Shown here piece by piece: positions 1-64,000 of a stretch of 64,000 bases of DNA; position 1 is the first letter of the stretch, and each line of letters starts with the position of its first letter. The notes below the pieces were generated by a model, which saw only the letters and a program-made list of their open reading frames with translations, had not been told where the DNA came from and ran no database searches. This stretch comes from Desulfobulbaceae bacterium (GTDB lineage: Bacteria; Desulfobacterota; Desulfobulbia; Desulfobulbales; Desulfocapsaceae): positions 1 through 64,000 of the forward strand of contig JALSMA010000055.1 in the NCBI GenBank assembly GCA_026988015.1, read 5' to 3'. Both the position numbers and the translations under genes were made by a program.

Positions 1-332
1 AGTAACAACTTTGCAGCATCAAGCTTTGTGCTGTTCCCTGATGTCCTCATGAGTCGAGACAGCAATGGAATCGCTGATTGCTTCAAGCCAGTACTGATTG
101 ACAACGCCAGGGTAACCCAACATTGCCTGCGGGCGTACTGATGTCTGTTTGGCTTGTTTCCATGTTGATGATGAATCGCACTTCCGGGTGCTTTTATCCA
201 TCTCCGTAAAAGGCTATCATGTATATCCAAATTCCTGGCAGCCTCAGTAATCTTGTATCCTTGTTCTGTCACCAGTTTGACGGCTTCATCCTTGAATTCG
301 TCAGTGTACTTTCTGCGAGTCGTTTTCTTCAT
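1..332 (-). pseudogene. IS3-family OrfA helix-turn-helix protein, partial and probably rearranged
   Basis: Reading starts at ATG 330-332 behind AGGAGG. The first 47 or so residues are a clear IS3/IS911 OrfA helix-turn-helix: a basic start with YTDEFKDEAVKLV, then ITEAARNLDI and SLLRRWIK. After that, the charged and leucine-zipper-like continuation expected of OrfA is missing. The frame stays open to base 1 but the residues (HHQHGNKPNRHQYARR and so on) resemble no transposase I know. A second minus-strand frame (201 down to 19) is also open for 60 codons. A junction or deletion near base 190 is the simplest reading, leaving a broken transposase. Since the edge cuts the gene, a new in-frame fusion cannot be excluded. 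Confidence 0.55.
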
Positions 333-379
333 GTGAACACCTCCTCTGAGCAGTTTAGCCGCTCTTAAGTTTGTGTCCA
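1..379 (-). mobile_element. End of an IS3-type insertion sequence, cut by the left edge
   Basis: On the minus strand a terminal sequence beginning TGGACACAAACTTAAGAG (near 379 down to 362) lies about 30 bases before a strong AGGAGG ribosome site and an orfA-like start at 332. TGGACA-type termini followed closely by a small helix-turn-helix orfA are usual for IS3-family elements. The element continues beyond base 1, so the other end and the orfB integrase cannot be judged. Target-site duplication cannot be tested from one end. Confidence 0.6.
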
Positions 380-640
380 TTTTTTCTATACCACGTCACT
401 TCAACGGAGGGATTTTTTTGCAATAGTGGGGACTTCTACTTTGCAAAAGCAACTTATGTCATGGAGGATGTTTATTATAGGAAACTCTAAATTTCATATT
501 TCAAAATATAAATTGACTTTATCATTCTTGAAGTGATTAAATTTATGAAACTTCAATAGAAGCTGTCCTCTTAATCTTCAGCAGGCAATTCAATCGGTTT
601 CAACATACAATTCACAAAATTATCTGTTATCAGGAGTGTT

Positions 641-2794
641 ATGAATATTTCACGGAAAATTGTCCTTATTGCTGTCGTACCACTCCTGCTACTAGGTATT
701 ATTTCCCTGGCAGCATCAATGTATTCTGTCAATAAACTTGGGGAAGATGAGATCAGGATGCAGGGTGAAATGCTCCGACAGGAGCGTGAAGAGAAACTTC
801 AGGATCTCGTTAGAAATAGTATGGCAATTCTGGAAACTCAGTATAAAGCTGCCAATGACCCTGAAAAAGTTGCGGCCGCTTTTCTTCCGGAACTGAAAAG
901 TGTCATCGAGACTGCTGTTTCAACCATTGAAGCGGTTTATAGTCGTTATGATCTTGATGACAATGGAAAAAAAGAGCTTGCCCTTTCTCTTATAGAAAAA
1001 ATGCGCTATGGCAAAAGTGGTTATATCTGGATTAACGATATGAATCCGACCATGATAATGCATCCGATAAAACCATCTCTTAACGGCCAGGATATATCTG
1101 GTTTTGCCGATCCGAATGGGAAAAATTTTTTTGTTGAGATGGTGAAAGTATGTAAGGCGGATGGTGAAGGAACCGTTGCCTATATGTGGCCTCAACCCGG
1201 CAAAGATCGCCCGGTGGCTAAACTGTCCTACGTTAAATTTTTTGAACCCTGGGGCTGGATACTTGGTACCGGTATCTATCTCCAACGGGCGGAAGAGAGC
1301 TTTATGCAGGAGGCAAAAGATGCTATTGGGGCCCTACGATACGGTGCTGAAGGAAAGGACTACTTTTGGATAACCGATGGTCGACCGACCATGATAATGC
1401 ACCCTATGAAACCATCACTCAATGGAAAAGATATTTCCAACGTCACTGATCCAAACGGGAAAAAACTTTTTGTAGAGATGGTTAATGTATGTAAACGTGC
1501 GGGAGAGGGCTTTGTCGATTATATGTGGCCTAAGCCGGGGCAGCCGGATCCTGTTGCCAAATTATCATTTGTTAAAGAGTTTGAACCATGGGGTTGGATA
1601 GTGGGGACTGGAATATACCTTGATGACATAGACAGGGCGCTTGAAGTTGTCAAAGAGGATGTTCAAAAAAATGTTGCAGATCAGCGAAACATGCTCATTC
1701 TTATTATCGTGGCGCTTGTCATGGCAACCGTAGTTGTTCTCACTTTTTTTACCCGCAAGATTACTTCCCCCATAAAAAAAACAAGTACTATGCTGCGTGA
1801 TATTGCAGAAGGTGAAGGTGACTTGACATCCAGGATAGAGGTGGATACCCAGGATGAAATAGGGGAAATGGGGGATTGGTTTAACTCCTTTGTTGGAAAG
1901 CTCCAGCAGATGATTAAAAGTGTCAGTAAGGATGCAGGGAAGCTTGATGATTCAGTTGACTCTCTTGCCAGAGTATCGGAGCTTTTGTCTTCCAGTGCCG
2001 ATGATACATCTACCATGGCAACTTCAGTTGCAGCAGCAGCAGAGGAAATGAGTGTCAATATGAATTCTGTTTCAACTGCCATGGAAGAGTCTGCAGCAAA
2101 CGTGGATTTGGTTGCCATTGCAATCAATGAAATGACATCAACCATTGATGAAATTGCTGAAAACTCTGAAAAAGCTCGAACCATCACAAGTGATGCTGTA
2201 AAGCAGGTGAACAACGCTTCAGTAGAAGTTGGAAGCCTCGGTGTCTCAGCTCAGGAGATTGGTCAGGTGCTGGAAACCATAACTGAGATTTCTGCACAGA
2301 CAAATCTCCTGGCGCTCAATGCCACCATAGAGGCAGCTAGAGCAGGAGAAGCCGGCAAGGGGTTTGCAGTGGTGGCCAATGAAATTAAAGATCTTGCCCA
2401 GCAGACGTCTAATGCAACCGGGGATATCCGTCAGAAGATCGAGTCTATTCAGCACTCCACGGCGGCCACCGTGAAAGAGATCGGCAATATCACTAACGTG
2501 GTGAATGAAAATTCCATGATTGTAGGGACCATTGCGACAGCCGTTGAAGAACAGTCAGCCACCGCTAGGGAAATATCAGAATCTGTAAGTCAGATGTCCA
2601 GCAGATTACAGGAAATAAACGAAAACGTTGGGCAGAGCTCTAATGTCGCCCAGGACATTGCCAATGATATAGCCAGAGTAAATGACGCATCTACAGAAAT
2701 AAATAATGATTCTGATGAGGTTCGAAAAACCTCTAATGATATGAGTGAGTTGTCGTTACGATTGAACAATCTTGTTAAAACATTTAAGGTGTGA
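641..2794 (+). CDS. Methyl-accepting chemotaxis protein with two Cache domains
   Basis: A 717-residue transmembrane chemoreceptor that would sense a small periplasmic ligand and control CheA. Transmembrane helices lie at about 7-28 and 348-373. Between them are two copies of a single-Cache (sCache_2-like) domain, recognisable from the repeated pattern YIWIND/YFWITD, MIMHPxKPSLNG, Y.WP.PG and FEPWGWI.GTGIYL. A HAMP domain follows (about 374-430). The signalling domain has the hairpin tip [17 protein letters not shown], then [18 protein letters not shown]. There is no C-terminal NWETF-type CheR tether. The start at 641 has AGGAG seven bases upstream. It precedes a hybrid kinase on the same strand by 51 bases, so they may share input or transcript. 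Confidence 0.95.
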
Positions 2795-2845
2795 AGTTGC
2801 ATGAAGCTCTTTTGTTATTCACCTTGAAACCAGTATAATTACCTT

Positions 2846-5800
2846 ATGCAGATAAGTTTTATAAAACAGTCACCACTGCTGCTTCGCCTGGTCGGTTATG
2901 TGCTTTGTTTTACATTACTTGTTGCGATGATTCTCTCTGTGTTGCAGTTGTGGTTAACTTACCGGGGCGATTTTTCCGTCATTATAAAAAATATTGGCCA
3001 GGTGCAGGCCAGTCATTCAGCATCTCTTGTTCGAAACTTGTGGAACATGGATGGTGACGGACTTGATGTGGAATTGAAGAGTATTCTGCGACATCCAGAT
3101 GTTTCCGGGGTGCAACTTACCGATAGTGAGATGGGGGCTAAATATTATGGATCTATTCCGGAAGATGGTAGAGAGCTGCTGAGCAGGAGTTTTACACTCT
3201 CAAAAGTGTTTGGTAACACGCAGATTCCCTTGGGGACAGTAACCATTTATGCATCGCAGGACCGATTGATGAACTTGTTTTGGCGGCGGGTACCCATTAA
3301 TCTTATAACTGAGCTGATAATACTGCTTCTGATGGGGTTTTTTATTCTCGGGCTTTTCCTGATGAAGTTTAATCGGCATATAATAAAAATTGCCGAATTT
3401 GCTGAGAATATAGAGATTGACAACCTTGGTGAGGAACTGCAGCTTGATAGAAAAGAAGGCTTTTTAAGCAAAAAACCTGATGAACTTGATCGTATAGTTG
3501 TTTCTTTAAATGAGATGCGCAGAAGGCTGAAGAAACATATAACAGCTCAACAACAGACTGAAGAACAACTTCAGAGGGAGATAGTATTTTCAGAAGCAAT
3601 AATTAACAGCCTGCCCGGCCTGTTTGTGGTGTATGATGAAGATATGAAAGCAATTCTTTTTAATGACAGGTACCAGGAAAGATTGAAAGTTCCAAGGGCT
3701 GAGGTCGCCAACCAGAGTATCGGTGACCGGGTAGTACCCGAGGACCGGGAAATATTTATCAAGGCTATCCATCAGGTTTTTGTGGATCAGAAACCAATTA
3801 GTCTTGAAGTTGAAATAGGATCCTCTGATGATGCGAATAAGAGAATTCCGTATCTTGTGAATGGCAGTTTGTTTGTCCATGAAGGAAAGAAATACCTTAT
3901 TGCTATAAGTAACGATATTTCCGAACAGAAGAAAATAGAAAACGGTCTTCGTCAAGCCCAGAAAATGGAAGCCATAGGGACCCTTGCTGGTGGTATTGCC
4001 CATGATTTTAACAATATTCTTTCTGCAATCATGGGGAATTTGCAATTAGCCCAGTCGTCGATGTCTGAGCCAAGAAAACTTGAGGGCTTTCTGCAGTCTG
4101 GACTTAATGCCTCTTTTCGAGCAAGAGACCTGGTGGCCCAAATTCTTTCAGTTGGCAGAAGAGGACAACAGCGAAAACAACTCTTCCGGTTGAAAAAAAT
4201 TGTGGCTGAAGTGGTTAAATTGTTACAGGCTACAATACCGTCTGCCATTACCATCAGCTTTGAAGGGAACAGTGATAAATGTATCTTTGCTGATATGACC
4301 CAGATTCACCAAGCAATCTTGAATATCTGTACCAACGGATACCAGGCAATGTCCGATAATGGCGGATCCCTGACCATTTCTCTTTCAGAGATAAGATCAG
4401 CAGAACTGGAAGATATGTTAGGCCATGTGGTACCAGAAGGTCTATATCTGCGCCTTGCTATAACTGATACCGGGTGTGGCATGGATGAAACAACTCGGAA
4501 ACTGATTTTTGAACCCTATTTTACCACCAAAGACAGTAATGAGGGTACGGGCCTCGGACTCGCTGTTGTCCATGGCATAATACAGGATCATGATGGCTAT
4601 ATACGTGTTGACAGTGCAATCGGCCATGGAACGACTTTTGAGCTTTTTTTCCCTTTTCTTCGGGGATCTGAACCGCTCCCTGAGGAATCTGATGAAATTA
4701 CTGATATTCCTGGTGGAACTGAACGCATCCTGCTTGTTGATGACGAGCAGGATGTTTTAGAGGCCCTGGCAGAACTTATCTCTCTTCAGGGTTATTCCGT
4801 TACAAGCTTTTCTGATAGCCGTGAGGCCCTTGCGGCGTTTAGTAATACACCCTTATCTTTTGATATTGTGGTTACAGACATGACCATGCCCCATTTGTCC
4901 GGTGAATCTCTTGGTAAAGAAATCATGACCATCCGGCCCGATATCCCAGTGGTGCTCTGTACTGGGTTTAGTAAAAGTATGGGGCTGAAGAGATGCCTGG
5001 AAGCAGGTTTTGCGGCATTTCTTAACAAACCTCTCGATGTAAGAGTTCTTTGCAGGACTATTCGGCAATCCCTTGATAAATCAGTAAAAGCCACTCTCAA
5101 TGTATTGCTGGTTGATGATGATATGTTCAATCAGAAGATACTCACTTTGTTGCTGGAGTTGCTTGATCATCAAGTTGATACTGCAGTCAATGGTGAAGAA
5201 GCTTTGAAAAAACTTACTGCCAACCACTTCGATCTGATATTCATGGATATGCAGATGCCAATACTTGATGGACTACAGACAACAGAAATTTTAAGAGATT
5301 GCGAGGTCAAGGGGGCAGGGTCCGAAGAGTTCACGAAGTGGACTGGAGTTGCTTTTGATGGCCTCAGAGGTGGGCATATCCCAGTCGTTGCTGTTACCGG
5401 AAACCTTGACGAGAAATCTCGAAAGAGGTGTCAGCGTGCGGGGATGGATGAGTTTCTTGCCAAGCCAATTACCCGCGAGGCTGTAAGCAGGATTATAAAA
5501 CAGGTGACAGACTGTACTGTTAATTATGAATTAAACGAAAAATCGGGACAAAGTGGTTTGCCTTTTGATGAGAAATCAGTAAACTATGAATTAGACTTGT
5601 TGTCTGTAAGTATGACTCATTTACAGAAAGTGTATCCGTTAGCTCCAGAACAGATTTCGCAGTTACTGGAGGAGTCCGTTAATTCTTTAAACCATTCTAT
5701 TCATGATGCTTCAGAGGCGCTTGCCAGTAATGATTCTGAAGCATTGGCTGGCATAGCCCATAAGATAAAAGGGACTTTGCTTGGACTGGGTCTTGAGGAG

Positions 5801-5923
5801 TTAGTCGGACTCGCAAGGAACCTGCAGGTTGCAGCAGAAAAGAATGATCCAAAGGAGTACACCGTTATTTTCAGACAGATAACACGATTACTGAAATCTT
5901 TTATTGACAAGGATGATGTATGA
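2846..5923 (+). CDS. Membrane hybrid sensor histidine kinase (PAS-HisKA-HATPase-REC-REC-Hpt)
   Basis: A 1025-residue phosphorelay kinase. Transmembrane helices at about 13-37 and 150-172 enclose a small periplasmic sensor. A HAMP-like segment, a coiled coil (about 230-248) and a PAS domain (about 250-365) follow. The HisKA box is GGIAHDFNNILSA with His386. The ATPase has intact DTGCGM and GTGLGLAVVHGI motifs. Two receiver domains have acceptor aspartates Asp678 (VVTDMTMP) and Asp801 (FMDMQMP). A C-terminal Hpt domain carries His972 (IAHKIKG). The second receiver has an unusual insert of roughly 20 residues between helix 3 and its IPVVAVTG strand. The stop overlaps the start of the next gene by 4 bases (ATGA), so the HD-GYP regulator is its likely output. 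The ribosome site is weak. Confidence 0.94.
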   Translation: MQISFIKQSPLLLRLVGYVLCFTLLVAMILSVLQLWLTYRGDFSVIIKNIGQVQASHSASLVRNLWNMDGDGLDVELKSILRHPDVSGVQLTDSEMGAKYYGSIPEDGRELLSRSFTLSKVFGNTQIPLGTVTIYASQDRLMNLFWRRVPINLITELIILLLMGFFILGLFLMKFNRHIIKIAEFAENIEIDNLGEELQLDRKEGFLSKKPDELDRIVVSLNEMRRRLKKHITAQQQTEEQLQREIVFSEAIINSLPGLFVVYDEDMKAILFNDRYQERLKVPRAEVANQSIGDRVVPEDREIFIKAIHQVFVDQKPISLEVEIGSSDDANKRIPYLVNGSLFVHEGKKYLIAISNDISEQKKIENGLRQAQKMEAIGTLAGGIAHDFNNILSAIMGNLQLAQSSMSEPRKLEGFLQSGLNASFRARDLVAQILSVGRRGQQRKQLFRLKKIVAEVVKLLQATIPSAITISFEGNSDKCIFADMTQIHQAILNICTNGYQAMSDNGGSLTISLSEIRSAELEDMLGHVVPEGLYLRLAITDTGCGMDETTRKLIFEPYFTTKDSNEGTGLGLAVVHGIIQDHDGYIRVDSAIGHGTTFELFFPFLRGSEPLPEESDEITDIPGGTERILLVDDEQDVLEALAELISLQGYSVTSFSDSREALAAFSNTPLSFDIVVTDMTMPHLSGESLGKEIMTIRPDIPVVLCTGFSKSMGLKRCLEAGFAAFLNKPLDVRVLCRTIRQSLDKSVKATLNVLLVDDDMFNQKILTLLLELLDHQVDTAVNGEEALKKLTANHFDLIFMDMQMPILDGLQTTEILRDCEVKGAGSEEFTKWTGVAFDGLRGGHIPVVAVTGNLDEKSRKRCQRAGMDEFLAKPITREAVSRIIKQVTDCTVNYELNEKSGQSGLPFDEKSVNYELDLLSVSMTHLQKVYPLAPEQISQLLEESVNSLNHSIHDASEALASNDSEALAGIAHKIKGTLLGLGLEELVGLARNLQVAAEKNDPKEYTVIFRQITRLLKSFIDKDDV

Positions 5924-6993
5924 CATCTGATATGACTGTCACCCAGGGGCAGAACCTCTCAATCCTCCTGGTTGATGACGACTCTGCCCAGCTAATGCTG
6001 GTGCAGATGCTTGTTGAACAACAGGGCTTTGATGTGGTAACGGCCAGCAATGGCGAGGAAGCCCTTGCTCTGTTTCGTGAAAATACTGATATTCGTCTTG
6101 TGGTTACTGACCTGAGTATGCCGGTAATGGATGGTTTTGAACTGATCCGGAGGATCAGGCAGGAGCAGACCAAATATACATACACTATTGTTCTTACCTC
6201 CCATGAAGATCAGCACTCAGTTGTGAAGGCTCTAAATGATGGGGCGGATGATTTCCTGACCAAACCAGCTTTTAATGAGGAGCTGCAATTACGGATCAAG
6301 AGCGGTATCCGTCTGCTACGTCTTGAAAGTCAGGATGAACTGATTCTTTCCATGGCAAAACTTTCCGAGTACCGCAGTGAGGAAACCGGGTATCATCTAG
6401 AGCGGGTTCGACGATACACCTCGCTTTTAGCCTATGATTTACAAGAAAATTGCCCTGAGTTGAAGCTGACCACATCTTTTGTCGAGGAAATTGCCCAGGT
6501 AACCCCCCTTCATGATATTGGTAAAGTGGCTATTTCAGATAATATTCTCCACAAACCCGGCAAACTCACCAGTGAAGAATTTGAAAAGATGAAAGAGCAT
6601 GCGGCCATCGGTGGCAAGATGCTCTTGGATATTTATGCAAAGACAGGATCCCATTATCTGAAGACTGCCAGTAATATTGCAATGTATCACCATGAAAGAT
6701 ATAATGGTAAAGGGTATCCCCATGGATTAAGTGGTGGAGAAATTCCTCTCTGCGCCCGTATTATGGCTCTTGCTGACATCTATGATGCCATGACCAGTGA
6801 ACGCTGCTACAAAGATGCTTTTTCACACGAAAAGACAAAAGACCTGATTCTCAGTGAGAAAGGTGAACATCTGGATCCCCAGGTTGTTGAATCCTTTTTA
6901 AGGCAGGAAAATGTCTGGCTTGCCATTAAAGAGCGTTATCAAAAGCTGGAGGCGAGTGGTAGCTTGATAGATGATGAAATGAACCCCATTTGA
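5920..6993 (+). CDS. Response regulator with HD-GYP c-di-GMP phosphodiesterase domain
   Basis: A 357-residue RpfG-type protein. An N-terminal receiver (about 10-130) has the acidic pair in LLVDDD, acceptor Asp64 (VVTDLSMP) and a conserved Lys in FLTKPA. The HD-GYP domain (about 150-340) keeps the catalytic pair His198-Asp199 (PLHDIGKVAISD), the downstream HHERYNGKGYP with GYP at 265-267, and LADIYDAMTS. It is therefore predicted to be an active phosphodiesterase that hydrolyses c-di-GMP. Start ATG overlaps the preceding kinase stop by 4 bases, indicating translational coupling and a cognate pair. No signal peptide, so cytoplasmic. Confidence 0.95.
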   Translation: MTSDMTVTQGQNLSILLVDDDSAQLMLVQMLVEQQGFDVVTASNGEEALALFRENTDIRLVVTDLSMPVMDGFELIRRIRQEQTKYTYTIVLTSHEDQHSVVKALNDGADDFLTKPAFNEELQLRIKSGIRLLRLESQDELILSMAKLSEYRSEETGYHLERVRRYTSLLAYDLQENCPELKLTTSFVEEIAQVTPLHDIGKVAISDNILHKPGKLTSEEFEKMKEHAAIGGKMLLDIYAKTGSHYLKTASNIAMYHHERYNGKGYPHGLSGGEIPLCARIMALADIYDAMTSERCYKDAFSHEKTKDLILSEKGEHLDPQVVESFLRQENVWLAIKERYQKLEASGSLIDDEMNPI

Positions 6994-7195
6994 AGCGATT
7001 GCAGCTGCTTTTGTCTTATCCTTTTTTTGGTATTTCTCCTCTTCGAGATTGTACTTTCTTGTGGACATTCTCCCGTATCTGTTTTACTTCCCCCCTGTGT
7101 AGTTATCAAGACCGTTAAGAGTACCTGGAGTGTTTCGTGGTGTTCAGGTGCAGAGAAATGAACAGGTTGTCATTTAAATTAAGAGAACACTCACT

Positions 7196-8920
7196 ATGAA
7201 AAAAATTGGGCTAGCTCTATTGCTGTTGCTCTGTGTGGCCGGTATACTCTTTTTTCTGTTTCAGGGGAAACAGGATAAGCAGCTTCAGGCAGCAGACTGT
7301 CTTCCTGACGATGTTCTTTTCTATGGAGAACAGATTGATTTCACAGATATGTATCAGACATTCAGCAATAGTCGTTTGGGAAGAACATTAGCTGGAATCG
7401 ATTTTGCGGCCATAGGGTTGGAAATGGGGCCGGCCGGTAATTCCATTGTGGAAGTTGAAAAGTCCTGGATAGAAGTCAGGGATACTATCAAAAGCAAGGC
7501 TTTTAACGAGTTGTTTGGGAAGGAGTTCTCAGTTGCAGTTTTCTCCGGAAAATCTTTTTCCGAATCAGCTCCGGCAGGATCTCTCGAGGAGCGACTTCTG
7601 CTTATTGCCAGGCCGCGGCACAATGTTACCCTGCTGCTGTACCTCAGTCAGTTTGTAAGTAAAGATATCCCTCAAAGTACAGTTCAATATGGGGCACATA
7701 CTATCACAAGGTATCAGTTGGATGATAACAGAACCATTTCCACTGCAACTGTAGAGGGGCTTGTCCTAGCAGGACTTGAAGAGCGTCTTGTTCGGAACAG
7801 TCTTGATCATTATGACAGTGGTGAGAACCTCTTGAGCAACAATAAAGAGTATAAACGGTTACGTGAAAATTTTTCAGGCGCAAAAATGTTCAGCTATCTG
7901 TCGCTACCCGCTCTGCTTGTTCAGGAGCGGCAGATTGGCAAGGATCTCCCGGAGGAAGACAGGGAAGAATATTTCAACCTGTTGTCGCAGTGGGAAGGTT
8001 GGGGGGCAGCAGCCTACGGTGCCTGGCATGACAGTGGTGTGGTTAAGGACAAGGCGGAAATTCTTTTCGACAAGGGCAAACTTGACAGCCGAGTTGCCAA
8101 TCTCTGTGAGATAAAGCCTGGACCCAATAAGACACTTGCATTGGTTCCAACTGAGACCCTTTTTTATTATTGGACAAACACCCTGAATCTGCCGCTGATT
8201 TGGGAGATTTACTCAACAGAGGCCACCCAGCAACAACCTGAGGCGCTTAATATCCTGCGTCATGAATTACGTGACATAGCCGGAGTTGAACTTGAAGATG
8301 TGCTGGCCATGGTGGGTAATGAATTTGCCGTTATTGTTGAGGATGTGGGAGGGGAAGGTCTACCTATCCCGAAGGCAGCTATGGTTGTCCATCTGAAAAA
8401 TCCTCAGGAGTTCCTGCGGGTTTTTAATATTCTGCTGAGTAATGCAGATATACCTGTGAACACAAAATCCTATAAGGAGAACGATCTGAGCTACTGGGGA
8501 GTCGCTCCACAGGGTGGTTTGCAGCCAGCTTTTACCCTGATAGACAAGTATCTTCTTGTGTCAAACTCCCTTGACCTAGTGAAACAGATAGTGGATACGA
8601 GTAATGATCCTGCTCTCAGTCTTCCTGTCAGTTCTTTTATGACAGAGGCTGGAAAGGATCTTTTGAAAAATAACAACTCGGCTACTTATGTGCACATCGC
8701 AAAACTCGCTGATGCCATGGAAGAACTGGTAACATGGGTTGGTGCAATGGCAGTTCTTCAGGGACCTGAAGTTGCCAGAAACTCAGATATTGTGGTGAAT
8801 AAACTTGCTCTGCCCCTTCTTGATGGGGTGGCTATGTATACGCAACTATGGTCAAGGTCAGTTATAACTGAAGACAGTATAGTATTGGAATCAACCACAG
8901 CCACAGTTCATAAACAATAA
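7196..8920 (+). CDS. Exported or membrane-anchored protein of unknown function
   Basis: A 574-residue protein with an N-terminal hydrophobic segment (about 4-22, KKIGLALLLLLCVAG) that would act as a signal peptide or anchor; the remainder looks periplasmic and soluble. It opens with DCLPDDVLFYGE and later has repeated alpha/beta stretches such as AMVVHLKNPQEFLRVFN and DKYLLVSNSLDLVKQIV. That layout resembles DUF3352-type proteins, but I cannot assign it firmly. No catalytic motif was recognised. It stands alone between the HD-GYP gene (202 bases upstream) and the next gene (138 bases downstream). A short AGAGAA sequence precedes the ATG. Confidence 0.85.
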   Translation: MKKIGLALLLLLCVAGILFFLFQGKQDKQLQAADCLPDDVLFYGEQIDFTDMYQTFSNSRLGRTLAGIDFAAIGLEMGPAGNSIVEVEKSWIEVRDTIKSKAFNELFGKEFSVAVFSGKSFSESAPAGSLEERLLLIARPRHNVTLLLYLSQFVSKDIPQSTVQYGAHTITRYQLDDNRTISTATVEGLVLAGLEERLVRNSLDHYDSGENLLSNNKEYKRLRENFSGAKMFSYLSLPALLVQERQIGKDLPEEDREEYFNLLSQWEGWGAAAYGAWHDSGVVKDKAEILFDKGKLDSRVANLCEIKPGPNKTLALVPTETLFYYWTNTLNLPLIWEIYSTEATQQQPEALNILRHELRDIAGVELEDVLAMVGNEFAVIVEDVGGEGLPIPKAAMVVHLKNPQEFLRVFNILLSNADIPVNTKSYKENDLSYWGVAPQGGLQPAFTLIDKYLLVSNSLDLVKQIVDTSNDPALSLPVSSFMTEAGKDLLKNNNSATYVHIAKLADAMEELVTWVGAMAVLQGPEVARNSDIVVNKLALPLLDGVAMYTQLWSRSVITEDSIVLESTTATVHKQ

Positions 8921-9058
8921 CCTGAATTCGTGAGCGTCCGGTAGTGATGCAGTTTGGTTTTTTACAAAAAATCTGCTTGGTAGTAAGATATCTCTGAATT
9001 TCAGAATATTACCAGAGAGGCAACCACGATCTGGTCACGGGTTCAGGAGGGAATAACC

Positions 9059-9439
9059 ATGGAAAAGCTTGTCGCAGAGTTAAAGCAGATTGTTTCTTTT
9101 AAAGATAGTACAGATATCGGTGATCTTGTCCTCATTGTGGCTAAAGAGCCGAAGATGTTGCTCTATGCCCTAGTCACTGATATTGTAAGGGACAGTTCCC
9201 GAAGAGATGAATGGTGGCATCTTAGCTTGACATTTCTCACGGTACCGCCACAGGAGGTTACCTGGACATTGCGGACCGCACAAATGACAGGTATGGAAGT
9301 TTTTACGATGGGTGGGGAAGAACGATTTGTAAAGGCAGTCAATCTGATTCCCTCTATCTCAAAAAATCCTGATCCCCCCTTGACGTTTGATGAACAAGAT
9401 CCCCCTTCAAAAGCACCATTCCTGAAAAGGGTCAAGTAA
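9059..9439 (+). CDS. Conserved small cytoplasmic protein coupled to thiL, function unknown
   Basis: A 126-residue soluble protein with a strong ribosome site (AGGAGGG, about eight bases before ATG). The sequence is beta-rich in the middle (LVLIVAKEPKMLLYALVTDI, then WWHLSLTFLTVPPQ) with a proline-rich acidic tail ending in a basic KRVK. No known domain was recognised. Its TAA shares one base with the thiL ATG (TAATG), so the two are translated together. That context hints at a shared expression unit rather than a role in thiamine synthesis. Confidence 0.8.
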   Translation: MEKLVAELKQIVSFKDSTDIGDLVLIVAKEPKMLLYALVTDIVRDSSRRDEWWHLSLTFLTVPPQEVTWTLRTAQMTGMEVFTMGGEERFVKAVNLIPSISKNPDPPLTFDEQDPPSKAPFLKRVK

Positions 9440-10425
9440 TGGCTGCATGGACAGAGCACAGGCTGATTGAAAAAATTCGTAAGGCCTGTGTCAATAGGGC
9501 TGACGGCTTATTGACCTCCATTGGTGATGACTGCTGTGAAGTGACAGCACCCGGATCTTTTCTCATTTCAATGGACAGTCTTGTTGAAGGCGTTCATTTT
9601 GACAGCAGTTTTCATCCCCCCCATCTGCTGGGAAGAAAATCCATTGCTGTCAACTTAAGTGATATTGCTGCAATGGGTGGAAGGCCCCGTTTTGTTCTCC
9701 TGTCCCTGTGTCTCCCTGAAGATCTTGAGTGGCACTGGATTTCCTCCTGGTTGGACGGTGTTTTTGAGATTCTCACTGAACATCGGTGTGTTCTGATTGG
9801 AGGTGATACCGTAAAGGCTGGTGAACTGGTGGTAACCGTAACTGTTCTTGGAGAACCACCTGACAGTGGTGCGATATATCGTAACAATGCCGCAGAAGGC
9901 GATACCGTTTGGGTCTCAGGGAACCTTGGCTCGGCCGGCGGTGGTTTGAGAATATTAAGTGATTGTGCGTCAACAATTGCAGATAGTTCTGCTCACTATG
10001 CTTCCCTGGTGAAGGCACATCTTGATCCTGTTCCCCTTGTTGCACTTGGGCAGAGACTTGCCCGGAGTGGTCTTGTGACAGCAATGCAGGATATTTCAGA
10101 TGGTCTTGCAACTGACTTGGCTCATATCTGCAAGGCTTCGGGGGTGTCAGCAACCATTACTGCTGATTTACTGCCATATCTACCAGAACTCGCCAACCTT
10201 TCAAAGAGTCTCCACCTTGACCTTGATAAGTTAATTCTCTGTTCTGGCGAGGATTATCAGTTGGTGTTTACGGTCAAAGGCGGGTGCGAAGATCTGTTTT
10301 TTGAACAGTTTAGTGAAACTGTATCTGCTCCTGTCAAGATCGGGATGATAGGGAGTGGGGCTGGGGTTTTTCTGAAAAAAGGAGGTCAGAGTGTTGAGAT
10401 TAGCTTCCAGGGCTATGAACATTAA
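9439..10425 (+). CDS. thiL: Thiamine-monophosphate kinase
   Basis: A 328-residue enzyme that phosphorylates thiamine monophosphate with ATP to the active cofactor thiamine diphosphate in the cytoplasm. Family hallmarks of the AIR-synthase/ThiL fold are visible: IGDDCCEV near residue 27, SMDSLVEGVHF near 50, GRKSIAVNLSDIAAMGG near 70, GGDTVKAG near 115, MQDISDGLATDLAHI near 215 and SGEDYQLVF near 270. Length matches the family. The start overlaps the stop of the small upstream gene by one base. The downstream deaminase gene is convergent, 25 bases away. Confidence 0.93.
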   Translation: MAAWTEHRLIEKIRKACVNRADGLLTSIGDDCCEVTAPGSFLISMDSLVEGVHFDSSFHPPHLLGRKSIAVNLSDIAAMGGRPRFVLLSLCLPEDLEWHWISSWLDGVFEILTEHRCVLIGGDTVKAGELVVTVTVLGEPPDSGAIYRNNAAEGDTVWVSGNLGSAGGGLRILSDCASTIADSSAHYASLVKAHLDPVPLVALGQRLARSGLVTAMQDISDGLATDLAHICKASGVSATITADLLPYLPELANLSKSLHLDLDKLILCSGEDYQLVFTVKGGCEDLFFEQFSETVSAPVKIGMIGSGAGVFLKKGGQSVEISFQGYEH

Positions 10426-10450
10426 GATCTCAGGAGAACAGCTAGAATAA

Positions 10451-10957
10451 TTACTCGGTCGAGTATATTTTCAGGCAGAGTTCTGTACCACGTCCCTCGA
10501 ATTTCCGATATTCTGTCTTTGACTTATCTAGCATTCGCTTGGACGCCTTTACGGAATCTGAATCAGCATATTTATCGGAGAGATAAATTATTTCATTTAT
10601 CCCCGATTGAATAATAACTTTTGTGCACTCATTGCAGGGGAACAATCCCACGTATATCCTGCAGTTTTTGAGGCTTTGAGCCGTTGAGTTCAGTACCGCA
10701 TTCAGTTCAGCATGGCACACGTAGGGATATTTTGTGTCCAGGAGATTCCCTTCTCTGGCCCATGGCAGTTCATCGTCCGGGCATCCCCAAGGGAAGCCAT
10801 TATAGCCAACACCCACAATCTTGTTGCCTTCATTGGCAACACAGGCACCTACCTGTGTGTTGGGATCTTTGCTGCGTTGTGCGGAGAGCAGGGCCACGGC
10901 CATGAAATATTCATCCCAACTGAGATAGTCCTGTCGTTTTTGGGTTGTCTGGATCAT
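10451..10957 (-). CDS. Deoxycytidylate (dCMP) deaminase family protein
   Basis: A 168-residue zinc-dependent deaminase, probably converting dCMP to dUMP for thymidylate synthesis. The zinc site and proton-shuttling glutamate are in CHAELNAVL, and the two remaining ligands are in PCNECTK. The N-terminal block [19 protein letters not shown], then QVGACV and [12 protein letters not shown], is typical of dCMP deaminases rather than of cytosine or tRNA adenosine deaminases. Full length, convergent with thiL. The start at 10957 is not preceded by a strong ribosome site. Confidence 0.9.
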
Positions 10958-11143
10958 TTGTTTTTGGAGGAACCGTTAAGTTAATCTGGTAAAATATGCT
11001 CTGGTTGACCTAGTGAGACCATTGTGTTCCTGAATCGGTGACAAGTCAGTGAGCATGTCTTCTGTAACGCTTTGAAATTCAGACACTATTTTACCATCAG
11101 GTCTGTTAAAAAAAAACACTTATGCGCAGGGATCATAACGACC

Positions 11144-11956
11144 CTACATGAAAGGTATCCAGGTGCGAATCATACGTTGCAGTTCCTGCTGGGATTTAAG
11201 ATCCTCAAGAAAAGCGTTCGCTTGATTCAGGAGTTCCGCGTCTCCCTTTCGTATTCCCCAGGCGTTGTATTCCTCAGTGGCCAGGGTAAATATCGGAACC
11301 AGTTTGTTATTTTCATTTACAGCGGCATAGTGGCATATCATGGGGGCGTCATAAACAAAAACGTCTATCTCTTTTTTGATTAGTGCTTGTACGGCGTCTG
11401 CTGATTTTTTGAAATGCTTCATCTTCACGCCATTGATGGTCTTGGTAATAAAAAGATCACCAGTGGTACCTTTCACTGTACCGATAACATGGTTTGAATT
11501 CATTAAGCTATATATCCCTGTGGAAAACCGGGGTTTTTCGGCCAGACGCACTAAGAGAAGTTGTCCTGATCGAAGGTATGGGCTTGAGAATGCAATCTGG
11601 TACTCTCTGGCGTCTGTGATGGACATACCTGACATAATTATATCTATCTGATTATCCAGAAGAGCCTGGATCTGATCTTTCCAGTTCAGCTTCACAAATT
11701 TGACTTTACGACCTATGTATGTGGCAAATTTTTTTGCAAATTCGGCTTCGAGTCCAATGATTTTGCCATTTTCAGAGTATATAAGAGGAGGGGCATTAGG
11801 AGAAACTCCCACTCTCAATATGGAGGGATCCGGGGCGATACGGACGGTACGCGGAGCAACCCCTGACTGGATACAGGCAGTGAGTAAAAAGACCAGTAAT
11901 GCAGACAAAAGGGGCATCTGAAAGCAGTATCTTTTGAGAAAATCTTTTGCTGACAT
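11144..11956 (-). CDS. Solute-binding lipoprotein, family 3
   Basis: A 270-residue periplasmic amino-acid-type binding protein. An N-terminal signal ends in a lipobox (VFLLTAC), so the mature protein would be lipid-anchored. The SBP_bac_3 fold is shown by LRVGVSPNAPPLIYSENG, IIGLEAEFAKKFA, DIIMSGMSITDAREYQIAFS and later YNAWGIRKGD. There is no permease or ATPase gene nearby, so the transporter partner is elsewhere, or the protein serves as a sensor. A GGAGAG ribosome site precedes the ATG. The upstream hydrolase gene ends 3 bases before, so the two are probably cotranscribed. Confidence 0.9.
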   Translation of the reverse strand: MSAKDFLKRYCFQMPLLSALLVFLLTACIQSGVAPRTVRIAPDPSILRVGVSPNAPPLIYSENGKIIGLEAEFAKKFATYIGRKVKFVKLNWKDQIQALLDNQIDIIMSGMSITDAREYQIAFSSPYLRSGQLLLVRLAEKPRFSTGIYSLMNSNHVIGTVKGTTGDLFITKTINGVKMKHFKKSADAVQALIKKEIDVFVYDAPMICHYAAVNENNKLVPIFTLATEEYNAWGIRKGDAELLNQANAFLEDLKSQQELQRMIRTWIPFM

Positions 11957-11959
11957 GGA

Positions 11960-12796
11960 TTACTCTCCGGTGTACTTGTTGGTTGTCTTTCTGCGACGTC
12001 GCCAGTTGGTCATCCCTGTTACTTTGTCAATAAAAGTCTTGATGGTTTCAAAATAGAGCCTGCCTCCGGTGAGTATCATGCTGTTATGGTCTGCACCAGG
12101 AATAACCATAAACTCCTTGGTTCGGGCACCACTGAAGGACTGAAGTTTTTCGGCTTCCACTGCTGTAATTATCTCATCCCTGGCACCGTGGAAAATGAAG
12201 GTGGGTGTTTTAATAGTTTCAATTTTCTGAATGTTCCGAAACCCATCTTCCTCTGTAAAATTCATCTCGTCAAGATTCATACCAAGCGATTTCGCGAGCG
12301 GGATGGTGTCTGCGATTGCACTCTCAAGGATAAGGCCCTTTATAGCATCACCATATTGAGTGGCGAGGTCAATGGCAGATACAGAGCCAAGTGATCGCCC
12401 CATCAGAAACAAAGCGCCACTATGGGAATTCTCTTTAAGCCAGTCCCGGGTTTTACAAAAAATAACATCGGCATCATCAAGCATTGCGGAAACCGTTGGT
12501 GTTCCATTGCTCCAGCCATATCCCCGGAAATCCGCAACTAGAAGGTTCATGCCTGCGTGGTTGTATAAGGGCCCTATGTCATCATAATCCGAGACTGTCT
12601 CACCATTTCCATGGAAGTAGAGGATGTTGGGACTATCCAGGCCGTGAATGTGGAATCTGCATCCAATGGTGACGCCTGGTTCTGTCTCAATGGGAACGTC
12701 CACCGCATTTTTTGGAAGTGGAGTGATCTCAGTTGGGCGTGGATAAAAGATGGATGAGAGGTTATGTGGTTGATCAAGTTTGCTGTAGTTCTGCAT
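11960..12796 (-). CDS. Alpha/beta hydrolase
   Basis: A 278-residue serine hydrolase of the alpha/beta fold, similar to BEM46/YqkD-like enzymes. Visible elements are the oxyanion region NILYFHGNGETVSDY, the nucleophile elbow GRSLGSVSA, an acid-bearing FIFHGARDEII and a catalytic histidine in GADHNSM. No signal peptide is evident. The C-terminus is very basic (WRRRRKTTNKY). The natural substrate cannot be inferred. It lies 3 bases before the binding-protein gene and faces the cyclase gene across a 384-base gap. Confidence 0.9.
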   Translation of the reverse strand: MQNYSKLDQPHNLSSIFYPRPTEITPLPKNAVDVPIETEPGVTIGCRFHIHGLDSPNILYFHGNGETVSDYDDIGPLYNHAGMNLLVADFRGYGWSNGTPTVSAMLDDADVIFCKTRDWLKENSHSGALFLMGRSLGSVSAIDLATQYGDAIKGLILESAIADTIPLAKSLGMNLDEMNFTEEDGFRNIQKIETIKTPTFIFHGARDEIITAVEAEKLQSFSGARTKEFMVIPGADHNSMILTGGRLYFETIKTFIDKVTGMTNWRRRRKTTNKYTGE

Positions 12797-13180
12797 ATGA
12801 TTAAAAGAAAGATTGAAAAGTGGTGGATATGGATGTGTTTAATTTTCTGGTTAAGTTGTCTGGTAGGCTGTTACTCCGTCTTAATGAGCAACTATAAGGA
12901 ATTTTTTTGAAAAAATCCAGTATAGAGCAGGGCTGGGTGACTTTAGATTGTTTTTTTATGACTAGAGTCGTTCACCTTTTCAGATAAAGGGTGCTGTGAA
13001 TTTATTAAAATGACACTGGAAGTGACAGTTGCAGATGTTTTCTCTGGCAAGAGAGAGTATAATTGCAAAATGTGGATCGATGACTGAAACATTAAACGCT
13101 CACAGATTCAGGCGAACGATTAAGGTTTTGTCTCAATTGGATGCAGTAATTGAAAATCGGTGATTTATTAATAAAAGTCT
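12797..13180 (+). other. Divergent intergenic region between hydrolase and cyclase genes
   Basis: 384 bases without a convincing gene. A perfect TATAAT lies at 13058-13063, 118 bases before the cyclase ATG, but no good -35 box sits at the right distance. A short imperfect palindrome (GACTAGAGTC) occurs near 12960. No structured RNA was recognised. Confidence 0.4.
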
Positions 13181-14707
13181 ATGACCTATCAACAACCAAC
13201 AGGGAAGTCTCTACAGACCTCACGTCTTCGAATGTATTTTCAAGGTATTCGGCCTCAATATATACCCATTGCCTATAAACTTGCTTTTGTGCTTATTGTT
13301 CTAATTTCCACCGGCATGGTTTCTCTTGGGTTGACAATTATCACAAATCAAACACGGTTACTGCGGAATCAGATCAACTCCTTCGGGCAGGCTTCTGCAA
13401 GTATGTTGGGGGAATCTTCAAAGGAGCTTATTCTATCAGATGATCTTCTGGGATTAATGGTGGTTATCAAAAATTTCGGCACCAAGGGGAACATCCTCGG
13501 TGCGGCTGTTTATTCAGAAAAAGGTGAGCGCCTCACCGATTCAGGTATTACTCCTGCACAGGATATTAGCTTATTGTATGAAAAATCAATACTTATAGGT
13601 GACAAAACCTACAGTTTTGAATGGGATGTAGTAGGTGATGATACCGGAACAGGGGCAATTTCTTTCTTTTCTCCTATATTTTTCAACAATGTACTCACTG
13701 GCCATGCCTTGGTCACCTTCAGCAAGGAAACAATGGGGCAGGCAGTACAGGATACTGTTCGAACTATCACAATCAGCACAATAATCATGATTCTGGTCAG
13801 TGTTGTTATAGCATTTGTAACAGGAAAGCGCCTCAGTAGACCCATAAATGATCTGATGGACGCAAGTGTTGCCATTGGAAAAGGGGAGTATCATCATCAG
13901 ATTCGTGAGAGGCGTAATGATGAAATTGGTTTTTTAACCGAGGCCTTTAACAAAATGGCCACTGATCTTTTGGAAAAAGAGCAGGTTGAGAATGCTTTTT
14001 CCCGTTTTGTCTCAAGTAGTGTTGCCAAGCAGATCCTGTCAAATCTCAACCATATCCAACTTGGCGGAAAGCATGTTGAGGGCACAGTCCTTTTCGCTGA
14101 TATTGTTGGTTTTACAAGTTTTTCAGAAAATCATCCTGCCAGTGAAGTGGCAAGTCTGCTGAACGAATATTTCACCTATATCTCCGCGGTGAGCAGCCTG
14201 TATCAAGGTACAATAGATAAATATATGGGAGATTGCGCCATGGTTATTTTTGGGATACCAGAAGCTGATCATGACCACAAATTTCATGCTCTAACCTGTG
14301 CTGTGATGATACAGAAACTTGTTGTGCGGTTGAACAAAGTTCGTATGGAGCAGGGAAAAGCTTCAATTCATTTTAGAATCGGTGTCAACAGTGGCACAAT
14401 GCTGGCGGGCAATATGGGGTCTGTTGATAGAATGCAATATACTGTTGTGGGAGATACTGTTAACCTTGCCTCGCGCCTGCACACAGTGGCCACTAAAGAC
14501 CAGATTGTTATTACCGACTTACTCTACCATGAAGAAAATATCAGAGGAAGGATTGTTGCTGAAAAATATAAATCATTAAAGCTACGTGGTATCAGTGGCG
14601 AAGTGTCCACGTATCTGGTTCAGGATCTGGCTGTGAACTTTCAAGCTGAAATAAATAGCCAGGTAGACGCAATTCTTCAACAGATACCCGCATCCTCAGC
14701 TGTATGA
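13181..14707 (+). CDS. Membrane class III adenylate/guanylate cyclase with HAMP domain
   Basis: A 508-residue cyclase producing cAMP or cGMP. Transmembrane helices at about 32-53 and 190-212 enclose a small periplasmic sensor region. A HAMP domain follows (about 213-265). The catalytic domain (about 290-480) is complete: metal aspartates Asp307 (LFADIVGFT) and Asp351 (KYMGDCAM), the purine-recognising Lys347, and the transition-state Asn and Arg in VVGDTVNLASRLH. Lys347 with the Asp of VVGD suggests ATP rather than GTP as substrate. The next gene overlaps its end by 4 bases. The ribosome site is weak. Confidence 0.94.
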   Translation: MTYQQPTGKSLQTSRLRMYFQGIRPQYIPIAYKLAFVLIVLISTGMVSLGLTIITNQTRLLRNQINSFGQASASMLGESSKELILSDDLLGLMVVIKNFGTKGNILGAAVYSEKGERLTDSGITPAQDISLLYEKSILIGDKTYSFEWDVVGDDTGTGAISFFSPIFFNNVLTGHALVTFSKETMGQAVQDTVRTITISTIIMILVSVVIAFVTGKRLSRPINDLMDASVAIGKGEYHHQIRERRNDEIGFLTEAFNKMATDLLEKEQVENAFSRFVSSSVAKQILSNLNHIQLGGKHVEGTVLFADIVGFTSFSENHPASEVASLLNEYFTYISAVSSLYQGTIDKYMGDCAMVIFGIPEADHDHKFHALTCAVMIQKLVVRLNKVRMEQGKASIHFRIGVNSGTMLAGNMGSVDRMQYTVVGDTVNLASRLHTVATKDQIVITDLLYHEENIRGRIVAEKYKSLKLRGISGEVSTYLVQDLAVNFQAEINSQVDAILQQIPASSAV

Positions 14708-15780
14708 AAATAATAAATTTACTAGTCATTTTTGCTGTTGGTTTTGCGCTTTCAAGCTGTGCGTATGTCAGCTCGTTGCGTACAGATTCCACAGATATTA
14801 TAGAAGAAATGATAGCTGACGGACGGTATGGCCATGCCCTTGATATTCTGGCCTACGCAAAATCTGACAAGGCAGATTATGAAAAGTTGATGAAGCAGAA
14901 AAAGAAACTCCTTGTCCTGATTGATTCACTGGAAAAAAAGACCATTCGTGATGCTAGAAATTTTGTGCGTAAAAATGAATGGTACAAGGCTCAGCATACG
15001 TACGAGCAGGCACTTGAAAAGAATCCTGATAGTGTAATCCTGAAAAAGAGCCAGAAGGAGTTTTTGGCGAAAAGGGATCGGTATCTCAGCGATCTTGAAC
15101 GTAAACTTGATCTCAATCGGGCCTACTGGCTTATCGCTAACAGTTCTGTCCAGCAGGCCATTATCAGGGTTTTGTCAGAAGCTGAAAAACAGTATTCGGA
15201 ACTTCGAGATTATCAGCACCAGAAGGAAAAAACAGCCCGCCATTTACTTAAGTATACCTTTCAGGCCCTTGAGAAAAAAGATTACAGCTCAGCCCACGCC
15301 ATGCTGAATCTTATCGAGAGCCTTGATGTTGAGACTCTTGATGAAGTACAGTTGGCGGATTCGAAGAAGCAGCTTAAAAAAGTGAGCAGTAAGCGGCGCC
15401 TTGAACAGGAAAAGAAAACCCGTCAGCTGATTACTGCGCTTACAAAAAGTGTTAACAATATAAACCTGTTGAAGGCAAGAAAGCAACTCGACTTTATAGA
15501 GAGTAATAAGAAACAGTACAATTCCTCACAGAAGTTATACGATGAACTGGAGGCTCTTTATCGGCAGGGTGTTGAGCAGGGAATGAAGACTGGTCGGATC
15601 TTGTATGCTCTTGGAAAGATAGACGAAGCTCTGGCAATATGGGTTTCGCTCCATAAAGTGGATCGGGACAACCAGAAATTGCAGGAACATATCGACCGAG
15701 CAAATCGCGTTCTTATGAAACTTCAGCATCTTGGCGAGGCAGGTGAAGGTATTCTGCCACCACAAGAGGCGCAAAAATAA
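14704..15780 (+). CDS. Helical-repeat (TPR-like) lipoprotein coupled to the cyclase
   Basis: A 358-residue lipoprotein. The signal peptide ends in LSSC, a good lipobox, with Ala at +2, which favours outer-membrane sorting. The mature part is almost wholly helical and charged, with TPR-like hairpins (WYKAQHTYEQALEKNPDS, LARY-type pairs, then ALGKIDEALAIWVSLHKVD). ATG overlaps the cyclase stop by 4 bases (ATGA), so both are made together. A role in assembling a periplasmic complex, or in feeding a signal to the cyclase sensor, is inference only. Confidence 0.88.
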   Translation: MKIINLLVIFAVGFALSSCAYVSSLRTDSTDIIEEMIADGRYGHALDILAYAKSDKADYEKLMKQKKKLLVLIDSLEKKTIRDARNFVRKNEWYKAQHTYEQALEKNPDSVILKKSQKEFLAKRDRYLSDLERKLDLNRAYWLIANSSVQQAIIRVLSEAEKQYSELRDYQHQKEKTARHLLKYTFQALEKKDYSSAHAMLNLIESLDVETLDEVQLADSKKQLKKVSSKRRLEQEKKTRQLITALTKSVNNINLLKARKQLDFIESNKKQYNSSQKLYDELEALYRQGVEQGMKTGRILYALGKIDEALAIWVSLHKVDRDNQKLQEHIDRANRVLMKLQHLGEAGEGILPPQEAQK

Positions 15781-16130
15781 TTTTATGGCCCGCATCAGGT
15801 TTTTCTTAGTTTTCCTTGTTTCTTTTACCTCTCATTGATAACAGGTGATGCCATATTCTCTATGGGCACTAGTTCTCCAATAATCACTTGCTATGGGAAC
15901 AGTTGCTATATATAGTCATTATCATATATTTTGTGATGGTTTCATGATTGGTTGTTTTTGGTAACATTTTGAAATACAACTATAAAATAAGGAATATGCA
16001 ATAAACTATGTTTGGCAAACTACTCATCTCCCTCAGTGGGAGCGAGCGCCCTTGATTCAGACTTCTCATATTATACAAGTAAGCAACTGTACCTGTTAAG
16101 GGCAGGACAATACTTCCAAATGGTGTTTTA
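15781..16130 (+). other. AT-rich intergenic region, no gene seen
   Basis: 350 bases between the lipoprotein gene and the exported-protein gene. It is AT-rich, with TATATT-like strings around 15910-15930 that could serve as a -10 element, but no paired -35 is convincing. No terminator hairpin with a T tract and no small gene were found. Confidence 0.4.
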
Positions 16131-16619
16131 ATGAATATTTTATTCAAAAAGAGGTTTCTCATTTTCATTCTGTTTATTTCCACATTATCATGTCAGGTCT
16201 CTTTTCTTCATGCCGGTACTGATAAAGATATGGCTGGATGGGGAAATGATGATGAGTATAACAAACTCTATAACCCCAGAGAGCTTGATAAGTTGCGGGG
16301 GACAGTGCTTAAATTTAAAAAAGTCAAACCTCTGCCGGGAATGTCAAAAGCTACTGTCCTGGTACTCGATGATAATGGAGATAAAATCGATGTTCATCTT
16401 TGCCCGGTTTGGTTTGCAACCCCCAAAGATACTGGAATTAAGAGGGGAGACAGGGTTAAGATAAAGGGTAGTTGGGCTGAGATTGATGGCGAAGATGTTT
16501 TTATGGCCTCAAAGGTAAAAAAAGGTGATCATTACGAATTTAAGGTAAGATTGACTAAAGATGGTACACCGTTCTGGAATATGAGTCCGGATCAACTCGA
16601 GTATGAGCGTAACCAGTAA
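16131..16619 (+). CDS. Small exported protein, possible OB-fold, function unknown
   Basis: A 162-residue protein with a cleavable signal peptide (hydrophobic 9-22, likely cut after FLHA near residue 28). The mature part is beta-rich: LRGTVLKFKKVKPLPGMS, then ATVLVLDDNGDKIDVHL and RGDRVKIKGSWAEIDGEDV, which resembles small periplasmic OB-fold proteins. It ends with a GTPFW motif. Its 26-base distance to the fructose bisphosphatase gene suggests cotranscription, though a periplasmic protein has no obvious role there. Confidence 0.8.
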   Translation: MNILFKKRFLIFILFISTLSCQVSFLHAGTDKDMAGWGNDDEYNKLYNPRELDKLRGTVLKFKKVKPLPGMSKATVLVLDDNGDKIDVHLCPVWFATPKDTGIKRGDRVKIKGSWAEIDGEDVFMASKVKKGDHYEFKVRLTKDGTPFWNMSPDQLEYERNQ

Positions 16620-16645
16620 TTATTGCATGAAATGAAGGAGGGAGT

Positions 16646-18457
16646 ATGAAGGAAGAACGTTTTCGGTTGCAGACCAGCGAACTTGACAAGTTGGCTCAGC
16701 AGTTATTGCATATTGAAAATGAACTAAATTCAAATATCCCGGTAACCCTCTGGATCAGTGATCTCCATGGAGAGGGAGATCGTTTCATGGCTATCCTTCG
16801 TGGGCGATTTGGTATGCTTTACCAGACATGCCGTGAAGCACTTCCCAATACATTCAGTATTGATAAAGTCCAGTATCTCACCCAGATTATCCGAAAAAAG
16901 AAATTTTTTGCTGATGAAAATGTCCAGATGGACACTCAGGATGTTATATTTTGTTTGGTTGAAATCTTGAAATATCGTCTGGCTAATATCAGACATCGTA
17001 CTAAAAACATTTTTCCTCCGGAATTCAGAAATACCATAAAGAGGTTGATATCCGGGTTACCAGTTCCTGATCAGGTGTTTGAGGAACGGGTACTCTCTGA
17101 ACGACTCATCAGTCATCTTGCCCACAGTATTCGTCAGGTACTCCTTGATCGCATTCAGGTGCTGGGTGATGTCTTTGACCGTGGTGCACAACCAGATAAG
17201 ATCATACGTATTCTTTCATCTCCTGCTTACAGAGATATGGTTGACTATGTTTTCGGCAATCATGACATATTGTGGATGGGGGCGGTTTCAGGTAACAAAT
17301 CGCTGGTTGCTGAAGCCATCCGGATCACATGTCGCTATGATCACTTTGAACTGTTGGAAAGACTTGGGGTTGACAGTTCAAGGTTGGCTGCATTTGCAGA
17401 GAAGACCTATCCTGTAGAGAAGGTGACTGGTAAAATAAAGGCCAGGACCAACAAGGGACGGAGTATGGAAAAGGCGTTGGCGGTTATTCAGTTTAAACTC
17501 GAGGAACAGACCATCAGGAGATTTCCCGAATATGACATGCAGTCGAGACTGTGGCTGGATCGCCTTGCCGTAATGCTTGCAACAGGTGATACTGCAGGGC
17601 TAAATGACACGTACTTCCCGACTGTTGATCTGAAAAATCCAGCTGTTTTGACTCGGGAGGAACAGGAAATAATTGATGACTTAAGTGGCCAGTTTACAAC
17701 AAATAAGAAAATAATGAGATTGCTCAGTTATTTTTTTAAAAATGGAAAAACCTACCATGTTCATAATAACAGTCTGAACATTCACGCCTTGGTACCGTCG
17801 AATGAAAATGGTGAGTTTGAGGAATTTCTTGGTAAACGTGGGCGGAAGTTGCTTGACTTTGTTCAGGAAACCATAGTGCGTGTAGGGAAAAGATATCTTA
17901 AAGGTGAGGATCAGGATGAACAGGATCGGGCCCTCTTTTTTTATCTCTGGTGCGGACCGAAGTCACCTTTTTTTGGGAAACATGCCATGAAAACCTTTGA
18001 AAGGTATTTTCTCCTTGATCCCGATAGCCATACCGAACATACTCTTTATTGGAAAAAAAATCTTAACACTTCTGAGTTTAAACAAAAACTTCAAGAGGAA
18101 TTCGGGATTCAGCGAGTAGTATATGGGCATACTCCAGTTGATTACACCAAGGGGAAATCCATGGCATCTCCTGACGGGGTCGCAATTAATGTTGACGGTG
18201 GTTTTGCCGCTGCTTACTATAACCGTGGTCATGCACTGGTTCATACTCCATATCAGCTTTTTGGTATTATCCTGCCGACCCCTGAAGAGATGCAGGAAGC
18301 CGCACAGAACCTTGAGTCTGCACCACTGGATATTGAACTTATTGATGAGTTCAGGCAGGCAATGAAGATAAAGGATACCGCCAAAGGAGTACTTCTTAAG
18401 CGGCAGAGTGAAGCATTGTTGCGTAGAATCAGGGAATTAACAGATGATTATTCTTGA
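16646..18457 (+). CDS. fbp: Fructose-1,6-bisphosphatase, class III
   Basis: A 603-residue gluconeogenic enzyme that removes the 1-phosphate of fructose 1,6-bisphosphate. The family (FBPase_2, best known from Firmicutes) has a calcineurin-like metallophosphoesterase core, and its metal motifs are all present: [11 protein letters not shown] near 38, [13 protein letters not shown] near 173, [12 protein letters not shown] near 205 and a late [12 protein letters not shown] near 490. Start has a good GGAGGGAG ribosome site. A GlpX-like gene of the other FBPase family follows after 33 bases, which makes this the probable active enzyme of the pair. Confidence 0.94.
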
Positions 18458-18490
18458 AAATGATTATGATGCAGCTACATTGGATTGTCG

Positions 18491-19438
18491 ATGAATATTA
18501 ATTATGGGATGGAGATAGTCAGGGCTACTGAGATTGCAGCACTTACTGCCGCCAGGGTTCAGGGTCTCGGTAATCATGGTGATATACTTAATCAGGCGAG
18601 ATCTGCAATTATCAAGACCCTCAACCGACTGATGATTACCGGAAACGTTGTTAATGACCGCTTCTCTGGAAGAGAGGGCGTGTGTCAATTGCCTGAAAGA
18701 CTGGGAGAAGGTGGCCCGGGTATGGATCTGATGGTGGTGGCACTGGAAGCTCATCATGCTGCTGCAGATGGTCGTAATAACGCAACATCTTATACAGTTA
18801 TCGTAGAGGATGGTTCAATTCAGTCTGTTCCTAATCTCCATATGTATAAAATAGTTGTGGGGCCAGAGGTTGGTGAAGTGATTGATATCAATCAGTCACC
18901 TACTGCGAATGTGAAGCGGGTGGCCAGAGTATTGCGTAAATACACTGAAAACGTCACAGTTTGTATTTTAAATCGCAAGAGGCATCTTGGGCTTATCAGT
19001 GAGGTGCGGAGCTGCGGGGCCCGAATAAAACTTATAGAAGAGGGGGAAATTTCGGGTTGCCTTGCTGCAATTAATGGAGAGAAGGCTGATATCTATATGG
19101 GGTATGGATTTGCCCCTGAAGGAACTGTTGTTGCCGCAGCAATCAGTTGCCTTGGTGGGTACCTCGAAGGCAAAATATCATATGAGTCGGAGCAGGACAA
19201 AAAACAGGCACTCGAACATGGTATTCATGATTTCGACAAGGTGTTCAGAGTTGAAGATCTGATCGATTCTCGTAAGATTTCTTTTGCTGCAACCGGTGTC
19301 ACGGATGGGGAGTTCCTTGAAGGGGTGCGCTTTACTGCAACAGGTGCTATAACAAACTCGTTTATTGCGAGAAGCGAGACGCGGACCTACCGTAACCTGA
19401 CTACCCGGCATTTCTTTGATTATAATCCGGTATTTTAA
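18491..19438 (+). CDS. GlpX-like (class II FBPase family) protein with a degraded metal site
   Basis: About 315 residues from ATG 18491 (a TTG two codons earlier is also possible; no clear ribosome site). It lines up with GlpX over its length: RATEIAALTAARVQGLGN at the start, LHMYKIVVGPE, NRKRHLGLISEVR, YGFAPEGTVVAAAISCLGG, SFAATGVTDGEFLEGV and SETRTYRNLTTRHF. The catalytic blocks are changed. Where E. coli GlpX has GDKNTADGAAV, GEGEIDEAP and DPIEGT, this protein has GNHGDILNQAR (from about 18569), NDRFSGREG (about 18652) and VALEAHH (about 18733), so three acidic metal ligands are missing. It is probably not a phosphatase; a regulatory or binding role beside fbp is inference. Confidence 0.85.
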   Translation: MNINYGMEIVRATEIAALTAARVQGLGNHGDILNQARSAIIKTLNRLMITGNVVNDRFSGREGVCQLPERLGEGGPGMDLMVVALEAHHAAADGRNNATSYTVIVEDGSIQSVPNLHMYKIVVGPEVGEVIDINQSPTANVKRVARVLRKYTENVTVCILNRKRHLGLISEVRSCGARIKLIEEGEISGCLAAINGEKADIYMGYGFAPEGTVVAAAISCLGGYLEGKISYESEQDKKQALEHGIHDFDKVFRVEDLIDSRKISFAATGVTDGEFLEGVRFTATGAITNSFIARSETRTYRNLTTRHFFDYNPVF

Positions 19439-19671
19439 TGAGACATCATTTCATGGATGTTCAAGTATCTTCAGCACTCCAGACTGATTGTCGGGTCTGG
19501 TATTGAGAAATGTATAGGATTCTGAGAGGATGAAAATGATTTTTTTATCATGCCTGAATGTGGGTTTTGTTTTTACATTTCAGTGTGTGATTGAAAAGAA
19601 CAATTGCCAATTGGTGACGGAATTCAGGAGTATGACAACGGAGTGTGTTGGGCTGGAAGTTGTAATCGAGT

Positions 19672-20040
19672 GTGAGGCCAGAGCTGATAAAAAATTATGT
19701 GGCAGGAGTCACTGAAAAGTACCACGGGGGGGAGTTGGTGCAGGGATTGGAATTCATGATTAAGCGGGCTGAATATCGGAAGGTGAAAGAGGCTCATCTA
19801 TTTGAAAAGGTCTTACAGTGGGCACAGGAGGATAGTGATGGCCTGGTTGTTGAAATCGTCGAAAGGGCATATGCCGATGACAATGCAGAACGCTGGCTTA
19901 CCATTCATCCCACCAGTTCTTTTACAGGGTTGACTCTTTACTATTTGGATATTGTGGCTGAAGAGCGGGCACTGCTGGCCAATGAACGGCGTCTTCTGGT
20001 AAAAAGGATGGCTGCTTATACTAAGCGTCTGCTTGGTTGA
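19672..20040 (+). CDS. Small helical protein of unknown function
   Basis: A 122-residue soluble protein if it starts at GTG 19672, the first possible start after an in-frame stop. ATG 19756 would give 94 residues and has AGGG about ten bases upstream. The sequence is helical and charged (VKEAHLFEKVLQWAQEDSDG, then ERALLANERRLLVKRMAAY) with a conserved-looking LTIHPTSSFTGLTLYYLD core. No domain was recognised. It is 233 bases past the GlpX-like gene and convergent with the YchJ-like gene. Confidence 0.65.
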   Translation: MRPELIKNYVAGVTEKYHGGELVQGLEFMIKRAEYRKVKEAHLFEKVLQWAQEDSDGLVVEIVERAYADDNAERWLTIHPTSSFTGLTLYYLDIVAEERALLANERRLLVKRMAAYTKRLLG

Positions 20041-20064
20041 TCCCTGTTGCAGTGCAAATCCACC

Positions 20065-20538
20065 TCAGCAGCAACACCTCTTGTGTTTCTTACCTGATCC
20101 GCAGGGGCATGGCCTGTTTCTTCCAATCTTTTCAGTAGTAGATTCTGTCTCTCCATCAAGATAAAACCAGAGTCCATCTTTTTTTATGAAGCTTGATTTT
20201 TCGTGGAGGTAACAGAGATGGCCACCACCCATAAAGCGGGCAGTGAAACTCACCGTACCCTTGCTTGAATCTTTGGTGCCCCCTTCACAGCGTTCGATTT
20301 GCAGGTCAAGCCATCTGATAGCCTTATCGTCGCTGTTGATTTCACCAGGCCTTGTCTCACGGGCCCAGCTTTTCTTTAGAAAATCGTTGTTGCCGAGTGT
20401 GAATGCAGTATAACGTGAGCGCATCAGTTGCTCTGCAGTTGTGGCCTGTTCATGGTTTTCTAAAACAGGACCGCAGCAGAAGCTGAAATCTTTGTTGCTG
20501 CAGCAAGGGCATTTTCGGGAATGATCGTTGGTATCCAT
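20065..20538 (-). CDS. YchJ-family protein with two SEC-C zinc motifs
   Basis: A 157-residue protein with a cysteine-rich SEC-C-type motif at each end: KCPCCSN with FSFCCGP at the N-terminus, and NRPCPCGSGKKHKRCCC at the C-terminus. The middle is an NTF2-like YchJ domain (EQLMRSRYTAFTLGNNDFLKKSW, then VSFTARFMGGG). SEC-C motifs bind zinc. The family role is not established. It lies 7 bases after the small membrane protein gene, on the same strand. Confidence 0.9.
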   Translation of the reverse strand: MDTNDHSRKCPCCSNKDFSFCCGPVLENHEQATTAEQLMRSRYTAFTLGNNDFLKKSWARETRPGEINSDDKAIRWLDLQIERCEGGTKDSSKGTVSFTARFMGGGHLCYLHEKSSFIKKDGLWFYLDGETESTTEKIGRNRPCPCGSGKKHKRCCC

Positions 20539-20544
20539 AGTTGT

Positions 20545-20757
20545 TTAGGATCTAAACCGGATAAGCTTTAAAATAAGGATTATAAAAGGGAATAAGTGGT
20601 AAAATAGATCGAATATATCAAGAGGTTTTTTGAGTGTCCCCTGTAACAACATTCTCGTTTTTTCAACGAGGTGCGGCTCCGGTACAAATGGAGCAAATCC
20701 AAGGAGCAGGCAGAGAAAAATTAGAATGGGAAATGGTATTTTATCTAAAAAATGCAT
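20545..20757 (-). CDS. Small conserved membrane protein
   Basis: A 70-residue protein with two hydrophobic helices (about 9-25 and 51-66) separated by a conserved-looking loop FVPEPHLVEKTRMLLQGT with LDIFDLFYH. Short proteins with this pattern, G.APF.PEPHL.EK.RM, recur in proteobacterial genomes, often with no known function. It sits 17 bases from the DUF299 gene upstream and 6 bases from the YchJ-like gene downstream, so the three may form an operon. Confidence 0.75.
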   Translation of the reverse strand: MHFLDKIPFPILIFLCLLLGFAPFVPEPHLVEKTRMLLQGTLKKPLDIFDLFYHLFPFIILILKLIRFRS

Positions 20758-20774
20758 TATGTATTCCTGGTTGA

Positions 20775-21593
20775 TTAGAGACGCGGCAGTCGTTTCAATG
20801 AGAGTTGCTGTGCCACCTGAGTTGCTGTTTCCTCAATGGAACGGCCATCGGATAAAATTATGGGAATATTGTAGTTGAGAAAAATCTGATTTGCCTGATT
20901 GAGTTCATTGGTGCAGGTGGCAAGCTTGGCGTAGGAGCTTCCCTGGTAGCGTTTTTCCCTCACGTAATGAAGGGTTTCGGGTGTGGTTGCAAGGCCTATG
21001 GCTCTAGACTTATTTCGGATTATGGCAGAGGGCAGGCGATAAGAATCAAGGTCTTCAGCTACAAGGGGGTAGTTTGCTGCTTTTATTCCCATCTGAGTAG
21101 CAAGGTAGACTGAGATGGGTGTTTTTCCTGACCTGGAGACACCGAGTAGAATGACCTCTGCCTCGTCATAGTCTTTCAGGCGTGAGCCATCATCATGGGC
21201 GATGCAGTATTGGATTGCAGTGACCCTGCTTGCCATGGTTGAGTCGTCCAAGTGCCTGGATGTGCCGGATATCCTGATGGGTTTAGCTTCCAGAACATTT
21301 TCAAGACGTTCCAGGTATTTGTCACAGACGTTGAAAAATTCCACTTCAGGGACATCAAGAATTGCGATCAGCTCTTTGTTCATGATTGTTGAAAAAACAA
21401 GGGGGAATCGACCTGTTGATTGGGATAAAATATAATCAATGGCCTTTTTCGCGTCCTCTTCGGTTCTTATAAAAGGAATTTTTTCAGCATTGAAACTGAT
21501 CTCCGGGAACTGACAAAGAAGCGATTTGCCTAAATCTTCTGCAAGAATTCCTGTGCTCCCTGACAGGTAGTATACATCTTTTGAGTGCCACAT
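20775..21593 (-). CDS. DUF299 regulator of PEP synthase or pyruvate phosphate dikinase
   Basis: A 272-residue bifunctional ADP-dependent kinase and Pi-dependent pyrophosphorylase that switches PEP synthase or pyruvate phosphate dikinase on and off. I chose ATG 21593 (protein starting MWHSKDVYYLSGSTG) because AGGAG lies eight bases upstream and the family begins here; a start at 21668 would add 25 unrelated residues. Hallmarks are VYYLSGSTGILAEDLG, the P-loop ILLGVSRSGKTPISVYLA, and KAANYPLV. Whether the target is PEP synthase or PPDK cannot be told, as neither is in the window. It fits with fbp and gpmI nearby as control of the glycolysis/gluconeogenesis node. Confidence 0.92.
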   Translation of the reverse strand: MWHSKDVYYLSGSTGILAEDLGKSLLCQFPEISFNAEKIPFIRTEEDAKKAIDYILSQSTGRFPLVFSTIMNKELIAILDVPEVEFFNVCDKYLERLENVLEAKPIRISGTSRHLDDSTMASRVTAIQYCIAHDDGSRLKDYDEAEVILLGVSRSGKTPISVYLATQMGIKAANYPLVAEDLDSYRLPSAIIRNKSRAIGLATTPETLHYVREKRYQGSSYAKLATCTNELNQANQIFLNYNIPIILSDGRSIEETATQVAQQLSLKRLPRL

Positions 21594-21706
21594 CTGCTTG
21601 TCTCCTGGAATACTTTGTTCTATAACTCTTGTAGTTCGCTCTCTTTGTAGCAGAAAAAGAATTATCATTAAAGTATTCTTATGTGTTTACATATTTCAAC
21701 AGGCCT

Positions 21707-22159
21707 ATGACCGAATTTCTCAGACTACTTTCTACATACTCACCGCTTGGGCTTATTCGGTATTTCAGGATACGTCTTATGGGAAAAGAACTTCTGGTTA
21801 CCGGGAGTTGTAACTGCTGTGGTAACTGCTGTAGGAGGATAAATCTTGAGGGTGCAAGGGGATGGATGCGATCAAAAAAGGAATTTGCGGATATGGTAAA
21901 AGATTTTCCTGAGTATGAGAGGTTTGTTGTCTCCGGTAAAGACAACCAGGGGTTCCTGCAGTTTTCGTGTACTTGGCTCACCGAGAACGGTGTTTGCCGT
22001 CACCATAAAAACAGGCTTGTACTCTGTAGAGAATTTCCCGATAAGAGTCTGCATTTCTGTGGTGGGGCATTGCCGAAAGGATGTGGATATTTGATCTGTG
22101 AAGTTAGGCCATTTAGAAAATACCTGGATGAATTTACAGGATCGGAAGGTAAGCAGTGA
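21707..22159 (+). CDS. YkgJ-type cysteine cluster protein
   Basis: About 150 residues from ATG 21707; GTG 21683 would add eight residues, and neither start has a clear ribosome site. The protein has the family's CNCCGNCCR cluster near residue 36, followed by C (FSCTWLTENGVC), CREFP and CGGALPKGCGY, so ten or so cysteines likely bind zinc or an iron-sulphur cluster. Function in the family is unknown. The stop overlaps the start of the glycosyltransferase gene by 4 bases (GTGA), and shikimate kinase follows, so this is the first gene of a three-gene unit. Confidence 0.87.
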   Translation: MTEFLRLLSTYSPLGLIRYFRIRLMGKELLVTGSCNCCGNCCRRINLEGARGWMRSKKEFADMVKDFPEYERFVVSGKDNQGFLQFSCTWLTENGVCRHHKNRLVLCREFPDKSLHFCGGALPKGCGYLICEVRPFRKYLDEFTGSEGKQ

Positions 22160-23253
22160 AAAGGGTACTCATTCTCGAACCCTATTACGGTGGATCTCAT
22201 AAATCTTTTCTAAAAGGGTTGCAGGAAACTGTCCCTGCTGAATTTGCCCTGCTGACCCTGCCTGCCAGAAAATGGAAGATGAGGATGCAACTCTCAGCGT
22301 ACTGGTTTGTGCAGGAAATTATGAGGTATGACGTGCAGCAGAGGTTTTTTGATACGGTTCTCTGTTCAACATTTGTAGATGTGGCTGCCCTGCGATCAAT
22401 TTTATCACAGATTGATGACTGGAACCAGAGTGCGAAAATTATAACTTATTTCCATGAAAACCAGTTCGCCTACCCAAGTCAGAAGGAAGCACCAGATATT
22501 AGACAGTTTTCTGCGCTTAACATGAGTACAGCTTTGGCCTCAGACCTCTGTATATTCAACTCCGGATATAATATGGAATCGTTTTTGAGGGCGATTCAGT
22601 CTTTTTTGAAAAAGGCTTCTGACATGAAACCACTCAATCTGGTTGAGGTGATACGGAAAAAGAGTATTATTCTTTACCCGGGAATGGATTATTCTGGTAT
22701 TGATCGTATTAGCGTTAAATTCAAAAAGAAAAAATCAGATGTTCCCACTATCGTCTGGAATCATCGCTGGGAACATGACAAGGGGCCGGAATTGTTATTT
22801 GAGGCTCTGTATATTATTCAGGAAAAGGGGATTCCATTTCATCTCATTGTCCTTGGTCAATCGTTTGGATTCTCTCCTGAGTGTTTTCATGAGGCCGCTG
22901 AAAGGCTGAGCGAAGAGATTGTTCACTTCAGTTATGCTAAATCGTTTTCGGAGTATGCTGAGTTGCTGTGTCACGGGGATGTCATTGTTTCAACAGCCCG
23001 TCATGAATTTTTCGGGATTTCTATTGTTGAAGGAGTCAGGGCAGGTTGTTATCCGTTGCTCCCCAATGATCTTTCCTATCCGGAATTGTATCAGGATGAG
23101 TTCCTTTATGAACCTGGAAAGTTGGCTGGGAAACTTTGTAATTTTTTGTTGCAGCCAGTTCAGCTAAGTTGTGAAGATATCCAAAAATTAACTGAACCGT
23201 TTGCCTGGGAATGTTGTGGTAAGCAGTATGAAGAGTGTCTGCTGGAGCCCTGA
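22156..23253 (+). CDS. Glycosyltransferase of the DUF3524/GTDC1 type, putative tRNA-queuosine mannosyltransferase
   Basis: A 365-residue GT-B fold glycosyltransferase. The N-terminal DUF3524 domain has the hallmark ILEPYYGGSHKSFLKGL, LTLPARKWKMRM, ITYFHENQFAYP and DLCIFNSGYN. The C-terminal half shows IVWNHRWEHDKGPELLFEAL and the donor-binding STARHEFFGISIVEGV. In animals this family (GTDC1/QTMAN) mannosylates queuosine in tRNA-Asp. That the bacterial member does the same is inference. Start is GTG overlapping the upstream stop by 4 bases. Confidence 0.85.
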   Translation: MKRVLILEPYYGGSHKSFLKGLQETVPAEFALLTLPARKWKMRMQLSAYWFVQEIMRYDVQQRFFDTVLCSTFVDVAALRSILSQIDDWNQSAKIITYFHENQFAYPSQKEAPDIRQFSALNMSTALASDLCIFNSGYNMESFLRAIQSFLKKASDMKPLNLVEVIRKKSIILYPGMDYSGIDRISVKFKKKKSDVPTIVWNHRWEHDKGPELLFEALYIIQEKGIPFHLIVLGQSFGFSPECFHEAAERLSEEIVHFSYAKSFSEYAELLCHGDVIVSTARHEFFGISIVEGVRAGCYPLLPNDLSYPELYQDEFLYEPGKLAGKLCNFLLQPVQLSCEDIQKLTEPFAWECCGKQYEECLLEP

Positions 23254-23264
23254 ATGGAGAGAAA

Positions 23265-23789
23265 ATGGCTGGAAATATAGTATTAACAGGTTTTATGGGT
23301 GTTGGAAAAGGAAGGACTGCCAGAATGCTTGCTGAGAAGAGCGGTATGTTTGGAGTTGACTGCGATGATCTCATAGAGAGTTTTTCCAACAAAAGGGTGA
23401 AAAAGATTTTTTCAAAGTTGGGTGAGTCTCGATTTAGGGAGCTAGAGCGTCAGGTCGCATTATGGCTTGAACGTAAGGTTTCTGATACCATTATCTCTAC
23501 AGGGGGCGGTTTTTTTAATGTTCCCAATATTAACAAAATAGGGACAGTTGTATATCTTCATTCCGATTTTGACTCAATCATTGAGGCCCTTTTTTCCCAT
23601 CCCAATGCTAAGAAAAAGATAAGAAAACGACCATTATTGAAAGACCTGGGCAGTGCTAGGGATTTGTATGATAAGAGGTTACCCTTATATCGGCAAACAG
23701 CTTCGGTTGAGGTCCAGGTTGGTGGTCGCAGCATTGAAGAAATAGTCGATGAAATCATTACACTGACAGGCATCGGACGCAGAGCCTGA
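23265..23789 (+). CDS. aroK: Shikimate kinase
   Basis: A 174-residue enzyme of chorismate synthesis (shikimate plus ATP to shikimate 3-phosphate). I chose ATG 23265 behind GGAGAG; a start at 23235 would lie inside the glycosyltransferase gene. Motifs: P-loop GFMGVGKGRT near residue 8 (GR replaces the usual ST/TT, unusual), VDCDD for shikimate/Mg, SRFRELE, STGGGFF, RKRPLL and YDKRLPLYRQTA with the lid and ATP arginines. Gap to the upstream gene is 11 bases. Isolated from other aro genes here. Confidence 0.87.
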   Translation: MAGNIVLTGFMGVGKGRTARMLAEKSGMFGVDCDDLIESFSNKRVKKIFSKLGESRFRELERQVALWLERKVSDTIISTGGGFFNVPNINKIGTVVYLHSDFDSIIEALFSHPNAKKKIRKRPLLKDLGSARDLYDKRLPLYRQTASVEVQVGGRSIEEIVDEIITLTGIGRRA

Positions 23790-23871
23790 TCCATCACTCT
23801 GATTCCGGTTAACTGTTATAGCCGTCAGGGGTTCAGGGGATCTTTTTTTAAGAAATAATTGAGGGATTTAT

Positions 23872-25500
23872 ATGTCAGATTTATTACTTCAGAAATTACC
23901 CGGCCATAAAAAGTTTACGGGACCTGTGGTCACGGTGATTATGGATGGAATCGGGATGGGTGCAAATGAAGAATTCAATGGGGTGCATATGGCCTACACA
24001 CCCGTGTTGGATGATCTGCTTCAGGGAAGTCTGGTGACCAATATCAAGGCTCATGGGACTGCTGTGGGACTTCCTACAGATGGTGATATGGGGAACTCTG
24101 AAGTTGGACATAATGCATTGGGGGCAGGCAGAATATTTTCACAGGGTGCAAAGCTTGTTAACGAGGCTCTGGGTTCAGGGGATCTTTTTAGTGGTGAATC
24201 CTGGAAAGAAATCATAAGAAGGGCCACCGCAGGTGGCACGATACATTTTATAGGTCTTGTGTCAGATGGAAATGTACACAGTCACATTGGGCAATTAACT
24301 CAGATGATTGATAGGTGCAGAAAAGACGGCGTGAAACGATTGAGGGTTCATGGCCTTTTAGATGGTCGTGATGTCGCGCCAAAGAGTGGTCTTGACTATT
24401 TTGTACCTCTTGAGGCAGAACTTACCAGGATTTCAAAAGAAGGAAGGGATTACTGTATTGCGTCAGGCGGTGGTCGGATGCTTGTCACAATGGATCGCTA
24501 CGGAGCAGACTGGCGCATAGTTGAGAGAGGGTGGCAGGCTCATGTTCTTGGAATTGGAAGAGCCTTTGGCTCAGCTACGGAAGCCATAGAGACCTATTAC
24601 CGTGAAGATCCTGAAATGACTGATCAGTATATGGATAGCTTTGTAATACATCGTGACGGGAAGGCCGTAGGTACCATAGAGGATGGTGATGCTGTGGTTC
24701 TTTTTAATTTTCGTGGTGATCGCTCCATCGAAATCTCAAGGGCATTTGATGATAACGAATTTGAATGGTTTGATCGGATACGCAGACCTGAAGTTTTTTT
24801 CGCAGGAATGATGCAGTATGATGGTGATGCCATGATCCCAAAGCACTATCTTGTTGAGCCGCCGGTCATAGATAGAACCCTTGGTGAATATCTTTGTGGT
24901 ACAGGAATAACCTCCTATGCTATTTCAGAGACTCAGAAGTTCGGGCATGTAACGTATTTCTGGAACGGGAACAAGTCTGGTTACCTTAATAAAAAATTGG
25001 AAAAATATGTTGAGATCGAATCTGATCGAGTGACTTTTGATCTACGTCCATGGATGAAGGCTTCCGAGATTACAGATAACGTCATTGAAGTCATTAGGAG
25101 TGGAAAATTCAGGTTCATACGTCTTAATTATGCCAATGGCGATATGGTTGGCCATACTGGTGTCCCGATTTCTGTGAGAATTGCAGTGGAAACCGTCGAT
25201 CTGATGCTTAAAAGAATACTGCCTGAACTGAAAAAAGCACAGGGGATTGCAGTTATTACCGCAGATCATGGTAATGCCGACTGTATGTGGACAGAAAAAA
25301 ATGGAACCAGGACCGCCATGGTTGCGCATACCAAAAATCCTGTACCATTTATTGTGGAGGATTTTTCCGAAAAAAATGAATTTGTATTACAAGATGTTAA
25401 AGAGCCAGGACTGGCAAATGTTGCCGCGACCATAATCAATCTTCTGGGCTATGAAGCGCCAGCAGATTATCAGTCGTCACTTATTATACTGCGCTCCTGA
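23872..25500 (+). CDS. gpmI: Phosphoglycerate mutase, 2,3-bisphosphoglycerate-independent
   Basis: A 542-residue manganese-dependent enzyme interconverting 3- and 2-phosphoglycerate. The metal-binding start VTVIMDGIGMG, the phosphoserine site GNSEVGHNALGAGR with Ser76, VHGLLDGRDVAPKS, FNFRGDRSIEI and the late AVITADHGNADCM with VAHTKNPVPFI are all intact. GAGGG precedes the ATG. The length slightly exceeds the common 510. It stands alone, with 82 bases to the shikimate kinase gene. Confidence 0.95.
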   Translation: MSDLLLQKLPGHKKFTGPVVTVIMDGIGMGANEEFNGVHMAYTPVLDDLLQGSLVTNIKAHGTAVGLPTDGDMGNSEVGHNALGAGRIFSQGAKLVNEALGSGDLFSGESWKEIIRRATAGGTIHFIGLVSDGNVHSHIGQLTQMIDRCRKDGVKRLRVHGLLDGRDVAPKSGLDYFVPLEAELTRISKEGRDYCIASGGGRMLVTMDRYGADWRIVERGWQAHVLGIGRAFGSATEAIETYYREDPEMTDQYMDSFVIHRDGKAVGTIEDGDAVVLFNFRGDRSIEISRAFDDNEFEWFDRIRRPEVFFAGMMQYDGDAMIPKHYLVEPPVIDRTLGEYLCGTGITSYAISETQKFGHVTYFWNGNKSGYLNKKLEKYVEIESDRVTFDLRPWMKASEITDNVIEVIRSGKFRFIRLNYANGDMVGHTGVPISVRIAVETVDLMLKRILPELKKAQGIAVITADHGNADCMWTEKNGTRTAMVAHTKNPVPFIVEDFSEKNEFVLQDVKEPGLANVAATIINLLGYEAPADYQSSLIILRS

Positions 25501-25624
25501 TAATAAAAAAACATCAATTCAGGATACATGTTAACGCGGGAAAGAAAAAAGAAGACTTTTTTGGGATACGAGTTATTTCCTCTGGTCCCTGATATTAAAG
25601 GATGTTAGGCGTGGTATTTTTCGC

Positions 25625-25653
25625 TTGACAGAGATTAGTTTCGGGAAAGTAAT
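25625..25653 (+). promoter_or_regulatory. Candidate promoter of the cold-shock gene
   Basis: TTGACA at 25625-25630 is a perfect -35, with a 17-base spacer and AGTAAT (4 of 6 matches) at 25648-25653. It would give a 5' leader of roughly 180 bases before the cold-shock ATG at 25841, which is the usual arrangement for cspA-type genes. The leader holds a 32-codon basic frame (from about 25718) that I do not call as a gene. Confidence 0.5.
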
Positions 25654-25840
25654 TATTTTCCTGGTATTTTTGGCGGATTGCAGGTACATTGTTAATATGT
25701 ATGAATTGTGCGGGGTAATGAATTTACGACTCAAAAAGATAAAAGAGTTATTTTTTCCGGTTGTTTCGGGGAGAATGTTAAACCGTACAGCAAAAAAAGC
25801 ACGATCACGTAGTTGATCAGTACTAAGGACAAGGTTTATT

Positions 25841-26041
25841 ATGTTAGAAGGCACAGTGAAATGGTTTAATGAGGCTAAAGGTTTTGGTTTTTTGGAGCAG
25901 GAAGGGGGCAAAGATGTATTTGTTCATTACTCTGCTATCGTTAGTGATGGTTTCAAAACCTTAAACGAAGGTGATAGAGTACAGTTTGAAATCACCGAGG
26001 GTCCTAAAGGTCCTGCTGCAGCAAACGTGAGCAAAATATAA
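25841..26041 (+). CDS. Cold-shock protein (CspA family)
   Basis: A 66-residue single-stranded nucleic-acid-binding OB-fold protein. Both RNA-binding motifs are present: [17 protein letters not shown], containing RNP1-like KGFGFL, and DVFVHYSAI (RNP2). [20 protein letters not shown] closes the fold. These proteins act as RNA chaperones in the cytoplasm. The gene is monocistronic: a promoter candidate and long leader upstream, and a strong terminator 27 bases downstream. Confidence 0.97.
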
Positions 26042-26068
26042 TCTGAGACATTAGTCTTTTGATGCCTT

Positions 26069-26111
26069 AAGGGGCTAAGCTGTTTTTCTATAGCTTAGCC
26101 CCTTTTTTTTT
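26069..26111 (+). terminator. Rho-independent terminator of the cold-shock gene
   Basis: AAGGGGCTAAGCT at 26069-26081 pairs perfectly with AGCTTAGCCCCTT at 26092-26104 around a ten-base loop, followed by an uninterrupted T run to 26111. This is the clearest terminator in the window. Confidence 0.93.
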
Positions 26112-26467
26112 GTTGTTTTTCAGTCTTAAGGTATGGCTGCCATGCCTTTTTTTATCGCATAATTCTTTTTTCTCCAATTGTCATGTCATCCTCTTAGCTA
26201 TTATTGCAGTACTGTTTGTATCTCCAATGTCTGGTTTCCTGTAAATTATTTTGCTTTCCCAAAAGCGTACTGGTATCCAGAACTATTATACGTTATTCTT
26301 CTCTATGCCCCCCCTTAATCCGTAACTGTCAGCTGGTGAAGGATCCAGGCATTTTTAAGACAATTGGAGGTTTCTACCTTTTTGTCTTGTTTTGAACAGT
26401 GAGCTTCCAGGTCGTCACAGGTCCGTTAACTGTTCGTGTTACGCATAATCGTATACAGGAGTACGAT
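26112..26467 (+). other. Intergenic region, no gene seen
   Basis: AT-rich stretch between the cold-shock terminator and the chosen start of the phosphorylase-like gene. An in-frame GTG at 26399 could extend that gene by 23 residues, but the added residues look non-coding and have no ribosome site. No RNA structure was recognised. Confidence 0.4.
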
Positions 26468-28177
26468 ATGGAAGAACTTTCCAAATCTCAGCGAGCTCGA
26501 CTTGCAATTAGAACTTTTAAGACCATTGCTGATGCATTGATTCTTCGTGGTTATTATAAACCTTCAGGGAGATCAGGTGAGAAATTATCTGAATCTCTAC
26601 AGCAGTTTGATCCTGAAATATATGGTTCCATGAGTGATCACCGTATTGTGGAATTACAGGGACTTGAGTATGTTATGGACCGAATGCCGCGGGGTATCGA
26701 AAAATGTAATCGTATTATTATGACTGCTGGTGAAGATTTTCGGGAGACCTCTTTCGAAAAAATAACCCCCCTTAAGAGAAGAAGACATTCCTATATCGTT
26801 TCAGACAAAGAAATCTGTTTTGTTATTACCCGTGGACTCACTGAAATCTATGATATAATGACTAATATTACATTTCTTAACATTGAATCCCAGAAAATCC
26901 ACAGACAGATATGTCATAAGGAAGAGGGGACTTGTTCGGAGTGGCATGAGCTTGAAAATATTGTGCAGAATGAAATTGATCTTGAAGGTCCGGCCCTTGA
27001 TCAGGCAATATGGAATCTTTCTATAATTCTTGGCAGAACTTACCGTGAAGCTCGAGAAACATATGAAAGTTTTGAGGTACATCATAAAAAGAACGGGAAC
27101 TATAATAATGGTCTGTTCGGTATTATTTACGGAATGGGGAACAGGATAATCGAAGAAGCTAAATCGCCTGATACTCTGCTCACTATCTATTTCACTCCTT
27201 CATTGCATGAGATGATAGGGCGTCATAAGTATGCAACTATGTGGGCTAAAAACATTAAACGTAATTTGCATACCTTAGGATTTAGAAAGCGCAGCATTCA
27301 TGTGGTCAGTGCCAATATGCATTCAATGAAAAACATTTTTTATGGAGCAGGCTATTTAAAAAGCAAGGGAATGAAAGTACCGGAAAACCTTTATACCATG
27401 GCTGCGCAGTTGAGACATCTAGAGGCTGAGATCAGTGAATATGCCTCTGGGCTTGGCTTTACCTACCTTCGTGACACTTCAGAATCGAATATCGATGTCA
27501 TGGTATTTGATACTTCCCAAATCACCCAATGTAATCTCCATGAATCCATTAGATGTGATTATGACTATATCAAAAAAGAGAAACCGGTAATAGTTGTTAT
27601 AGACTACGCATTTGGTGCTCAGGCATATGATATTCTGGATGAACTACTCTGCCCCTGTCATTTTGATGATCAGACGGTATCGTTCAAGATAGATTCGGTC
27701 AACATTATGGGGAAAGCAGGTACGCTACCTGGTAATAAGGGGGATATTATGCTTGCCACCGCCCATGTTATGGAGGGTACTGCCAATAATTATATTGTGG
27801 ATAATGACCTTGATGTGGATGATTTTGATAAAGACTATCCGATTCATGTCGGCCCCATGGTTACTGTACTTGGAACATCGCTACAGAACAGAGATGTTCT
27901 GGCGCGCTTCCACACTTCAAACTGGAAGGCAGTCGGGCTTGAGATGGAAGGAGGTCACTATCAGCGAGCAATCAGCGCTGCTATAATCCAGGGGCACATT
28001 TCAAGGGATATAAAAACCCGTTATGCCTATTATGCCTCGGATAATCCACTTCATATCGGCGAAACTCTGGCTTCAGGATCACTTGGTGATGATGGAATTA
28101 TACCAACCTATATGATTACCAAAGTCCTGCTGCATAAAATAATTAATCCTCCCCCAGTCAATAGATGCGAATTATAA
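26468..28177 (+). CDS. DUF6909-type protein with nucleoside-phosphorylase-like C-terminal domain
   Basis: A 569-residue cytoplasmic protein from ATG 26468, which has CAGGAG seven bases upstream. The N-terminal 350 residues are helical and unassigned (RARLAIRTFKTIADALILRG and so on). The C-terminal 200 residues resemble purine nucleoside phosphorylase/AMP nucleosidase folds: IMGKAGTLPGNKGDIMLATA, then VGLEMEGGHYQRAI (the family's nucleoside-binding Met-Glu) and YYASDNPL. No signal peptide. The stop lies 13 bases inside the following sensor kinase gene. The reaction, if any, is unknown; I recall such proteins as DUF6909 and do not know an assigned function. Confidence 0.8.
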   Translation: MEELSKSQRARLAIRTFKTIADALILRGYYKPSGRSGEKLSESLQQFDPEIYGSMSDHRIVELQGLEYVMDRMPRGIEKCNRIIMTAGEDFRETSFEKITPLKRRRHSYIVSDKEICFVITRGLTEIYDIMTNITFLNIESQKIHRQICHKEEGTCSEWHELENIVQNEIDLEGPALDQAIWNLSIILGRTYREARETYESFEVHHKKNGNYNNGLFGIIYGMGNRIIEEAKSPDTLLTIYFTPSLHEMIGRHKYATMWAKNIKRNLHTLGFRKRSIHVVSANMHSMKNIFYGAGYLKSKGMKVPENLYTMAAQLRHLEAEISEYASGLGFTYLRDTSESNIDVMVFDTSQITQCNLHESIRCDYDYIKKEKPVIVVIDYAFGAQAYDILDELLCPCHFDDQTVSFKIDSVNIMGKAGTLPGNKGDIMLATAHVMEGTANNYIVDNDLDVDDFDKDYPIHVGPMVTVLGTSLQNRDVLARFHTSNWKAVGLEMEGGHYQRAISAAIIQGHISRDIKTRYAYYASDNPLHIGETLASGSLGDDGIIPTYMITKVLLHKIINPPPVNRCEL

Positions 28178-29994
28178 AAAAACAACGACTGGCTCGAGTT
28201 TCCCCATGGGTTCTTGCAGCGGCCTGCGGGCTACTTGCTGTGATTATTGCTGTCTTTGCAGTAAATAACTATCGACGTGACAAAACATTGATGACTGATA
28301 TCCTCCTTGAAAAGGGGGTAACCCTGATACGATTTGTTGCTTCCAGTGCCAGGAGTTCCATTTATTCAAGTATCCGTTCCGGGCAGGATGTCGCTTCATT
28401 ATGGACCAATAATGTACAGCGTGTATTTGAGCACGCCTCAGGACATCCTGGTGTTCGGTTTCTCGGTCTTGTTGATAGTGAAGGAATGATCCTCGCCAAC
28501 TCGGTTCCTGAGTTGAGAATCCGTAAAGTATCAGATGATACTAGGGACTTCCTTCGTGCCATAGAGGAGGATGAAGATAATACTGTTACCTTCAGTTATC
28601 GAATAAGCAAGGAGGACAAAGGAACATTTTTCCAGGTAGCTGCGTTTTTTACGCCTGTCGGTGATCGTTTCCTCAAACAACTTGGCCCTGTCAGCGGCCA
28701 ACAGGGTGAGCGAAGCGAAATTGTAAGAAGAATGATGCGACTTCACGGCACTGATTTACAGTGGATGCACAGGATAGAGGGACTTACCAGGCAAAAGTAT
28801 GCAATCATTGTTGAACTTGACATGAAGCAATATAAACAACGCCTTCAGCGACAAAAACTTGAAATTATTATCCTGTCAATAGTTCTTCTGCTCGTTGGTT
28901 TTGGTGGCTGGCTTTCCATATTAACTCTTGAAGGCCTTAAAGGTTCACAAAGCAGGTTGCGCCGAGTTGAAGCATTCCGTGATATATTAATCTCCTCGCT
29001 ACCTGTCGGTCTGATTGCCATAGACAGCAAAGGCCAGATTATTCTGTATAACAGGTTTGCTCAGGACTTGACCGGCATAAGTGAAAAAGTAGCTCTTGGA
29101 AATAATTCTATGATATTTAAAGGGCTCCCTGAGGTAAAAGAGGCACTTGAAGGTGAATCTGCAGAGAATGGTTTTGCTTTCCAGAAGGAGGTGCAACTGG
29201 TAGCAGAGTCTGGAGTCTGCCATACTGTACAGTTGAACAGGATGGCAATTATTGATCGTGATGGCAGTTTTGTAGGAACACTCCTTATGATTCAGGATTT
29301 AAGCCAGGTGAAAAACCTTGAAGAAGATCTGAGGAGAAGTGAAAGACTGGCAGCGCTTGGGAAAATGGCAGCGGGCGTGGCCCATGAACTCCGAAATCCG
29401 CTCAGTTCCATAAAAGGGCTTGCTCTGGTGCTGCGCTCAAAATCATGTAATGAAAATCATGACAGGGAGGCGGCGGATATTCTAGTACAGGAGGTGGAGC
29501 GGTTGAATAGAAGTATCTCGGAGCTTCTTGATTATGCAAGACCACAAAAACTCCAGAAAAACAAGGTTGATATCCAGAAATTACTCGAAAAAGCAGTGTC
29601 TCTGCTGAGTATGGATGCGGAAGCATCAGGGGTTCAGATGGTAACAGATTTCCCTGAACTACTCCCCATGCTCAATGCTGATGAGGATAAGTTGATTCAG
29701 GTGTTTCTAAACCTGTTTTTAAACTCTATTCAGGCAATGGCTGGTGGTGGGACCCTAACCGTTTCCACCATGAAGACTGAGGAGAGTGTTAAGATTGTGT
29801 TGACAGATACGGGATGTGGAGTTTCAGCTGACAATATCAGCAGGGTGTTTGATCCTTATTTTACAACGAAACCTGAAGGTACAGGGCTTGGAATGGCGAT
29901 GTCTGCTAAAATTGTGGAGGAGCATGGTGGGTCAATCACTTTTGAATCAGAAGAAGGGAAGGGGACCTCTGTGATTGTAGAAATTCCCTGCTGA
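28165..29994 (+). CDS. Membrane sensor histidine kinase, ZraS/HydH-like
   Basis: A 609-residue kinase with transmembrane helices at about 11-33 and 231-252, a periplasmic sensor between them, a PAS domain (about 270-385) and HisKA with His407 in GVAHELRNPLSSIKG. The ATPase domain has NLFLNSIQAMAGGG, DTGCGV and GTGLGMAMSAKIVEEHGG. This type usually pairs with an NtrC-like regulator, but none is adjacent: the next gene is on the other strand. It overlaps the phosphorylase-like gene by 13 bases, so they are cotranscribed. Confidence 0.93.
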   Translation: MRIIKKQRLARVSPWVLAAACGLLAVIIAVFAVNNYRRDKTLMTDILLEKGVTLIRFVASSARSSIYSSIRSGQDVASLWTNNVQRVFEHASGHPGVRFLGLVDSEGMILANSVPELRIRKVSDDTRDFLRAIEEDEDNTVTFSYRISKEDKGTFFQVAAFFTPVGDRFLKQLGPVSGQQGERSEIVRRMMRLHGTDLQWMHRIEGLTRQKYAIIVELDMKQYKQRLQRQKLEIIILSIVLLLVGFGGWLSILTLEGLKGSQSRLRRVEAFRDILISSLPVGLIAIDSKGQIILYNRFAQDLTGISEKVALGNNSMIFKGLPEVKEALEGESAENGFAFQKEVQLVAESGVCHTVQLNRMAIIDRDGSFVGTLLMIQDLSQVKNLEEDLRRSERLAALGKMAAGVAHELRNPLSSIKGLALVLRSKSCNENHDREAADILVQEVERLNRSISELLDYARPQKLQKNKVDIQKLLEKAVSLLSMDAEASGVQMVTDFPELLPMLNADEDKLIQVFLNLFLNSIQAMAGGGTLTVSTMKTEESVKIVLTDTGCGVSADNISRVFDPYFTTKPEGTGLGMAMSAKIVEEHGGSITFESEEGKGTSVIVEIPC

Positions 29995-30020
29995 GCTTTT
30001 TTTTAATCATGCATAATGAA

Positions 30021-30045
30021 CCCTCCCCCCCCCTCCAAAAAAAAA
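30021..30045. repeat. Homopolymer tract: C-rich run followed by nine A
   Basis: Between two convergent genes, 30021-30036 is C-only but for two T, and 30037-30045 is A only. The minus strand is therefore a T run followed by G runs of 2, 9 and 3. Such tracts are prone to slippage and could fold as a G-quadruplex on the minus strand. Confidence 0.6.
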
Positions 30046-30084
30046 TCATGCTGGATTGTAATCGATCGGTAACAGCTTCGGATT

Positions 30085-30750
30085 TCAGTTCAGGGGGAGT
30101 TCTTTCGGCCCCTGTTTTTGTCCTTTTTGCGCCGATGATGGCTGTTTTCCTGAGAATATTTCATAGAGAGACTGGAATAGTGTTTTAACTCCACCCCATA
30201 TTTTGGGCAGAATCCATATTGCAGCCAGGAGAAAGACTACAAAAAAGATAAGAAATGCCAGGGGATAATGGAGCATGACCCAGATACCACCAATAACTGT
30301 GATATCCTCGAGCACTGACGCTGTCCAGTTGCTGAAAGGTTCCGGTGAGGTATTGATCAATACACGGGTGCCAGCTTTTATGGTGTGCGTGGTGGCAGCC
30401 ACCCCACCTCCGAGTATTCCTGCGGTGATTACCATGGCAGGATTAACATCTCCTACAGCGCTTGCAGCAAGGAGAACTCCTGCAGGGATGCGGATAAAAG
30501 AATGGATTGTGTCCCATCCGGTATCGACACCAGGAGTTTTATCCACAAAAAACTCTATCAGATACATGAGAGCGGCAGCTCCAATAACCATGGGATTTTG
30601 TAAAACCATCAGTTGTTCAGGGAGTACGATGTTTCCTGTAAGTCCGAGACCACCAAGTACGGCGATCGTTGCATAAAGATTTATACCAGCAGCCCATGCG
30701 GTACCCATTGTGAGAGCGAGGGTTGTTGTCAGTTGTTGGTAGGCATCCAT
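30085..30750 (-). CDS. DUF4126 membrane protein
   Basis: A 221-residue inner-membrane protein with about five hydrophobic segments (roughly 10-38, 50-66, 88-115, 148-178). The pattern WAAGINLYATIAVLGGLGLTG, FFVDKTPGVDTGWD and AGILGGGVAATTHTIKAGTR is that of DUF4126 proteins. The C-terminal tail is charged and cytoplasmic. Function unknown. GGGGAG lies six bases before the ATG. Convergent with the sensor kinase gene. Confidence 0.85.
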   Translation of the reverse strand: MDAYQQLTTTLALTMGTAWAAGINLYATIAVLGGLGLTGNIVLPEQLMVLQNPMVIGAAALMYLIEFFVDKTPGVDTGWDTIHSFIRIPAGVLLAASAVGDVNPAMVITAGILGGGVAATTHTIKAGTRVLINTSPEPFSNWTASVLEDITVIGGIWVMLHYPLAFLIFFVVFLLAAIWILPKIWGGVKTLFQSLYEIFSGKQPSSAQKGQKQGPKELPLN

Positions 30751-30940
30751 CTTTCTCCCCTTTTTTGATATCCTTTCATTATTCTGTGGCGAACTCGCTG
30801 AATGGAGGCGAATGATTGTTCACATATCCTGATTGGAAAATCTATGTTTTCATTTTGATATGTTATCAGAAAAAACCTCGCGAATCCGCGACAGATCTCA
30901 ATGAAACGATAATCAGCTTTACGGCAGTGGCAAGTGGCCA

Positions 30941-31126
30941 CTACGAGTTTTGAAAGTTCCTGCGAAGAAATTCGCATTCTGCGGGATTGAGATCATATTT
31001 AATTTCAACCTGTTGCAGCAATATGTGCCGACTTTTATCCGGATGTTTCTCCAGAAGTAGACAGAGTTCGGCAAGTGCCTGCTTTTTTCGATCTCCCTTT
31101 ACACGGGTGGGCTGTTCTGTTGACAT
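30941..31126 (-). CDS. Small charged protein of unknown function
   Basis: A 61-residue cytoplasmic protein with a very good ribosome site (AGGAGG, ten bases before the ATG), which is the main reason to call it. The sequence is helical and basic at the start (MSTEQPTRVKGDRKKQALAE, then LCLLLEKHPDKSRHILLQQV). It could be a small helical-bundle adaptor. No family recognised. It lies 190 bases upstream of the DUF4126 gene on the same strand. Confidence 0.6.
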   Translation of the reverse strand: MSTEQPTRVKGDRKKQALAELCLLLEKHPDKSRHILLQQVEIKYDLNPAECEFLRRNFQNS

Positions 31127-31311
31127 GCTGATATTTCCTCCTGATTATTTACTTGAAAAGTCTTTAGTTAGTTTCTGTTCACAAATGAGATTTTTTCTTC
31201 CTGGTTGAGGCGCAGAAGAAATTTAACCGCCGATATTTATAAGATATTCCGAAAATGAAATTCTCAAAGCAACGATGAGTTGGGATGAAAATACCATTTG
31301 TGGACGTGGCA

Positions 31312-33522
31312 CTAATTACATGGCTTCAGAATTATACCCGCGAGTGGTGGTACCGTCACACGGGCATGGTATTGGGCTTGGGCGTATGGTTTGGCTATGG
31401 ATTTATAGATTGTTTTGTTTGAGGCATTACTCCCTCCAAATCTGGATTGGTCGGAACAGAACACCTGTTCATAGTTTCGTCCGCCAGGCAACCCAATTTT
31501 ATAGTCATAAAAAGTCTGTGGGGTGTAGTTGAAAAGGCATACCAGGTGATCATCCGGGTCTTTGGCAAACCTGGCATAGGATATGATAGAGTTAGAACGA
31601 TCTTCCAGATCCATCCACTGGAATCCCTGTTGCTCAAAGTCCAGTTGCCAGAGGCTGGGATTGCCTTTGTAGATAGTATTGAGTTCTTTGAAAAAATTGA
31701 GCATTTCACGATGCAGTTCATTCTCGTGGAGTAAGTGAAAGTCAAGGCTCTGTTTGCAGTTCCATTCACGCCACTGGCCAAATTCACAGCCCATAAAAAG
31801 AAGTTTTTTACCGGGATGCATCCACATGGTCATAAAAAGAAGGCGCAGATTCGCAAATTTCTGCCAGAGATCACCGGGCATTTTGTCAATCAGTGAACGT
31901 TTCCCGTGGACCACTTCATCATGAGAAAGTGGAAGGATGAAATTTTCGGAAAATGCATACATCATGGAAAAGGTAAGGTTGTTATGGTGATACTGCCGAA
32001 AAATTGGTTCTTTTTTGAAATAGTCGAGGATGTCATTCATCCAGCCCATATTCCATTTAAAACCGAAACCAAGCCCTCCCTGATCGGCAGGTTTGGAAAC
32101 ACCATAAAAACTGGTGGACTCCTCTGCTATCATCAGAGTTCCCGGGTGCAGATCATAGACAATTGAATTAAGGTGTTTGATGAACTCGATTGCTTCCAGG
32201 TTTTCCCTTCCCCCATAGCAGTTAGGAATCCATTCTCCGTCCTTTCGTGAGTAATCAAGGTAGAGCATGGATGCCACGGCATCGACCCGGAGTCCATCAA
32301 TATGGTATTTATCTATCCAGAACAGAGCATTGGCGATGAGAAAGTTAGACACCTCTTTTCTGCCATAGTTGTAAATATAGGTTCCCCATTCAGGATGATC
32401 GCCTTTCCTCGGATCTTCGTGTTCAAAGAGGGCGGTTCCATCAAAACGAGCCAGGCTATGAGAATCTTTCGGAAAATGAGCAGGAACCCAGTCAAGTATT
32501 ACCCCTATACCTTCCTGATGACAGCAGTCCACAAAATACATGAAATCTTCAGGTACACCGTATCTGCTGGTCATGCTGAAGGGACCTGTTATCTGATAGC
32601 CCCACGACTCATCAAGAGGGTGCTCCATTATGGGCATGAGTTCAATATGGGTAAAACCAAGATTTTTAACATAAGGAATCAGTTTTCCAGCCAGTTCCCT
32701 GAAGGTCAAAAAACGGTCCGGGTTTGCAGGGTCACGCTGCCACGATCCTGCATGAACCTCATATATTGTCATGGGACTGTCATAGGGATTGGCTCGCTGC
32801 TTCTCTTCTTGCCAGTTAGCATCATGCCATTGATAATGGTCAAGGTAACGAACCGTTGAGGCTGTTTTCGGCCTGTGTTCCCCAAAAAACTGAAAAGGAT
32901 CAGACTTCTCAAGGATATCTCCACGGGTGGTTCTGATCTCGAATTTGTATATTTCATCCTCTCCAATTCCAGGGAGGAATAATTCCCATATTCCAGAGCT
33001 ACCCAGACTACGCATGGGATGAATTCTGCCATCCCAACTGTTAAAATTACCAATTACAGATACCCGGGTTGCAGAAGGAGCCCATACACGGAAGATGGTA
33101 CCATGTATTTGCGAGTACATACCTGGGTGTGCCCCGATATGCTCATACAACTTATAATTTGTACCGAAGTTAAAGAGAAACCGATCTTCCTCACTTAAAA
33201 TCGGCATAAAACGGTAAGGGTCATTGATAATGCTTTCAACACCATCTTTATATATGATTTTGTATTGGTAGGTATACGGATCCAGGTCAGTGTCTGCGAC
33301 ATCACCACGATCAATGATCACTTCAAAAATTCCTTGTTCACGGACTCGGTCCATGGGGATTTCCTGCCCATCAATAAGGAGAGAGACAGTTCTGGCGTGG
33401 GGTTGGAAACAGCGTATCAGGGCGGATTCTTCATCTTGGCCTGTGAAGTGAACGCCCAGGACTTGGAAGGGATCGTAGTGTTCTGCACGGAGGAGGCGAT
33501 TAATCGGTTCGTTCTTACCCAT
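31312..33522 (-). CDS. glgB: 1,4-alpha-glucan branching enzyme
   Basis: A 736-residue enzyme that makes alpha-1,6 branches in glycogen. Order: N-terminal CBM48-type beta domains (about 10-220, with FQVLGVHF and FRVWAPSATRVSVIGNFN), then the GH13 barrel with IELMPIMEHPLDESWGYQ, nucleophile Asp414 (GLRVDAVASMLY), acid Glu467 (IAEEST) and LPLSHDEVVHG, and a C-terminal beta sandwich. AGGGG precedes the ATG. No other glycogen gene is nearby, so it is probably an isolated locus. Confidence 0.95.
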   Translation of the reverse strand: MGKNEPINRLLRAEHYDPFQVLGVHFTGQDEESALIRCFQPHARTVSLLIDGQEIPMDRVREQGIFEVIIDRGDVADTDLDPYTYQYKIIYKDGVESIINDPYRFMPILSEEDRFLFNFGTNYKLYEHIGAHPGMYSQIHGTIFRVWAPSATRVSVIGNFNSWDGRIHPMRSLGSSGIWELFLPGIGEDEIYKFEIRTTRGDILEKSDPFQFFGEHRPKTASTVRYLDHYQWHDANWQEEKQRANPYDSPMTIYEVHAGSWQRDPANPDRFLTFRELAGKLIPYVKNLGFTHIELMPIMEHPLDESWGYQITGPFSMTSRYGVPEDFMYFVDCCHQEGIGVILDWVPAHFPKDSHSLARFDGTALFEHEDPRKGDHPEWGTYIYNYGRKEVSNFLIANALFWIDKYHIDGLRVDAVASMLYLDYSRKDGEWIPNCYGGRENLEAIEFIKHLNSIVYDLHPGTLMIAEESTSFYGVSKPADQGGLGFGFKWNMGWMNDILDYFKKEPIFRQYHHNNLTFSMMYAFSENFILPLSHDEVVHGKRSLIDKMPGDLWQKFANLRLLFMTMWMHPGKKLLFMGCEFGQWREWNCKQSLDFHLLHENELHREMLNFFKELNTIYKGNPSLWQLDFEQQGFQWMDLEDRSNSIISYARFAKDPDDHLVCLFNYTPQTFYDYKIGLPGGRNYEQVFCSDQSRFGGSNASNKTIYKSIAKPYAQAQYHARVTVPPLAGIILKPCN

Positions 33523-33965
33523 GGGTAACCCCTAAGCTTAAGAATACAATTTTAGTGCCTTACTTCATAAAAGCTGTAATAAGAATCAAAAAACTATGAG
33601 AACCTTTTGGAATCATAAATTTAGAGTTATTACCAAGGCACATATCCAGCGACTCTGAAAAGTTTTTCGACCTGTCAGGTTAGATGCTTGTTTGAAACTA
33701 GATTAGCAAATCCTGGTGGGAAAATATAGGCTAAAATGTGCTGGAAAATAAATAATACAGCTAATATCGATTAACAAAGATACAGTGTTATGAACACTAC
33801 TTGACCTCAGCTGAAAAGATCTGTTATTGTGCAGACATCTCAAGCAGTAAAAGAGCGCTTTTTTCGCATTCCTTAAATTCGTGACAGCCGGTTGACTATC
33901 ACTGTCACCAGCAGCCGCGTATTTATGGTATTTTCAGGTAACTATTGGCAAAGAACTCCAGGAAT
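33523..33965 (+). other. Divergent intergenic region between glgB and yqgE
   Basis: About 440 bases with no gene. TTGACC at 33801-33806 with TATTGT 18 bases later (33825-33830) is a possible promoter for the rightward yqgE gene. Minus-strand promoters for glgB were not evident. No hairpins of note. Confidence 0.4.
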
Positions 33966-34535
33966 ATGACAGAAAAACCCCTCATTGACAGCTTGACAGG
34001 GTCTTTTCTTCTGTCTACAGCCCAAATGCCGGATCCACGTTTTGCCGAACAGGTTATATATATCTGTTCTCATGGCCATGACGGGGCTGTGGGGATTGCT
34101 ATCAATAAACCAAATCCACTGCTTAGTCTTGAAGAGGTGCTTTACAGCAATAATCTTCCTATTCCTGATAACTTCCATGCACCTGTATACATGGGAGGGC
34201 CGGTTGAACCGACTTCTGCCTTTATTCTTTACACTTCTGATTATCTCACAGAGCAGCAGATTGAGGTGAGTTCGTCGGTGTATCTGTCACGCAACACACA
34301 GGTACTTGAGGATATTTCAAATGGTTGTGGTCCTGAAAAATTTATTTTTGCGGTTGGGTATGCCGGGTGGGCACCGGGTCAGCTTGAACAGGAGTTGGTT
34401 TCCCAGGGATGGCTCACCATTCCAGGGCACGATTCCATTATTTTTGATGTACCGGACGAAGATAAATGGCGTGAGGCTGCAGCTATTTATGGAATAGATA
34501 TTTCCACATATCAGGATCTTATCGGTAACGCCTGA
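33966..34535 (+). CDS. YqgE/AlgH family protein
   Basis: A 189-residue protein from ATG 33966; TTG 33945 would add seven residues. The family signature is present: GSFLLSTAQMPDPRFAEQVIYICSH, GAVGIAINKP, YMGGPVEPTSAFILY and FAVGYAGWAPGQLEQEL. The family is widespread in proteobacteria and of unresolved biochemical role; AlgH was first named for effects on alginate. Cytoplasmic, no signal peptide. It is the first of three rightward genes with YkgJ-like and rlmH. Confidence 0.93.
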   Translation: MTEKPLIDSLTGSFLLSTAQMPDPRFAEQVIYICSHGHDGAVGIAINKPNPLLSLEEVLYSNNLPIPDNFHAPVYMGGPVEPTSAFILYTSDYLTEQQIEVSSSVYLSRNTQVLEDISNGCGPEKFIFAVGYAGWAPGQLEQELVSQGWLTIPGHDSIIFDVPDEDKWREAAAIYGIDISTYQDLIGNA

Positions 34536-34629
34536 TTTCAAGAAAAAATATTATTTCAATATCCTGCCAGGCGAACAATCACGAATCCGTCAAGGGCCAG
34601 GGAGTAAAACAATAGTGCGGGTGTAATAA

Positions 34630-35031
34630 ATGGCTGATGTAAAAGATATATTCGAATGTACCCAGTGTGGTTACTGTTGCCAGGGGGAAACGACCGTATC
34701 CCTTGATGAAAAAGATCGGAAGAGAATGGTAGCGGCACTTGGGCTTACTGAGGCAGAGGTAAGAAACAGGTATTGGCGTGTCAATGGAAACGTGGTGCAG
34801 ATGAAAATTGTCGACGGCCATTGTATCTTCTATGATAACGGCTGTACAGTTCACCAGGGTCGTCCCTGGCGTTGTGCCCAGTGGCCTTTACATCCTTCCA
34901 TGCTCGGTGATGAAAACAACTATGATACTATCTCCGAATCGTGTCCCGGGATTAATACAGATATTTCTTATGATGAATTCCGCCGAACATTACAGGAACT
35001 GATTGATGAGCAGGTCATTATTCACTGTTAA
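34630..35031 (+). CDS. YkgJ-family zinc- or iron-binding cysteine protein
   Basis: A 133-residue protein with CTQCGYCCQG at the N-terminus, followed by CIFYDNGCTVHQGRPWRCAQWPLHP and ESCPG. This is the classic YkgJ pattern (CxxCxxCC, then a C..C.H...P..C block), thought to bind zinc or an iron-sulphur cluster. Function unknown. It is separated from rlmH by five bases, so they are cotranscribed. This is the second YkgJ-like gene in the window, but it is not closely similar to the one at 21.7 kb. Confidence 0.9.
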   Translation: MADVKDIFECTQCGYCCQGETTVSLDEKDRKRMVAALGLTEAEVRNRYWRVNGNVVQMKIVDGHCIFYDNGCTVHQGRPWRCAQWPLHPSMLGDENNYDTISESCPGINTDISYDEFRRTLQELIDEQVIIHC

Positions 35032-35036
35032 TTTAA

Positions 35037-35504
35037 ATGAGAATTGAATTACCGTTTCTTGGTAAAACGAAAAATTCCTTTATTGATCAAGGAATTAAAG
35101 AGTATTGCAGTCGACTCAAGCATTATAGCTCTCTGCATATTCATGTCTTGAAAACCAAGATGAAAAAAGGCTGGAACGAAGAGCAACAGCGATGTGAGGA
35201 GGGCCGTGTATTACTTGCATCCCTGCCGCAGGCGACTGTTAAGGTTGTTCTTGACGCTGGTGGCGGGCAGCTCTCTTCGGAGGCTTTTGCCGCACTTATC
35301 TCCCGTTTTGAACAGGATGGGCGAAAGCATATTGCTTTCTTAATAGGCGGGCCAACTGGACATGCTACTGAAGTGCTTGATAGTGCAGACCATCTGATTT
35401 CTTTCTCAAAAATGACCTTTACCCATGATATGGTACGGCTCTTTCTAGTGGAACAGTTGTACCGGGCCTACACAATCAAAGCTGGTGAAAAATATCACAA
35501 GTAA
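35037..35504 (+). CDS. rlmH: 23S rRNA (pseudouridine1915-N3)-methyltransferase
   Basis: A 155-residue SPOUT-fold methyltransferase that uses S-adenosylmethionine to methylate pseudouridine 1915 in helix 69 of 23S rRNA. The trefoil-knot motifs are clear: VVLDAGGGQLSSEAFA, HIAFLIGGPTGH and SFSKMTFTHDMVRLFLVEQLYRAY, ending in AGEKYHK. Full length. Convergent with the hybrid kinase gene 38 bases on; an imperfect hairpin (CCAGGGA...TCCCTTGG) at 35522-35539 lies between them without a T tract. Confidence 0.95.
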   Translation: MRIELPFLGKTKNSFIDQGIKEYCSRLKHYSSLHIHVLKTKMKKGWNEEQQRCEEGRVLLASLPQATVKVVLDAGGGQLSSEAFAALISRFEQDGRKHIAFLIGGPTGHATEVLDSADHLISFSKMTFTHDMVRLFLVEQLYRAYTIKAGEKYHK

Positions 35505-35542
35505 TCAGCTGTTAGTCGAGTTGCCAGGGAATATCCCTTGGC

Positions 35543-38500
35543 TCAGGGAGTATTGCGTAAGGTTGCAAGAAAGCTGGTTATCAGTTTCCCTGCCTTTTCA
35601 AAATCAAAACGTGTCACGCAACGGTCTATTTCAGTAATTTCTTTATCCCAGGTACTACCTAGGAAGTATGGTTGTATTTGCTGCCAGCATTGTACAGCGC
35701 GGAAATCCATCTGTTTGAGTTGTTGAAGCAACTTTTGGAGAAGGCGGACTGGCTCATCCAAGTTTGTGGATGAAAATGGTATATCTTCAAGGATCTGGAA
35801 GCTGCCCCGGTTTTCAAGGGAACAGATCGATTGTTGCAGTTCTTCCCAGGCAATGGCAAGTTGGCTCAACAGGGGGGCTGTACTCTGCCCATTGGATATA
35901 GCCTCTTCGAGCCTGCTGGCGACATCTTGTATCCTATAGGCACATAAATTTCCGGCTACACCCTTCACAGTATGAAAAAGACGCTTGAAGGTTTCCTGGT
36001 CTTTATGGTGCAGTAGTTCAACGGCATCACTATAGCAGGATCCATATTCCGTGCTGAAATCTCTTAAGAGGCGCAGGTAGAGTTTGCTGTTCCCTTCAAG
36101 ACGGGCAATACCACTTTGGAGATCTATCCCGGGTAGTGCATTGGGGAGGTTTCTCTCAGAGTTTGTTACAGGGGCATGTTGTTTTTTTGCCTTGGAAATG
36201 TGGGTGCCTACCTCACCACTCTTTTTTCCAATCCATAGCGCCAGGGTGGTAAATAGCGCAGTAATATTTATTGGTTTTCCTATATAGTCATTCATACCAG
36301 TAGCCAGGCCTTTTTCACGATCACCGTTCATGGTATGTGCTGTCATGGCAATAATCGGGATTTTTGAAAAAGGTATATCTTGGGTGGCTTCTATTTCACG
36401 TATCTTTTTTGTTGCCTTGTATCCGTCGAGTACCGGCATTTGGATATCCATTAAAATAGCAGAATAGTGGGAATTGTTTGCAAGGCTTGACCTAAATTTA
36501 TCAACAGCGATAACACCATTTGCAGCAATATCAACAGTGATATGTGCTTTGGCCAGGATTTCTACAGAAATTTGCTGGTTAATGGCATTATCTTCAACAA
36601 GAAGGATGTGTGCACCATCAATAAGATGCATTGCATCAAGTCTTTGATCTTCCACCCTGTATTCATGTGACAGGAGTTGTTTGTTTACATCGGTTTCATT
36701 CTTAAACTTTAGAATAAAAGAAAACGTACTTCCTGCTTCCGGATTGTCGGTAATCATAATGGTGCCCCCCATTATTTCGATAAGTTCTTTAGAGATGGCA
36801 AGTCCAAGGCCGGTTCCACCATATTTACGGGTGTGGGAGGGGTCGATCTGGCTGAAGGCATCAAAAAGTGTTGAAAGTTTATCCGAGGGGATACCTATTC
36901 CGCTGTCTGTAATGGTAAACTTTATACGGGAAAGAGACTTACTTTTATTGACCAGTGATATAGTAGCAGTAACCCCGCCCTGTTCTGTAAATTTAAGCCC
37001 GTTGCCAATGAGGTTGGTCAGAACTTGGCGTAATCGTGTCTGGTCTCCATATATAAATGTTGGGACGTCATCGTCTATGTGTAATTCTAAGCTTAGTTTC
37101 TTTTTCTGAGCTTGGTGAACGAAAAGATTTTCAAGTTGATTTATAAGATCGGGTAATGAGAACAGGCTTTCATCAAGTTCAAGTTTTCCTGCTTCAATTT
37201 TTGAATAATCAAGAATGTCGTTAAGTATTTTGAGGAGTCCCCTTGCAGAAGAATGAATTTTATTGAGATAATCAAACTGACGGTCAGTGAGAGATGTCTC
37301 AAGAGCAAGTTCAGAAAGGCCTATCAGAGCATTCATGGGTGTTCGTATTTCATGGCTCATATTTGCAAGAAAAAGACTTTTCAGTCTGCTGGCCTCCTCA
37401 GCTTCTTGTTGTGCTCTTTGCAATTTTGCCTCTGTTGATTTTCGTTCCGTGATATCTTCCTTTACTGCAACGAAATGACGGATGTTGCCATCAGCATCTC
37501 GAATAGGTGATATTGATGCGAGTTCCCAGAAAAGTTCTCCATTTTTTTTGCGGTTGCAGAATTCTCCGTGCCAGTCTTGACCTGACAGAATGGTATCCCA
37601 CATTTCTTTGAAATGGAGATTTGATTGTAGTCCAGCATTTAAAATCCTCGGGTTTTGGCCAATGGCCTCTTCTGGACTGTAAAGGGTCAATTCTGAGAAT
37701 TTAGGGTTCACGTATTCGATTGTCCCATTTCTGTCTGTAATGACAATGGATACTGGGCTGTTTCTGACTGCTTCTGCAAGTTGTCTCATCTCCTCCTGGG
37801 AATGAAGATGTTCCGTCTTTTCACGATCAAGCTCTCTGTTTCTGGTGGCGAGAGTCTCGTTTATTTGCATGAGCTCTTTAGTGCGGTTTTCAACTATCTT
37901 TTCAAGGTTGTTACGCTGGACATTGAGTTGATCTAGAATCTGCTGCCGCGTAACCACTTCAGTTAAGAGTTGTTCCGTAGTTTCTTTGAGACTATGGACA
38001 GTGTCCGTCATGACTCTGCCAATTTGATTGAACTCATAGATTGGGCTCTGCTGGTAGCAGGCATCTTCTTTTTTGACTATCTGGGCAGCAAATGAGGAGA
38101 GACTGGCAAGAGGTTTTATGAATATCCGCTTTACCAGGAAGAATGTCAGTGTCGATAGAGCTGCAGCGAGCAATAACAGGTAAATAAGTTTACTCTGATA
38201 GGCAGCTTTACTCTCAGCGAATATGGATTCATGAACAATAAACACAAGTTCAAGTGGGCTTTCCTGGTTATTGATTCTAAGATTTTTGTGATGGACCACG
38301 TACCCATCATTGAGAATTGAAAATGAAGAACCGGAAGAGTTCAAAGCTTCGTTAACGGCGGCCTGCAGCAGAGGAGCATCAGCGTATTCGGTAGACACAA
38401 TGATCCTTCCCTTATGAACAAGGAGCAGTGCCTCGGCCTGTATTTTGTCACGGAGGTTTTCTGCCAGAGAGGTATCAGTGTTGAGAACCATACCACCAAA

Positions 38501-39070
38501 TAGATTTCCGGTTATTATCCCTGTAACGTCGTTGATGAGTGGAAAATAGTTTCCAGCGATAACCAGGTTGGATACTTCTTCCGGAAATATGAAAAGAGTG
38601 ACAGAGTGATCGGGATCAGGAGTATTTTCTGTCAGAATGGGCAGGACAGTTTCCAAATCTAAAAAAGGCGAACTGGCATCAACAAATATCTTGTTCTCTT
38701 TGTCTTTGACAAAGAGAACATTTAGACGGTTGTGAGTGTCTGATGAAAGGGTTTTTTGGAGGATTGTAGATATATTGGTGCTATCAGAAGCGGTTAGCGC
38801 TTCTTTTAATATGGGGTCTGCTGCAATGTATTTAGTGTTGAGTCCCAGAGTTTCAAAAATAGAATTAAGACTGTTCTCCGTGTTAACATGATTTTGAAAC
38901 AAATATCCTTTCAACTGTTCAGTAATGACTTTATCGTTGAACTGATAGTTCCAGTAAAGGAGAGGGATGGTGAAAAGCAAAAAAAGAAACACAAAATAGA
39001 TTGGAACTACCTGGGAAAGCCTTTTTCCACCGGGCTGATTTTGAGTTTTGAGTTGTGGCTTAAGGTTCAT
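35543..39070 (-). CDS. Membrane hybrid sensor histidine kinase (PAS-HisKA-HATPase-REC-Hpt)
   Basis: A 1175-residue phosphorelay kinase. Transmembrane helices at about 21-44 and 294-318 flank a large periplasmic domain, probably a double Cache. A HAMP-like region, a long coiled coil (about 365-430) and a PAS domain (about 438-550) follow. HisKA has His573 in ANMSHEIRTPMNALIG; the ATPase keeps DSGIGI and GTGLGLAISKELIE. The receiver acceptor is Asp875 (ILMDIQMP). The Hpt has His1033 (LFHTVKG), and about 80 residues follow it (LLQKLLQQLKQMDFRAVQCW). The same tail recurs at the end of the 39.8-41.9 kb kinase. It is the last gene of the leftward signalling island, 144 bases after the pseudogene. 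Confidence 0.94.
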   Translation of the reverse strand: MNLKPQLKTQNQPGGKRLSQVVPIYFVFLFLLFTIPLLYWNYQFNDKVITEQLKGYLFQNHVNTENSLNSIFETLGLNTKYIAADPILKEALTASDSTNISTILQKTLSSDTHNRLNVLFVKDKENKIFVDASSPFLDLETVLPILTENTPDPDHSVTLFIFPEEVSNLVIAGNYFPLINDVTGIITGNLFGGMVLNTDTSLAENLRDKIQAEALLLVHKGRIIVSTEYADAPLLQAAVNEALNSSGSSFSILNDGYVVHHKNLRINNQESPLELVFIVHESIFAESKAAYQSKLIYLLLLAAALSTLTFFLVKRIFIKPLASLSSFAAQIVKKEDACYQQSPIYEFNQIGRVMTDTVHSLKETTEQLLTEVVTRQQILDQLNVQRNNLEKIVENRTKELMQINETLATRNRELDREKTEHLHSQEEMRQLAEAVRNSPVSIVITDRNGTIEYVNPKFSELTLYSPEEAIGQNPRILNAGLQSNLHFKEMWDTILSGQDWHGEFCNRKKNGELFWELASISPIRDADGNIRHFVAVKEDITERKSTEAKLQRAQQEAEEASRLKSLFLANMSHEIRTPMNALIGLSELALETSLTDRQFDYLNKIHSSARGLLKILNDILDYSKIEAGKLELDESLFSLPDLINQLENLFVHQAQKKKLSLELHIDDDVPTFIYGDQTRLRQVLTNLIGNGLKFTEQGGVTATISLVNKSKSLSRIKFTITDSGIGIPSDKLSTLFDAFSQIDPSHTRKYGGTGLGLAISKELIEIMGGTIMITDNPEAGSTFSFILKFKNETDVNKQLLSHEYRVEDQRLDAMHLIDGAHILLVEDNAINQQISVEILAKAHITVDIAANGVIAVDKFRSSLANNSHYSAILMDIQMPVLDGYKATKKIREIEATQDIPFSKIPIIAMTAHTMNGDREKGLATGMNDYIGKPINITALFTTLALWIGKKSGEVGTHISKAKKQHAPVTNSERNLPNALPGIDLQSGIARLEGNSKLYLRLLRDFSTEYGSCYSDAVELLHHKDQETFKRLFHTVKGVAGNLCAYRIQDVASRLEEAISNGQSTAPLLSQLAIAWEELQQSICSLENRGSFQILEDIPFSSTNLDEPVRLLQKLLQQLKQMDFRAVQCWQQIQPYFLGSTWDKEITEIDRCVTRFDFEKAGKLITSFLATLRNTP

Positions 39071-39214
39071 TGTTGAATGTTAATCCTGGAAAATATTGAT
39101 ATTTTGATTGTGACATTATCATTTTTTGTTCCTGCCTGTTTTCTTGCCCTGTAGAGAGGCTCATCGGCAAGTTAAATACACTGTTCGAGGGTAAAGTTGT
39201 TTCCACTTAAATAT

Positions 39215-39762
39215 TTAGCCCCCTGTGCACACGGTAATCTGGAGCTGTTGGTCATTTTTTGAAGAGGGCACATGGGCATCTGCTATTTCCTCACGGAGAT
39301 TGTTGAATAGCATCTTGGCAGAAATGAAGGTGAGGTCAGCGATAAGGATGCAAAATTCTTCGCTGCCAAATCTCGAAATTATTGCAGAATGGGAAATGGA
39401 TTCCCCAATCAGTAATGATATCATTTTGATGACTTTATTACCAGCATCATGGCAATAGGTATCAATAACTTTTTTAAAAAAGATAATGTTTATCATTGCA
39501 CATTTAACAGAGTGGTCTTGTTTTTTAAGCAGATGAGAGCAGCCGTTGTCCGGCATTTCTTTAATTACTTCTCCATTAAGTGCATCCGGTAGATTAGAGT
39601 CAACAAGTGCGACATCGAAGTGGGCATGGTCAATTGCTAGTATTTTATGGTCTCAGCCAAGGTCCTTGTCCAGATAATTACCGCATCAAATGCTGTTTGA
39701 ATTCTCTTTTTTCCGATGTTTCTAAATATTGGACTATCTTCAACAATTAACACAGGACTCAT
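39215..39762 (-). pseudogene. Decayed REC-GGDEF (diguanylate cyclase-type) regulator gene
   Basis: The frame starts at ATG 39762, overlapping the upstream kinase stop by 4 bases, and encodes a receiver start MSPVLIVEDSPIFRNIGKKR. It hits a stop near 39637 just after an AAAA run. One added A would restore ILAIDHAHFDVALVDSNLPD, a receiver continuation. That frame then jumps from GEVIKEMPD to a GGDEF fragment: FFKKVIDTYCHDAGNKVIKM and SRFGSEEFCIL, where GGDEF has become GSEEF. The protein ends at ITVCTGG, short of the domain end. Most of the receiver, any second receiver and the start of the GGDEF domain are deleted. Three separate lesions make a simple sequencing error an insufficient explanation. 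Confidence 0.82.
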
Positions 39763-41888
39763 ACCTGACTCCTCTTTGACTGGTCACTCTGTATCTGCTG
39801 TAAAATACTAGAGAGCAAGCCAGCAGCTTCTTTGAACTTGTATTGCGATATATGGTTGTCTATATCCTTGACGGTTTTTGATTCAAGACTTGGAAGCAAC
39901 CCTTTGAGATCGTTCCATTTTTCAGTAGAATCGAATTGATTTGACTCAAGCTTTGTCAGGAGTTCCAGGATAATAACTTCTGCTTTTTCATTGCAGCAAG
40001 CAAAATCAAACGGAAATGATTTACTGCTCTGGCGGTGTATTGCGGGACAGGTTTTTTTCTCTGGGGATGGCTGAGTTGGCTTCATACCAGCCACCATTTT
40101 AGTTCGCGAAAATGATTTGGAAGACGGGCTGTTGCCTGGACTTTTAATATATGAAAATGAGATTGAGAAACTGAAGGTGCTTCCCTGACCAGGTTCGCTG
40201 ACAACCTTAAGTTTACCTCCCATAAGCTCCACTTGTCGTTTAGTTATCGCAAGTCCCAGTCCGATCCCACCAAATTTTCTGGTGTTTGATTCATCAGCCT
40301 GGGAAAAAGAGTCGAAGAGTGTTTTTTGCTGATCTTTACTGATACCGATTCCTGTGTCGGAGATGGAAAATCTAATGGTGGCCAGTTCGTCTGAGAGATG
40401 GTGCAGCCGCACATCGATAGTAACGGAACCGTGTTGAGTAAATTTAAAACTGTTGGCAAGTAACTGAATGAGAATCTGTTGCAGTTGTTTGCCATCACCT
40501 GAAATTATATCAGGAAGCTTTGTGTCCAGGTGAGTGGTAAAAGAAATGTTTCTCCTGGCAGCCTGATCTTCAAAAAGATAAACCATCTCTTCTAATGTTT
40601 CCCGAATTCTGAAATCTTTGTTCTGGAGAGGAATGCTGCCGGTTTCAAGTTGAGAGAAGAAAAGAATTTGATCGAAAATTTTCAGTAAGGATCGTGACGA
40701 ATGTTTTATGTTGCCAAGATATTCTGTCTGCGTCTTATCAAGAGCAGTCTCAAGGGTTAAATCACTGAAACCTATTATGGCGTTCATGGGAGTGCGAATC
40801 TCATGACTGATATTGGCAAGAAATCTCGATTTTGCCATACTTGCCCGATCCGCATCTTCTTTTGCCTTTCTGAGAAATATTTCTGTCTTTTGTTGTTCAG
40901 TTATATCCTGGTAGGTATGGAGCAGGGCTTTTTCTCCTTTGAAGATGATATGGAGGTGGCTAATTTCAACAACTATACCGGGTCCGAGTTTGTCAAAAAG
41001 AGCTATGGCCTTTTTATCAAGATTGTGGCTTTTGGGTGGAATAGGGCAGGCATCACAATGCGTCAGTCCACTTGCATATGCGTTGAAACATTTTTGACCA
41101 ATGGTTGCCTTACCCTGTAAATCAATGAGAAATTTACTCTGGTACAAGATGGTACCATTGCTACTCACAATGTCCATAAGTATAGGAATCGAATCAAGAA
41201 TGGAGTTGAGCATATTCTCATTTTCAACAACCACATTTACCATGGGGCGGAACCCAAATACAATAAGTGCAATTAACAGGATAATCATGAGAAAAAAAGT
41301 AAGCAGGGCGCTGCTTTTCAGTATCTCAGTGTATCTGTTACTCTCTTTTTCATATTGTTTTACAACAGCATTTAGTGCGGTTAACAATGGTCCCCTTGCG
41401 TATACAGAGAGATTCTTGAGGCTAACCTTACGATCACTGGTCGATGTCATCATGAGAAAATCGTTTACGCTGCTGATGTATTCAGTGACCTTCTGATCCA
41501 CTGCAAAAGGTGGTGAAAAATACATTTCGCGTAGTGTGGGGCTCAGGGTTACCATTGAGTTATTGTTACCATTTCCAGAGGTGAGGTGCTTGTGAGATGT
41601 CTCTAGAAGTTTTAGAGAATCGTGAAGCCGTTCTCGCAACTGGATGCATTTTTCTTTTGGGCTGCACTCAAACAGCTCATGGCTGAGTAGAGCAATTTGC
41701 TGTGAAAGCATGCGTTGCCGGCCCGATACATTGATGACGGAGCCATAGCCATCCTGAAGTTTGATTATATATTCAAGGACAATCAGGGAGGAAAGTGAAA
41801 GACAAAAAACCAGGATCACAGCCAGCATATAGCGTATGGTGAGCTGTTTTTTGCGTTGTGTTTTGTGGTTAGTAGCGTCTATCATCAC
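39759..41888 (-). CDS. Sensor histidine kinase with PilJ-type N-terminal domain
   Basis: A 709-residue membrane kinase. The N-terminal transmembrane helix (about 20-40) leads into a PilJ/NarX-like periplasmic helix with the motif VINVSGRQRMLSQQIALLSHEL; a second helix lies at about 195-213. A PAS-like region with a cysteine pair follows (CFNAYASGLTHCDACP). HisKA has His362 in ANISHEIRTPMNAIIG; the ATPase keeps DTGIGI and GIGLGLAITKRQVELMGG. After it there is no receiver or Hpt, only a 90-residue tail (VIILELLTKLESNQFDST...) like the post-Hpt tail of the 35.5-39.1 kb kinase. That suggests internal loss of REC and Hpt. Upstream gene ends 18 bases before. Confidence 0.92.
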   Translation of the reverse strand: MMIDATNHKTQRKKQLTIRYMLAVILVFCLSLSSLIVLEYIIKLQDGYGSVINVSGRQRMLSQQIALLSHELFECSPKEKCIQLRERLHDSLKLLETSHKHLTSGNGNNNSMVTLSPTLREMYFSPPFAVDQKVTEYISSVNDFLMMTSTSDRKVSLKNLSVYARGPLLTALNAVVKQYEKESNRYTEILKSSALLTFFLMIILLIALIVFGFRPMVNVVVENENMLNSILDSIPILMDIVSSNGTILYQSKFLIDLQGKATIGQKCFNAYASGLTHCDACPIPPKSHNLDKKAIALFDKLGPGIVVEISHLHIIFKGEKALLHTYQDITEQQKTEIFLRKAKEDADRASMAKSRFLANISHEIRTPMNAIIGFSDLTLETALDKTQTEYLGNIKHSSRSLLKIFDQILFFSQLETGSIPLQNKDFRIRETLEEMVYLFEDQAARRNISFTTHLDTKLPDIISGDGKQLQQILIQLLANSFKFTQHGSVTIDVRLHHLSDELATIRFSISDTGIGISKDQQKTLFDSFSQADESNTRKFGGIGLGLAITKRQVELMGGKLKVVSEPGQGSTFSFSISFSYIKSPGNSPSSKSFSRTKMVAGMKPTQPSPEKKTCPAIHRQSSKSFPFDFACCNEKAEVIILELLTKLESNQFDSTEKWNDLKGLLPSLESKTVKDIDNHISQYKFKEAAGLLSSILQQIQSDQSKRSQV

Positions 41889-41906
41889 TGTTGATTGCAG
41901 ATTGTC

Positions 41907-44900
41907 TCAGGGTACCTGGAAATAATTCTGGTATTTTTCACTGGATCGCCATGACTCTAGAATAGTGAATAGTTCCTCTGCAGGTACCGGTGGACTAACC
42001 AGGTAACCCTGTATTTCGTCACAGTCTATGGCGTGAAGAATTGCCAGCTGTTTGCTGGTTTCAACTCCTTCGGCTATGACAACCATCTTTAGCTGGATTG
42101 CGAGGGAAACAATGGCCTTAACGACAGCACAGTCATTGGCATCTTCTGTTATGTCCTGGATAAATGAGCGATCAACCTTCAGGATATCGATGGGAAACTT
42201 TTTCAGATAACTGAGTGAGGAGTAGCCCGTGCCAAAATCATCAACGGAGAGAATTACTCCAAGTTGTTTAAGTTCCCATAGACTGGCTATGGTTTTGGTC
42301 ACATCATCCATGATTACTGTTTCGGTAATCTCAAGTTCCAGGAGATGGGGGGGGACTCCAGTTTCTTGAAGAATATTACTCACTAGGTTAACAAGTTTAT
42401 CATTGGAAAATTGTCTGCCAGAGAGGTTGACAGAAACCCTGAGATCCGGAAAAGTTGAATGCCATTTCTTGATTTGGTAACATGATTCCCTGAGGACCCA
42501 CTCCCCTATTTCATTTATTAAGCCGGTATCCTCAGCGACAGGAATAAAGTCATTGGGTGGGATGATTGTACCTTGGTGTAGCCAGCGAACAAGGGCCTCC
42601 ACACCAACGATTGTCCCCTTTCTGATAGAAACTTTTGGTTGGTAGTATACCAGGAACTCTTCATTTCCTATGGCCTTACGGAGGTTTGCGGCCATCCTGA
42701 AGCGGGTATCTGCGTTCTCTGTCATAGCTTTGGTATAGAACTTGATTTGACCCTTTCCGGCAGCCTTTGCATGGTACATGGCCGTGTCTGCATTTTTAAG
42801 GAGCAGCGTGGATTTAGTCCCATCTTCGGGGTAAATGGTAATACCAAGGCTTGCCGCGATCTCAACCTGTTCATCGCCCAGGGTATAGGGAGCGCTGAGA
42901 GTTGCCAGGATTTTCTGGGCGAGAAGTGCCAGATTGTTTTCCTGTTTGATGTTTGTGAGAATGACTACAAACTCATCTCCGCCGAGACGGGCGACAGTAT
43001 CACTTTCTCGAATACTGTCCTGAAGCCTTTGTGCGACCTGGATCAGGAGCTGATCACCTGCAGGGTGGCCAAGGCTGTCATTTACCTCTTTGAATCCATC
43101 AAGATCAAGAAGTATGAGACCAAGGTCCTTTTGTTCCCGTTTGCTCACTGCAAGATCATGTTGCAGGCGGTCGTGAAAGAGAAGACGATTAGCCAGTCCG
43201 GTCAGGGGATCGTAGTGGGCAAGTTTCTCCAACTTTTCTTCTGTTTCTTTAATGGCGGTAATGTCTGTTGAGAGAGCAACGTAATTGGTTATTTTGTTGT
43301 CCTTATTTTTTACAGCAGAAATGGAAAGCCATTTTGGGTAGATGGAACCATTTTTTCGTCTGTCCCAGATCTCACCTTGCCAGTACCCTTTGGACAGAAG
43401 ATCCTGCCACATCTGTTGATAAAATTTTTCATCATGCTTTCCGGATTTCAGTATTCTCGGATTTTGTCCTAAAATTTCATCGCGTTTATAGCCAGCCATG
43501 GTAACAAAGGCATCATTTACTTCAAGTATGGTTCCTTCAGCATTGGTTATCACCAGGGCTTCCTGGGTGATTTCAAGATATTTTGATGCCAGCCGCAGAT
43601 CCTGTTCTATTTTCTGTCGTTCTCGAATCTCGTCTTTCAACTCTTCGTTAAGGAGGGCAAGGTCATGGGTTCGTTTCTGCACCTTGTCTTCGAGAGAATG
43701 TGCAAGATCAAGAACTTCTTCTCTGGAATCTTTAAGATGGTGCAGCATGATTTGCATGGAACTGGCAAGCCTTCCTACTTCATCACTGCCTTGAACGGGA
43801 AGTTCAATTTCCTCTCCGCCTGCAATTCTGTCAGCGGCTTTGGTTAATTCTTTTAAGGGCCTGGTAACAAGGTAGGCCAAAAGTGAGGTGAGCAGCGAAA
43901 TCATCAGCACTGCACTGAACAGGATAAATATGAGTTTATTTCGAAAAGCTAGAGACTGCTGGTGCAGAATGGCAAGAGATACCTCGGCACCGAGTATCAT
44001 ACAGCGTTCAGGGTTGAGTAAATCAAAATGAAATTTTCGCAAGGCCAGTCCGACTTCTGTGCCCATACGGTCAAGACTGAGAATTTCTCTGTTATCGCTC
44101 CCATCTATGAAATCCTTGACTGGATAATCATCCTGAATACGTCGTGGACGATTGAATTCAAAACCAAAGGTTCGATCTTTATCGCGATGGATAAGGTAAT
44201 CACCATATTGATTTGTCATCATATACTTGGTGTTGCTATGATCCTGGCTGAACGATTTTGTGATGACCTGGAAATCAGCATTGATAATAAGGATTCCGGT
44301 GACCTGACCAGGCTTGTCAAAGATTGGAGTCGCAAAGCGGATAACAGGTTGCAGGGGGAGGGTAATGCGATCATGTTCCCGGTTCAGGTTGACTGGCGAA
44401 AAGTAAACCTGTCCCTGTTTCAGAGTGATGGTTTGCTGATAGTATTCACGATGTACTTTACGTTGCAGGTGCTCCTCTTTTACCTCAACAATGTCACCTG
44501 CAACTTTGTCGAGTCTGACGTATTCACTACCGCCATCACGATTTAGAATAAGCCGAATACTTAAATAAGCTGCGCGTTGCTGCAAAACTGTACTGAGAAG
44601 TGTGGAGAGTCTCTGTCTCCAGATCGTCTCTGTTGCGTTTTCCTGTTCATCATAACCATCACCACTTGCAATGCAGCGTAGAATTCCCTGTACTGACGGG
44701 GATTCTGCAAGAAACAGGGCGTCTTTATGGAAGAGTTGAAAACTGGTTTCCATACGTACGGATTCCCTTTGCAAGGAGTCCTGAAGACGGATCAGAGACT
44801 CCTGGCGAAGGATGTCGTCTGCATTTCTGTAGGCAAGAAATCCAATAAGGATAACCCCCATCCCGGAAACAAAAAAGGAGAGCAGGGCAATTTTTACTGG

Positions 44901-44921
44901 CATTGTCTGGAAAAACCTCAT
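41907..44921 (-). CDS. Membrane GGDEF-EAL protein with PAS and HAMP domains
   Basis: A 1004-residue c-di-GMP enzyme. Transmembrane helices at about 11-30 and 328-349 enclose a large periplasmic sensor, probably a double Cache. HAMP (about 350-400), coiled coil, PAS (about 445-555), GGDEF (about 565-730) and EAL (about 740-990) follow. GGDEF is intact at Gly647 (ARLGGDEFVV), preceded by an RESD inhibitory-site motif. EAL is intact at Glu775 (VEALVRWLH), with DDFGTGYSSLSYLKKFP and ETVIMDD. So both synthesis and hydrolysis motifs are present; the net activity cannot be told. ATG overlaps the repeat-protein stop by 4 bases. Confidence 0.95.
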   Translation of the reverse strand: MRFFQTMPVKIALLSFFVSGMGVILIGFLAYRNADDILRQESLIRLQDSLQRESVRMETSFQLFHKDALFLAESPSVQGILRCIASGDGYDEQENATETIWRQRLSTLLSTVLQQRAAYLSIRLILNRDGGSEYVRLDKVAGDIVEVKEEHLQRKVHREYYQQTITLKQGQVYFSPVNLNREHDRITLPLQPVIRFATPIFDKPGQVTGILIINADFQVITKSFSQDHSNTKYMMTNQYGDYLIHRDKDRTFGFEFNRPRRIQDDYPVKDFIDGSDNREILSLDRMGTEVGLALRKFHFDLLNPERCMILGAEVSLAILHQQSLAFRNKLIFILFSAVLMISLLTSLLAYLVTRPLKELTKAADRIAGGEEIELPVQGSDEVGRLASSMQIMLHHLKDSREEVLDLAHSLEDKVQKRTHDLALLNEELKDEIRERQKIEQDLRLASKYLEITQEALVITNAEGTILEVNDAFVTMAGYKRDEILGQNPRILKSGKHDEKFYQQMWQDLLSKGYWQGEIWDRRKNGSIYPKWLSISAVKNKDNKITNYVALSTDITAIKETEEKLEKLAHYDPLTGLANRLLFHDRLQHDLAVSKREQKDLGLILLDLDGFKEVNDSLGHPAGDQLLIQVAQRLQDSIRESDTVARLGGDEFVVILTNIKQENNLALLAQKILATLSAPYTLGDEQVEIAASLGITIYPEDGTKSTLLLKNADTAMYHAKAAGKGQIKFYTKAMTENADTRFRMAANLRKAIGNEEFLVYYQPKVSIRKGTIVGVEALVRWLHQGTIIPPNDFIPVAEDTGLINEIGEWVLRESCYQIKKWHSTFPDLRVSVNLSGRQFSNDKLVNLVSNILQETGVPPHLLELEITETVIMDDVTKTIASLWELKQLGVILSVDDFGTGYSSLSYLKKFPIDILKVDRSFIQDITEDANDCAVVKAIVSLAIQLKMVVIAEGVETSKQLAILHAIDCDEIQGYLVSPPVPAEELFTILESWRSSEKYQNYFQVP

Positions 44922-46771
44922 TCCTGGACCTCTCCGGTTTCTGCGAGACCAATTAGCTGTTGCAGCAGGAAGATTGATTGCCTGAGATTTTGTTCAACAT
45001 CACTGGAATTTTTTCTGGGAAATCCAGGAAGGGAGGATGGGAAAACAGTCACATCGAAGTGAAGTTTCAGACCTCGGATTTCAGTAAGTATTAATTGCAG
45101 TTCATTATACACAACAGTGGTGGTGGTCCTGCTGTTGGGAGAAGATAGTGGAAAAATTGGGGATTTTATTCCTGCTCTGCGTTGCACAAGCTTGACAAGA
45201 TCCCAAACCTCATGACTGGTTGCGAGAACGTGGCGTGGCTGTAATGCAAGATCTGACTGCACATCTACCTTCTCAATAATGTTAACTCCAAGGTGATCTG
45301 AGATGATGAGGAGTTCCTGGCGGATCTTGTCGGCAAGTACATAGGTATCTCCCGGGCTGTAACTGGGACTCCCCAGGAGGATATCAATTTCGTCTGCAAT
45401 CTCTCTCGTTTTGTTATAGACATCGCTGGATGTTTTTCCCTGGATTCGACTTCGGTGATCATTATACCAGGGGACGGACTCAACACCGCCAGATCTATAG
45501 AGTACTTCAAGTTCCATATCCAACCGGGTAACGAGTTCAAAAACTTCGTCAGGGGTAATTGTGCGAAGAGGAGCAAATGGTACGGCAATGGGGCCAAGTT
45601 CCTTACTGCTTCTCAGCAGACTTACCTGCCGGATACATTCAAGTGTCTTGTCATATACATGCTGCGGAGCAAGACCTTCGATGGGGAACTTTTTTTCAAT
45701 GGTCTGTCGAATTCCAAGTCGCTCTTTATAATTGTGTAATTCCCAAAGAATATGATCCGCAACCTGATAGACATGATCCGGTTTTTTGACCAGTGACTCC
45801 CGGTCATACTGGCTGAGTGTTTTGTTGAGAGGAAAGAGGGGCATGAGTTCTCTGGCCCATTTCAAATTTCGAATTATATCGTCAGAGTCATGGCGTTTTT
45901 CAGGCCTTTTGAGAGGGAAGGTTCGTTCAAGGCCGAGACGGAACTTGATTCTTTGCAGTTCGGCACGAATTCCAAGCAGACCATCATAAACGTCTGATAT
46001 GGTGATTACACGACGTGGAACTTTGTTGGGTACGACAGGTGCTAACCAGAGGTTCTTCTGAGCCTTGGCAATAGTTGTCATAAGTTCAGATACAGCCTGA
46101 AGGGCATGATTTGGGTGATGGCCTGTGGCTAGGGGGGGCTTGTCTTTTGTGCTGATAATATTCTGAGAGTTTCTGAGAAAACGGATTTCGGAAAGGATTT
46201 GCTCCGTGAGTGCATAAGCATCATTAGGGCTGACACCGCGCATTCCAAGAAGTGGATTCAGTGCGTATGATATTTCCCAGAGTTTTTGATACACATCATT
46301 AGGTGATTTACCGATGATTTTCTCATGGCTGAGGCTGTAAGGTGCGATGTTGTGTTTATATTCGAGAATGAGCCAGAGTTCCTGTTCAAGTCGCTGAACC
46401 AGTTCGTAGACTTCCAGGGGGGTGATTCTTCGTGCCGGGTAGGCAGGGATGGTAATTTCTCCTAGATCCTCAATACGTCTGAGACGATTGATTTTTTCCA
46501 TAACCTCAAAACACTTCTGCAGCACATGGCTGGGTTTTTTGTTTATTTGAACAGGAACTTTGGGCCATGGGCTTTCAATATCATACAGGGATCTTATCTG
46601 TTCGACCTGGGAGCGAATAAGGAGGGTTTTTGCGTATACATCATCCGGGGTTCTTTGTGTCGCCAGCAGGGGGCGCGCACAGACCAATAACAGGCAGAGG
46701 ATGACAGCAGTTATCCAGAGGGAAGAGAGAGCGTTCCGCAACTTGAGAGGCGGTAAGGAAAAATTTGTCAT
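44918..46771 (-). CDS. Periplasmic helical-repeat protein, novel, coupled to the GGDEF-EAL gene
   Basis: A 617-residue protein with a signal peptide or anchor (hydrophobic 16-36, possible cleavage after LLAT). The rest is made of sixteen units of 25-40 residues, each beginning with a motif like P-x-D/H-V-Y and then a helix with I..E...L. Motif valines or equivalents fall near residues 44, 82, 121, 159, 185, 222, 260, 298 and again near 333, 371, 411, 450, 476, 514, 553, 591. The second set repeats the first with an offset of 289-293. No known domain was recognised. Its stop overlaps the GGDEF-EAL start (ATGA), and its own start is 11 bases past the HD-GYP gene. A periplasmic partner of the GGDEF-EAL sensor domain is a reasonable inference. 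Confidence 0.85.
   Translation of the reverse strand: MTNFSLPPLKLRNALSSLWITAVILCLLLVCARPLLATQRTPDDVYAKTLLIRSQVEQIRSLYDIESPWPKVPVQINKKPSHVLQKCFEVMEKINRLRRIEDLGEITIPAYPARRITPLEVYELVQRLEQELWLILEYKHNIAPYSLSHEKIIGKSPNDVYQKLWEISYALNPLLGMRGVSPNDAYALTEQILSEIRFLRNSQNIISTKDKPPLATGHHPNHALQAVSELMTTIAKAQKNLWLAPVVPNKVPRRVITISDVYDGLLGIRAELQRIKFRLGLERTFPLKRPEKRHDSDDIIRNLKWARELMPLFPLNKTLSQYDRESLVKKPDHVYQVADHILWELHNYKERLGIRQTIEKKFPIEGLAPQHVYDKTLECIRQVSLLRSSKELGPIAVPFAPLRTITPDEVFELVTRLDMELEVLYRSGGVESVPWYNDHRSRIQGKTSSDVYNKTREIADEIDILLGSPSYSPGDTYVLADKIRQELLIISDHLGVNIIEKVDVQSDLALQPRHVLATSHEVWDLVKLVQRRAGIKSPIFPLSSPNSRTTTTVVYNELQLILTEIRGLKLHFDVTVFPSSLPGFPRKNSSDVEQNLRQSIFLLQQLIGLAETGEVQE
44921..46651 (-). repeat. Two-fold internal duplication of an eight-unit repeat array (protein level)
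   Basis: Residues 41-329 (46651 down to 45785) and 330-617 (45784 down to 44921) of the repeat protein correspond unit by unit. Examples are EVYELVQRLEQEL with EVFELVTRLDMEL, SPNDVYQKLWEI with SSDVYNKTREI, and SPNDAYALTEQI with SPGDTYVLADKI. The DNA itself is diverged, so the duplication is old. Confidence 0.8.
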
Positions 46772-46782
46772 TTGCAGAGTAG

Positions 46783-47874
46783 TCAGGTTGTCTCTTCAGG
46801 ATCAGTGTATTTTTGAGCTATGTCTTTAAAGGTATCCTGAATTGCAGAAAAGGCATCTACCAGCAGTGGGTCAAAATGCTCACCTCTGCCTTTCATGATA
46901 ATGCTGACTGCTTTTTTATGGGGGAATGCAGGCTTGTAGACACGTTTTGAGATCAGTGCGTCATACACATCTGCAATGGCCATAAGTCGCCCTGAAAGCG
47001 GAATGTTTTCACCGGAAATCCCTTCAGGGTAACCCTGCCCATTCCATTTTTCATGATGACTGTAGGCAATCTCCCTGGCAAGGGTGAGGAACGTAGTGGT
47101 GTTTTTGCTGCCAAGTGCTATTTCTGATTTTACGATGGCATCACGACCATAAGTGGTGTGATTCTTCATCTCTTCAAACTCCTCTTCTGTTAGTTTACCA
47201 GGTTTCAAAAGGATTTTGTCGGCGATCCCAACCTTGCCGATGTCATGAAGGGGTGCAGATTTAAAAAGAAGATTAATTCTTGAGCGGTCAAGGTAATCCC
47301 AGTATTCTCTGCTGTGCATCAGATGTTCGGCGAGGGTTTTTACGTAATGTTGAGTGCGCATGATATGTTTTCCCGTTTCATTGTCACGGGTTTCAGCAAG
47401 AACAGCCATGCCGTAAATAGTTACTTCCTGGGTATGGACAATCTCCCGGGTTCGTTCCGCTGCTTTTTTCTCAAGTTCACGGTTCTGGTCGTAGAGAGCG
47501 AGGTGGGTCTGGACTCTGGCACGAACAATGGCCGGGCTGATGGGTTTGGTTATGTAATCAACCCCTCCAACTTCAAAGCCCTTGGCTTCATCCTCATTCT
47601 CGCCCATGGCAGTAACAAAAATAACCGGTATTTTTTTTGTGATAACGCTCTGTTTGAGGCGACTACACACTTCATATCCATTAAGTCCGGGCATCATGAT
47701 ATCGAGGAGTATAAGATCTGGTGGAGGCTGTTCCTGAGCCAGACGTAAGGCATCATGACCATTGGTGGCCACAAGGATATCGTATCTGTTTTGCAGGGAC
47801 TGCCCTAGCAGGCTGATATTAGCAGGTACATCGTCAACTATGAGAATTTTTTGTTTTGTGAGAGGGACGGCCAT
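46783..47874 (-). CDS. Response regulator with HD-GYP c-di-GMP phosphodiesterase domain
   Basis: A 363-residue RpfG-type protein. The receiver (about 9-125) has LIVDDV, acceptor Asp58 (LLDIMMPGLNG) and FVTAMG with DYITKPIS. A coiled linker leads to the HD-GYP domain with His210-Asp211 (PLHDIGKVGIAD), HHEKWNGQGYPEGI and IADVYDALIS, all intact. It should be an active c-di-GMP phosphodiesterase. GGAG lies nine bases before ATG. It is the first gene of the leftward signalling operon. It differs in sequence from the HD-GYP regulator at 5.9 kb though the layout is the same. Confidence 0.95.
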   Translation of the reverse strand: MAVPLTKQKILIVDDVPANISLLGQSLQNRYDILVATNGHDALRLAQEQPPPDLILLDIMMPGLNGYEVCSRLKQSVITKKIPVIFVTAMGENEDEAKGFEVGGVDYITKPISPAIVRARVQTHLALYDQNRELEKKAAERTREIVHTQEVTIYGMAVLAETRDNETGKHIMRTQHYVKTLAEHLMHSREYWDYLDRSRINLLFKSAPLHDIGKVGIADKILLKPGKLTEEEFEEMKNHTTYGRDAIVKSEIALGSKNTTTFLTLAREIAYSHHEKWNGQGYPEGISGENIPLSGRLMAIADVYDALISKRVYKPAFPHKKAVSIIMKGRGEHFDPLLVDAFSAIQDTFKDIAQKYTDPEETT

Positions 47875-48138
47875 CTATTTTCATCTCCAAAATTTAACTT
47901 TTTTATTAGTATGTACCTAAAACACTTATCGCAAGCATTCTGTTAACGTTATCAGCTCTTTTGGGAAAAGTGAAATATTATGTCCATCATTTTGTATTAT
48001 CTGGACAGAAAGGACTGCAAATGAAAAACCTGATGCTAAACCGTGTTTTCTGATGCCGCATCTCTTTTACAGGAATGTAATGAGCAGGCTAGAGGAAATG
48101 GAAAGTGCTGATGATTTGTTTTACAGTGGGCTGGATAT

Positions 48139-48945
48139 TCAGATCATGTAAACATCATAGCGACTGTTTTTCATTTTAATGGCATGGTTCGGTGAAATAT
48201 TGTTGAGTACAGGAGCTCCTTTTGGTCTTTTTACAACCACACGATTGCCTGCATATTCAAGGGCCATGTCGAGAAGTTTTGCTGCATCAAGGTCATCGCC
48301 GACAAGGAAGCGGATCATGCGCATTTCCAGTTTATTCAGCGCAGAACTGGAGCTATGGGGGTACATGGGATCTAGATAAATGGTATGGACAGTGGTGGTA
48401 TCTTTTATTATCTCTGCAGCGTCTCCTTCTGCAAGTGTCATCATCTTCTCAACAGGGAATGGAAGCGCCTGGGCTCGAATGGCACGTTCAAGGCCGTCCA
48501 GTAAAAGGGATGCCAGCATAGGGGAACGTTCGATCATATAAACCGTGCAGCCGAGGGAGCACAGTAAAAAGCTATCTTTTCCAAGCCCGGCTGTGGCGTC
48601 TATGATACTTGGTCGAAAGCCTGGCTTGATCCCTACCGCCCTGGCAATAGCTTGTTTAATCCCGCCACCGTGCTGTCTACGGTAGTTGAGCGCATCTGAG
48701 AGAAAATCCACATGAAGGTTTGAGGTTTTGTGGTGATTTCCGGCTTGTTTCAGTTGTATTTGTAGTCCTTTCTCCGTATATAGTAGGAGCGGATTGTATT
48801 TATGTCTCTCCTGTGCTTCGATGAGTTTTATCTGTAGCAATTCGGCAAGATGTACCGCCTTATTGGTGAGAATGGCTGACTGGCCGCTGTCTGCCGGAAT
48901 GGCTGTAACGGCAGTGTCGCTGCAAGTGCTGAATCTGTTTTTCAT
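48139..48945 (-). CDS. rsmJ: 16S rRNA (guanine1516-N2)-methyltransferase
   Basis: A 268-residue methyltransferase from ATG 48945; the frame is open upstream to 49071, but those 42 residues are not part of the family. Motifs: FLSDALNYRRQHGGG, the AdoMet-binding IIDATAGLGKDSFLLCSLG, VYMIERSPMLASLLLDGL, TIYLDPMYPHSSSSALNK and VVVKRPKGAPVL. The product modifies G1516 of 16S rRNA. It is divergent from kdsB. Confidence 0.9.
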   Translation of the reverse strand: MKNRFSTCSDTAVTAIPADSGQSAILTNKAVHLAELLQIKLIEAQERHKYNPLLLYTEKGLQIQLKQAGNHHKTSNLHVDFLSDALNYRRQHGGGIKQAIARAVGIKPGFRPSIIDATAGLGKDSFLLCSLGCTVYMIERSPMLASLLLDGLERAIRAQALPFPVEKMMTLAEGDAAEIIKDTTTVHTIYLDPMYPHSSSSALNKLEMRMIRFLVGDDLDAAKLLDMALEYAGNRVVVKRPKGAPVLNNISPNHAIKMKNSRYDVYMI

Positions 48946-49104
48946 GATACGGTAAAAATTCCTGTTAGAAATTGCAATGTACTGGATAAACAAATCCCTT
49001 TTTCGATTTTTACAGGGAATGAATGTATATAATGGACTGGCATTTGTCGGCCCAGCCAACGATGAACTCAAAACTATGTTAACAAATACTTAAAACAGAT
49101 CAAG

Positions 49105-49878
49105 ATGGAAACAGAAAAAGAGCAGAAGGTGGAAGTGGTGGCGATTATTCCGGCACGTTATCATTCCAATAGATTTGAGGGGAAACCGTTGGCGTTGATT
49201 AATGGAAAACCTATGATACAACACGTGGTTGAGAGAGCACAGACAGTACCATTGTTAAGCAGGGTTGTCGTTGCCACCGATGATCAGAGGATTGCTGACT
49301 GTGTGGCTCAGTTTGACGGTGAGGTTGTTATCACTAGGAGTGATCATGTGTCTGGATCAGACAGACTTGCAGAAGCTGCCGAGCTGCTTGATATTTCAGA
49401 GTATGATGTGGTTGTCAATATCCAGGGCGACCAGCCGCTGTTTGATGCAGAGGTTATTGAGCAGGTTGCGGGACCGTTAATTCATGACCCTTCACTTCCC
49501 ATGGCCACATTGATCTATAAGATTGTACGGCCAGAGGAAATTGATGATCCTAACCATGTCAAGACTGTATTTGATCATGAAAACAATGCTCTCTATTTCT
49601 CCAGGTCACCGGTACCCTTTCAACGAAACCCCGAGGAAGAGCAATCACCAACATATTATAAGCATCTTGGATTTTATGCATACCGAAAGGGCTTTTTGCT
49701 CACTTTTGTGGCCCTTCCTGAAGGGGAGTGGGAGCGTTTTGAAAAACTTGAACAATTGCGGGCTCTGGAGTACGGCTACAGAATTAAGGTTGTACTCACA
49801 GAGCATGATTCCATCGAAGTGGACACTCCTGAAGATTTGAAAAGAGTTGAAGAATTTATTATAAGCAAAAACAAATAA
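49105..49878 (+). CDS. kdsB: 3-deoxy-manno-octulosonate cytidylyltransferase
   Basis: A 257-residue enzyme that couples CTP to Kdo, giving CMP-Kdo for lipopolysaccharide core synthesis. Motifs: AIIPARYHSNRFEGKPLALI, VVVATDDQRIADCVAQF, ITRSDHVSGSDRLAEAAELL, VNIQGDQPLFDAEVI, YKHLGFYAYRKGFL and EHDSIEVDTPEDL. It implies a Gram-negative envelope. It is followed by mdh after 48 bases. The ribosome site is weak. Confidence 0.95.
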   Translation: METEKEQKVEVVAIIPARYHSNRFEGKPLALINGKPMIQHVVERAQTVPLLSRVVVATDDQRIADCVAQFDGEVVITRSDHVSGSDRLAEAAELLDISEYDVVVNIQGDQPLFDAEVIEQVAGPLIHDPSLPMATLIYKIVRPEEIDDPNHVKTVFDHENNALYFSRSPVPFQRNPEEEQSPTYYKHLGFYAYRKGFLLTFVALPEGEWERFEKLEQLRALEYGYRIKVVLTEHDSIEVDTPEDLKRVEEFIISKNK

Positions 49879-49926
49879 TCCTGGTTCCGTGCGGGATAGA
49901 AAAAGTCAACTGAAAAAGGATATGAA

Positions 49927-50853
49927 ATGAGAAAGAAAATTACAATTATCGGTGCTGGTAATGTGGGTGCTACTGCTGCTCACTGGGCTGCTGCAAAAAA
50001 TCTTGGTGATATCGTACTGCTTGATGTGGCCGAAGGAATTCCACAGGGTAAAGCACTTGACCTGTCACAGTCCGGCCCGGTTGAGGGATTTTATTTTAAG
50101 GTAACAGGTAGTAACGACTATGCGGATACAGCTGATTCTGATGTGGTAATCATCTCAGCAGGGCTTGCCCGGAAGCCTGGGATGTCCAGAGATGATCTTC
50201 TTACCAAAAATGTTGCTATTGTAAAATCCTGTGCTGAGGAGGCAGTTAAACACTCACCCGATTGTGTACTTATAGTGGTAACCAATCCCATTGATGCCAT
50301 GGTTCATACTGCTCTCAAAGTGACAGGGCATCCCAAGCAAAAGGTTATCGGTATGGCTGGCGTTCTTGATTCTGCACGCTATCGCACATTTCTCGCCGAG
50401 GCTATCGGGGTGGCATCTAAAGATGTGAATGCCCTGGTACTTGGCATCCATGGTGATAGAATGATGCCCATGGTTCGCCTTGCAAATGTTGCCGGTGTCC
50501 CCATCACCGATCTTCTGTCAACTGAAGAGATCGATGCCATTGTTCACAGGACGCAGACTGGTGGGCTTGAAATTGTAAATCACCTGAAAACCGGTTCTGC
50601 ATTTTACACTCCCGGGCTCGCTGCTGTAGAGATGGCTGAGGCTGTTCTTACCGACTCCAAGCGTGTGCTGCCATGTGCTGCTTACCTGGAAGGTGAATTT
50701 GGAGTTTCCGGTTATTTTCTTGGAGTTCCTGTTGTAATTGGTGAGCAGGGTGTGGAAAAAATTCTTGAGTTTGAACTTACCGATGAAGAAAAAGAAGCCC
50801 TGCAACTTTCTGTTAAGGCTGTTGCGGGCCAGATGGAAGCAACAGGCTTATAA
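49927..50853 (+). CDS. mdh: Malate dehydrogenase (lactate-dehydrogenase-like type)
   Basis: A 308-residue NAD-dependent enzyme interconverting malate and oxaloacetate. The Rossmann motif is IIGAGNVGATAAHWAAAKN, NAD-selective Asp in IVLLDVAEGIPQGKALDL. The substrate loop ISAGLARKPGMSRDDLL has the Arg pair typical of malate rather than lactate dehydrogenases; the catalytic base is in LGIHGDRMMPMV. TLD-type IVVTNPIDAM is present. AAGG precedes ATG by about seven bases. It shares a strand with kdsB and the CofD-like gene. Confidence 0.95.
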   Translation: MRKKITIIGAGNVGATAAHWAAAKNLGDIVLLDVAEGIPQGKALDLSQSGPVEGFYFKVTGSNDYADTADSDVVIISAGLARKPGMSRDDLLTKNVAIVKSCAEEAVKHSPDCVLIVVTNPIDAMVHTALKVTGHPKQKVIGMAGVLDSARYRTFLAEAIGVASKDVNALVLGIHGDRMMPMVRLANVAGVPITDLLSTEEIDAIVHRTQTGGLEIVNHLKTGSAFYTPGLAAVEMAEAVLTDSKRVLPCAAYLEGEFGVSGYFLGVPVVIGEQGVEKILEFELTDEEKEALQLSVKAVAGQMEATGL

Positions 50854-50865
50854 GAGCGTTGAACA

Positions 50866-53187
50866 TTGAAAGAGGATAAAAACAGGAGCTCAGCTCTTTC
50901 TGGAGTTGCAGCAGGTCTAAAACGTATTGACAGAAAGGCTCTATCACCACTGGATCTTCTGCCTCACACGGATATTGATGAAAAACTGGTGGAACTGGTA
51001 CTGAGTGGTGTACCTGACGGAGTACCACCTGAAACGGCAGCTGAGCTTGAGCAGATACGTGGTGAGCTTACCCGGGAGACGGTAAGTGACCTTAATGTTA
51101 TCGTTTTTGGGGGAGGGACGGGACTTTCAACCATTATTGGCGGAGACAGTCGTGCCAAATCCTGGGTGAAAGATCCTTTTGCCGGGTTGAAGTGTCTTTT
51201 TCCAAAAACCAGATCCATCATCTGTATAACCGATGACGGCGGATCAACGGGTGAGCTGCTTAAAGACTTTCCCCTTATTGCTCTTGGTGATATTCGTCAT
51301 GTCCTCCTTTCTTCTATTCAGTCGGCAAAGCTTCAAGAATTATATGGTCTGTCGGAGAGACAGTCAGCGAGATGTGTCAGGGTACTTGCGAAAATATTCA
51401 ATTATCGATTTGTTTCCGAACCTTTTAGCAGCAGACAGCTCCTGAAAGATTGTGGTCTTGATCAAAGTGGAAAAGATCTGCCGGATCTTGTTCGAAGAAT
51501 GCTTAAGCGTATAATTGAAAATCTTTTTGTTGATAAAAGGCTTCTGATAACCCTGAAAAGACCCCACTGTCTTGGCAATCTTATCCTTGTGTCCTCGATT
51601 TATGAGCAGATTCCAACCCGGTACAGTAATGAAAAACTGCTCACCGAGCCGGATCTTATCCGGCAGAACCTCCATCGGGGGATCGGAGCACTCTGTGTAA
51701 TTCTTGGTGCAGATGAAGAGGCTGTCATTCCCTGTACCTGCGTTCCAGCAGAACTCAGCCTGCGCTACAGTAACGGGGTTCAAGTAACAGGCGAGCATAA
51801 ATCTGGAGATGCCAGACGAGGCTATCCTGTGGATAGTGTCCATATTAACTTCTGCAAAGAACCGGAGGTGAGTGACGAAGTACTGGCTTTGATTGATGCC
51901 GCAGATATCATGATTATGGCGCCAGGGAGCCTGTACAGTTCACTTATCCCCATTTTTCAAGTTCCAGGAATCGCTGAAGCTGTAAAAAAGAACAGCCATG
52001 CGTTGAAAATCCTTGTTTCCAACCTGTGGGTTCAGGCAGGTGAAACCGATCATAGTATATCGGAACCTGACCGTAAATTTCATCTTTCAGACCTGTTAAA
52101 GGCCTATGAACGGAATATCCCTGGAGGGACTGCAGGATTGTTCAGCAAGGTACTCTGCCTTTCTTTTAAAGATGTTCCGGCGACCATTATCCAAAATTAT
52201 GCGGTGGAGGGTAAAATCCCTATATATCTTGACCGGTACGAGGTGAGGCAGCAGGGAATATTCCCTCTGGAGTGTGGCATCTATTCAACAGGTGCCTTGA
52301 GAGAGCAAGGGGTGATAAGGCATGATCCCAAACAGTTTTCTATCGTTATCCGAACATTATGGTCAATTTATGCCAGTGGCCGTGAGGGCTGTGAGCCAGT
52401 TAAAAAGAAATCCTGCCAGGTTGATCATGGGAGTAAATATATTACTTCAATGGAAATTCCCTGCCTCAGATACCGAAAAATCCAGGAATATCTTGCAGGG
52501 ATAAGCATTGAGCTTGAAGGTGTATCACAGGAGAGGACTGATGAGATACGGGAAACATTAGAAAACATTCTCTGGAACCATAAGGATATCCCACTAGATC
52601 ACCTGCAATTTGTAAAGGGTATTCAGTGTATTGCCACCAGGCACTGGAAACGTAACCAGAACTGGGATAAGGTCTTTTCCTTCTATGATCCCAACGACTC
52701 GCTGTTAAAGATACGCCAGGATCAATTTAATTCTGTTAGCAGGCTTGAAGTTGCATTTCTGGTAGCGTTAGGTCAGGGGTTGTTGGGGGATTATGCTGCC
52801 CGAAAAGTGATTAATCCGGTGGGTTCAGGGGATATCTCACTCGGTAAATCCTATCACCTCCACCTCAAACCGATTGCAGAGAGAAACTGTTATTTCAAAC
52901 CAGATGATCTTGCAATCTACTTAAGACTTGCCAGAATGGTTCCGGATCCCACAGATGAAAATCATTTTACCCGGCTTGTAAATGGTGATGAAGGGTTCAC
53001 CCCACCTGGTCTACTCATGGGGCTGACTTATGCCTGGTATCTTGATAACCGTTTTGCCTCTCATATTGAGTATAAGATGGCGGTCCTGAAGATAGATCAT
53101 TCTGATCTTATCCCTGAACAGGTTCGCATGAAGAGCAGAAGGGAGAAGTTGACAGTTTTTTTCAGAGAAGTAGTTTTTGGCCACTGA
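50866..53187 (+). CDS. Long CofD/YvcK-like protein
   Basis: A 773-residue protein starting at TTG 50866 (no ATG nearby; no convincing ribosome site), 12 bases after mdh. Residues from about 75 to 400 form the CofD/YvcK fold: NVIVFGGGTGLSTIIGGDS, CITDDGGSTGELLKDFPLIALGDIRHVLLSS, LGNLILVSSIYEQ, VHINFCKEP and IMAPGSLYSSLIPIF. CofD transfers a phospholactyl group to F420 precursors, while YvcK binds UDP-sugars and affects cell shape and carbon use. Residues 400-773 are an extra region rich in aromatic and charged residues that I do not recognise. A role in nucleotide-sugar sensing is inference. Confidence 0.83.
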   Translation: MKEDKNRSSALSGVAAGLKRIDRKALSPLDLLPHTDIDEKLVELVLSGVPDGVPPETAAELEQIRGELTRETVSDLNVIVFGGGTGLSTIIGGDSRAKSWVKDPFAGLKCLFPKTRSIICITDDGGSTGELLKDFPLIALGDIRHVLLSSIQSAKLQELYGLSERQSARCVRVLAKIFNYRFVSEPFSSRQLLKDCGLDQSGKDLPDLVRRMLKRIIENLFVDKRLLITLKRPHCLGNLILVSSIYEQIPTRYSNEKLLTEPDLIRQNLHRGIGALCVILGADEEAVIPCTCVPAELSLRYSNGVQVTGEHKSGDARRGYPVDSVHINFCKEPEVSDEVLALIDAADIMIMAPGSLYSSLIPIFQVPGIAEAVKKNSHALKILVSNLWVQAGETDHSISEPDRKFHLSDLLKAYERNIPGGTAGLFSKVLCLSFKDVPATIIQNYAVEGKIPIYLDRYEVRQQGIFPLECGIYSTGALREQGVIRHDPKQFSIVIRTLWSIYASGREGCEPVKKKSCQVDHGSKYITSMEIPCLRYRKIQEYLAGISIELEGVSQERTDEIRETLENILWNHKDIPLDHLQFVKGIQCIATRHWKRNQNWDKVFSFYDPNDSLLKIRQDQFNSVSRLEVAFLVALGQGLLGDYAARKVINPVGSGDISLGKSYHLHLKPIAERNCYFKPDDLAIYLRLARMVPDPTDENHFTRLVNGDEGFTPPGLLMGLTYAWYLDNRFASHIEYKMAVLKIDHSDLIPEQVRMKSRREKLTVFFREVVFGH

Positions 53188-53219
53188 AAACCATTTCATA
53201 TATCTGCAGCCATGCCTGC

Positions 53220-54374
53220 TTACTCCTTGCCAAGGCATCCACGTCCATTATAAACAGCAACTCCGTTTTTTAGTGTCAGCATTACTTTTGGAACATAGCT
53301 ATCGTCAATAGCAATGATATCCGCCCGTTTTCCTACCCTTATTTCACCCCTGTCGTCCAGGCCAGCAAGTGCTGCCGGGTTGGATGTCACCAGGTCAAAT
53401 CCACACTCAAGCGGGATATTGAGAACATCCTGCATCACATAGGGGGCCTGCAGCATTGAACTCGGGTGGTAGTCTGAACAGAGAAAATCACATACTTCAT
53501 TCTTAACCAGATCCCTTGCAGAGACATTACCACTCTGACTCTTGCCTCTGACAACATTTGGTGCTCCCATTCCTGTTGCTATGTTTTTTTCTTTTGCATA
53601 GGTTGCAACTTCAACATCCAGTGGAAATTCGGAAACTTTGATACCCATTTCAGACACCATGTCTATCTTCTCTCTACTGTCGTCATCATGAGAAAGTGAA
53701 ATTATATCTCGTTTCATTACAAAATCCAGCAGGTCTTTGAGGATGTCATGAGACTTGTATTTATCCTTCTGTTTCTGAATGATTATCATATCAGCTTCAT
53801 GGTCAGACAAATCATATACCGGGAGATGGAACTGTTTCCATTTCGCTATGGATTGGAACTGCCCCTGTCCTGGAGTGTGATCCATGATAGAGAGAAGGTG
53901 AATGTGATTTTCTGTGATCAGTTCCTTGATGGTGTTCACAGAGTCAAAAGAGGTCAGCTCGTAACGCGCATGAATAAGATTGTCCGCCCCCAGGAGCGTC
54001 TGGTTGTCTGAACTGATCTGGCGGATAATTCCGGCAGCTGTTTCAGTTGCACGATTTTTAGACAGGGATTCATCGTTGAATGCCACAGCATGAAACATGG
54101 TTGTTATTCCTGACATGGTGAGCTTCTTGTCAAGTTCAATGATACTTGAGTGAATTGGGAAGTTCGCTCCAGGGCGCGGCTCGATCTCTTTTTCAATGGC
54201 ATCAGAATGGAGGTCAACAAATCCTGGAACGATGAGCAGGTCACCTAAGTCATGGCCACTGTTAATGGTTTTGTAGGGGTGAATAGCCGCTATGGAATCG
54301 TTGTGGATAACGATATCTGCAGGTGCAATTGTCCCTTTACTGAGGACACGGGTGGAGCGTAATACAAAGTGCAT
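53220..54374 (-). CDS. phnM: Alpha-D-ribose 1-methylphosphonate 5-triphosphate diphosphatase
   Basis: A 384-residue amidohydrolase that removes pyrophosphate from ribose 1-methylphosphonate 5-triphosphate in the C-P lyase pathway. Metal motifs FVDLHSDAIEKEIEPRPG, HLLSIMDHTPGQGQ, LSHDDDS and DFLCSDYHPSSMLQAP are present. Full length for the family. It is the last gene of the phn operon, three bases after phnL. No terminator is visible before the convergent CofD-like gene. Confidence 0.95.
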   Translation of the reverse strand: MHFVLRSTRVLSKGTIAPADIVIHNDSIAAIHPYKTINSGHDLGDLLIVPGFVDLHSDAIEKEIEPRPGANFPIHSSIIELDKKLTMSGITTMFHAVAFNDESLSKNRATETAAGIIRQISSDNQTLLGADNLIHARYELTSFDSVNTIKELITENHIHLLSIMDHTPGQGQFQSIAKWKQFHLPVYDLSDHEADMIIIQKQKDKYKSHDILKDLLDFVMKRDIISLSHDDDSREKIDMVSEMGIKVSEFPLDVEVATYAKEKNIATGMGAPNVVRGKSQSGNVSARDLVKNEVCDFLCSDYHPSSMLQAPYVMQDVLNIPLECGFDLVTSNPAALAGLDDRGEIRVGKRADIIAIDDSYVPKVMLTLKNGVAVYNGRGCLGKE

Positions 54375-54377
54375 TTT

Positions 54378-55064
54378 TTAAATCTCCCTGTTTATGGTAT
54401 AGACCTTATCAGCAACTCTCTCAGTTTTACGTTTATCATGAAAAATACCTATCATTGCTATTCCCTTTTCTTTGAGTTCAAGGAGCAGATCCAGTACCCG
54501 GTTTGAGCTATCTTCATCAAGTGATGCTGTCGGTTCGTCAAGGAGCAGTAGGTCTCTTGGGGCGATGACACCGCGGGCAATATTTATACGCTGCTGTTCT
54601 CCCCCTGAAAAGGTGAGAGGGGAGAGGTGAAAAAGTTCCTCTCTGATATTGAGGGAGTCAAGAAGTTGAGAAGCGGTTTCCCTGGCGTTCTTTTCGTATT
54701 CACCGCGTTCTATCAGGGGTGATGCAACACTCTGCAGGGCAGTGATTCGCGGCAAAATTTTTAAAAACTGGGTCACAAAGCCAATTTCTTTTTTTCTCAG
54801 CTCCAGGATACTGTTTTCACAACATGTCGTAAGGTCCACGATGGAGCCATCCTTACGATGGAGATGAATCGTTCCTGAACTGGAAAGATATGTCCTGTAG
54901 ATGGCTTTTAAAATGGATGATTTGCCGGTGCCACTGGGGCCTGTGAGTGCGAGAAGTTCTCCATCTGCAACTGTAAAACTGACATCGGAGAATCCTGTCA
55001 CTGTTATACCATCTCTGTTGTGGAGGGTGAACTGCTTTGCCAGGTGATTTACGGTGAGTTTCAT
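54378..55064 (-). CDS. phnL: C-P lyase subunit, ABC-type ATPase PhnL
   Basis: A 228-residue ABC ATPase-like subunit without a membrane partner. Walker A is GPSGTGKSSIL near residue 40, the signature LTFSGGEQQRINIARGV, Walker B LLLDEPTASLDE and switch FHDKR. It is thought to associate with the PhnGHIJ core complex and be required for conversion of phosphonate to the ribose-triphosphate form. phnK ends 27 bases upstream. Confidence 0.95.
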   Translation of the reverse strand: MKLTVNHLAKQFTLHNRDGITVTGFSDVSFTVADGELLALTGPSGTGKSSILKAIYRTYLSSSGTIHLHRKDGSIVDLTTCCENSILELRKKEIGFVTQFLKILPRITALQSVASPLIERGEYEKNARETASQLLDSLNIREELFHLSPLTFSGGEQQRINIARGVIAPRDLLLLDEPTASLDEDSSNRVLDLLLELKEKGIAMIGIFHDKRKTERVADKVYTINREI

Positions 55065-55091
55065 AATGATTTTCTGCTCAGAGATGTATTT

Positions 55092-55928
55092 CTAAAGGAT
55101 ACTCGAAACAAGGAGTTGAGTGTATGGATGTTGTGGGTCTTCCAGGATCTGATCTGTTAGGCCGTATTCGACAAGGCTGCCATGTTTCATGACCATCGTC
55201 ACATCTGTGAGGTGATTGATAACCCCAAGATCGTGGGATACTACGATCATTGCAAAGGACATTTCCTGTTGCAGCTCCCGGATCAGATCAAGAAGTTTTG
55301 CCTGAACAGAGAGGTCAAGTCCTGTGGTGGGTTCATCAAGGAGGAGAAGTTTTGGTGAACTGGAAAGGGCCTTTGCTATCTGTATTCTTTGCTGCTGGCC
55401 ACCGGAAAAGGCATCCGGATAGTCATCAACACGACTGTCAGGCAGTTCCAGTCTCTTCAGTAATCGAATAACCCTTTCTCGGATAACCTTATATCTGCGT
55501 TCACCAGAACCAATGATCTTTTCGGCCACATTTCCTCCGGCAGAAAAGAGGTAATTGAGTCCTAGAGTTGGACTCTGGTAGATCATAGACATCTCAATGT
55601 TTCTCAAAAAAGATCGTTCGGTTGTGGTGCAGTCGAGTAGATCAAATCCGGTATCCTGGGTTGTTGAGAGACCGTTATAAATAATCTGGCCACTGTTGGC
55701 CTTAATGTCCTGGTAGATGAGTTGCAGTAAGGTTGATTTGCCACTTCCTGATTCACCTACAATACCAAGCACCTCGTTTCCTTTAAGGGAGAAGTTGACA
55801 CGGTTTATGGCTATAACAGATTTGCAGCGAGGGCAGATTGTCGTGTTTTGCTCGACTCCGGTGAGGAGGAGACAGTCGGCACAGAACTGACCGTATACTT
55901 TGGTCAGTTCTTTAACGTTCAATAGCAT
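55092..55928 (-). CDS. phnK: C-P lyase subunit, ABC-type ATPase PhnK, with zinc-ribbon-like insert
   Basis: A 278-residue ABC ATPase from ATG 55928 behind AAGGAAG, overlapping phnJ by 17 bases; the open frame extends to 56066 but this lies inside phnJ. Walker A is GESGSGKSTLLQ, signature DAFSGGQQQRIQIAKAL, Walker B LLLLDEPTTGLDLSVQ and the family end HPYTQLLVSSIL. Compared with E. coli PhnK (252) an insert near the N-terminus holds Cys16, Cys19, Cys32 and Cys35 in two CxxC pairs. That could bind zinc. PhnK binds the PhnJ subunit of the core complex. Confidence 0.94.
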   Translation of the reverse strand: MLLNVKELTKVYGQFCADCLLLTGVEQNTTICPRCKSVIAINRVNFSLKGNEVLGIVGESGSGKSTLLQLIYQDIKANSGQIIYNGLSTTQDTGFDLLDCTTTERSFLRNIEMSMIYQSPTLGLNYLFSAGGNVAEKIIGSGERRYKVIRERVIRLLKRLELPDSRVDDYPDAFSGGQQQRIQIAKALSSSPKLLLLDEPTTGLDLSVQAKLLDLIRELQQEMSFAMIVVSHDLGVINHLTDVTMVMKHGSLVEYGLTDQILEDPQHPYTQLLVSSIL

Positions 55929-56757
55929 CTTTTGCTTCCTTAAGTTTGTTGTCACAAAATTCGGTGTCACTGCAAAAATAATGAACGCTGCCTGTAGTAT
56001 GGATCTCATCGAGAAAGATACCTTCGGCACCACATCGCTTGCAGGATTTACCCTTGAAATCCTCAACTATAAAAGGACGATCGTTGAATTTAAGCGGAGT
56101 GACCCTGGTGTAAGGTGGAATTGCATACAATCTCTTCTCCCTGCCGGCTCCAAAAAGTTGCAATGCAGGCGAATTGTTTAAACGCGCAATGTCATATTTA
56201 GGGATTGGTGATGGATCCATCATGTAGTGACTGTTTATCTCAACAGGATATCTGTTACTAATCCTGCTGTCCCCGTACTGGGAGGTGTCTTCATAGAGAA
56301 GAACCCAGAGTTTAGAGTAATCTGAATCGGCATGGATCTGTTTCTGTTTTGCCATGTCTGGCTCTACCATGGTCAGGACTTCTGGGTAGGGCACCTGAAA
56401 GACCAGGATCTGGTCTTCAGTCAGAGGGTGTTCCGGGATCCTGTGGCGGGTCTGAATAATAGTGGCATCGCGGGTGTTTACAGTTGCTTTAACCCCAGAG
56501 ACAGAGGTGATAAAGTCTCTGATGTTGACTGCATTAACAGACCCGTCACAGCCCTGATCAGTAACTTTGATACAGTCGTCCTCCTGAAGAAGGGAAAGGC
56601 TGATCTGCAGGCCTCCAGTGCCCCACCCTCTTGCAACAGGCATTTCCCGTGAGGAAAAAGGGACTATGTATCCGGGAATAGCCACTGCTTTTAAGAGGTT
56701 CCGTCTGATTTCTTTCTTGGCATCTTCATCAATGAAAGCAAATACTCTTTTAATCAC
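55912..56757 (-). CDS. phnJ: C-P lyase radical SAM subunit PhnJ
   Basis: A 281-residue radical S-adenosylmethionine enzyme that cleaves the carbon-phosphorus bond of ribose 1-methylphosphonate 5-phosphate. I chose GTG 56757, which has AAGGAG eight bases upstream and gives exactly the E. coli length; an ATG ten codons earlier lies inside phnI. Motifs: LKAVAIPGYIVPFSSREMP, GWGTGGLQISLSLL, and the cysteines CKRCGAEG and CSDTEFCDN that carry the iron-sulphur cluster and the catalytic thiol. Confidence 0.95.
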   Translation of the reverse strand: MIKRVFAFIDEDAKKEIRRNLLKAVAIPGYIVPFSSREMPVARGWGTGGLQISLSLLQEDDCIKVTDQGCDGSVNAVNIRDFITSVSGVKATVNTRDATIIQTRHRIPEHPLTEDQILVFQVPYPEVLTMVEPDMAKQKQIHADSDYSKLWVLLYEDTSQYGDSRISNRYPVEINSHYMMDPSPIPKYDIARLNNSPALQLFGAGREKRLYAIPPYTRVTPLKFNDRPFIVEDFKGKSCKRCGAEGIFLDEIHTTGSVHYFCSDTEFCDNKLKEAKDAIER

Positions 56758-57802
56758 TGCAGGAACTCCTTGCCTTATCCAGTACATGAAGATCTGCCTG
56801 GAATGTTACATAATGTGGCAGTTTAAAGTGGTTGGTGAATCCCATTGATTCAATTCCGTCAATATGGTTGATTATAATTTCCGGGTTGGCCGCAATATCT
56901 GCTCCGCCCATACTATACCCTTGGTTGTGTATGGCAAGATCAAGAATTGACATGGATATTGCTCGTGTTTCATTATGACCTAAACAGAACCCGAAACCAT
57001 TACTGAGACGCAGTTTTCCATCCTTCGGGTCTCGTTGAAAACTACCGACTGTTTCGCAGAAAGTCGTTCTTATCTCACCAATTTTTACTTTGCCGTCAGT
57101 AAATGGGTGGGTGAAGGATATTGCGGCCATCCCGGTGCGTAAATCTCCAATGGTTGGATGGACATCTCCATATCCCCTCATGGATGTATAGGCAAAGGCG
57201 AGCATTGATCCTGTTTCTCCACGGGACATTACCTGCATGAGAGCACTGCGCGGATATGGTGGCAGGGGGAACTGCCTTGAAACGTCAACGGCTTCCCCCT
57301 CGGTGTTTTCCAGGAGGAGTACCATATCTCTGTCACGAAGATTATTCAGGGCAGATGGAGCACGAATTACGGATGTTTTTGCTATATCGGATATTTTACC
57401 TCCATCAGAAGACTGGACTTGAAAAAGTCGGATGATATAGTCGCATGATGGTCCCAGTATCTGACCACCATCGATATCTTTGAATGCTGAAGAAATCCGT
57501 CTTGTAATTCTGATATCATCGGAGTTGATCTCTTTTGCAATTCCAGCCCTGCGGCATGTTGAGCGGTGAGCCCTGAGGTAGAAGGCAGCTTCAAGGAGAT
57601 CACCACCACTTCTCAGCAGTGCCTTTACCGCGAGGGCATCACTGTAGAGTGCTCCCTCAGCAATGATTCGGTCACAGGAGTGCGGGAGAGTCGTTAGCAG
57701 GTCTTTTTCGGGAAGCTGTTTTTCCGGTTGAATTCTTTTTTCAAAAAGTCTTTTCGAGGCGTTAATGGCATCTGTTCCGCCTTTTATTGCAACATAACTC
57801 AT
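56750..57802 (-). CDS. phnI: C-P lyase core subunit PhnI
   Basis: A 350-residue protein of the PhnGHIJ core, which displaces adenine from ATP to join ribose triphosphate to the phosphonate. Family motifs include YVAIKGGTDAINASKRLFE at the start, RSALMQVMSRGETGSMLAFAYT-type central sequence, GYGDVHPTIGDLRTG and GFCLGHNETRAISMSILDL. ATG overlaps the phnH stop by 4 bases, and its stop overlaps the phnJ start. Confidence 0.96.
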   Translation of the reverse strand: MSYVAIKGGTDAINASKRLFEKRIQPEKQLPEKDLLTTLPHSCDRIIAEGALYSDALAVKALLRSGGDLLEAAFYLRAHRSTCRRAGIAKEINSDDIRITRRISSAFKDIDGGQILGPSCDYIIRLFQVQSSDGGKISDIAKTSVIRAPSALNNLRDRDMVLLLENTEGEAVDVSRQFPLPPYPRSALMQVMSRGETGSMLAFAYTSMRGYGDVHPTIGDLRTGMAAISFTHPFTDGKVKIGEIRTTFCETVGSFQRDPKDGKLRLSNGFGFCLGHNETRAISMSILDLAIHNQGYSMGGADIAANPEIIINHIDGIESMGFTNHFKLPHYVTFQADLHVLDKARSSCSD

Positions 57803-58365
57803 AATATCTCAACTTTTGTGGTTCTTGGAAGCCCCATGATCTCTTTTTTTGACGAAAGGAAAAAGAGATCAATTCCCATGGGAAAGGATTTGTTTTTCTC
57901 AGCCCGTGCAGTTATGAGTTCTTTTGAGATCGGCAATGTACACTGTTTCATGTTTTTAATTCCCGGTCCACTGAGCTGTACATCAACTCCGGATGAAAAA
58001 TTGTTTACCTCAATCAGGAGTGTTGATGCTTTTTCAGGGTTTTCAGTGTCTCCTGTTTTTGCCACTTCAATTTCTTTCAGACAGGGTTCTCTGCAGAAGA
58101 GGTAATCGGCAGTATTTGAACCACCTTGAGAAGCACCGGTTACAGCTGCAATAAGATCCCAGCTGATATCTATATTGGAATAGAAATAGATAGAGGGATA
58201 GAGCAGGAGCATTGCAGTTGCCAGGATTCCTGAGTTGTCATGAAATTCAATAGAATGTAGGCTTCCGGGGCGTGATATTGCCTGAAGGATGGGACGGAAG
58301 TTTATCCTATTTAGTCGTTCAATATCGCCATGTCTCTTGTTTATTGCATTTTGATTTTCATTCAT
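57799..58365 (-). CDS. phnH: C-P lyase core subunit PhnH
   Basis: A 188-residue subunit that dimerises within the core complex. Family features: RINFRPILQAISRPGSLHSI near the start, then DYLFCREP, and SGPGIKNMKQCTLPIS with FPMGIDLFFLSSKKEIMGLP at the end. Start is ATG 58365, sharing one base with the phnG stop (TGATG). Its stop overlaps phnI by 4 bases. Confidence 0.95.
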   Translation of the reverse strand: MNENQNAINKRHGDIERLNRINFRPILQAISRPGSLHSIEFHDNSGILATAMLLLYPSIYFYSNIDISWDLIAAVTGASQGGSNTADYLFCREPCLKEIEVAKTGDTENPEKASTLLIEVNNFSSGVDVQLSGPGIKNMKQCTLPISKELITARAEKNKSFPMGIDLFFLSSKKEIMGLPRTTKVEIL

Positions 58366-58778
58366 CACATTAGATCAAAGTTAACACGGGTGGCGTTAAC
58401 TTCTGCTGCCTCCTTGCAGCACCGGTTATGGTGATTGTTTTTGCCGCTTCTGACAAGTTCAGCGATGGCCCTTTGTTCAATACCAGATGCCCAGGCACCA
58501 TCAAGAACCGCCATGTGGAAAACTGTGTCCTGTTCTGTATCCATGGTCATTGCCCAACCTTCGCACTGATTAACCCTGACTATTACGGAAACCACCAGAA
58601 TCTCTCCACCGTAAAATTTTCCATGGTTAACAGGATCATTAACCGGCAAAAGAAGTGTTTGGGCCACCGGTCTCTGGAGTGTTTCAACATTGTGCTGTGC
58701 CTGAATTTTGGTACTGAGTTTAATTATCTGCTCAGGTTCAGTCTGCTGAAGATAGAAATTAAGATCTTCACGGTTCAT
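58365..58778 (-). CDS. phnG: C-P lyase core subunit PhnG
   Basis: A 137-residue member of the PhnGHI complex. Motifs: QRPVAQTLLLPVNDPVNHGKFYGGEIL with VRVNQCEGWAMTMDTEQD, and an AVLDGAWASGIEQRAIAELV stretch. A good ribosome site (AAGGAA) precedes the ATG. It follows phnE after 156 bases, the largest gap in the operon, where a weak internal promoter could sit though none is evident. Confidence 0.93.
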   Translation of the reverse strand: MNREDLNFYLQQTEPEQIIKLSTKIQAQHNVETLQRPVAQTLLLPVNDPVNHGKFYGGEILVVSVIVRVNQCEGWAMTMDTEQDTVFHMAVLDGAWASGIEQRAIAELVRSGKNNHHNRCCKEAAEVNATRVNFDLM

Positions 58779-58934
58779 TGTATTTCCTTAAGGATAGTTT
58801 GATTTTTCCAACTAGGAAGCTGTCCGGAAATACCTTTCTCCCAAACTATTCGTTATCTCTGGGGAATGATGCTCGGAATATCAGCTCTACGCCTGCGCTT
58901 ATTTTACAGAAATGCCTGTTCTCAGACAAAACTC

Positions 58935-59792
58935 CTAAATGTATTTTCTTCTGATAGCAGCACTGATCTTGTCAATAATCCACACTGTGACCACGATGAT
59001 GAAAATAATTGTACTGACTGCACTATTTTCAAATGACCGGATTTTGTCAAAAAGAAAAAAACCGATTCCTCCAGCGCCGACAAAACCAAGTATTGACGCA
59101 CTTCTTACATCGGATTCAAAACGATAAAGGACCATGGAAACGAAATGGGGCATAGTTTGTGGCAGTACAGCGTATAAAATTACTTTTGGAAAACTTGCAC
59201 CTGTTGCTACTATAGCTTCGACTGGACCAGGGTCGATGGATTCGTTCCCTTCAGCAAGGAGTTTTGTGAGAACGCCGCCGGTATGGATTCCAAGTGCCAG
59301 GATTCCTGCCATGGGGCCAAGGCCAATTGCAGAAATAAAGAGGAGTGCCCATATGATTTCATTGATTGATCTGAAAATATTGGCCAGAAATATGGATACT
59401 CCATAAATCGCATGACGCATCAGACGGTGGAAGGCACTGTTCCGCGGAAACAAAATTGTCAGAATATTACGCGATGCCAGGAGAGAGAGAGGGAATGCGA
59501 TCATTATGGAAAGTATCAAAGCGACAAATGCCATTTCGATTGTTTCCACCATGGCATCTAGGTATAGCCTGAGGTCACTTCCAATAACCTGAGGAGGAAA
59601 AAAACTGGAACCTTCAATGTCAGGATTTCCTGACATATAAGACTGCATGTTGTGCCATCCCTGGAAAAGTCCTTCAAGGTTCATTTCAGTATTCTGCCAG
59701 CTGATAATGAAGATTAGTGTGAGGAAAACCAAGGGAGAAATGTACTGAAATGTGAAGGGTGATGCCTCCTTTTTCAGTTGAGCCAGATTCAT
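58935..59792 (-). CDS. phnE: Phosphonate ABC transporter permease
   Basis: A 285-residue inner-membrane permease with about six hydrophobic helices (near 22-38, 85-110, 135-160, 160-180, 205-230 and 255-276). The coupling loop typical of the family is LLAEGNESIDPGPVEAIVATG followed by GASFPKVILYAVLPQTMPHFV. A single permease gene, whereas some operons carry two phnE. AAGGAT precedes the ATG. It works with PhnC and PhnD. Confidence 0.95.
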   Translation of the reverse strand: MNLAQLKKEASPFTFQYISPLVFLTLIFIISWQNTEMNLEGLFQGWHNMQSYMSGNPDIEGSSFFPPQVIGSDLRLYLDAMVETIEMAFVALILSIMIAFPLSLLASRNILTILFPRNSAFHRLMRHAIYGVSIFLANIFRSINEIIWALLFISAIGLGPMAGILALGIHTGGVLTKLLAEGNESIDPGPVEAIVATGASFPKVILYAVLPQTMPHFVSMVLYRFESDVRSASILGFVGAGGIGFFLFDKIRSFENSAVSTIIFIIVVTVWIIDKISAAIRRKYI

Positions 59793-59897
59793 AATTATCC
59801 TTATGATGTCTTGAAACTGTAGAGAGTAGCATCCGCTGCTGCCGATGGAACAGGCAGCGCGGAAAAAGTCTGTAATAGAGAATGGGGTGCCGGTTTA

Positions 59898-60776
59898 TTA
59901 TTGTTTTGCGATTTTCTTCTCTTTGAGTGCTTTTTTTACGGCGATGAGAGTTCGAATAGAATCGTACATGGAATCGGTTGCCGGGATGTATCCGGATATC
60001 TTCAGCTTGTCCAGCCCGTCTGTATCAGAGTAAGATACGAAAGCCTGCTGGATCGCACTTTTTAAGGACGCAGGGAGTCCTTTGCGGACAGCCATGGGTG
60101 CTGCCGGGATGAGATCAGATGTCCAGATTGTGTTGAAATCCGACTTCTGCCACTGTTTACCAAGGCCACGGTTGAAGTCCAGATCATTTGTGGAGGCTGC
60201 AGCAATTTTACCAGCTTTAATGGAAAGAATGGAAGCTTCGTGGCTTCCGGAATAAATTACTTTACTGAAATATTGCTGAGGATCTATGTTGATTTTGTTA
60301 AAATAGACTGTCGGGACGAGGGTTCCTGATGTGGAGTGAGGATCTGTGAAAGCCCATGTCTTTCCCTGGAGGTCTTCGATTGTTTTCAGGCCGGATCCTT
60401 TTTTGGACAGAATAAGTCCATGATAGCCTGGGGTACCATTTAGATCTTTTTCAAGAACAATTGCCTCGGCCCCAGCTCGGTTGGCTGCTTCTACATAAGA
60501 TTTGGGTCCCAGGTAGGCAATGTCAACATGTCCAAACTGCATTCCGGTGATAACGCCGGCATAATCTCCTGCAACCTGTAACTTGACCTTCAGTCCCAGT
60601 TCCTTTTCCAGGTGTTGTACCAGGCTGCCAAAACTGTTGGACATATTCCGGGAAGAGGCAATAGGAATAACACCAAATGTCAGTTGCTTCGGCCATGTTT
60701 CCTTTGCCTGTACTGTGGTTGCAAGGATGATGTTAAGTAATAATAGCGTACTGAGATAAAGAAAAGATTTTTTCAT
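59898..60776 (-). CDS. phnD: Phosphonate ABC transporter substrate-binding protein
   Basis: A 292-residue periplasmic binding protein with a signal peptide (hydrophobic 6-22, cleavage likely after VQA near 24). Family motifs: LTFGVIPIASSRNMSNSFG, MQFGHVDIAYLGPKSYVEA, TWAFTDPHSTSGTLVPTVYF and IYSGSHEASILSIKAGKIA. It would deliver phosphonates to PhnE. A strong AGGAG precedes the ATG. 37 bases follow phnC. Confidence 0.95.
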   Translation of the reverse strand: MKKSFLYLSTLLLLNIILATTVQAKETWPKQLTFGVIPIASSRNMSNSFGSLVQHLEKELGLKVKLQVAGDYAGVITGMQFGHVDIAYLGPKSYVEAANRAGAEAIVLEKDLNGTPGYHGLILSKKGSGLKTIEDLQGKTWAFTDPHSTSGTLVPTVYFNKINIDPQQYFSKVIYSGSHEASILSIKAGKIAAASTNDLDFNRGLGKQWQKSDFNTIWTSDLIPAAPMAVRKGLPASLKSAIQQAFVSYSDTDGLDKLKISGYIPATDSMYDSIRTLIAVKKALKEKKIAKQ

Positions 60777-60813
60777 TGTAATACTCCTCTAAAAATATGT
60801 TAAGTAGCATGCC

Positions 60814-61662
60814 CTATGCAGCTACTTTAGGTATTGGATTGAACTGATTGATATTAGGACAATGTTTGCTCGGTATGTTGCTCCATGTATCAGGGATGGT
60901 ATCCTCCTCTGAGGGTAGATGATTATTCATGCCTGTCTGGTAAATTCTTTCCAAGGTTTCTTTAGTTAATTGCTGGGCTGTACCATCAAAAACTATGTTC
61001 TGGTCCGCTACTCCAACTATTCTGTTGCAATAACTTTTTGCAAAATCGATATGGTGGAGGTTGCTTACTATGGTGACTTGGTATTTTTCATTGATCCTCC
61101 AGAGGATGTCCATCACCTGAACAGCACTTTTGGGGTCAAGGGCTGCAATGGGTTCGTCTGCAAGGAGAATTTCAGCCTCCTGAGCCAGGGCTCTGGCTAT
61201 TGCCACCCTCTGTCTCTGTCCCCCCGAAAGCTCATCGCAGCGTTTCATTGCAATCTGTTCTATTCCTACGGTTTCCATGTACTCCCACGCTTTTTCAAGA
61301 TCAGCATTACTGTAGTGGCGGATGGCAGCACGTTGGATTGAAATGGATTTCAACATGCCACTCATTACGTTATGAAGGACACTGAGCCGGTTGACAAGAT
61401 TATAACCTTGAAAAATAAATCCTATCCTCGAGCGCATTTCTCTGAGTTTTTTTGATGAAATGGTTGAGATATTGTTTCCAAGCACATGATATGGACCGCC
61501 GGTTATGGTTACATTGGCAATCATTGAAGTAAGTAATGTGGATTTTCCAGCTCCAGAGAGTCCTATTATCCCGACAAATTCACCTTTGGATATTTCAAGG
61601 TTGATGTTTTTTAATACCGTTTCATGCTGGTATCCGAGGTTGACGTTATCAAGATGTATCAT
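60814..61662 (-). CDS. phnC: Phosphonate ABC transporter ATPase
   Basis: A 282-residue ATPase energising phosphonate import. Walker A GLSGAGKSTLLTSM, Q-loop FIFQGYNLV, signature CDELSGGQRQRVAIARAL, Walker B LLADEPIAALDPKSA and the switch His in SNLHHIDFA are intact. The last 30 residues or so (from LPSEEDT) extend beyond the usual end. AGGGAG precedes the ATG. First gene of the leftward phn operon. Confidence 0.95.
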   Translation of the reverse strand: MIHLDNVNLGYQHETVLKNINLEISKGEFVGIIGLSGAGKSTLLTSMIANVTITGGPYHVLGNNISTISSKKLREMRSRIGFIFQGYNLVNRLSVLHNVMSGMLKSISIQRAAIRHYSNADLEKAWEYMETVGIEQIAMKRCDELSGGQRQRVAIARALAQEAEILLADEPIAALDPKSAVQVMDILWRINEKYQVTIVSNLHHIDFAKSYCNRIVGVADQNIVFDGTAQQLTKETLERIYQTGMNNHLPSEEDTIPDTWSNIPSKHCPNINQFNPIPKVAA

Positions 61663-61975
61663 TGTGCACTCCCTGAAGATGTGTTGCTGCTCAATTGTTT
61701 GTTATCCTGTTTGTAAGTGTGCCTATGAAAACAGAGGAGTTTTAGTAAAACGTTCAGGTCCGGTTCTGGTGATGTTAAAAAATGATTAGATTTGTGTTTA
61801 TCTGGGAGAGTGGATGGTGGAAGTGAAATGTTGTTACAGTTTCATGATCTTCTAATGTGCAGCTAATAAAAAACAAATACAGAACTGTTATTGTGTGTTT
61901 TTTTAAGAGTTCACGACAGGAGAATCCTGCCGTCTTGTACAAGTCACTTCTGGCGCTAAGAACTGAGGGGAAAAA
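61663..61975 (-). other. Divergent control region of the phn operon and the small cysteine-protein gene
   Basis: 313 AT-rich bases between phnC (leftward) and the 64-residue gene (rightward). Promoters for both should lie here. A minus-strand string at 61833-61850 (AGATCATGAAACTGTAAC) partly resembles a PhoB box, but the match is weak and no -10 is well placed beyond it. A T run at 61903-61910 follows a GT-rich stretch. Confidence 0.4.
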
Positions 61976-62170
61976 ATGGATGCGGAAAAGAAAAGAGATG
62001 TTCTAGAGCTGGCACTCGAAAAAGCTGCCAAGATTATATGTAATCTTAAATGTGGTCTTTGTCCTCTCCGCGAGGAGGACTTTACCGGCTGTTCTTATGT
62101 ATGTGATGAAGGTATCCGTCCCTGGCGCTGCTGGGTAGCTCATTTGAGGGAGCGATCTTCAACAGTCTAA
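61976..62170 (+). CDS. Small cysteine-rich protein of unknown function
   Basis: A 64-residue protein with a good ribosome site (AGGGGA, eight bases before ATG). An N-terminal helix (AEKKRDVLELALEKAAKII) leads into six cysteines spaced C-x3-C-x2-C, C-x3-C and then C before W (CNLKCGLCP, CSYVCDEG, RCW). That pattern suggests a zinc or iron-sulphur site. No family recognised. Its stop overlaps the convergent DUF1045 stop by three bases. Divergent from phnC, so possibly tied to phosphonate use. Confidence 0.7.
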   Translation: MDAEKKRDVLELALEKAAKIICNLKCGLCPLREEDFTGCSYVCDEGIRPWRCWVAHLRERSSTV

Positions 62171-62880
62171 GGGGAGGGGGTGCTGGAACTGGAAGTTTGA
62201 AATGAATATCTCTTGCTGAAGACGAAATGCCGTCCTGGCTGTGGCTCAACACAGAGGGTAATGCTGTCAATCGTAATACTCTTGTGAAGGATAGGAGCGA
62301 AATGGTCAGTAAGAGCCGCCTTGATCAGTTGTCTTTTTGATAAATCCCGTAATGTGTCGCTCAATGTTATATGAAAGCGGAACTGATTGAGAACATATGG
62401 GTATCCCCATATTTTGAGGTTCAGTTCCTGCTCAGGGGTCAGTTTTCTTTTCCTTCGACTGGCAATCTCAGCACTTGAGAGCGGTGCTCTGAAGTGGTCG
62501 AAGTGCTGAACCGTATCGGCAGCAAGTTCTGAAAGTTGCGTAGACTGCTTTTTCGGACAAAGACAGAAAAAATTTCCTATATTCCTCAGCTCCAATGGAG
62601 AAGTTGGAAATTGCTGTCGGGATGATGCAAAGTTTTTGAGACTGTCCTTCAGTCGTGGTAACAGGTTGTTGTCAGAAAGGGTGAAGGGTGGTTTTAATGT
62701 GGCATGAAATCCGTAGCGCCTTGGTGTTTTGGTAACTTGACGGTGAAATTCCCTTGAAATTCCAAGATGGGAATTCAGTGATATTTTCATATCTTTCAAA
62801 GCATCGCGCCCAATCCAACTGCTCCCAAGTTCCCAGAGCAGAGAGTGAGGATTGGGGGTGAAGTAAAGAGCAAATCGCAT
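62167..62880 (-). CDS. DUF1045 (phosphonate-operon associated) 2H phosphoesterase-like protein
   Basis: A 237-residue protein from ATG 62880, with AGGAAG nine bases upstream; the frame is open to 62946 but those residues are not in the family. Both His-x-Thr motifs of the 2H phosphoesterase fold are present: RYGFHATLKPPF near residue 60 and QFRFHITLS near 180. DUF1045 proteins are found with phn genes and are thought to act on a phosphorylated ribose intermediate or a by-product. Here it is near phnC but on the same strand as the operon, upstream of it and separated by the small cysteine-protein gene. Confidence 0.87.
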   Translation of the reverse strand: MRFALYFTPNPHSLLWELGSSWIGRDALKDMKISLNSHLGISREFHRQVTKTPRRYGFHATLKPPFTLSDNNLLPRLKDSLKNFASSRQQFPTSPLELRNIGNFFCLCPKKQSTQLSELAADTVQHFDHFRAPLSSAEIASRRKRKLTPEQELNLKIWGYPYVLNQFRFHITLSDTLRDLSKRQLIKAALTDHFAPILHKSITIDSITLCVEPQPGRHFVFSKRYSFQTSSSSTPSP

Positions 62881-63067
62881 GGGGGATGTCTTCCTGGGAG
62901 ATGAATTTGAAGTATTGAATATTCTACTATGGTAGGCTAGTACCATGTAGTTATTAGAAAACCGTTACCAGCTGATTAGGGAATTGAAAAAAAGAAACTT
63001 ATTAACACAATTCCTCAGTGTACCCTCGGAGGAGAGACACTGGTTTGTGTATATTCTGTGGGAACTT

Positions 63068-64000
63068 TCATATTCCGGGACAGAGTGACTGAACCCCCTG
63101 CCACAGCAGTTTTAGTTTTTTTGCCGAGACCTTGTTGCCACCTTTGAGTTCAGGTGCAAAGATGGTGACGCGATAATCATTTATCATAGTTTGATAATGG
63201 TCCAGAGCCTCTCTGCATTCTGCAGGCAGGGAGTATGACTCTTTTTGAGAAGCAACCTTTAATTTGTCAATGTACGGTTGCAGTTGCTCCGCCTTTTTCA
63301 GGTCTTTTGCTGGGTTGGCGTGGGCTCGTTCAATGCGTATCATCAGAGCCTTGCAGTATCGAATGCAATCTGAGATATCACTACTCAACCTAGTGTTTAT
63401 TGTAAAGTCTGCAGGGAGAATTTCCTCAAGCAACTGCTGGTATTCATTGTAGCGTTTATTGTCGTAGAAATGGCTTTGTTTGGCAAGTGTTGCAAATTTC
63501 AGGATATGTTCCGACACCTCTTTTCGTTGTCGTAATATTGTCAGGAGTTCATCACAGATCTCCTGACCTTTTCGGTAGAGTCCAAGTTTGCTGACATTGT
63601 GTATCTCAGCGTCAAATATATCCTTTTCAGGGATTGTTTCAAGTTGCCGGGTGAAGATTTGTCTCAGGATAAAGTTAAGGAGAGCGTCTGTGGCCTTCGT
63701 CCTGTTACCGGATTCCATGATAAACCAGTCACTGGAAGGGCCTGATAACGTTGTGTGACAATATTTTTTTAAACTCTTAAACTGTTCTTTAAACTGTAAC
63801 TGGTAGAGGTACAGGACTCCGGAAATGTTATGTCTGGCAGCTTTTTCTTTGTCGGTATCAAAACAGAGAGTAACTCCGCCTCGGTTTTTCTCAAGTCGCA
63901 GATAAGGATAGAGGTATCCTGCAATGTCACCATTGCTGCTGAACAAGGGGATATGACGTGGCAAGTCAGAAAAATCCCATGTGGTGAAAAAACGGTCTTT
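63068..64000 (-). CDS. hrpA: HrpA-type ATP-dependent RNA helicase, C-terminal part (runs off right edge)
   Basis: 310 residues, open to the last base of the window, so the 5' part including the DEAH helicase domain is outside. The segment matches the C-terminal DUF3418 domain of HrpA helicases: TTWDFSDLPR near the edge, GGVTLCFDTDKEKAARHNISGVLYLY, DCIRYCKALMIRIERA with NPAKDL, and the closing VTIFAPELKGGNKVSAKKL. HrpA processes mRNA and resolves stalled ribosomes in E. coli. No start can be given. Confidence 0.85.
   Translation of the reverse strand, partial: KDRFFTTWDFSDLPRHIPLFSSNGDIAGYLYPYLRLEKNRGGVTLCFDTDKEKAARHNISGVLYLYQLQFKEQFKSLKKYCHTTLSGPSSDWFIMESGNRTKATDALLNFILRQIFTRQLETIPEKDIFDAEIHNVSKLGLYRKGQEICDELLTILRQRKEVSEHILKFATLAKQSHFYDNKRYNEYQQLLEEILPADFTINTRLSSDISDCIRYCKALMIRIERAHANPAKDLKKAEQLQPYIDKLKVASQKESYSLPAECREALDHYQTMINDYRVTIFAPELKGGNKVSAKKLKLLWQGVQSLCPGI

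Follow-up and report, generated by a model that had tools for sequence, protein, structure and literature searches.

A predicted all-helical repeat-protein family encoded beside bacterial membrane receptors: candidate secreted co-receptors

The DNA analysed here (the window) comprises 64,000 nucleotides of contig JALSMA010000055.1 (GenBank assembly GCA_026988015.1) from a Desulfobulbaceae bacterium. A signalling cluster on its minus strand runs, in order, from a receiver-HD_5 gene through a repeat-protein gene to the genes for a GGDEF-EAL receptor with a PF21623 sensor, a PilJ-domain kinase and a hybrid kinase:

46783-47874, minus strand: receiver and HD_5 gene, 363 aa (HD-GYP type by eye), upstream, 11 bases before the repeat gene; same order in genome G010
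44918-46771, minus strand: repeat-protein gene, ATG at 46771, stop codon at 44918-44920, 617 aa (from the open reading frame, its duplication and the AlphaFold2 model)
46658-46771, minus strand: probable signal peptide, residues 1-38 (hydrophobic segment by hydropathy, without a lipobox)
46226-46645, minus strand: four-helix module 1, residues 43-182 (all four modules from profile matches and model helices)
45803-46225, minus strand: four-helix module 2, residues 183-323
45353-45778, minus strand: four-helix module 3, residues 332-473
44921-45352, minus strand: four-helix module 4, residues 474-617
44918-44921, minus strand: stop/start overlap of repeat gene and receptor gene, 4 bases of the ATGA type (from the coordinates)
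41907-44921, minus strand: partner receptor, 1004 aa, with TM segment, dCache-like sensor (PF21623), TM segment, HAMP, PAS, GGDEF and EAL (Pfam, hydropathy)
43941-44831, minus strand: periplasmic sensor region of the partner, residues ~31-327, the proposed binding surface (hydropathy; co-variation in kinase-type pairs, which do not include the window pair)
39759-41888, minus strand: PilJ-domain histidine kinase, 709 aa, downstream (Pfam); same order in G010
35543-39070, minus strand: hybrid histidine kinase, 1175 aa, last of the signalling cluster (open reading frame, named by eye); a relative in G010, 75% identical, occupies the same place

The original prediction had placed a periplasmic repeat protein at 44918-46771 without naming a strand; the open reading frame is present and lies on the minus strand. 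Its stop does overlap the start of the GGDEF-EAL gene, by four bases, and the product of the latter appears to have the large periplasmic sensor ascribed to it, as hydrophobic segments near residues 7 and 323 flank a presumed periplasmic domain (a third, weak hydrophobic segment lies at residue 931). PF21623 (54.2 bits, cut-off 27), GGDEF (175.4 bits) and EAL (247.7 bits) all match this partner above the curated Pfam cut-offs, while dCache_1 (PF02743) stays at 28.5 bits against a cut-off of 45. The repeat protein itself is apparently secreted, judging by its N-terminus. A lipobox-like site was found in none of the 84 family open reading frames of at least 280 aa (duplicates included), CXXCH is absent from the family open reading frames, and the median number of Cys residues after residue 60 is zero.

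Build and predicted structure of the repeat protein

An AlphaFold2 model was obtained from an alignment of 16 four-module proteins with the window protein in first place (mean pLDDT 85.1, pTM 0.82). Structure prediction had been proposed as a check for a helical solenoid, and the model is all-helical, with 16 main helices. It bears out the sixteen predicted units of the P-x-D/H-V-Y type, since a main helix is found at each motif, beginning 2-4 residues earlier; the helices start at residues 42, 80, 118, 157, 182, 220, 258 and 296 in the first half and at residues 331, 369, 407, 448, 473, 512, 551 and 589 in the second. The offsets between corresponding helix starts are thus the same 289-293 residues by which the first eight units had been said to match the second eight. 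The main helices are 14-23 residues long, mostly about 21. The linkers between them are non-helical and span 16-21 residues, apart from those behind helices 4 and 12, which have only 3 and 6. S/T-P-x-D/E-V-Y resembles a helix capping box, so that the recurrence of the motif is explained by its position at helix starts.

The internal duplication was also recovered without the model. In a self-comparison of the sequence, the best ungapped run lies at offset 289 (score 124), close to the diagonal at 290 that had been anticipated, and further runs lie at offsets 140 (score 100), 291 (92) and 149 (75), against a best score of 53 in 100 shuffles. A gapped alignment of the two protein halves scored 259, compared with at most 73 when one half was shuffled 1000 times. 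In a four-module alignment (~145 residues each), module 1 is 25% identical to module 2, 34% to module 3 and 26% to module 4. At the motif register, the one-helix units match each other with a mean BLOSUM of 0.55, against -0.59 or less for seven other registers, and the bodies of the helices are most like the helix of equal place in a four-helix module (0.30 versus -0.17); beyond the motif, helix bodies in matching module positions are also alike. The build is therefore hierarchical, leading from the single helix to a four-helix module of ~145 aa, present four times in a row, to the eight-helix half and to the full array of 16 helices, and because of the similarity at the module level, the sixteen units recognised before amount to four modules of four helices.

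For L038, a natural two-module relative modelled with 51 aligned rows, the same helix plan was predicted with higher scores (pLDDT 94.5, pTM 0.89). According to DSSP, both models consist of helices with zero strands and hence do not show the alpha/beta two-lobe fold of periplasmic solute-binding proteins. TPR, Sel1, HEAT and ARM repeats are classes of helical solenoids, and the present family shares with them the tandem arrangement of helical units; in the models, however, its unit is one helix plus a linker rather than a helix pair or three helices. Foldseek searches of the PDB gave best E values of 0.33 (16-helix model) and 0.36 (8-helix model), with TM scores normalised to the model of at most 0.13 and 0.19, respectively, among the matches listed; with VIA-align, the best Z scores were 5.2 (rmsd 3.5, 105 aligned) and 5.4 (rmsd 3.7, 105 aligned). 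The PDB matches from both programs, which include many helix bundles, for instance of the fumarase/argininosuccinate lyase superfamily, are at noise level and were discarded, a search of viral structure models with the 8-helix model returned only noise-level rows, and a PDB sequence search gave no outstanding match. The predicted fold is perhaps new, although noise-level matches to PDB entries and viral models do not amount to proof.

Relatives, spread and loss of the family

The original statement that no family of this build was known has held up, as the window protein has no above-cut-off match in Pfam, NCBIfam or PHROGs; a single sub-threshold Pfam match, DUF4130, was taken as chance. Pfam tables for sets of 51 and 16 members, compiled at E 0.01 or better without printing curated cut-offs, contain no family matched by more than two members, and TPR, Sel1, HEAT and ARM are not among the families matched there. 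We dismissed as chance matches PexRD54_WY (two of the 51 and one of the 16 members, with E values down to 1.2e-4; in a separate Pfam scan it scored 13.7 bits, below its cut-off of 27), DUF4056, DUF2844, UMP1, MOV-10_Ig-like, MMR_HSR1_Xtn and Sigma70_r3 (one member each, best E 1.1e-4), NF008952 (one member, E 6.1e-4) and CFAP129 (E 0.37). A plasmid search with the window protein gave no match, and a literature search, judged from its search results, led to no paper recognised as dealing with the motif or the family. PMC2447325 is indexed with one occurrence of 'PDVY', and its short accessible main text contains none.

Homologues come in two sizes, with 8 helices (~300 residues) or 16 helices (~600 residues). 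A module profile at E 0.01 matched 15 of 257 genomes of the window's order. With a two-module profile at E 0.001 (centre genomes counted in, samples overlapping), matches were found in 16 of 257 genomes of the window's class (one of them, G147, doubtful, and two, G010 and G016, with remnants only), in 2 of 395 of a phylum sample (the window's genome and G506), in 1 of 22 of the class of G506 (G506 itself), in 15 of 210 of the order of a tubeworm endosymbiont and 19 of 274 in a sample of its class, in 22 of 48 of the class of a Magnetococcales genome and in 16 of 199 of the order of a Sulfurimonas, one of these doubtful. G147 (L048, a 549-aa protein of another kind, E 4.6e-4) and G1087 (E 3.9e-4) are probable false positives; they are still counted in the tallies for the window's class and the Sulfurimonas order and were excluded from the neighbourhood analysis. 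Among named genomes, a scan yielded 18 loci, including three query contigs (L073, L081, L083), in Desulfobulbaceae, Desulfobacteraceae, a deltaproteobacterium, Chromatiales, Magnetococcales, Sulfurimonas, a Rhodospirillales bin and Gammaproteobacteria, among the latter symbionts of Escarpia, Lamellibrachia and Taylorina. The family is patchily distributed over Desulfobacterota, Gammaproteobacteria, Magnetococcia and Campylobacterota.

A tree of halves, calculated without rows L174, L180, L188, L213 and L230, places 34 N-halves on one side of a branch (SH-aLRT 100) and 34 C-halves on another (SH-aLRT 95), with 44 two-module proteins standing apart from both; the tree is a quick one, supported by SH-aLRT values alone, and in other parts of it long branches come together. 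Since N- and C-halves separate in this way, the 16-helix form would most simply have arisen from the 8-helix form by one old duplication.

The repeat gene can also be lost. In the window's genus, 1 genome out of 20 has an intact copy; several of the 20 are incomplete MAGs. G010 has kept the whole cluster, with a partner 85% identical to that of the window, and its repeat protein has shrunk, in frame, to 154 aa, made up of the protein start, a stretch that by eye resembles helix 3, and the C-terminal helices. In G016, what follows the start of a repeat protein is a short frame in which a receiver-like motif can be made out by eye, an arrangement suggestive of a pair that has lost its middle by deletion. 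Given the rarity of intact copies in the genus and the retention of the receptor beside a shrunken repeat gene in G010, the receptor may work without the repeat protein.

Pairing with membrane receptors

Neighbourhoods were fetched for the family loci of these scans except G847:C189, whose gene runs to the contig end. Among the intact family genes with a readable neighbour (31 four-module and 48 two-module genes), 74 of 79 adjoin a signalling gene, nearly all of these encoding two TM segments by hydropathy; the count includes two genes at L229, which lie in a GGDEF/EAL cluster next to genes for a two-TM PAS protein and a GGDEF-EAL protein that depart from the usual receptor plan, and becomes 72 of 79 without them. 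Six partners (L175, L193, L196, L197, L202, L206) have only one TM segment at the hydropathy threshold. Left out of the 79 were a contracted gene (L004), a fragment (L044), a duplicate (L177), genes broken into pieces (L089/L179, L090, L222), genes cut by the contig end (L174, L232, L080) and two with a cut partner (L077, L192), both of which show a dCache start. As background, 18 of 428 other open reading frames of at least 200 aa from the first set of loci are receptor-like, and 67 of 428 have any signalling output.

Of the 31 four-module genes, 30 directly precede a gene with a dCache-type sensor, at gaps that range from -23 to +73 when the earliest start codon is taken; the 4-base overlap with the receptor start is seen in 16 of 31, the window locus included. 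At the two-module loci L209-L212, the repeat gene instead follows an MCP gene by 11-14 bases. Five of the 79 genes have no receptor alongside: L181, L182 (beside a SCO1/SenC gene), L183 (among COX3, SCO1/SenC and UbiA genes), L225 (tail to tail with a receiver-GGDEF gene) and L228. A test set was fetched after the pattern had been seen and comprised 20 loci from the sample of the tubeworm endosymbiont's class, minus L239 (a duplicate of L082) and L257 (open reading frame unconfirmed). Here, 16 of 18 loci have a receptor alongside, including L248, with an MCP split into two frames, and L250, with the receptor at ~170 bases; the exceptions are L238 and L253. L240 and L241 of this set belong to the genome that also contains L082, a copy found earlier.

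The partners carry GGDEF-EAL, GGDEF, histidine kinase or chemoreceptor outputs, so that the proposed survey of homologues did find GGDEF-EAL genes among the neighbours, alongside kinases, cyclases and chemoreceptors. At least two sensor types occur, dCache-like and, in several MCP partners and at L072, 4HB-like. Outputs were called by single-sequence searches, with Pfam applied to the window partner, to six plus ten further partners and to two upstream MCPs. Eleven four-module partners and L199, which is cut off, showed only a sensor in the single-sequence searches; two of the eleven, L084 and L214, are histidine kinases by Pfam, and the nine others, being of similar length, are taken as probable kinases by likeness. 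A hemerythrin domain is apparently present in four of the partner chemoreceptors, according to Pfam in three and by likeness in L047.

For pairs whose partner has a recognised kinase domain, a set that does not include the window GGDEF-EAL pair, distances between repeat proteins correlated with those between sensors after removal of the kinase effect (partial rho 0.77 for n=14 four-module and 0.85 for n=24 two-module pairs), whereas the correlation with the kinase after removal of the sensor effect was 0.34 and 0.25, respectively; 0 of 500 permutations reached either sensor correlation. Because adjacent DNA is inherited together and the sensor end of the partner lies nearest the repeat gene, recombination further inside the partner gene could account for part of this co-variation. 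In a quick sensor tree, all 24 sensors of two-module pairs fall into a single clade (support 95), and the 29 sensors of four-module pairs group together, with the unpaired long-branch row L266 inside and the unpaired long row L268 as a neighbour of L266. Six family-holding genomes contain 18 PF21623 matches, 11 of which have no repeat gene alongside, and 10 of these 11 unpaired sensors fall outside both paired groups.

Proposed role and comparison with known systems

Based on these observations, we suggest that the protein is probably a secreted, soluble, all-helical accessory subunit, or co-receptor, of the receptor encoded directly behind it, which would bind the sensor and tune the output. 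It would be exported to the periplasm, as its signal-like N-terminus suggests, and would fold into an array in which the P-x-D/H-V-Y box caps each one-helix unit. There, it may dock onto the periplasmic dCache-type sensor of its partner, as gene pairing and co-variation suggest, and could change the state of the sensor according to a signal that it binds or relays, thereby tuning the cytoplasmic output, here presumably the GGDEF-EAL c-di-GMP enzyme. The original prediction of a partner that passes envelope signals to c-di-GMP stands in its first part, a partnership with the neighbouring receptor being very likely from gene pairing and co-variation; it does not stand as regards a c-di-GMP device as such, as the family also occurs beside kinases and chemoreceptors. 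The family may thus be a plug-in used with several outputs, and its adjacency to membrane receptors in several bacterial groups suggests a sensing subunit shared by many kinds of signalling.

The mostly fixed gene order, with the repeat gene first and four-module genes mostly overlapping the receptor start, and the pairing with both dCache-like and 4HB-like sensors would also suit a receptor chaperone or stabiliser, which helps the periplasmic sensor to fold, dimerise or stay intact and carries no signal. However, lasting co-variation with the sensor fits a specific interface, and related PF21623 sensors manage without a repeat protein, so that we consider a chaperone rather unlikely. Moreover, the sensors paired with the repeat protein are of at least two types and the outputs of four, so that the repeat protein is the constant element of the pairs, which favours a signal-carrying role over that of a chaperone, if not decisively. 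A quite improbable function is that of an envelope gauge, in which the helical array would touch peptidoglycan, the outer membrane or a pilus and the receptor would read its position or strain: the chain has 16 helices, its length was doubled by duplication and a PilJ-domain kinase belongs to the window cluster, but neither a lipobox nor a cell-wall or anchoring domain was found, and 48 of 79 relatives are only half as long.

The genes without a receptor (L181, L182, L183, L225, L228, L238, L253), with COX3, SCO1/SenC and UbiA genes around L183 and SCO1/SenC beside L182, might point to an operon bystander with an independent periplasmic binding or enzyme function that rides along with receptor genes. 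Pairing in 90 of 97 cases over several bacterial groups, with exchangeable outputs, speaks against a bystander, which we hold to be quite unlikely. That the output can be exchanged while the pair persists counts in favour of the co-receptor. Counted against the co-receptor are the 5 of 79 and 2 of 18 genes without a receptor, the 11 of 18 unpaired PF21623 matches and the loss in the window's genus.

Periplasmic proteins that act with a receptor of c-di-GMP enzyme or kinase output are established in YfiR-YfiN and LuxP-LuxQ. According to the accessible parts of PMC12714742, DbfQ of Vibrio cholerae binds the sensor of the kinase DbfS with a Kd of 30 nM, and its P. aeruginosa counterparts are named PepSY proteins; those of PMC8846402 pair HmsC with HmsD and the dCache cyclase STM1987 with ArtI, and the dCache sensors that they cover mostly bind ligands themselves. 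Like DbfQ, as portrayed there, the repeat protein is encoded beside a receptor as a putative secreted periplasmic protein, and we propose a similarly direct action on the sensor. It differs from DbfQ in its 8 or 16 helices, in the lack of a PepSY match in the window protein and in the 51 and 16 members searched, and in pairing with cyclases and chemoreceptors besides kinases; DbfQ-DbfS is therefore a precedent for the mode of action, though the repeat protein has no PepSY match. With HmsC-HmsD and ArtI-STM1987, as far as the accessible text describes them, the family shares the principle of a periplasmic protein working with a receptor; in contrast to these and to YfiR-YfiN and LuxP-LuxQ, its models contain helices only, and it has no Pfam match to such families. 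The sensor of the window partner belongs with the HK_sensor_dom_bact (PF21623)/dCache receptors, of which the subset described here differs in coming with a dedicated secreted partner. That receptors can have periplasmic accessory proteins is already known; new, by the libraries and literature searched, are the family, its helix hierarchy and the range of receptor types that it accompanies.

A bolder reading, which we put forward as a tentative possibility, is that across Desulfobacterota, Gammaproteobacteria, Magnetococcia and Campylobacterota a new fold class serves as an interchangeable periplasmic sensing subunit for kinases, c-di-GMP enzymes and chemoreceptors, and that it may detect a signal of the oxic-sulfidic boundary. 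The latter is a lead drawn from the named hosts, many of which we take to be sulfur-cycling bacteria, from the hemerythrin-type chemoreceptors and from the orphan genes near cytochrome oxidase and SCO1/SenC genes.

To our knowledge, the ligands of most bacterial receptors are unknown. If sensing in many of them is done by a hidden secreted subunit, screens with dCache domains alone would overlook the signal. The family, for which we found no Pfam or NCBIfam model, is linked to the main output types of bacterial signalling and has a confident structural model for which we found no solved counterpart; a single binding experiment would give access to a class of sensors.

Signalling genes around the repeat gene

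The repeat gene lies in a compact cluster of signalling genes, a single gene row that comprises both c-di-GMP-making and c-di-GMP-breaking enzymes:

35543-47874, minus strand; gene order: receiver-HD-GYP type protein, repeat protein, GGDEF-EAL receptor, PilJ-domain kinase, hybrid kinase

In genome G900, two family genes are held by a single GGDEF/EAL cluster (locus L229, 6757-10351; here and below, coordinates given with an L number are those within that locus), and between them sits a two-TM PAS protein that seems to have been severed from a GGDEF piece.

Reduced and broken repeat genes

The repeat gene of G010 is reduced to an in-frame remnant of 154 aa (L004, 9734-10198), beside a whole partner receptor (85% identity). 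In G016, the start of a repeat protein precedes a short frame in which a receiver-like motif is recognizable by eye (L044, 520-1049); this stretch is possibly a scar left by deletion of a repeat gene-receptor pair. Loci L089 and L179 belong to one contig of a Lamellibrachia symbiont MAG, in which the four-module gene is in pieces and the receptor spans 516 aa, compared with 567 aa in the Escarpia symbiont.

Receptor-less members and chemoreceptor partners

Family members that lack a receptor include one that adjoins a SCO1/SenC gene (L182, 6490-7389) and one that is surrounded by COX3, SCO1/SenC and UbiA genes (L183, 5302-6225).

Among chemoreceptor partners, those of L045, L046 and L188 carry a hemerythrin-like domain according to Pfam, and that of L047 does so by likeness only. 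This domain content hints that these pairs may take part in oxygen-related sensing.
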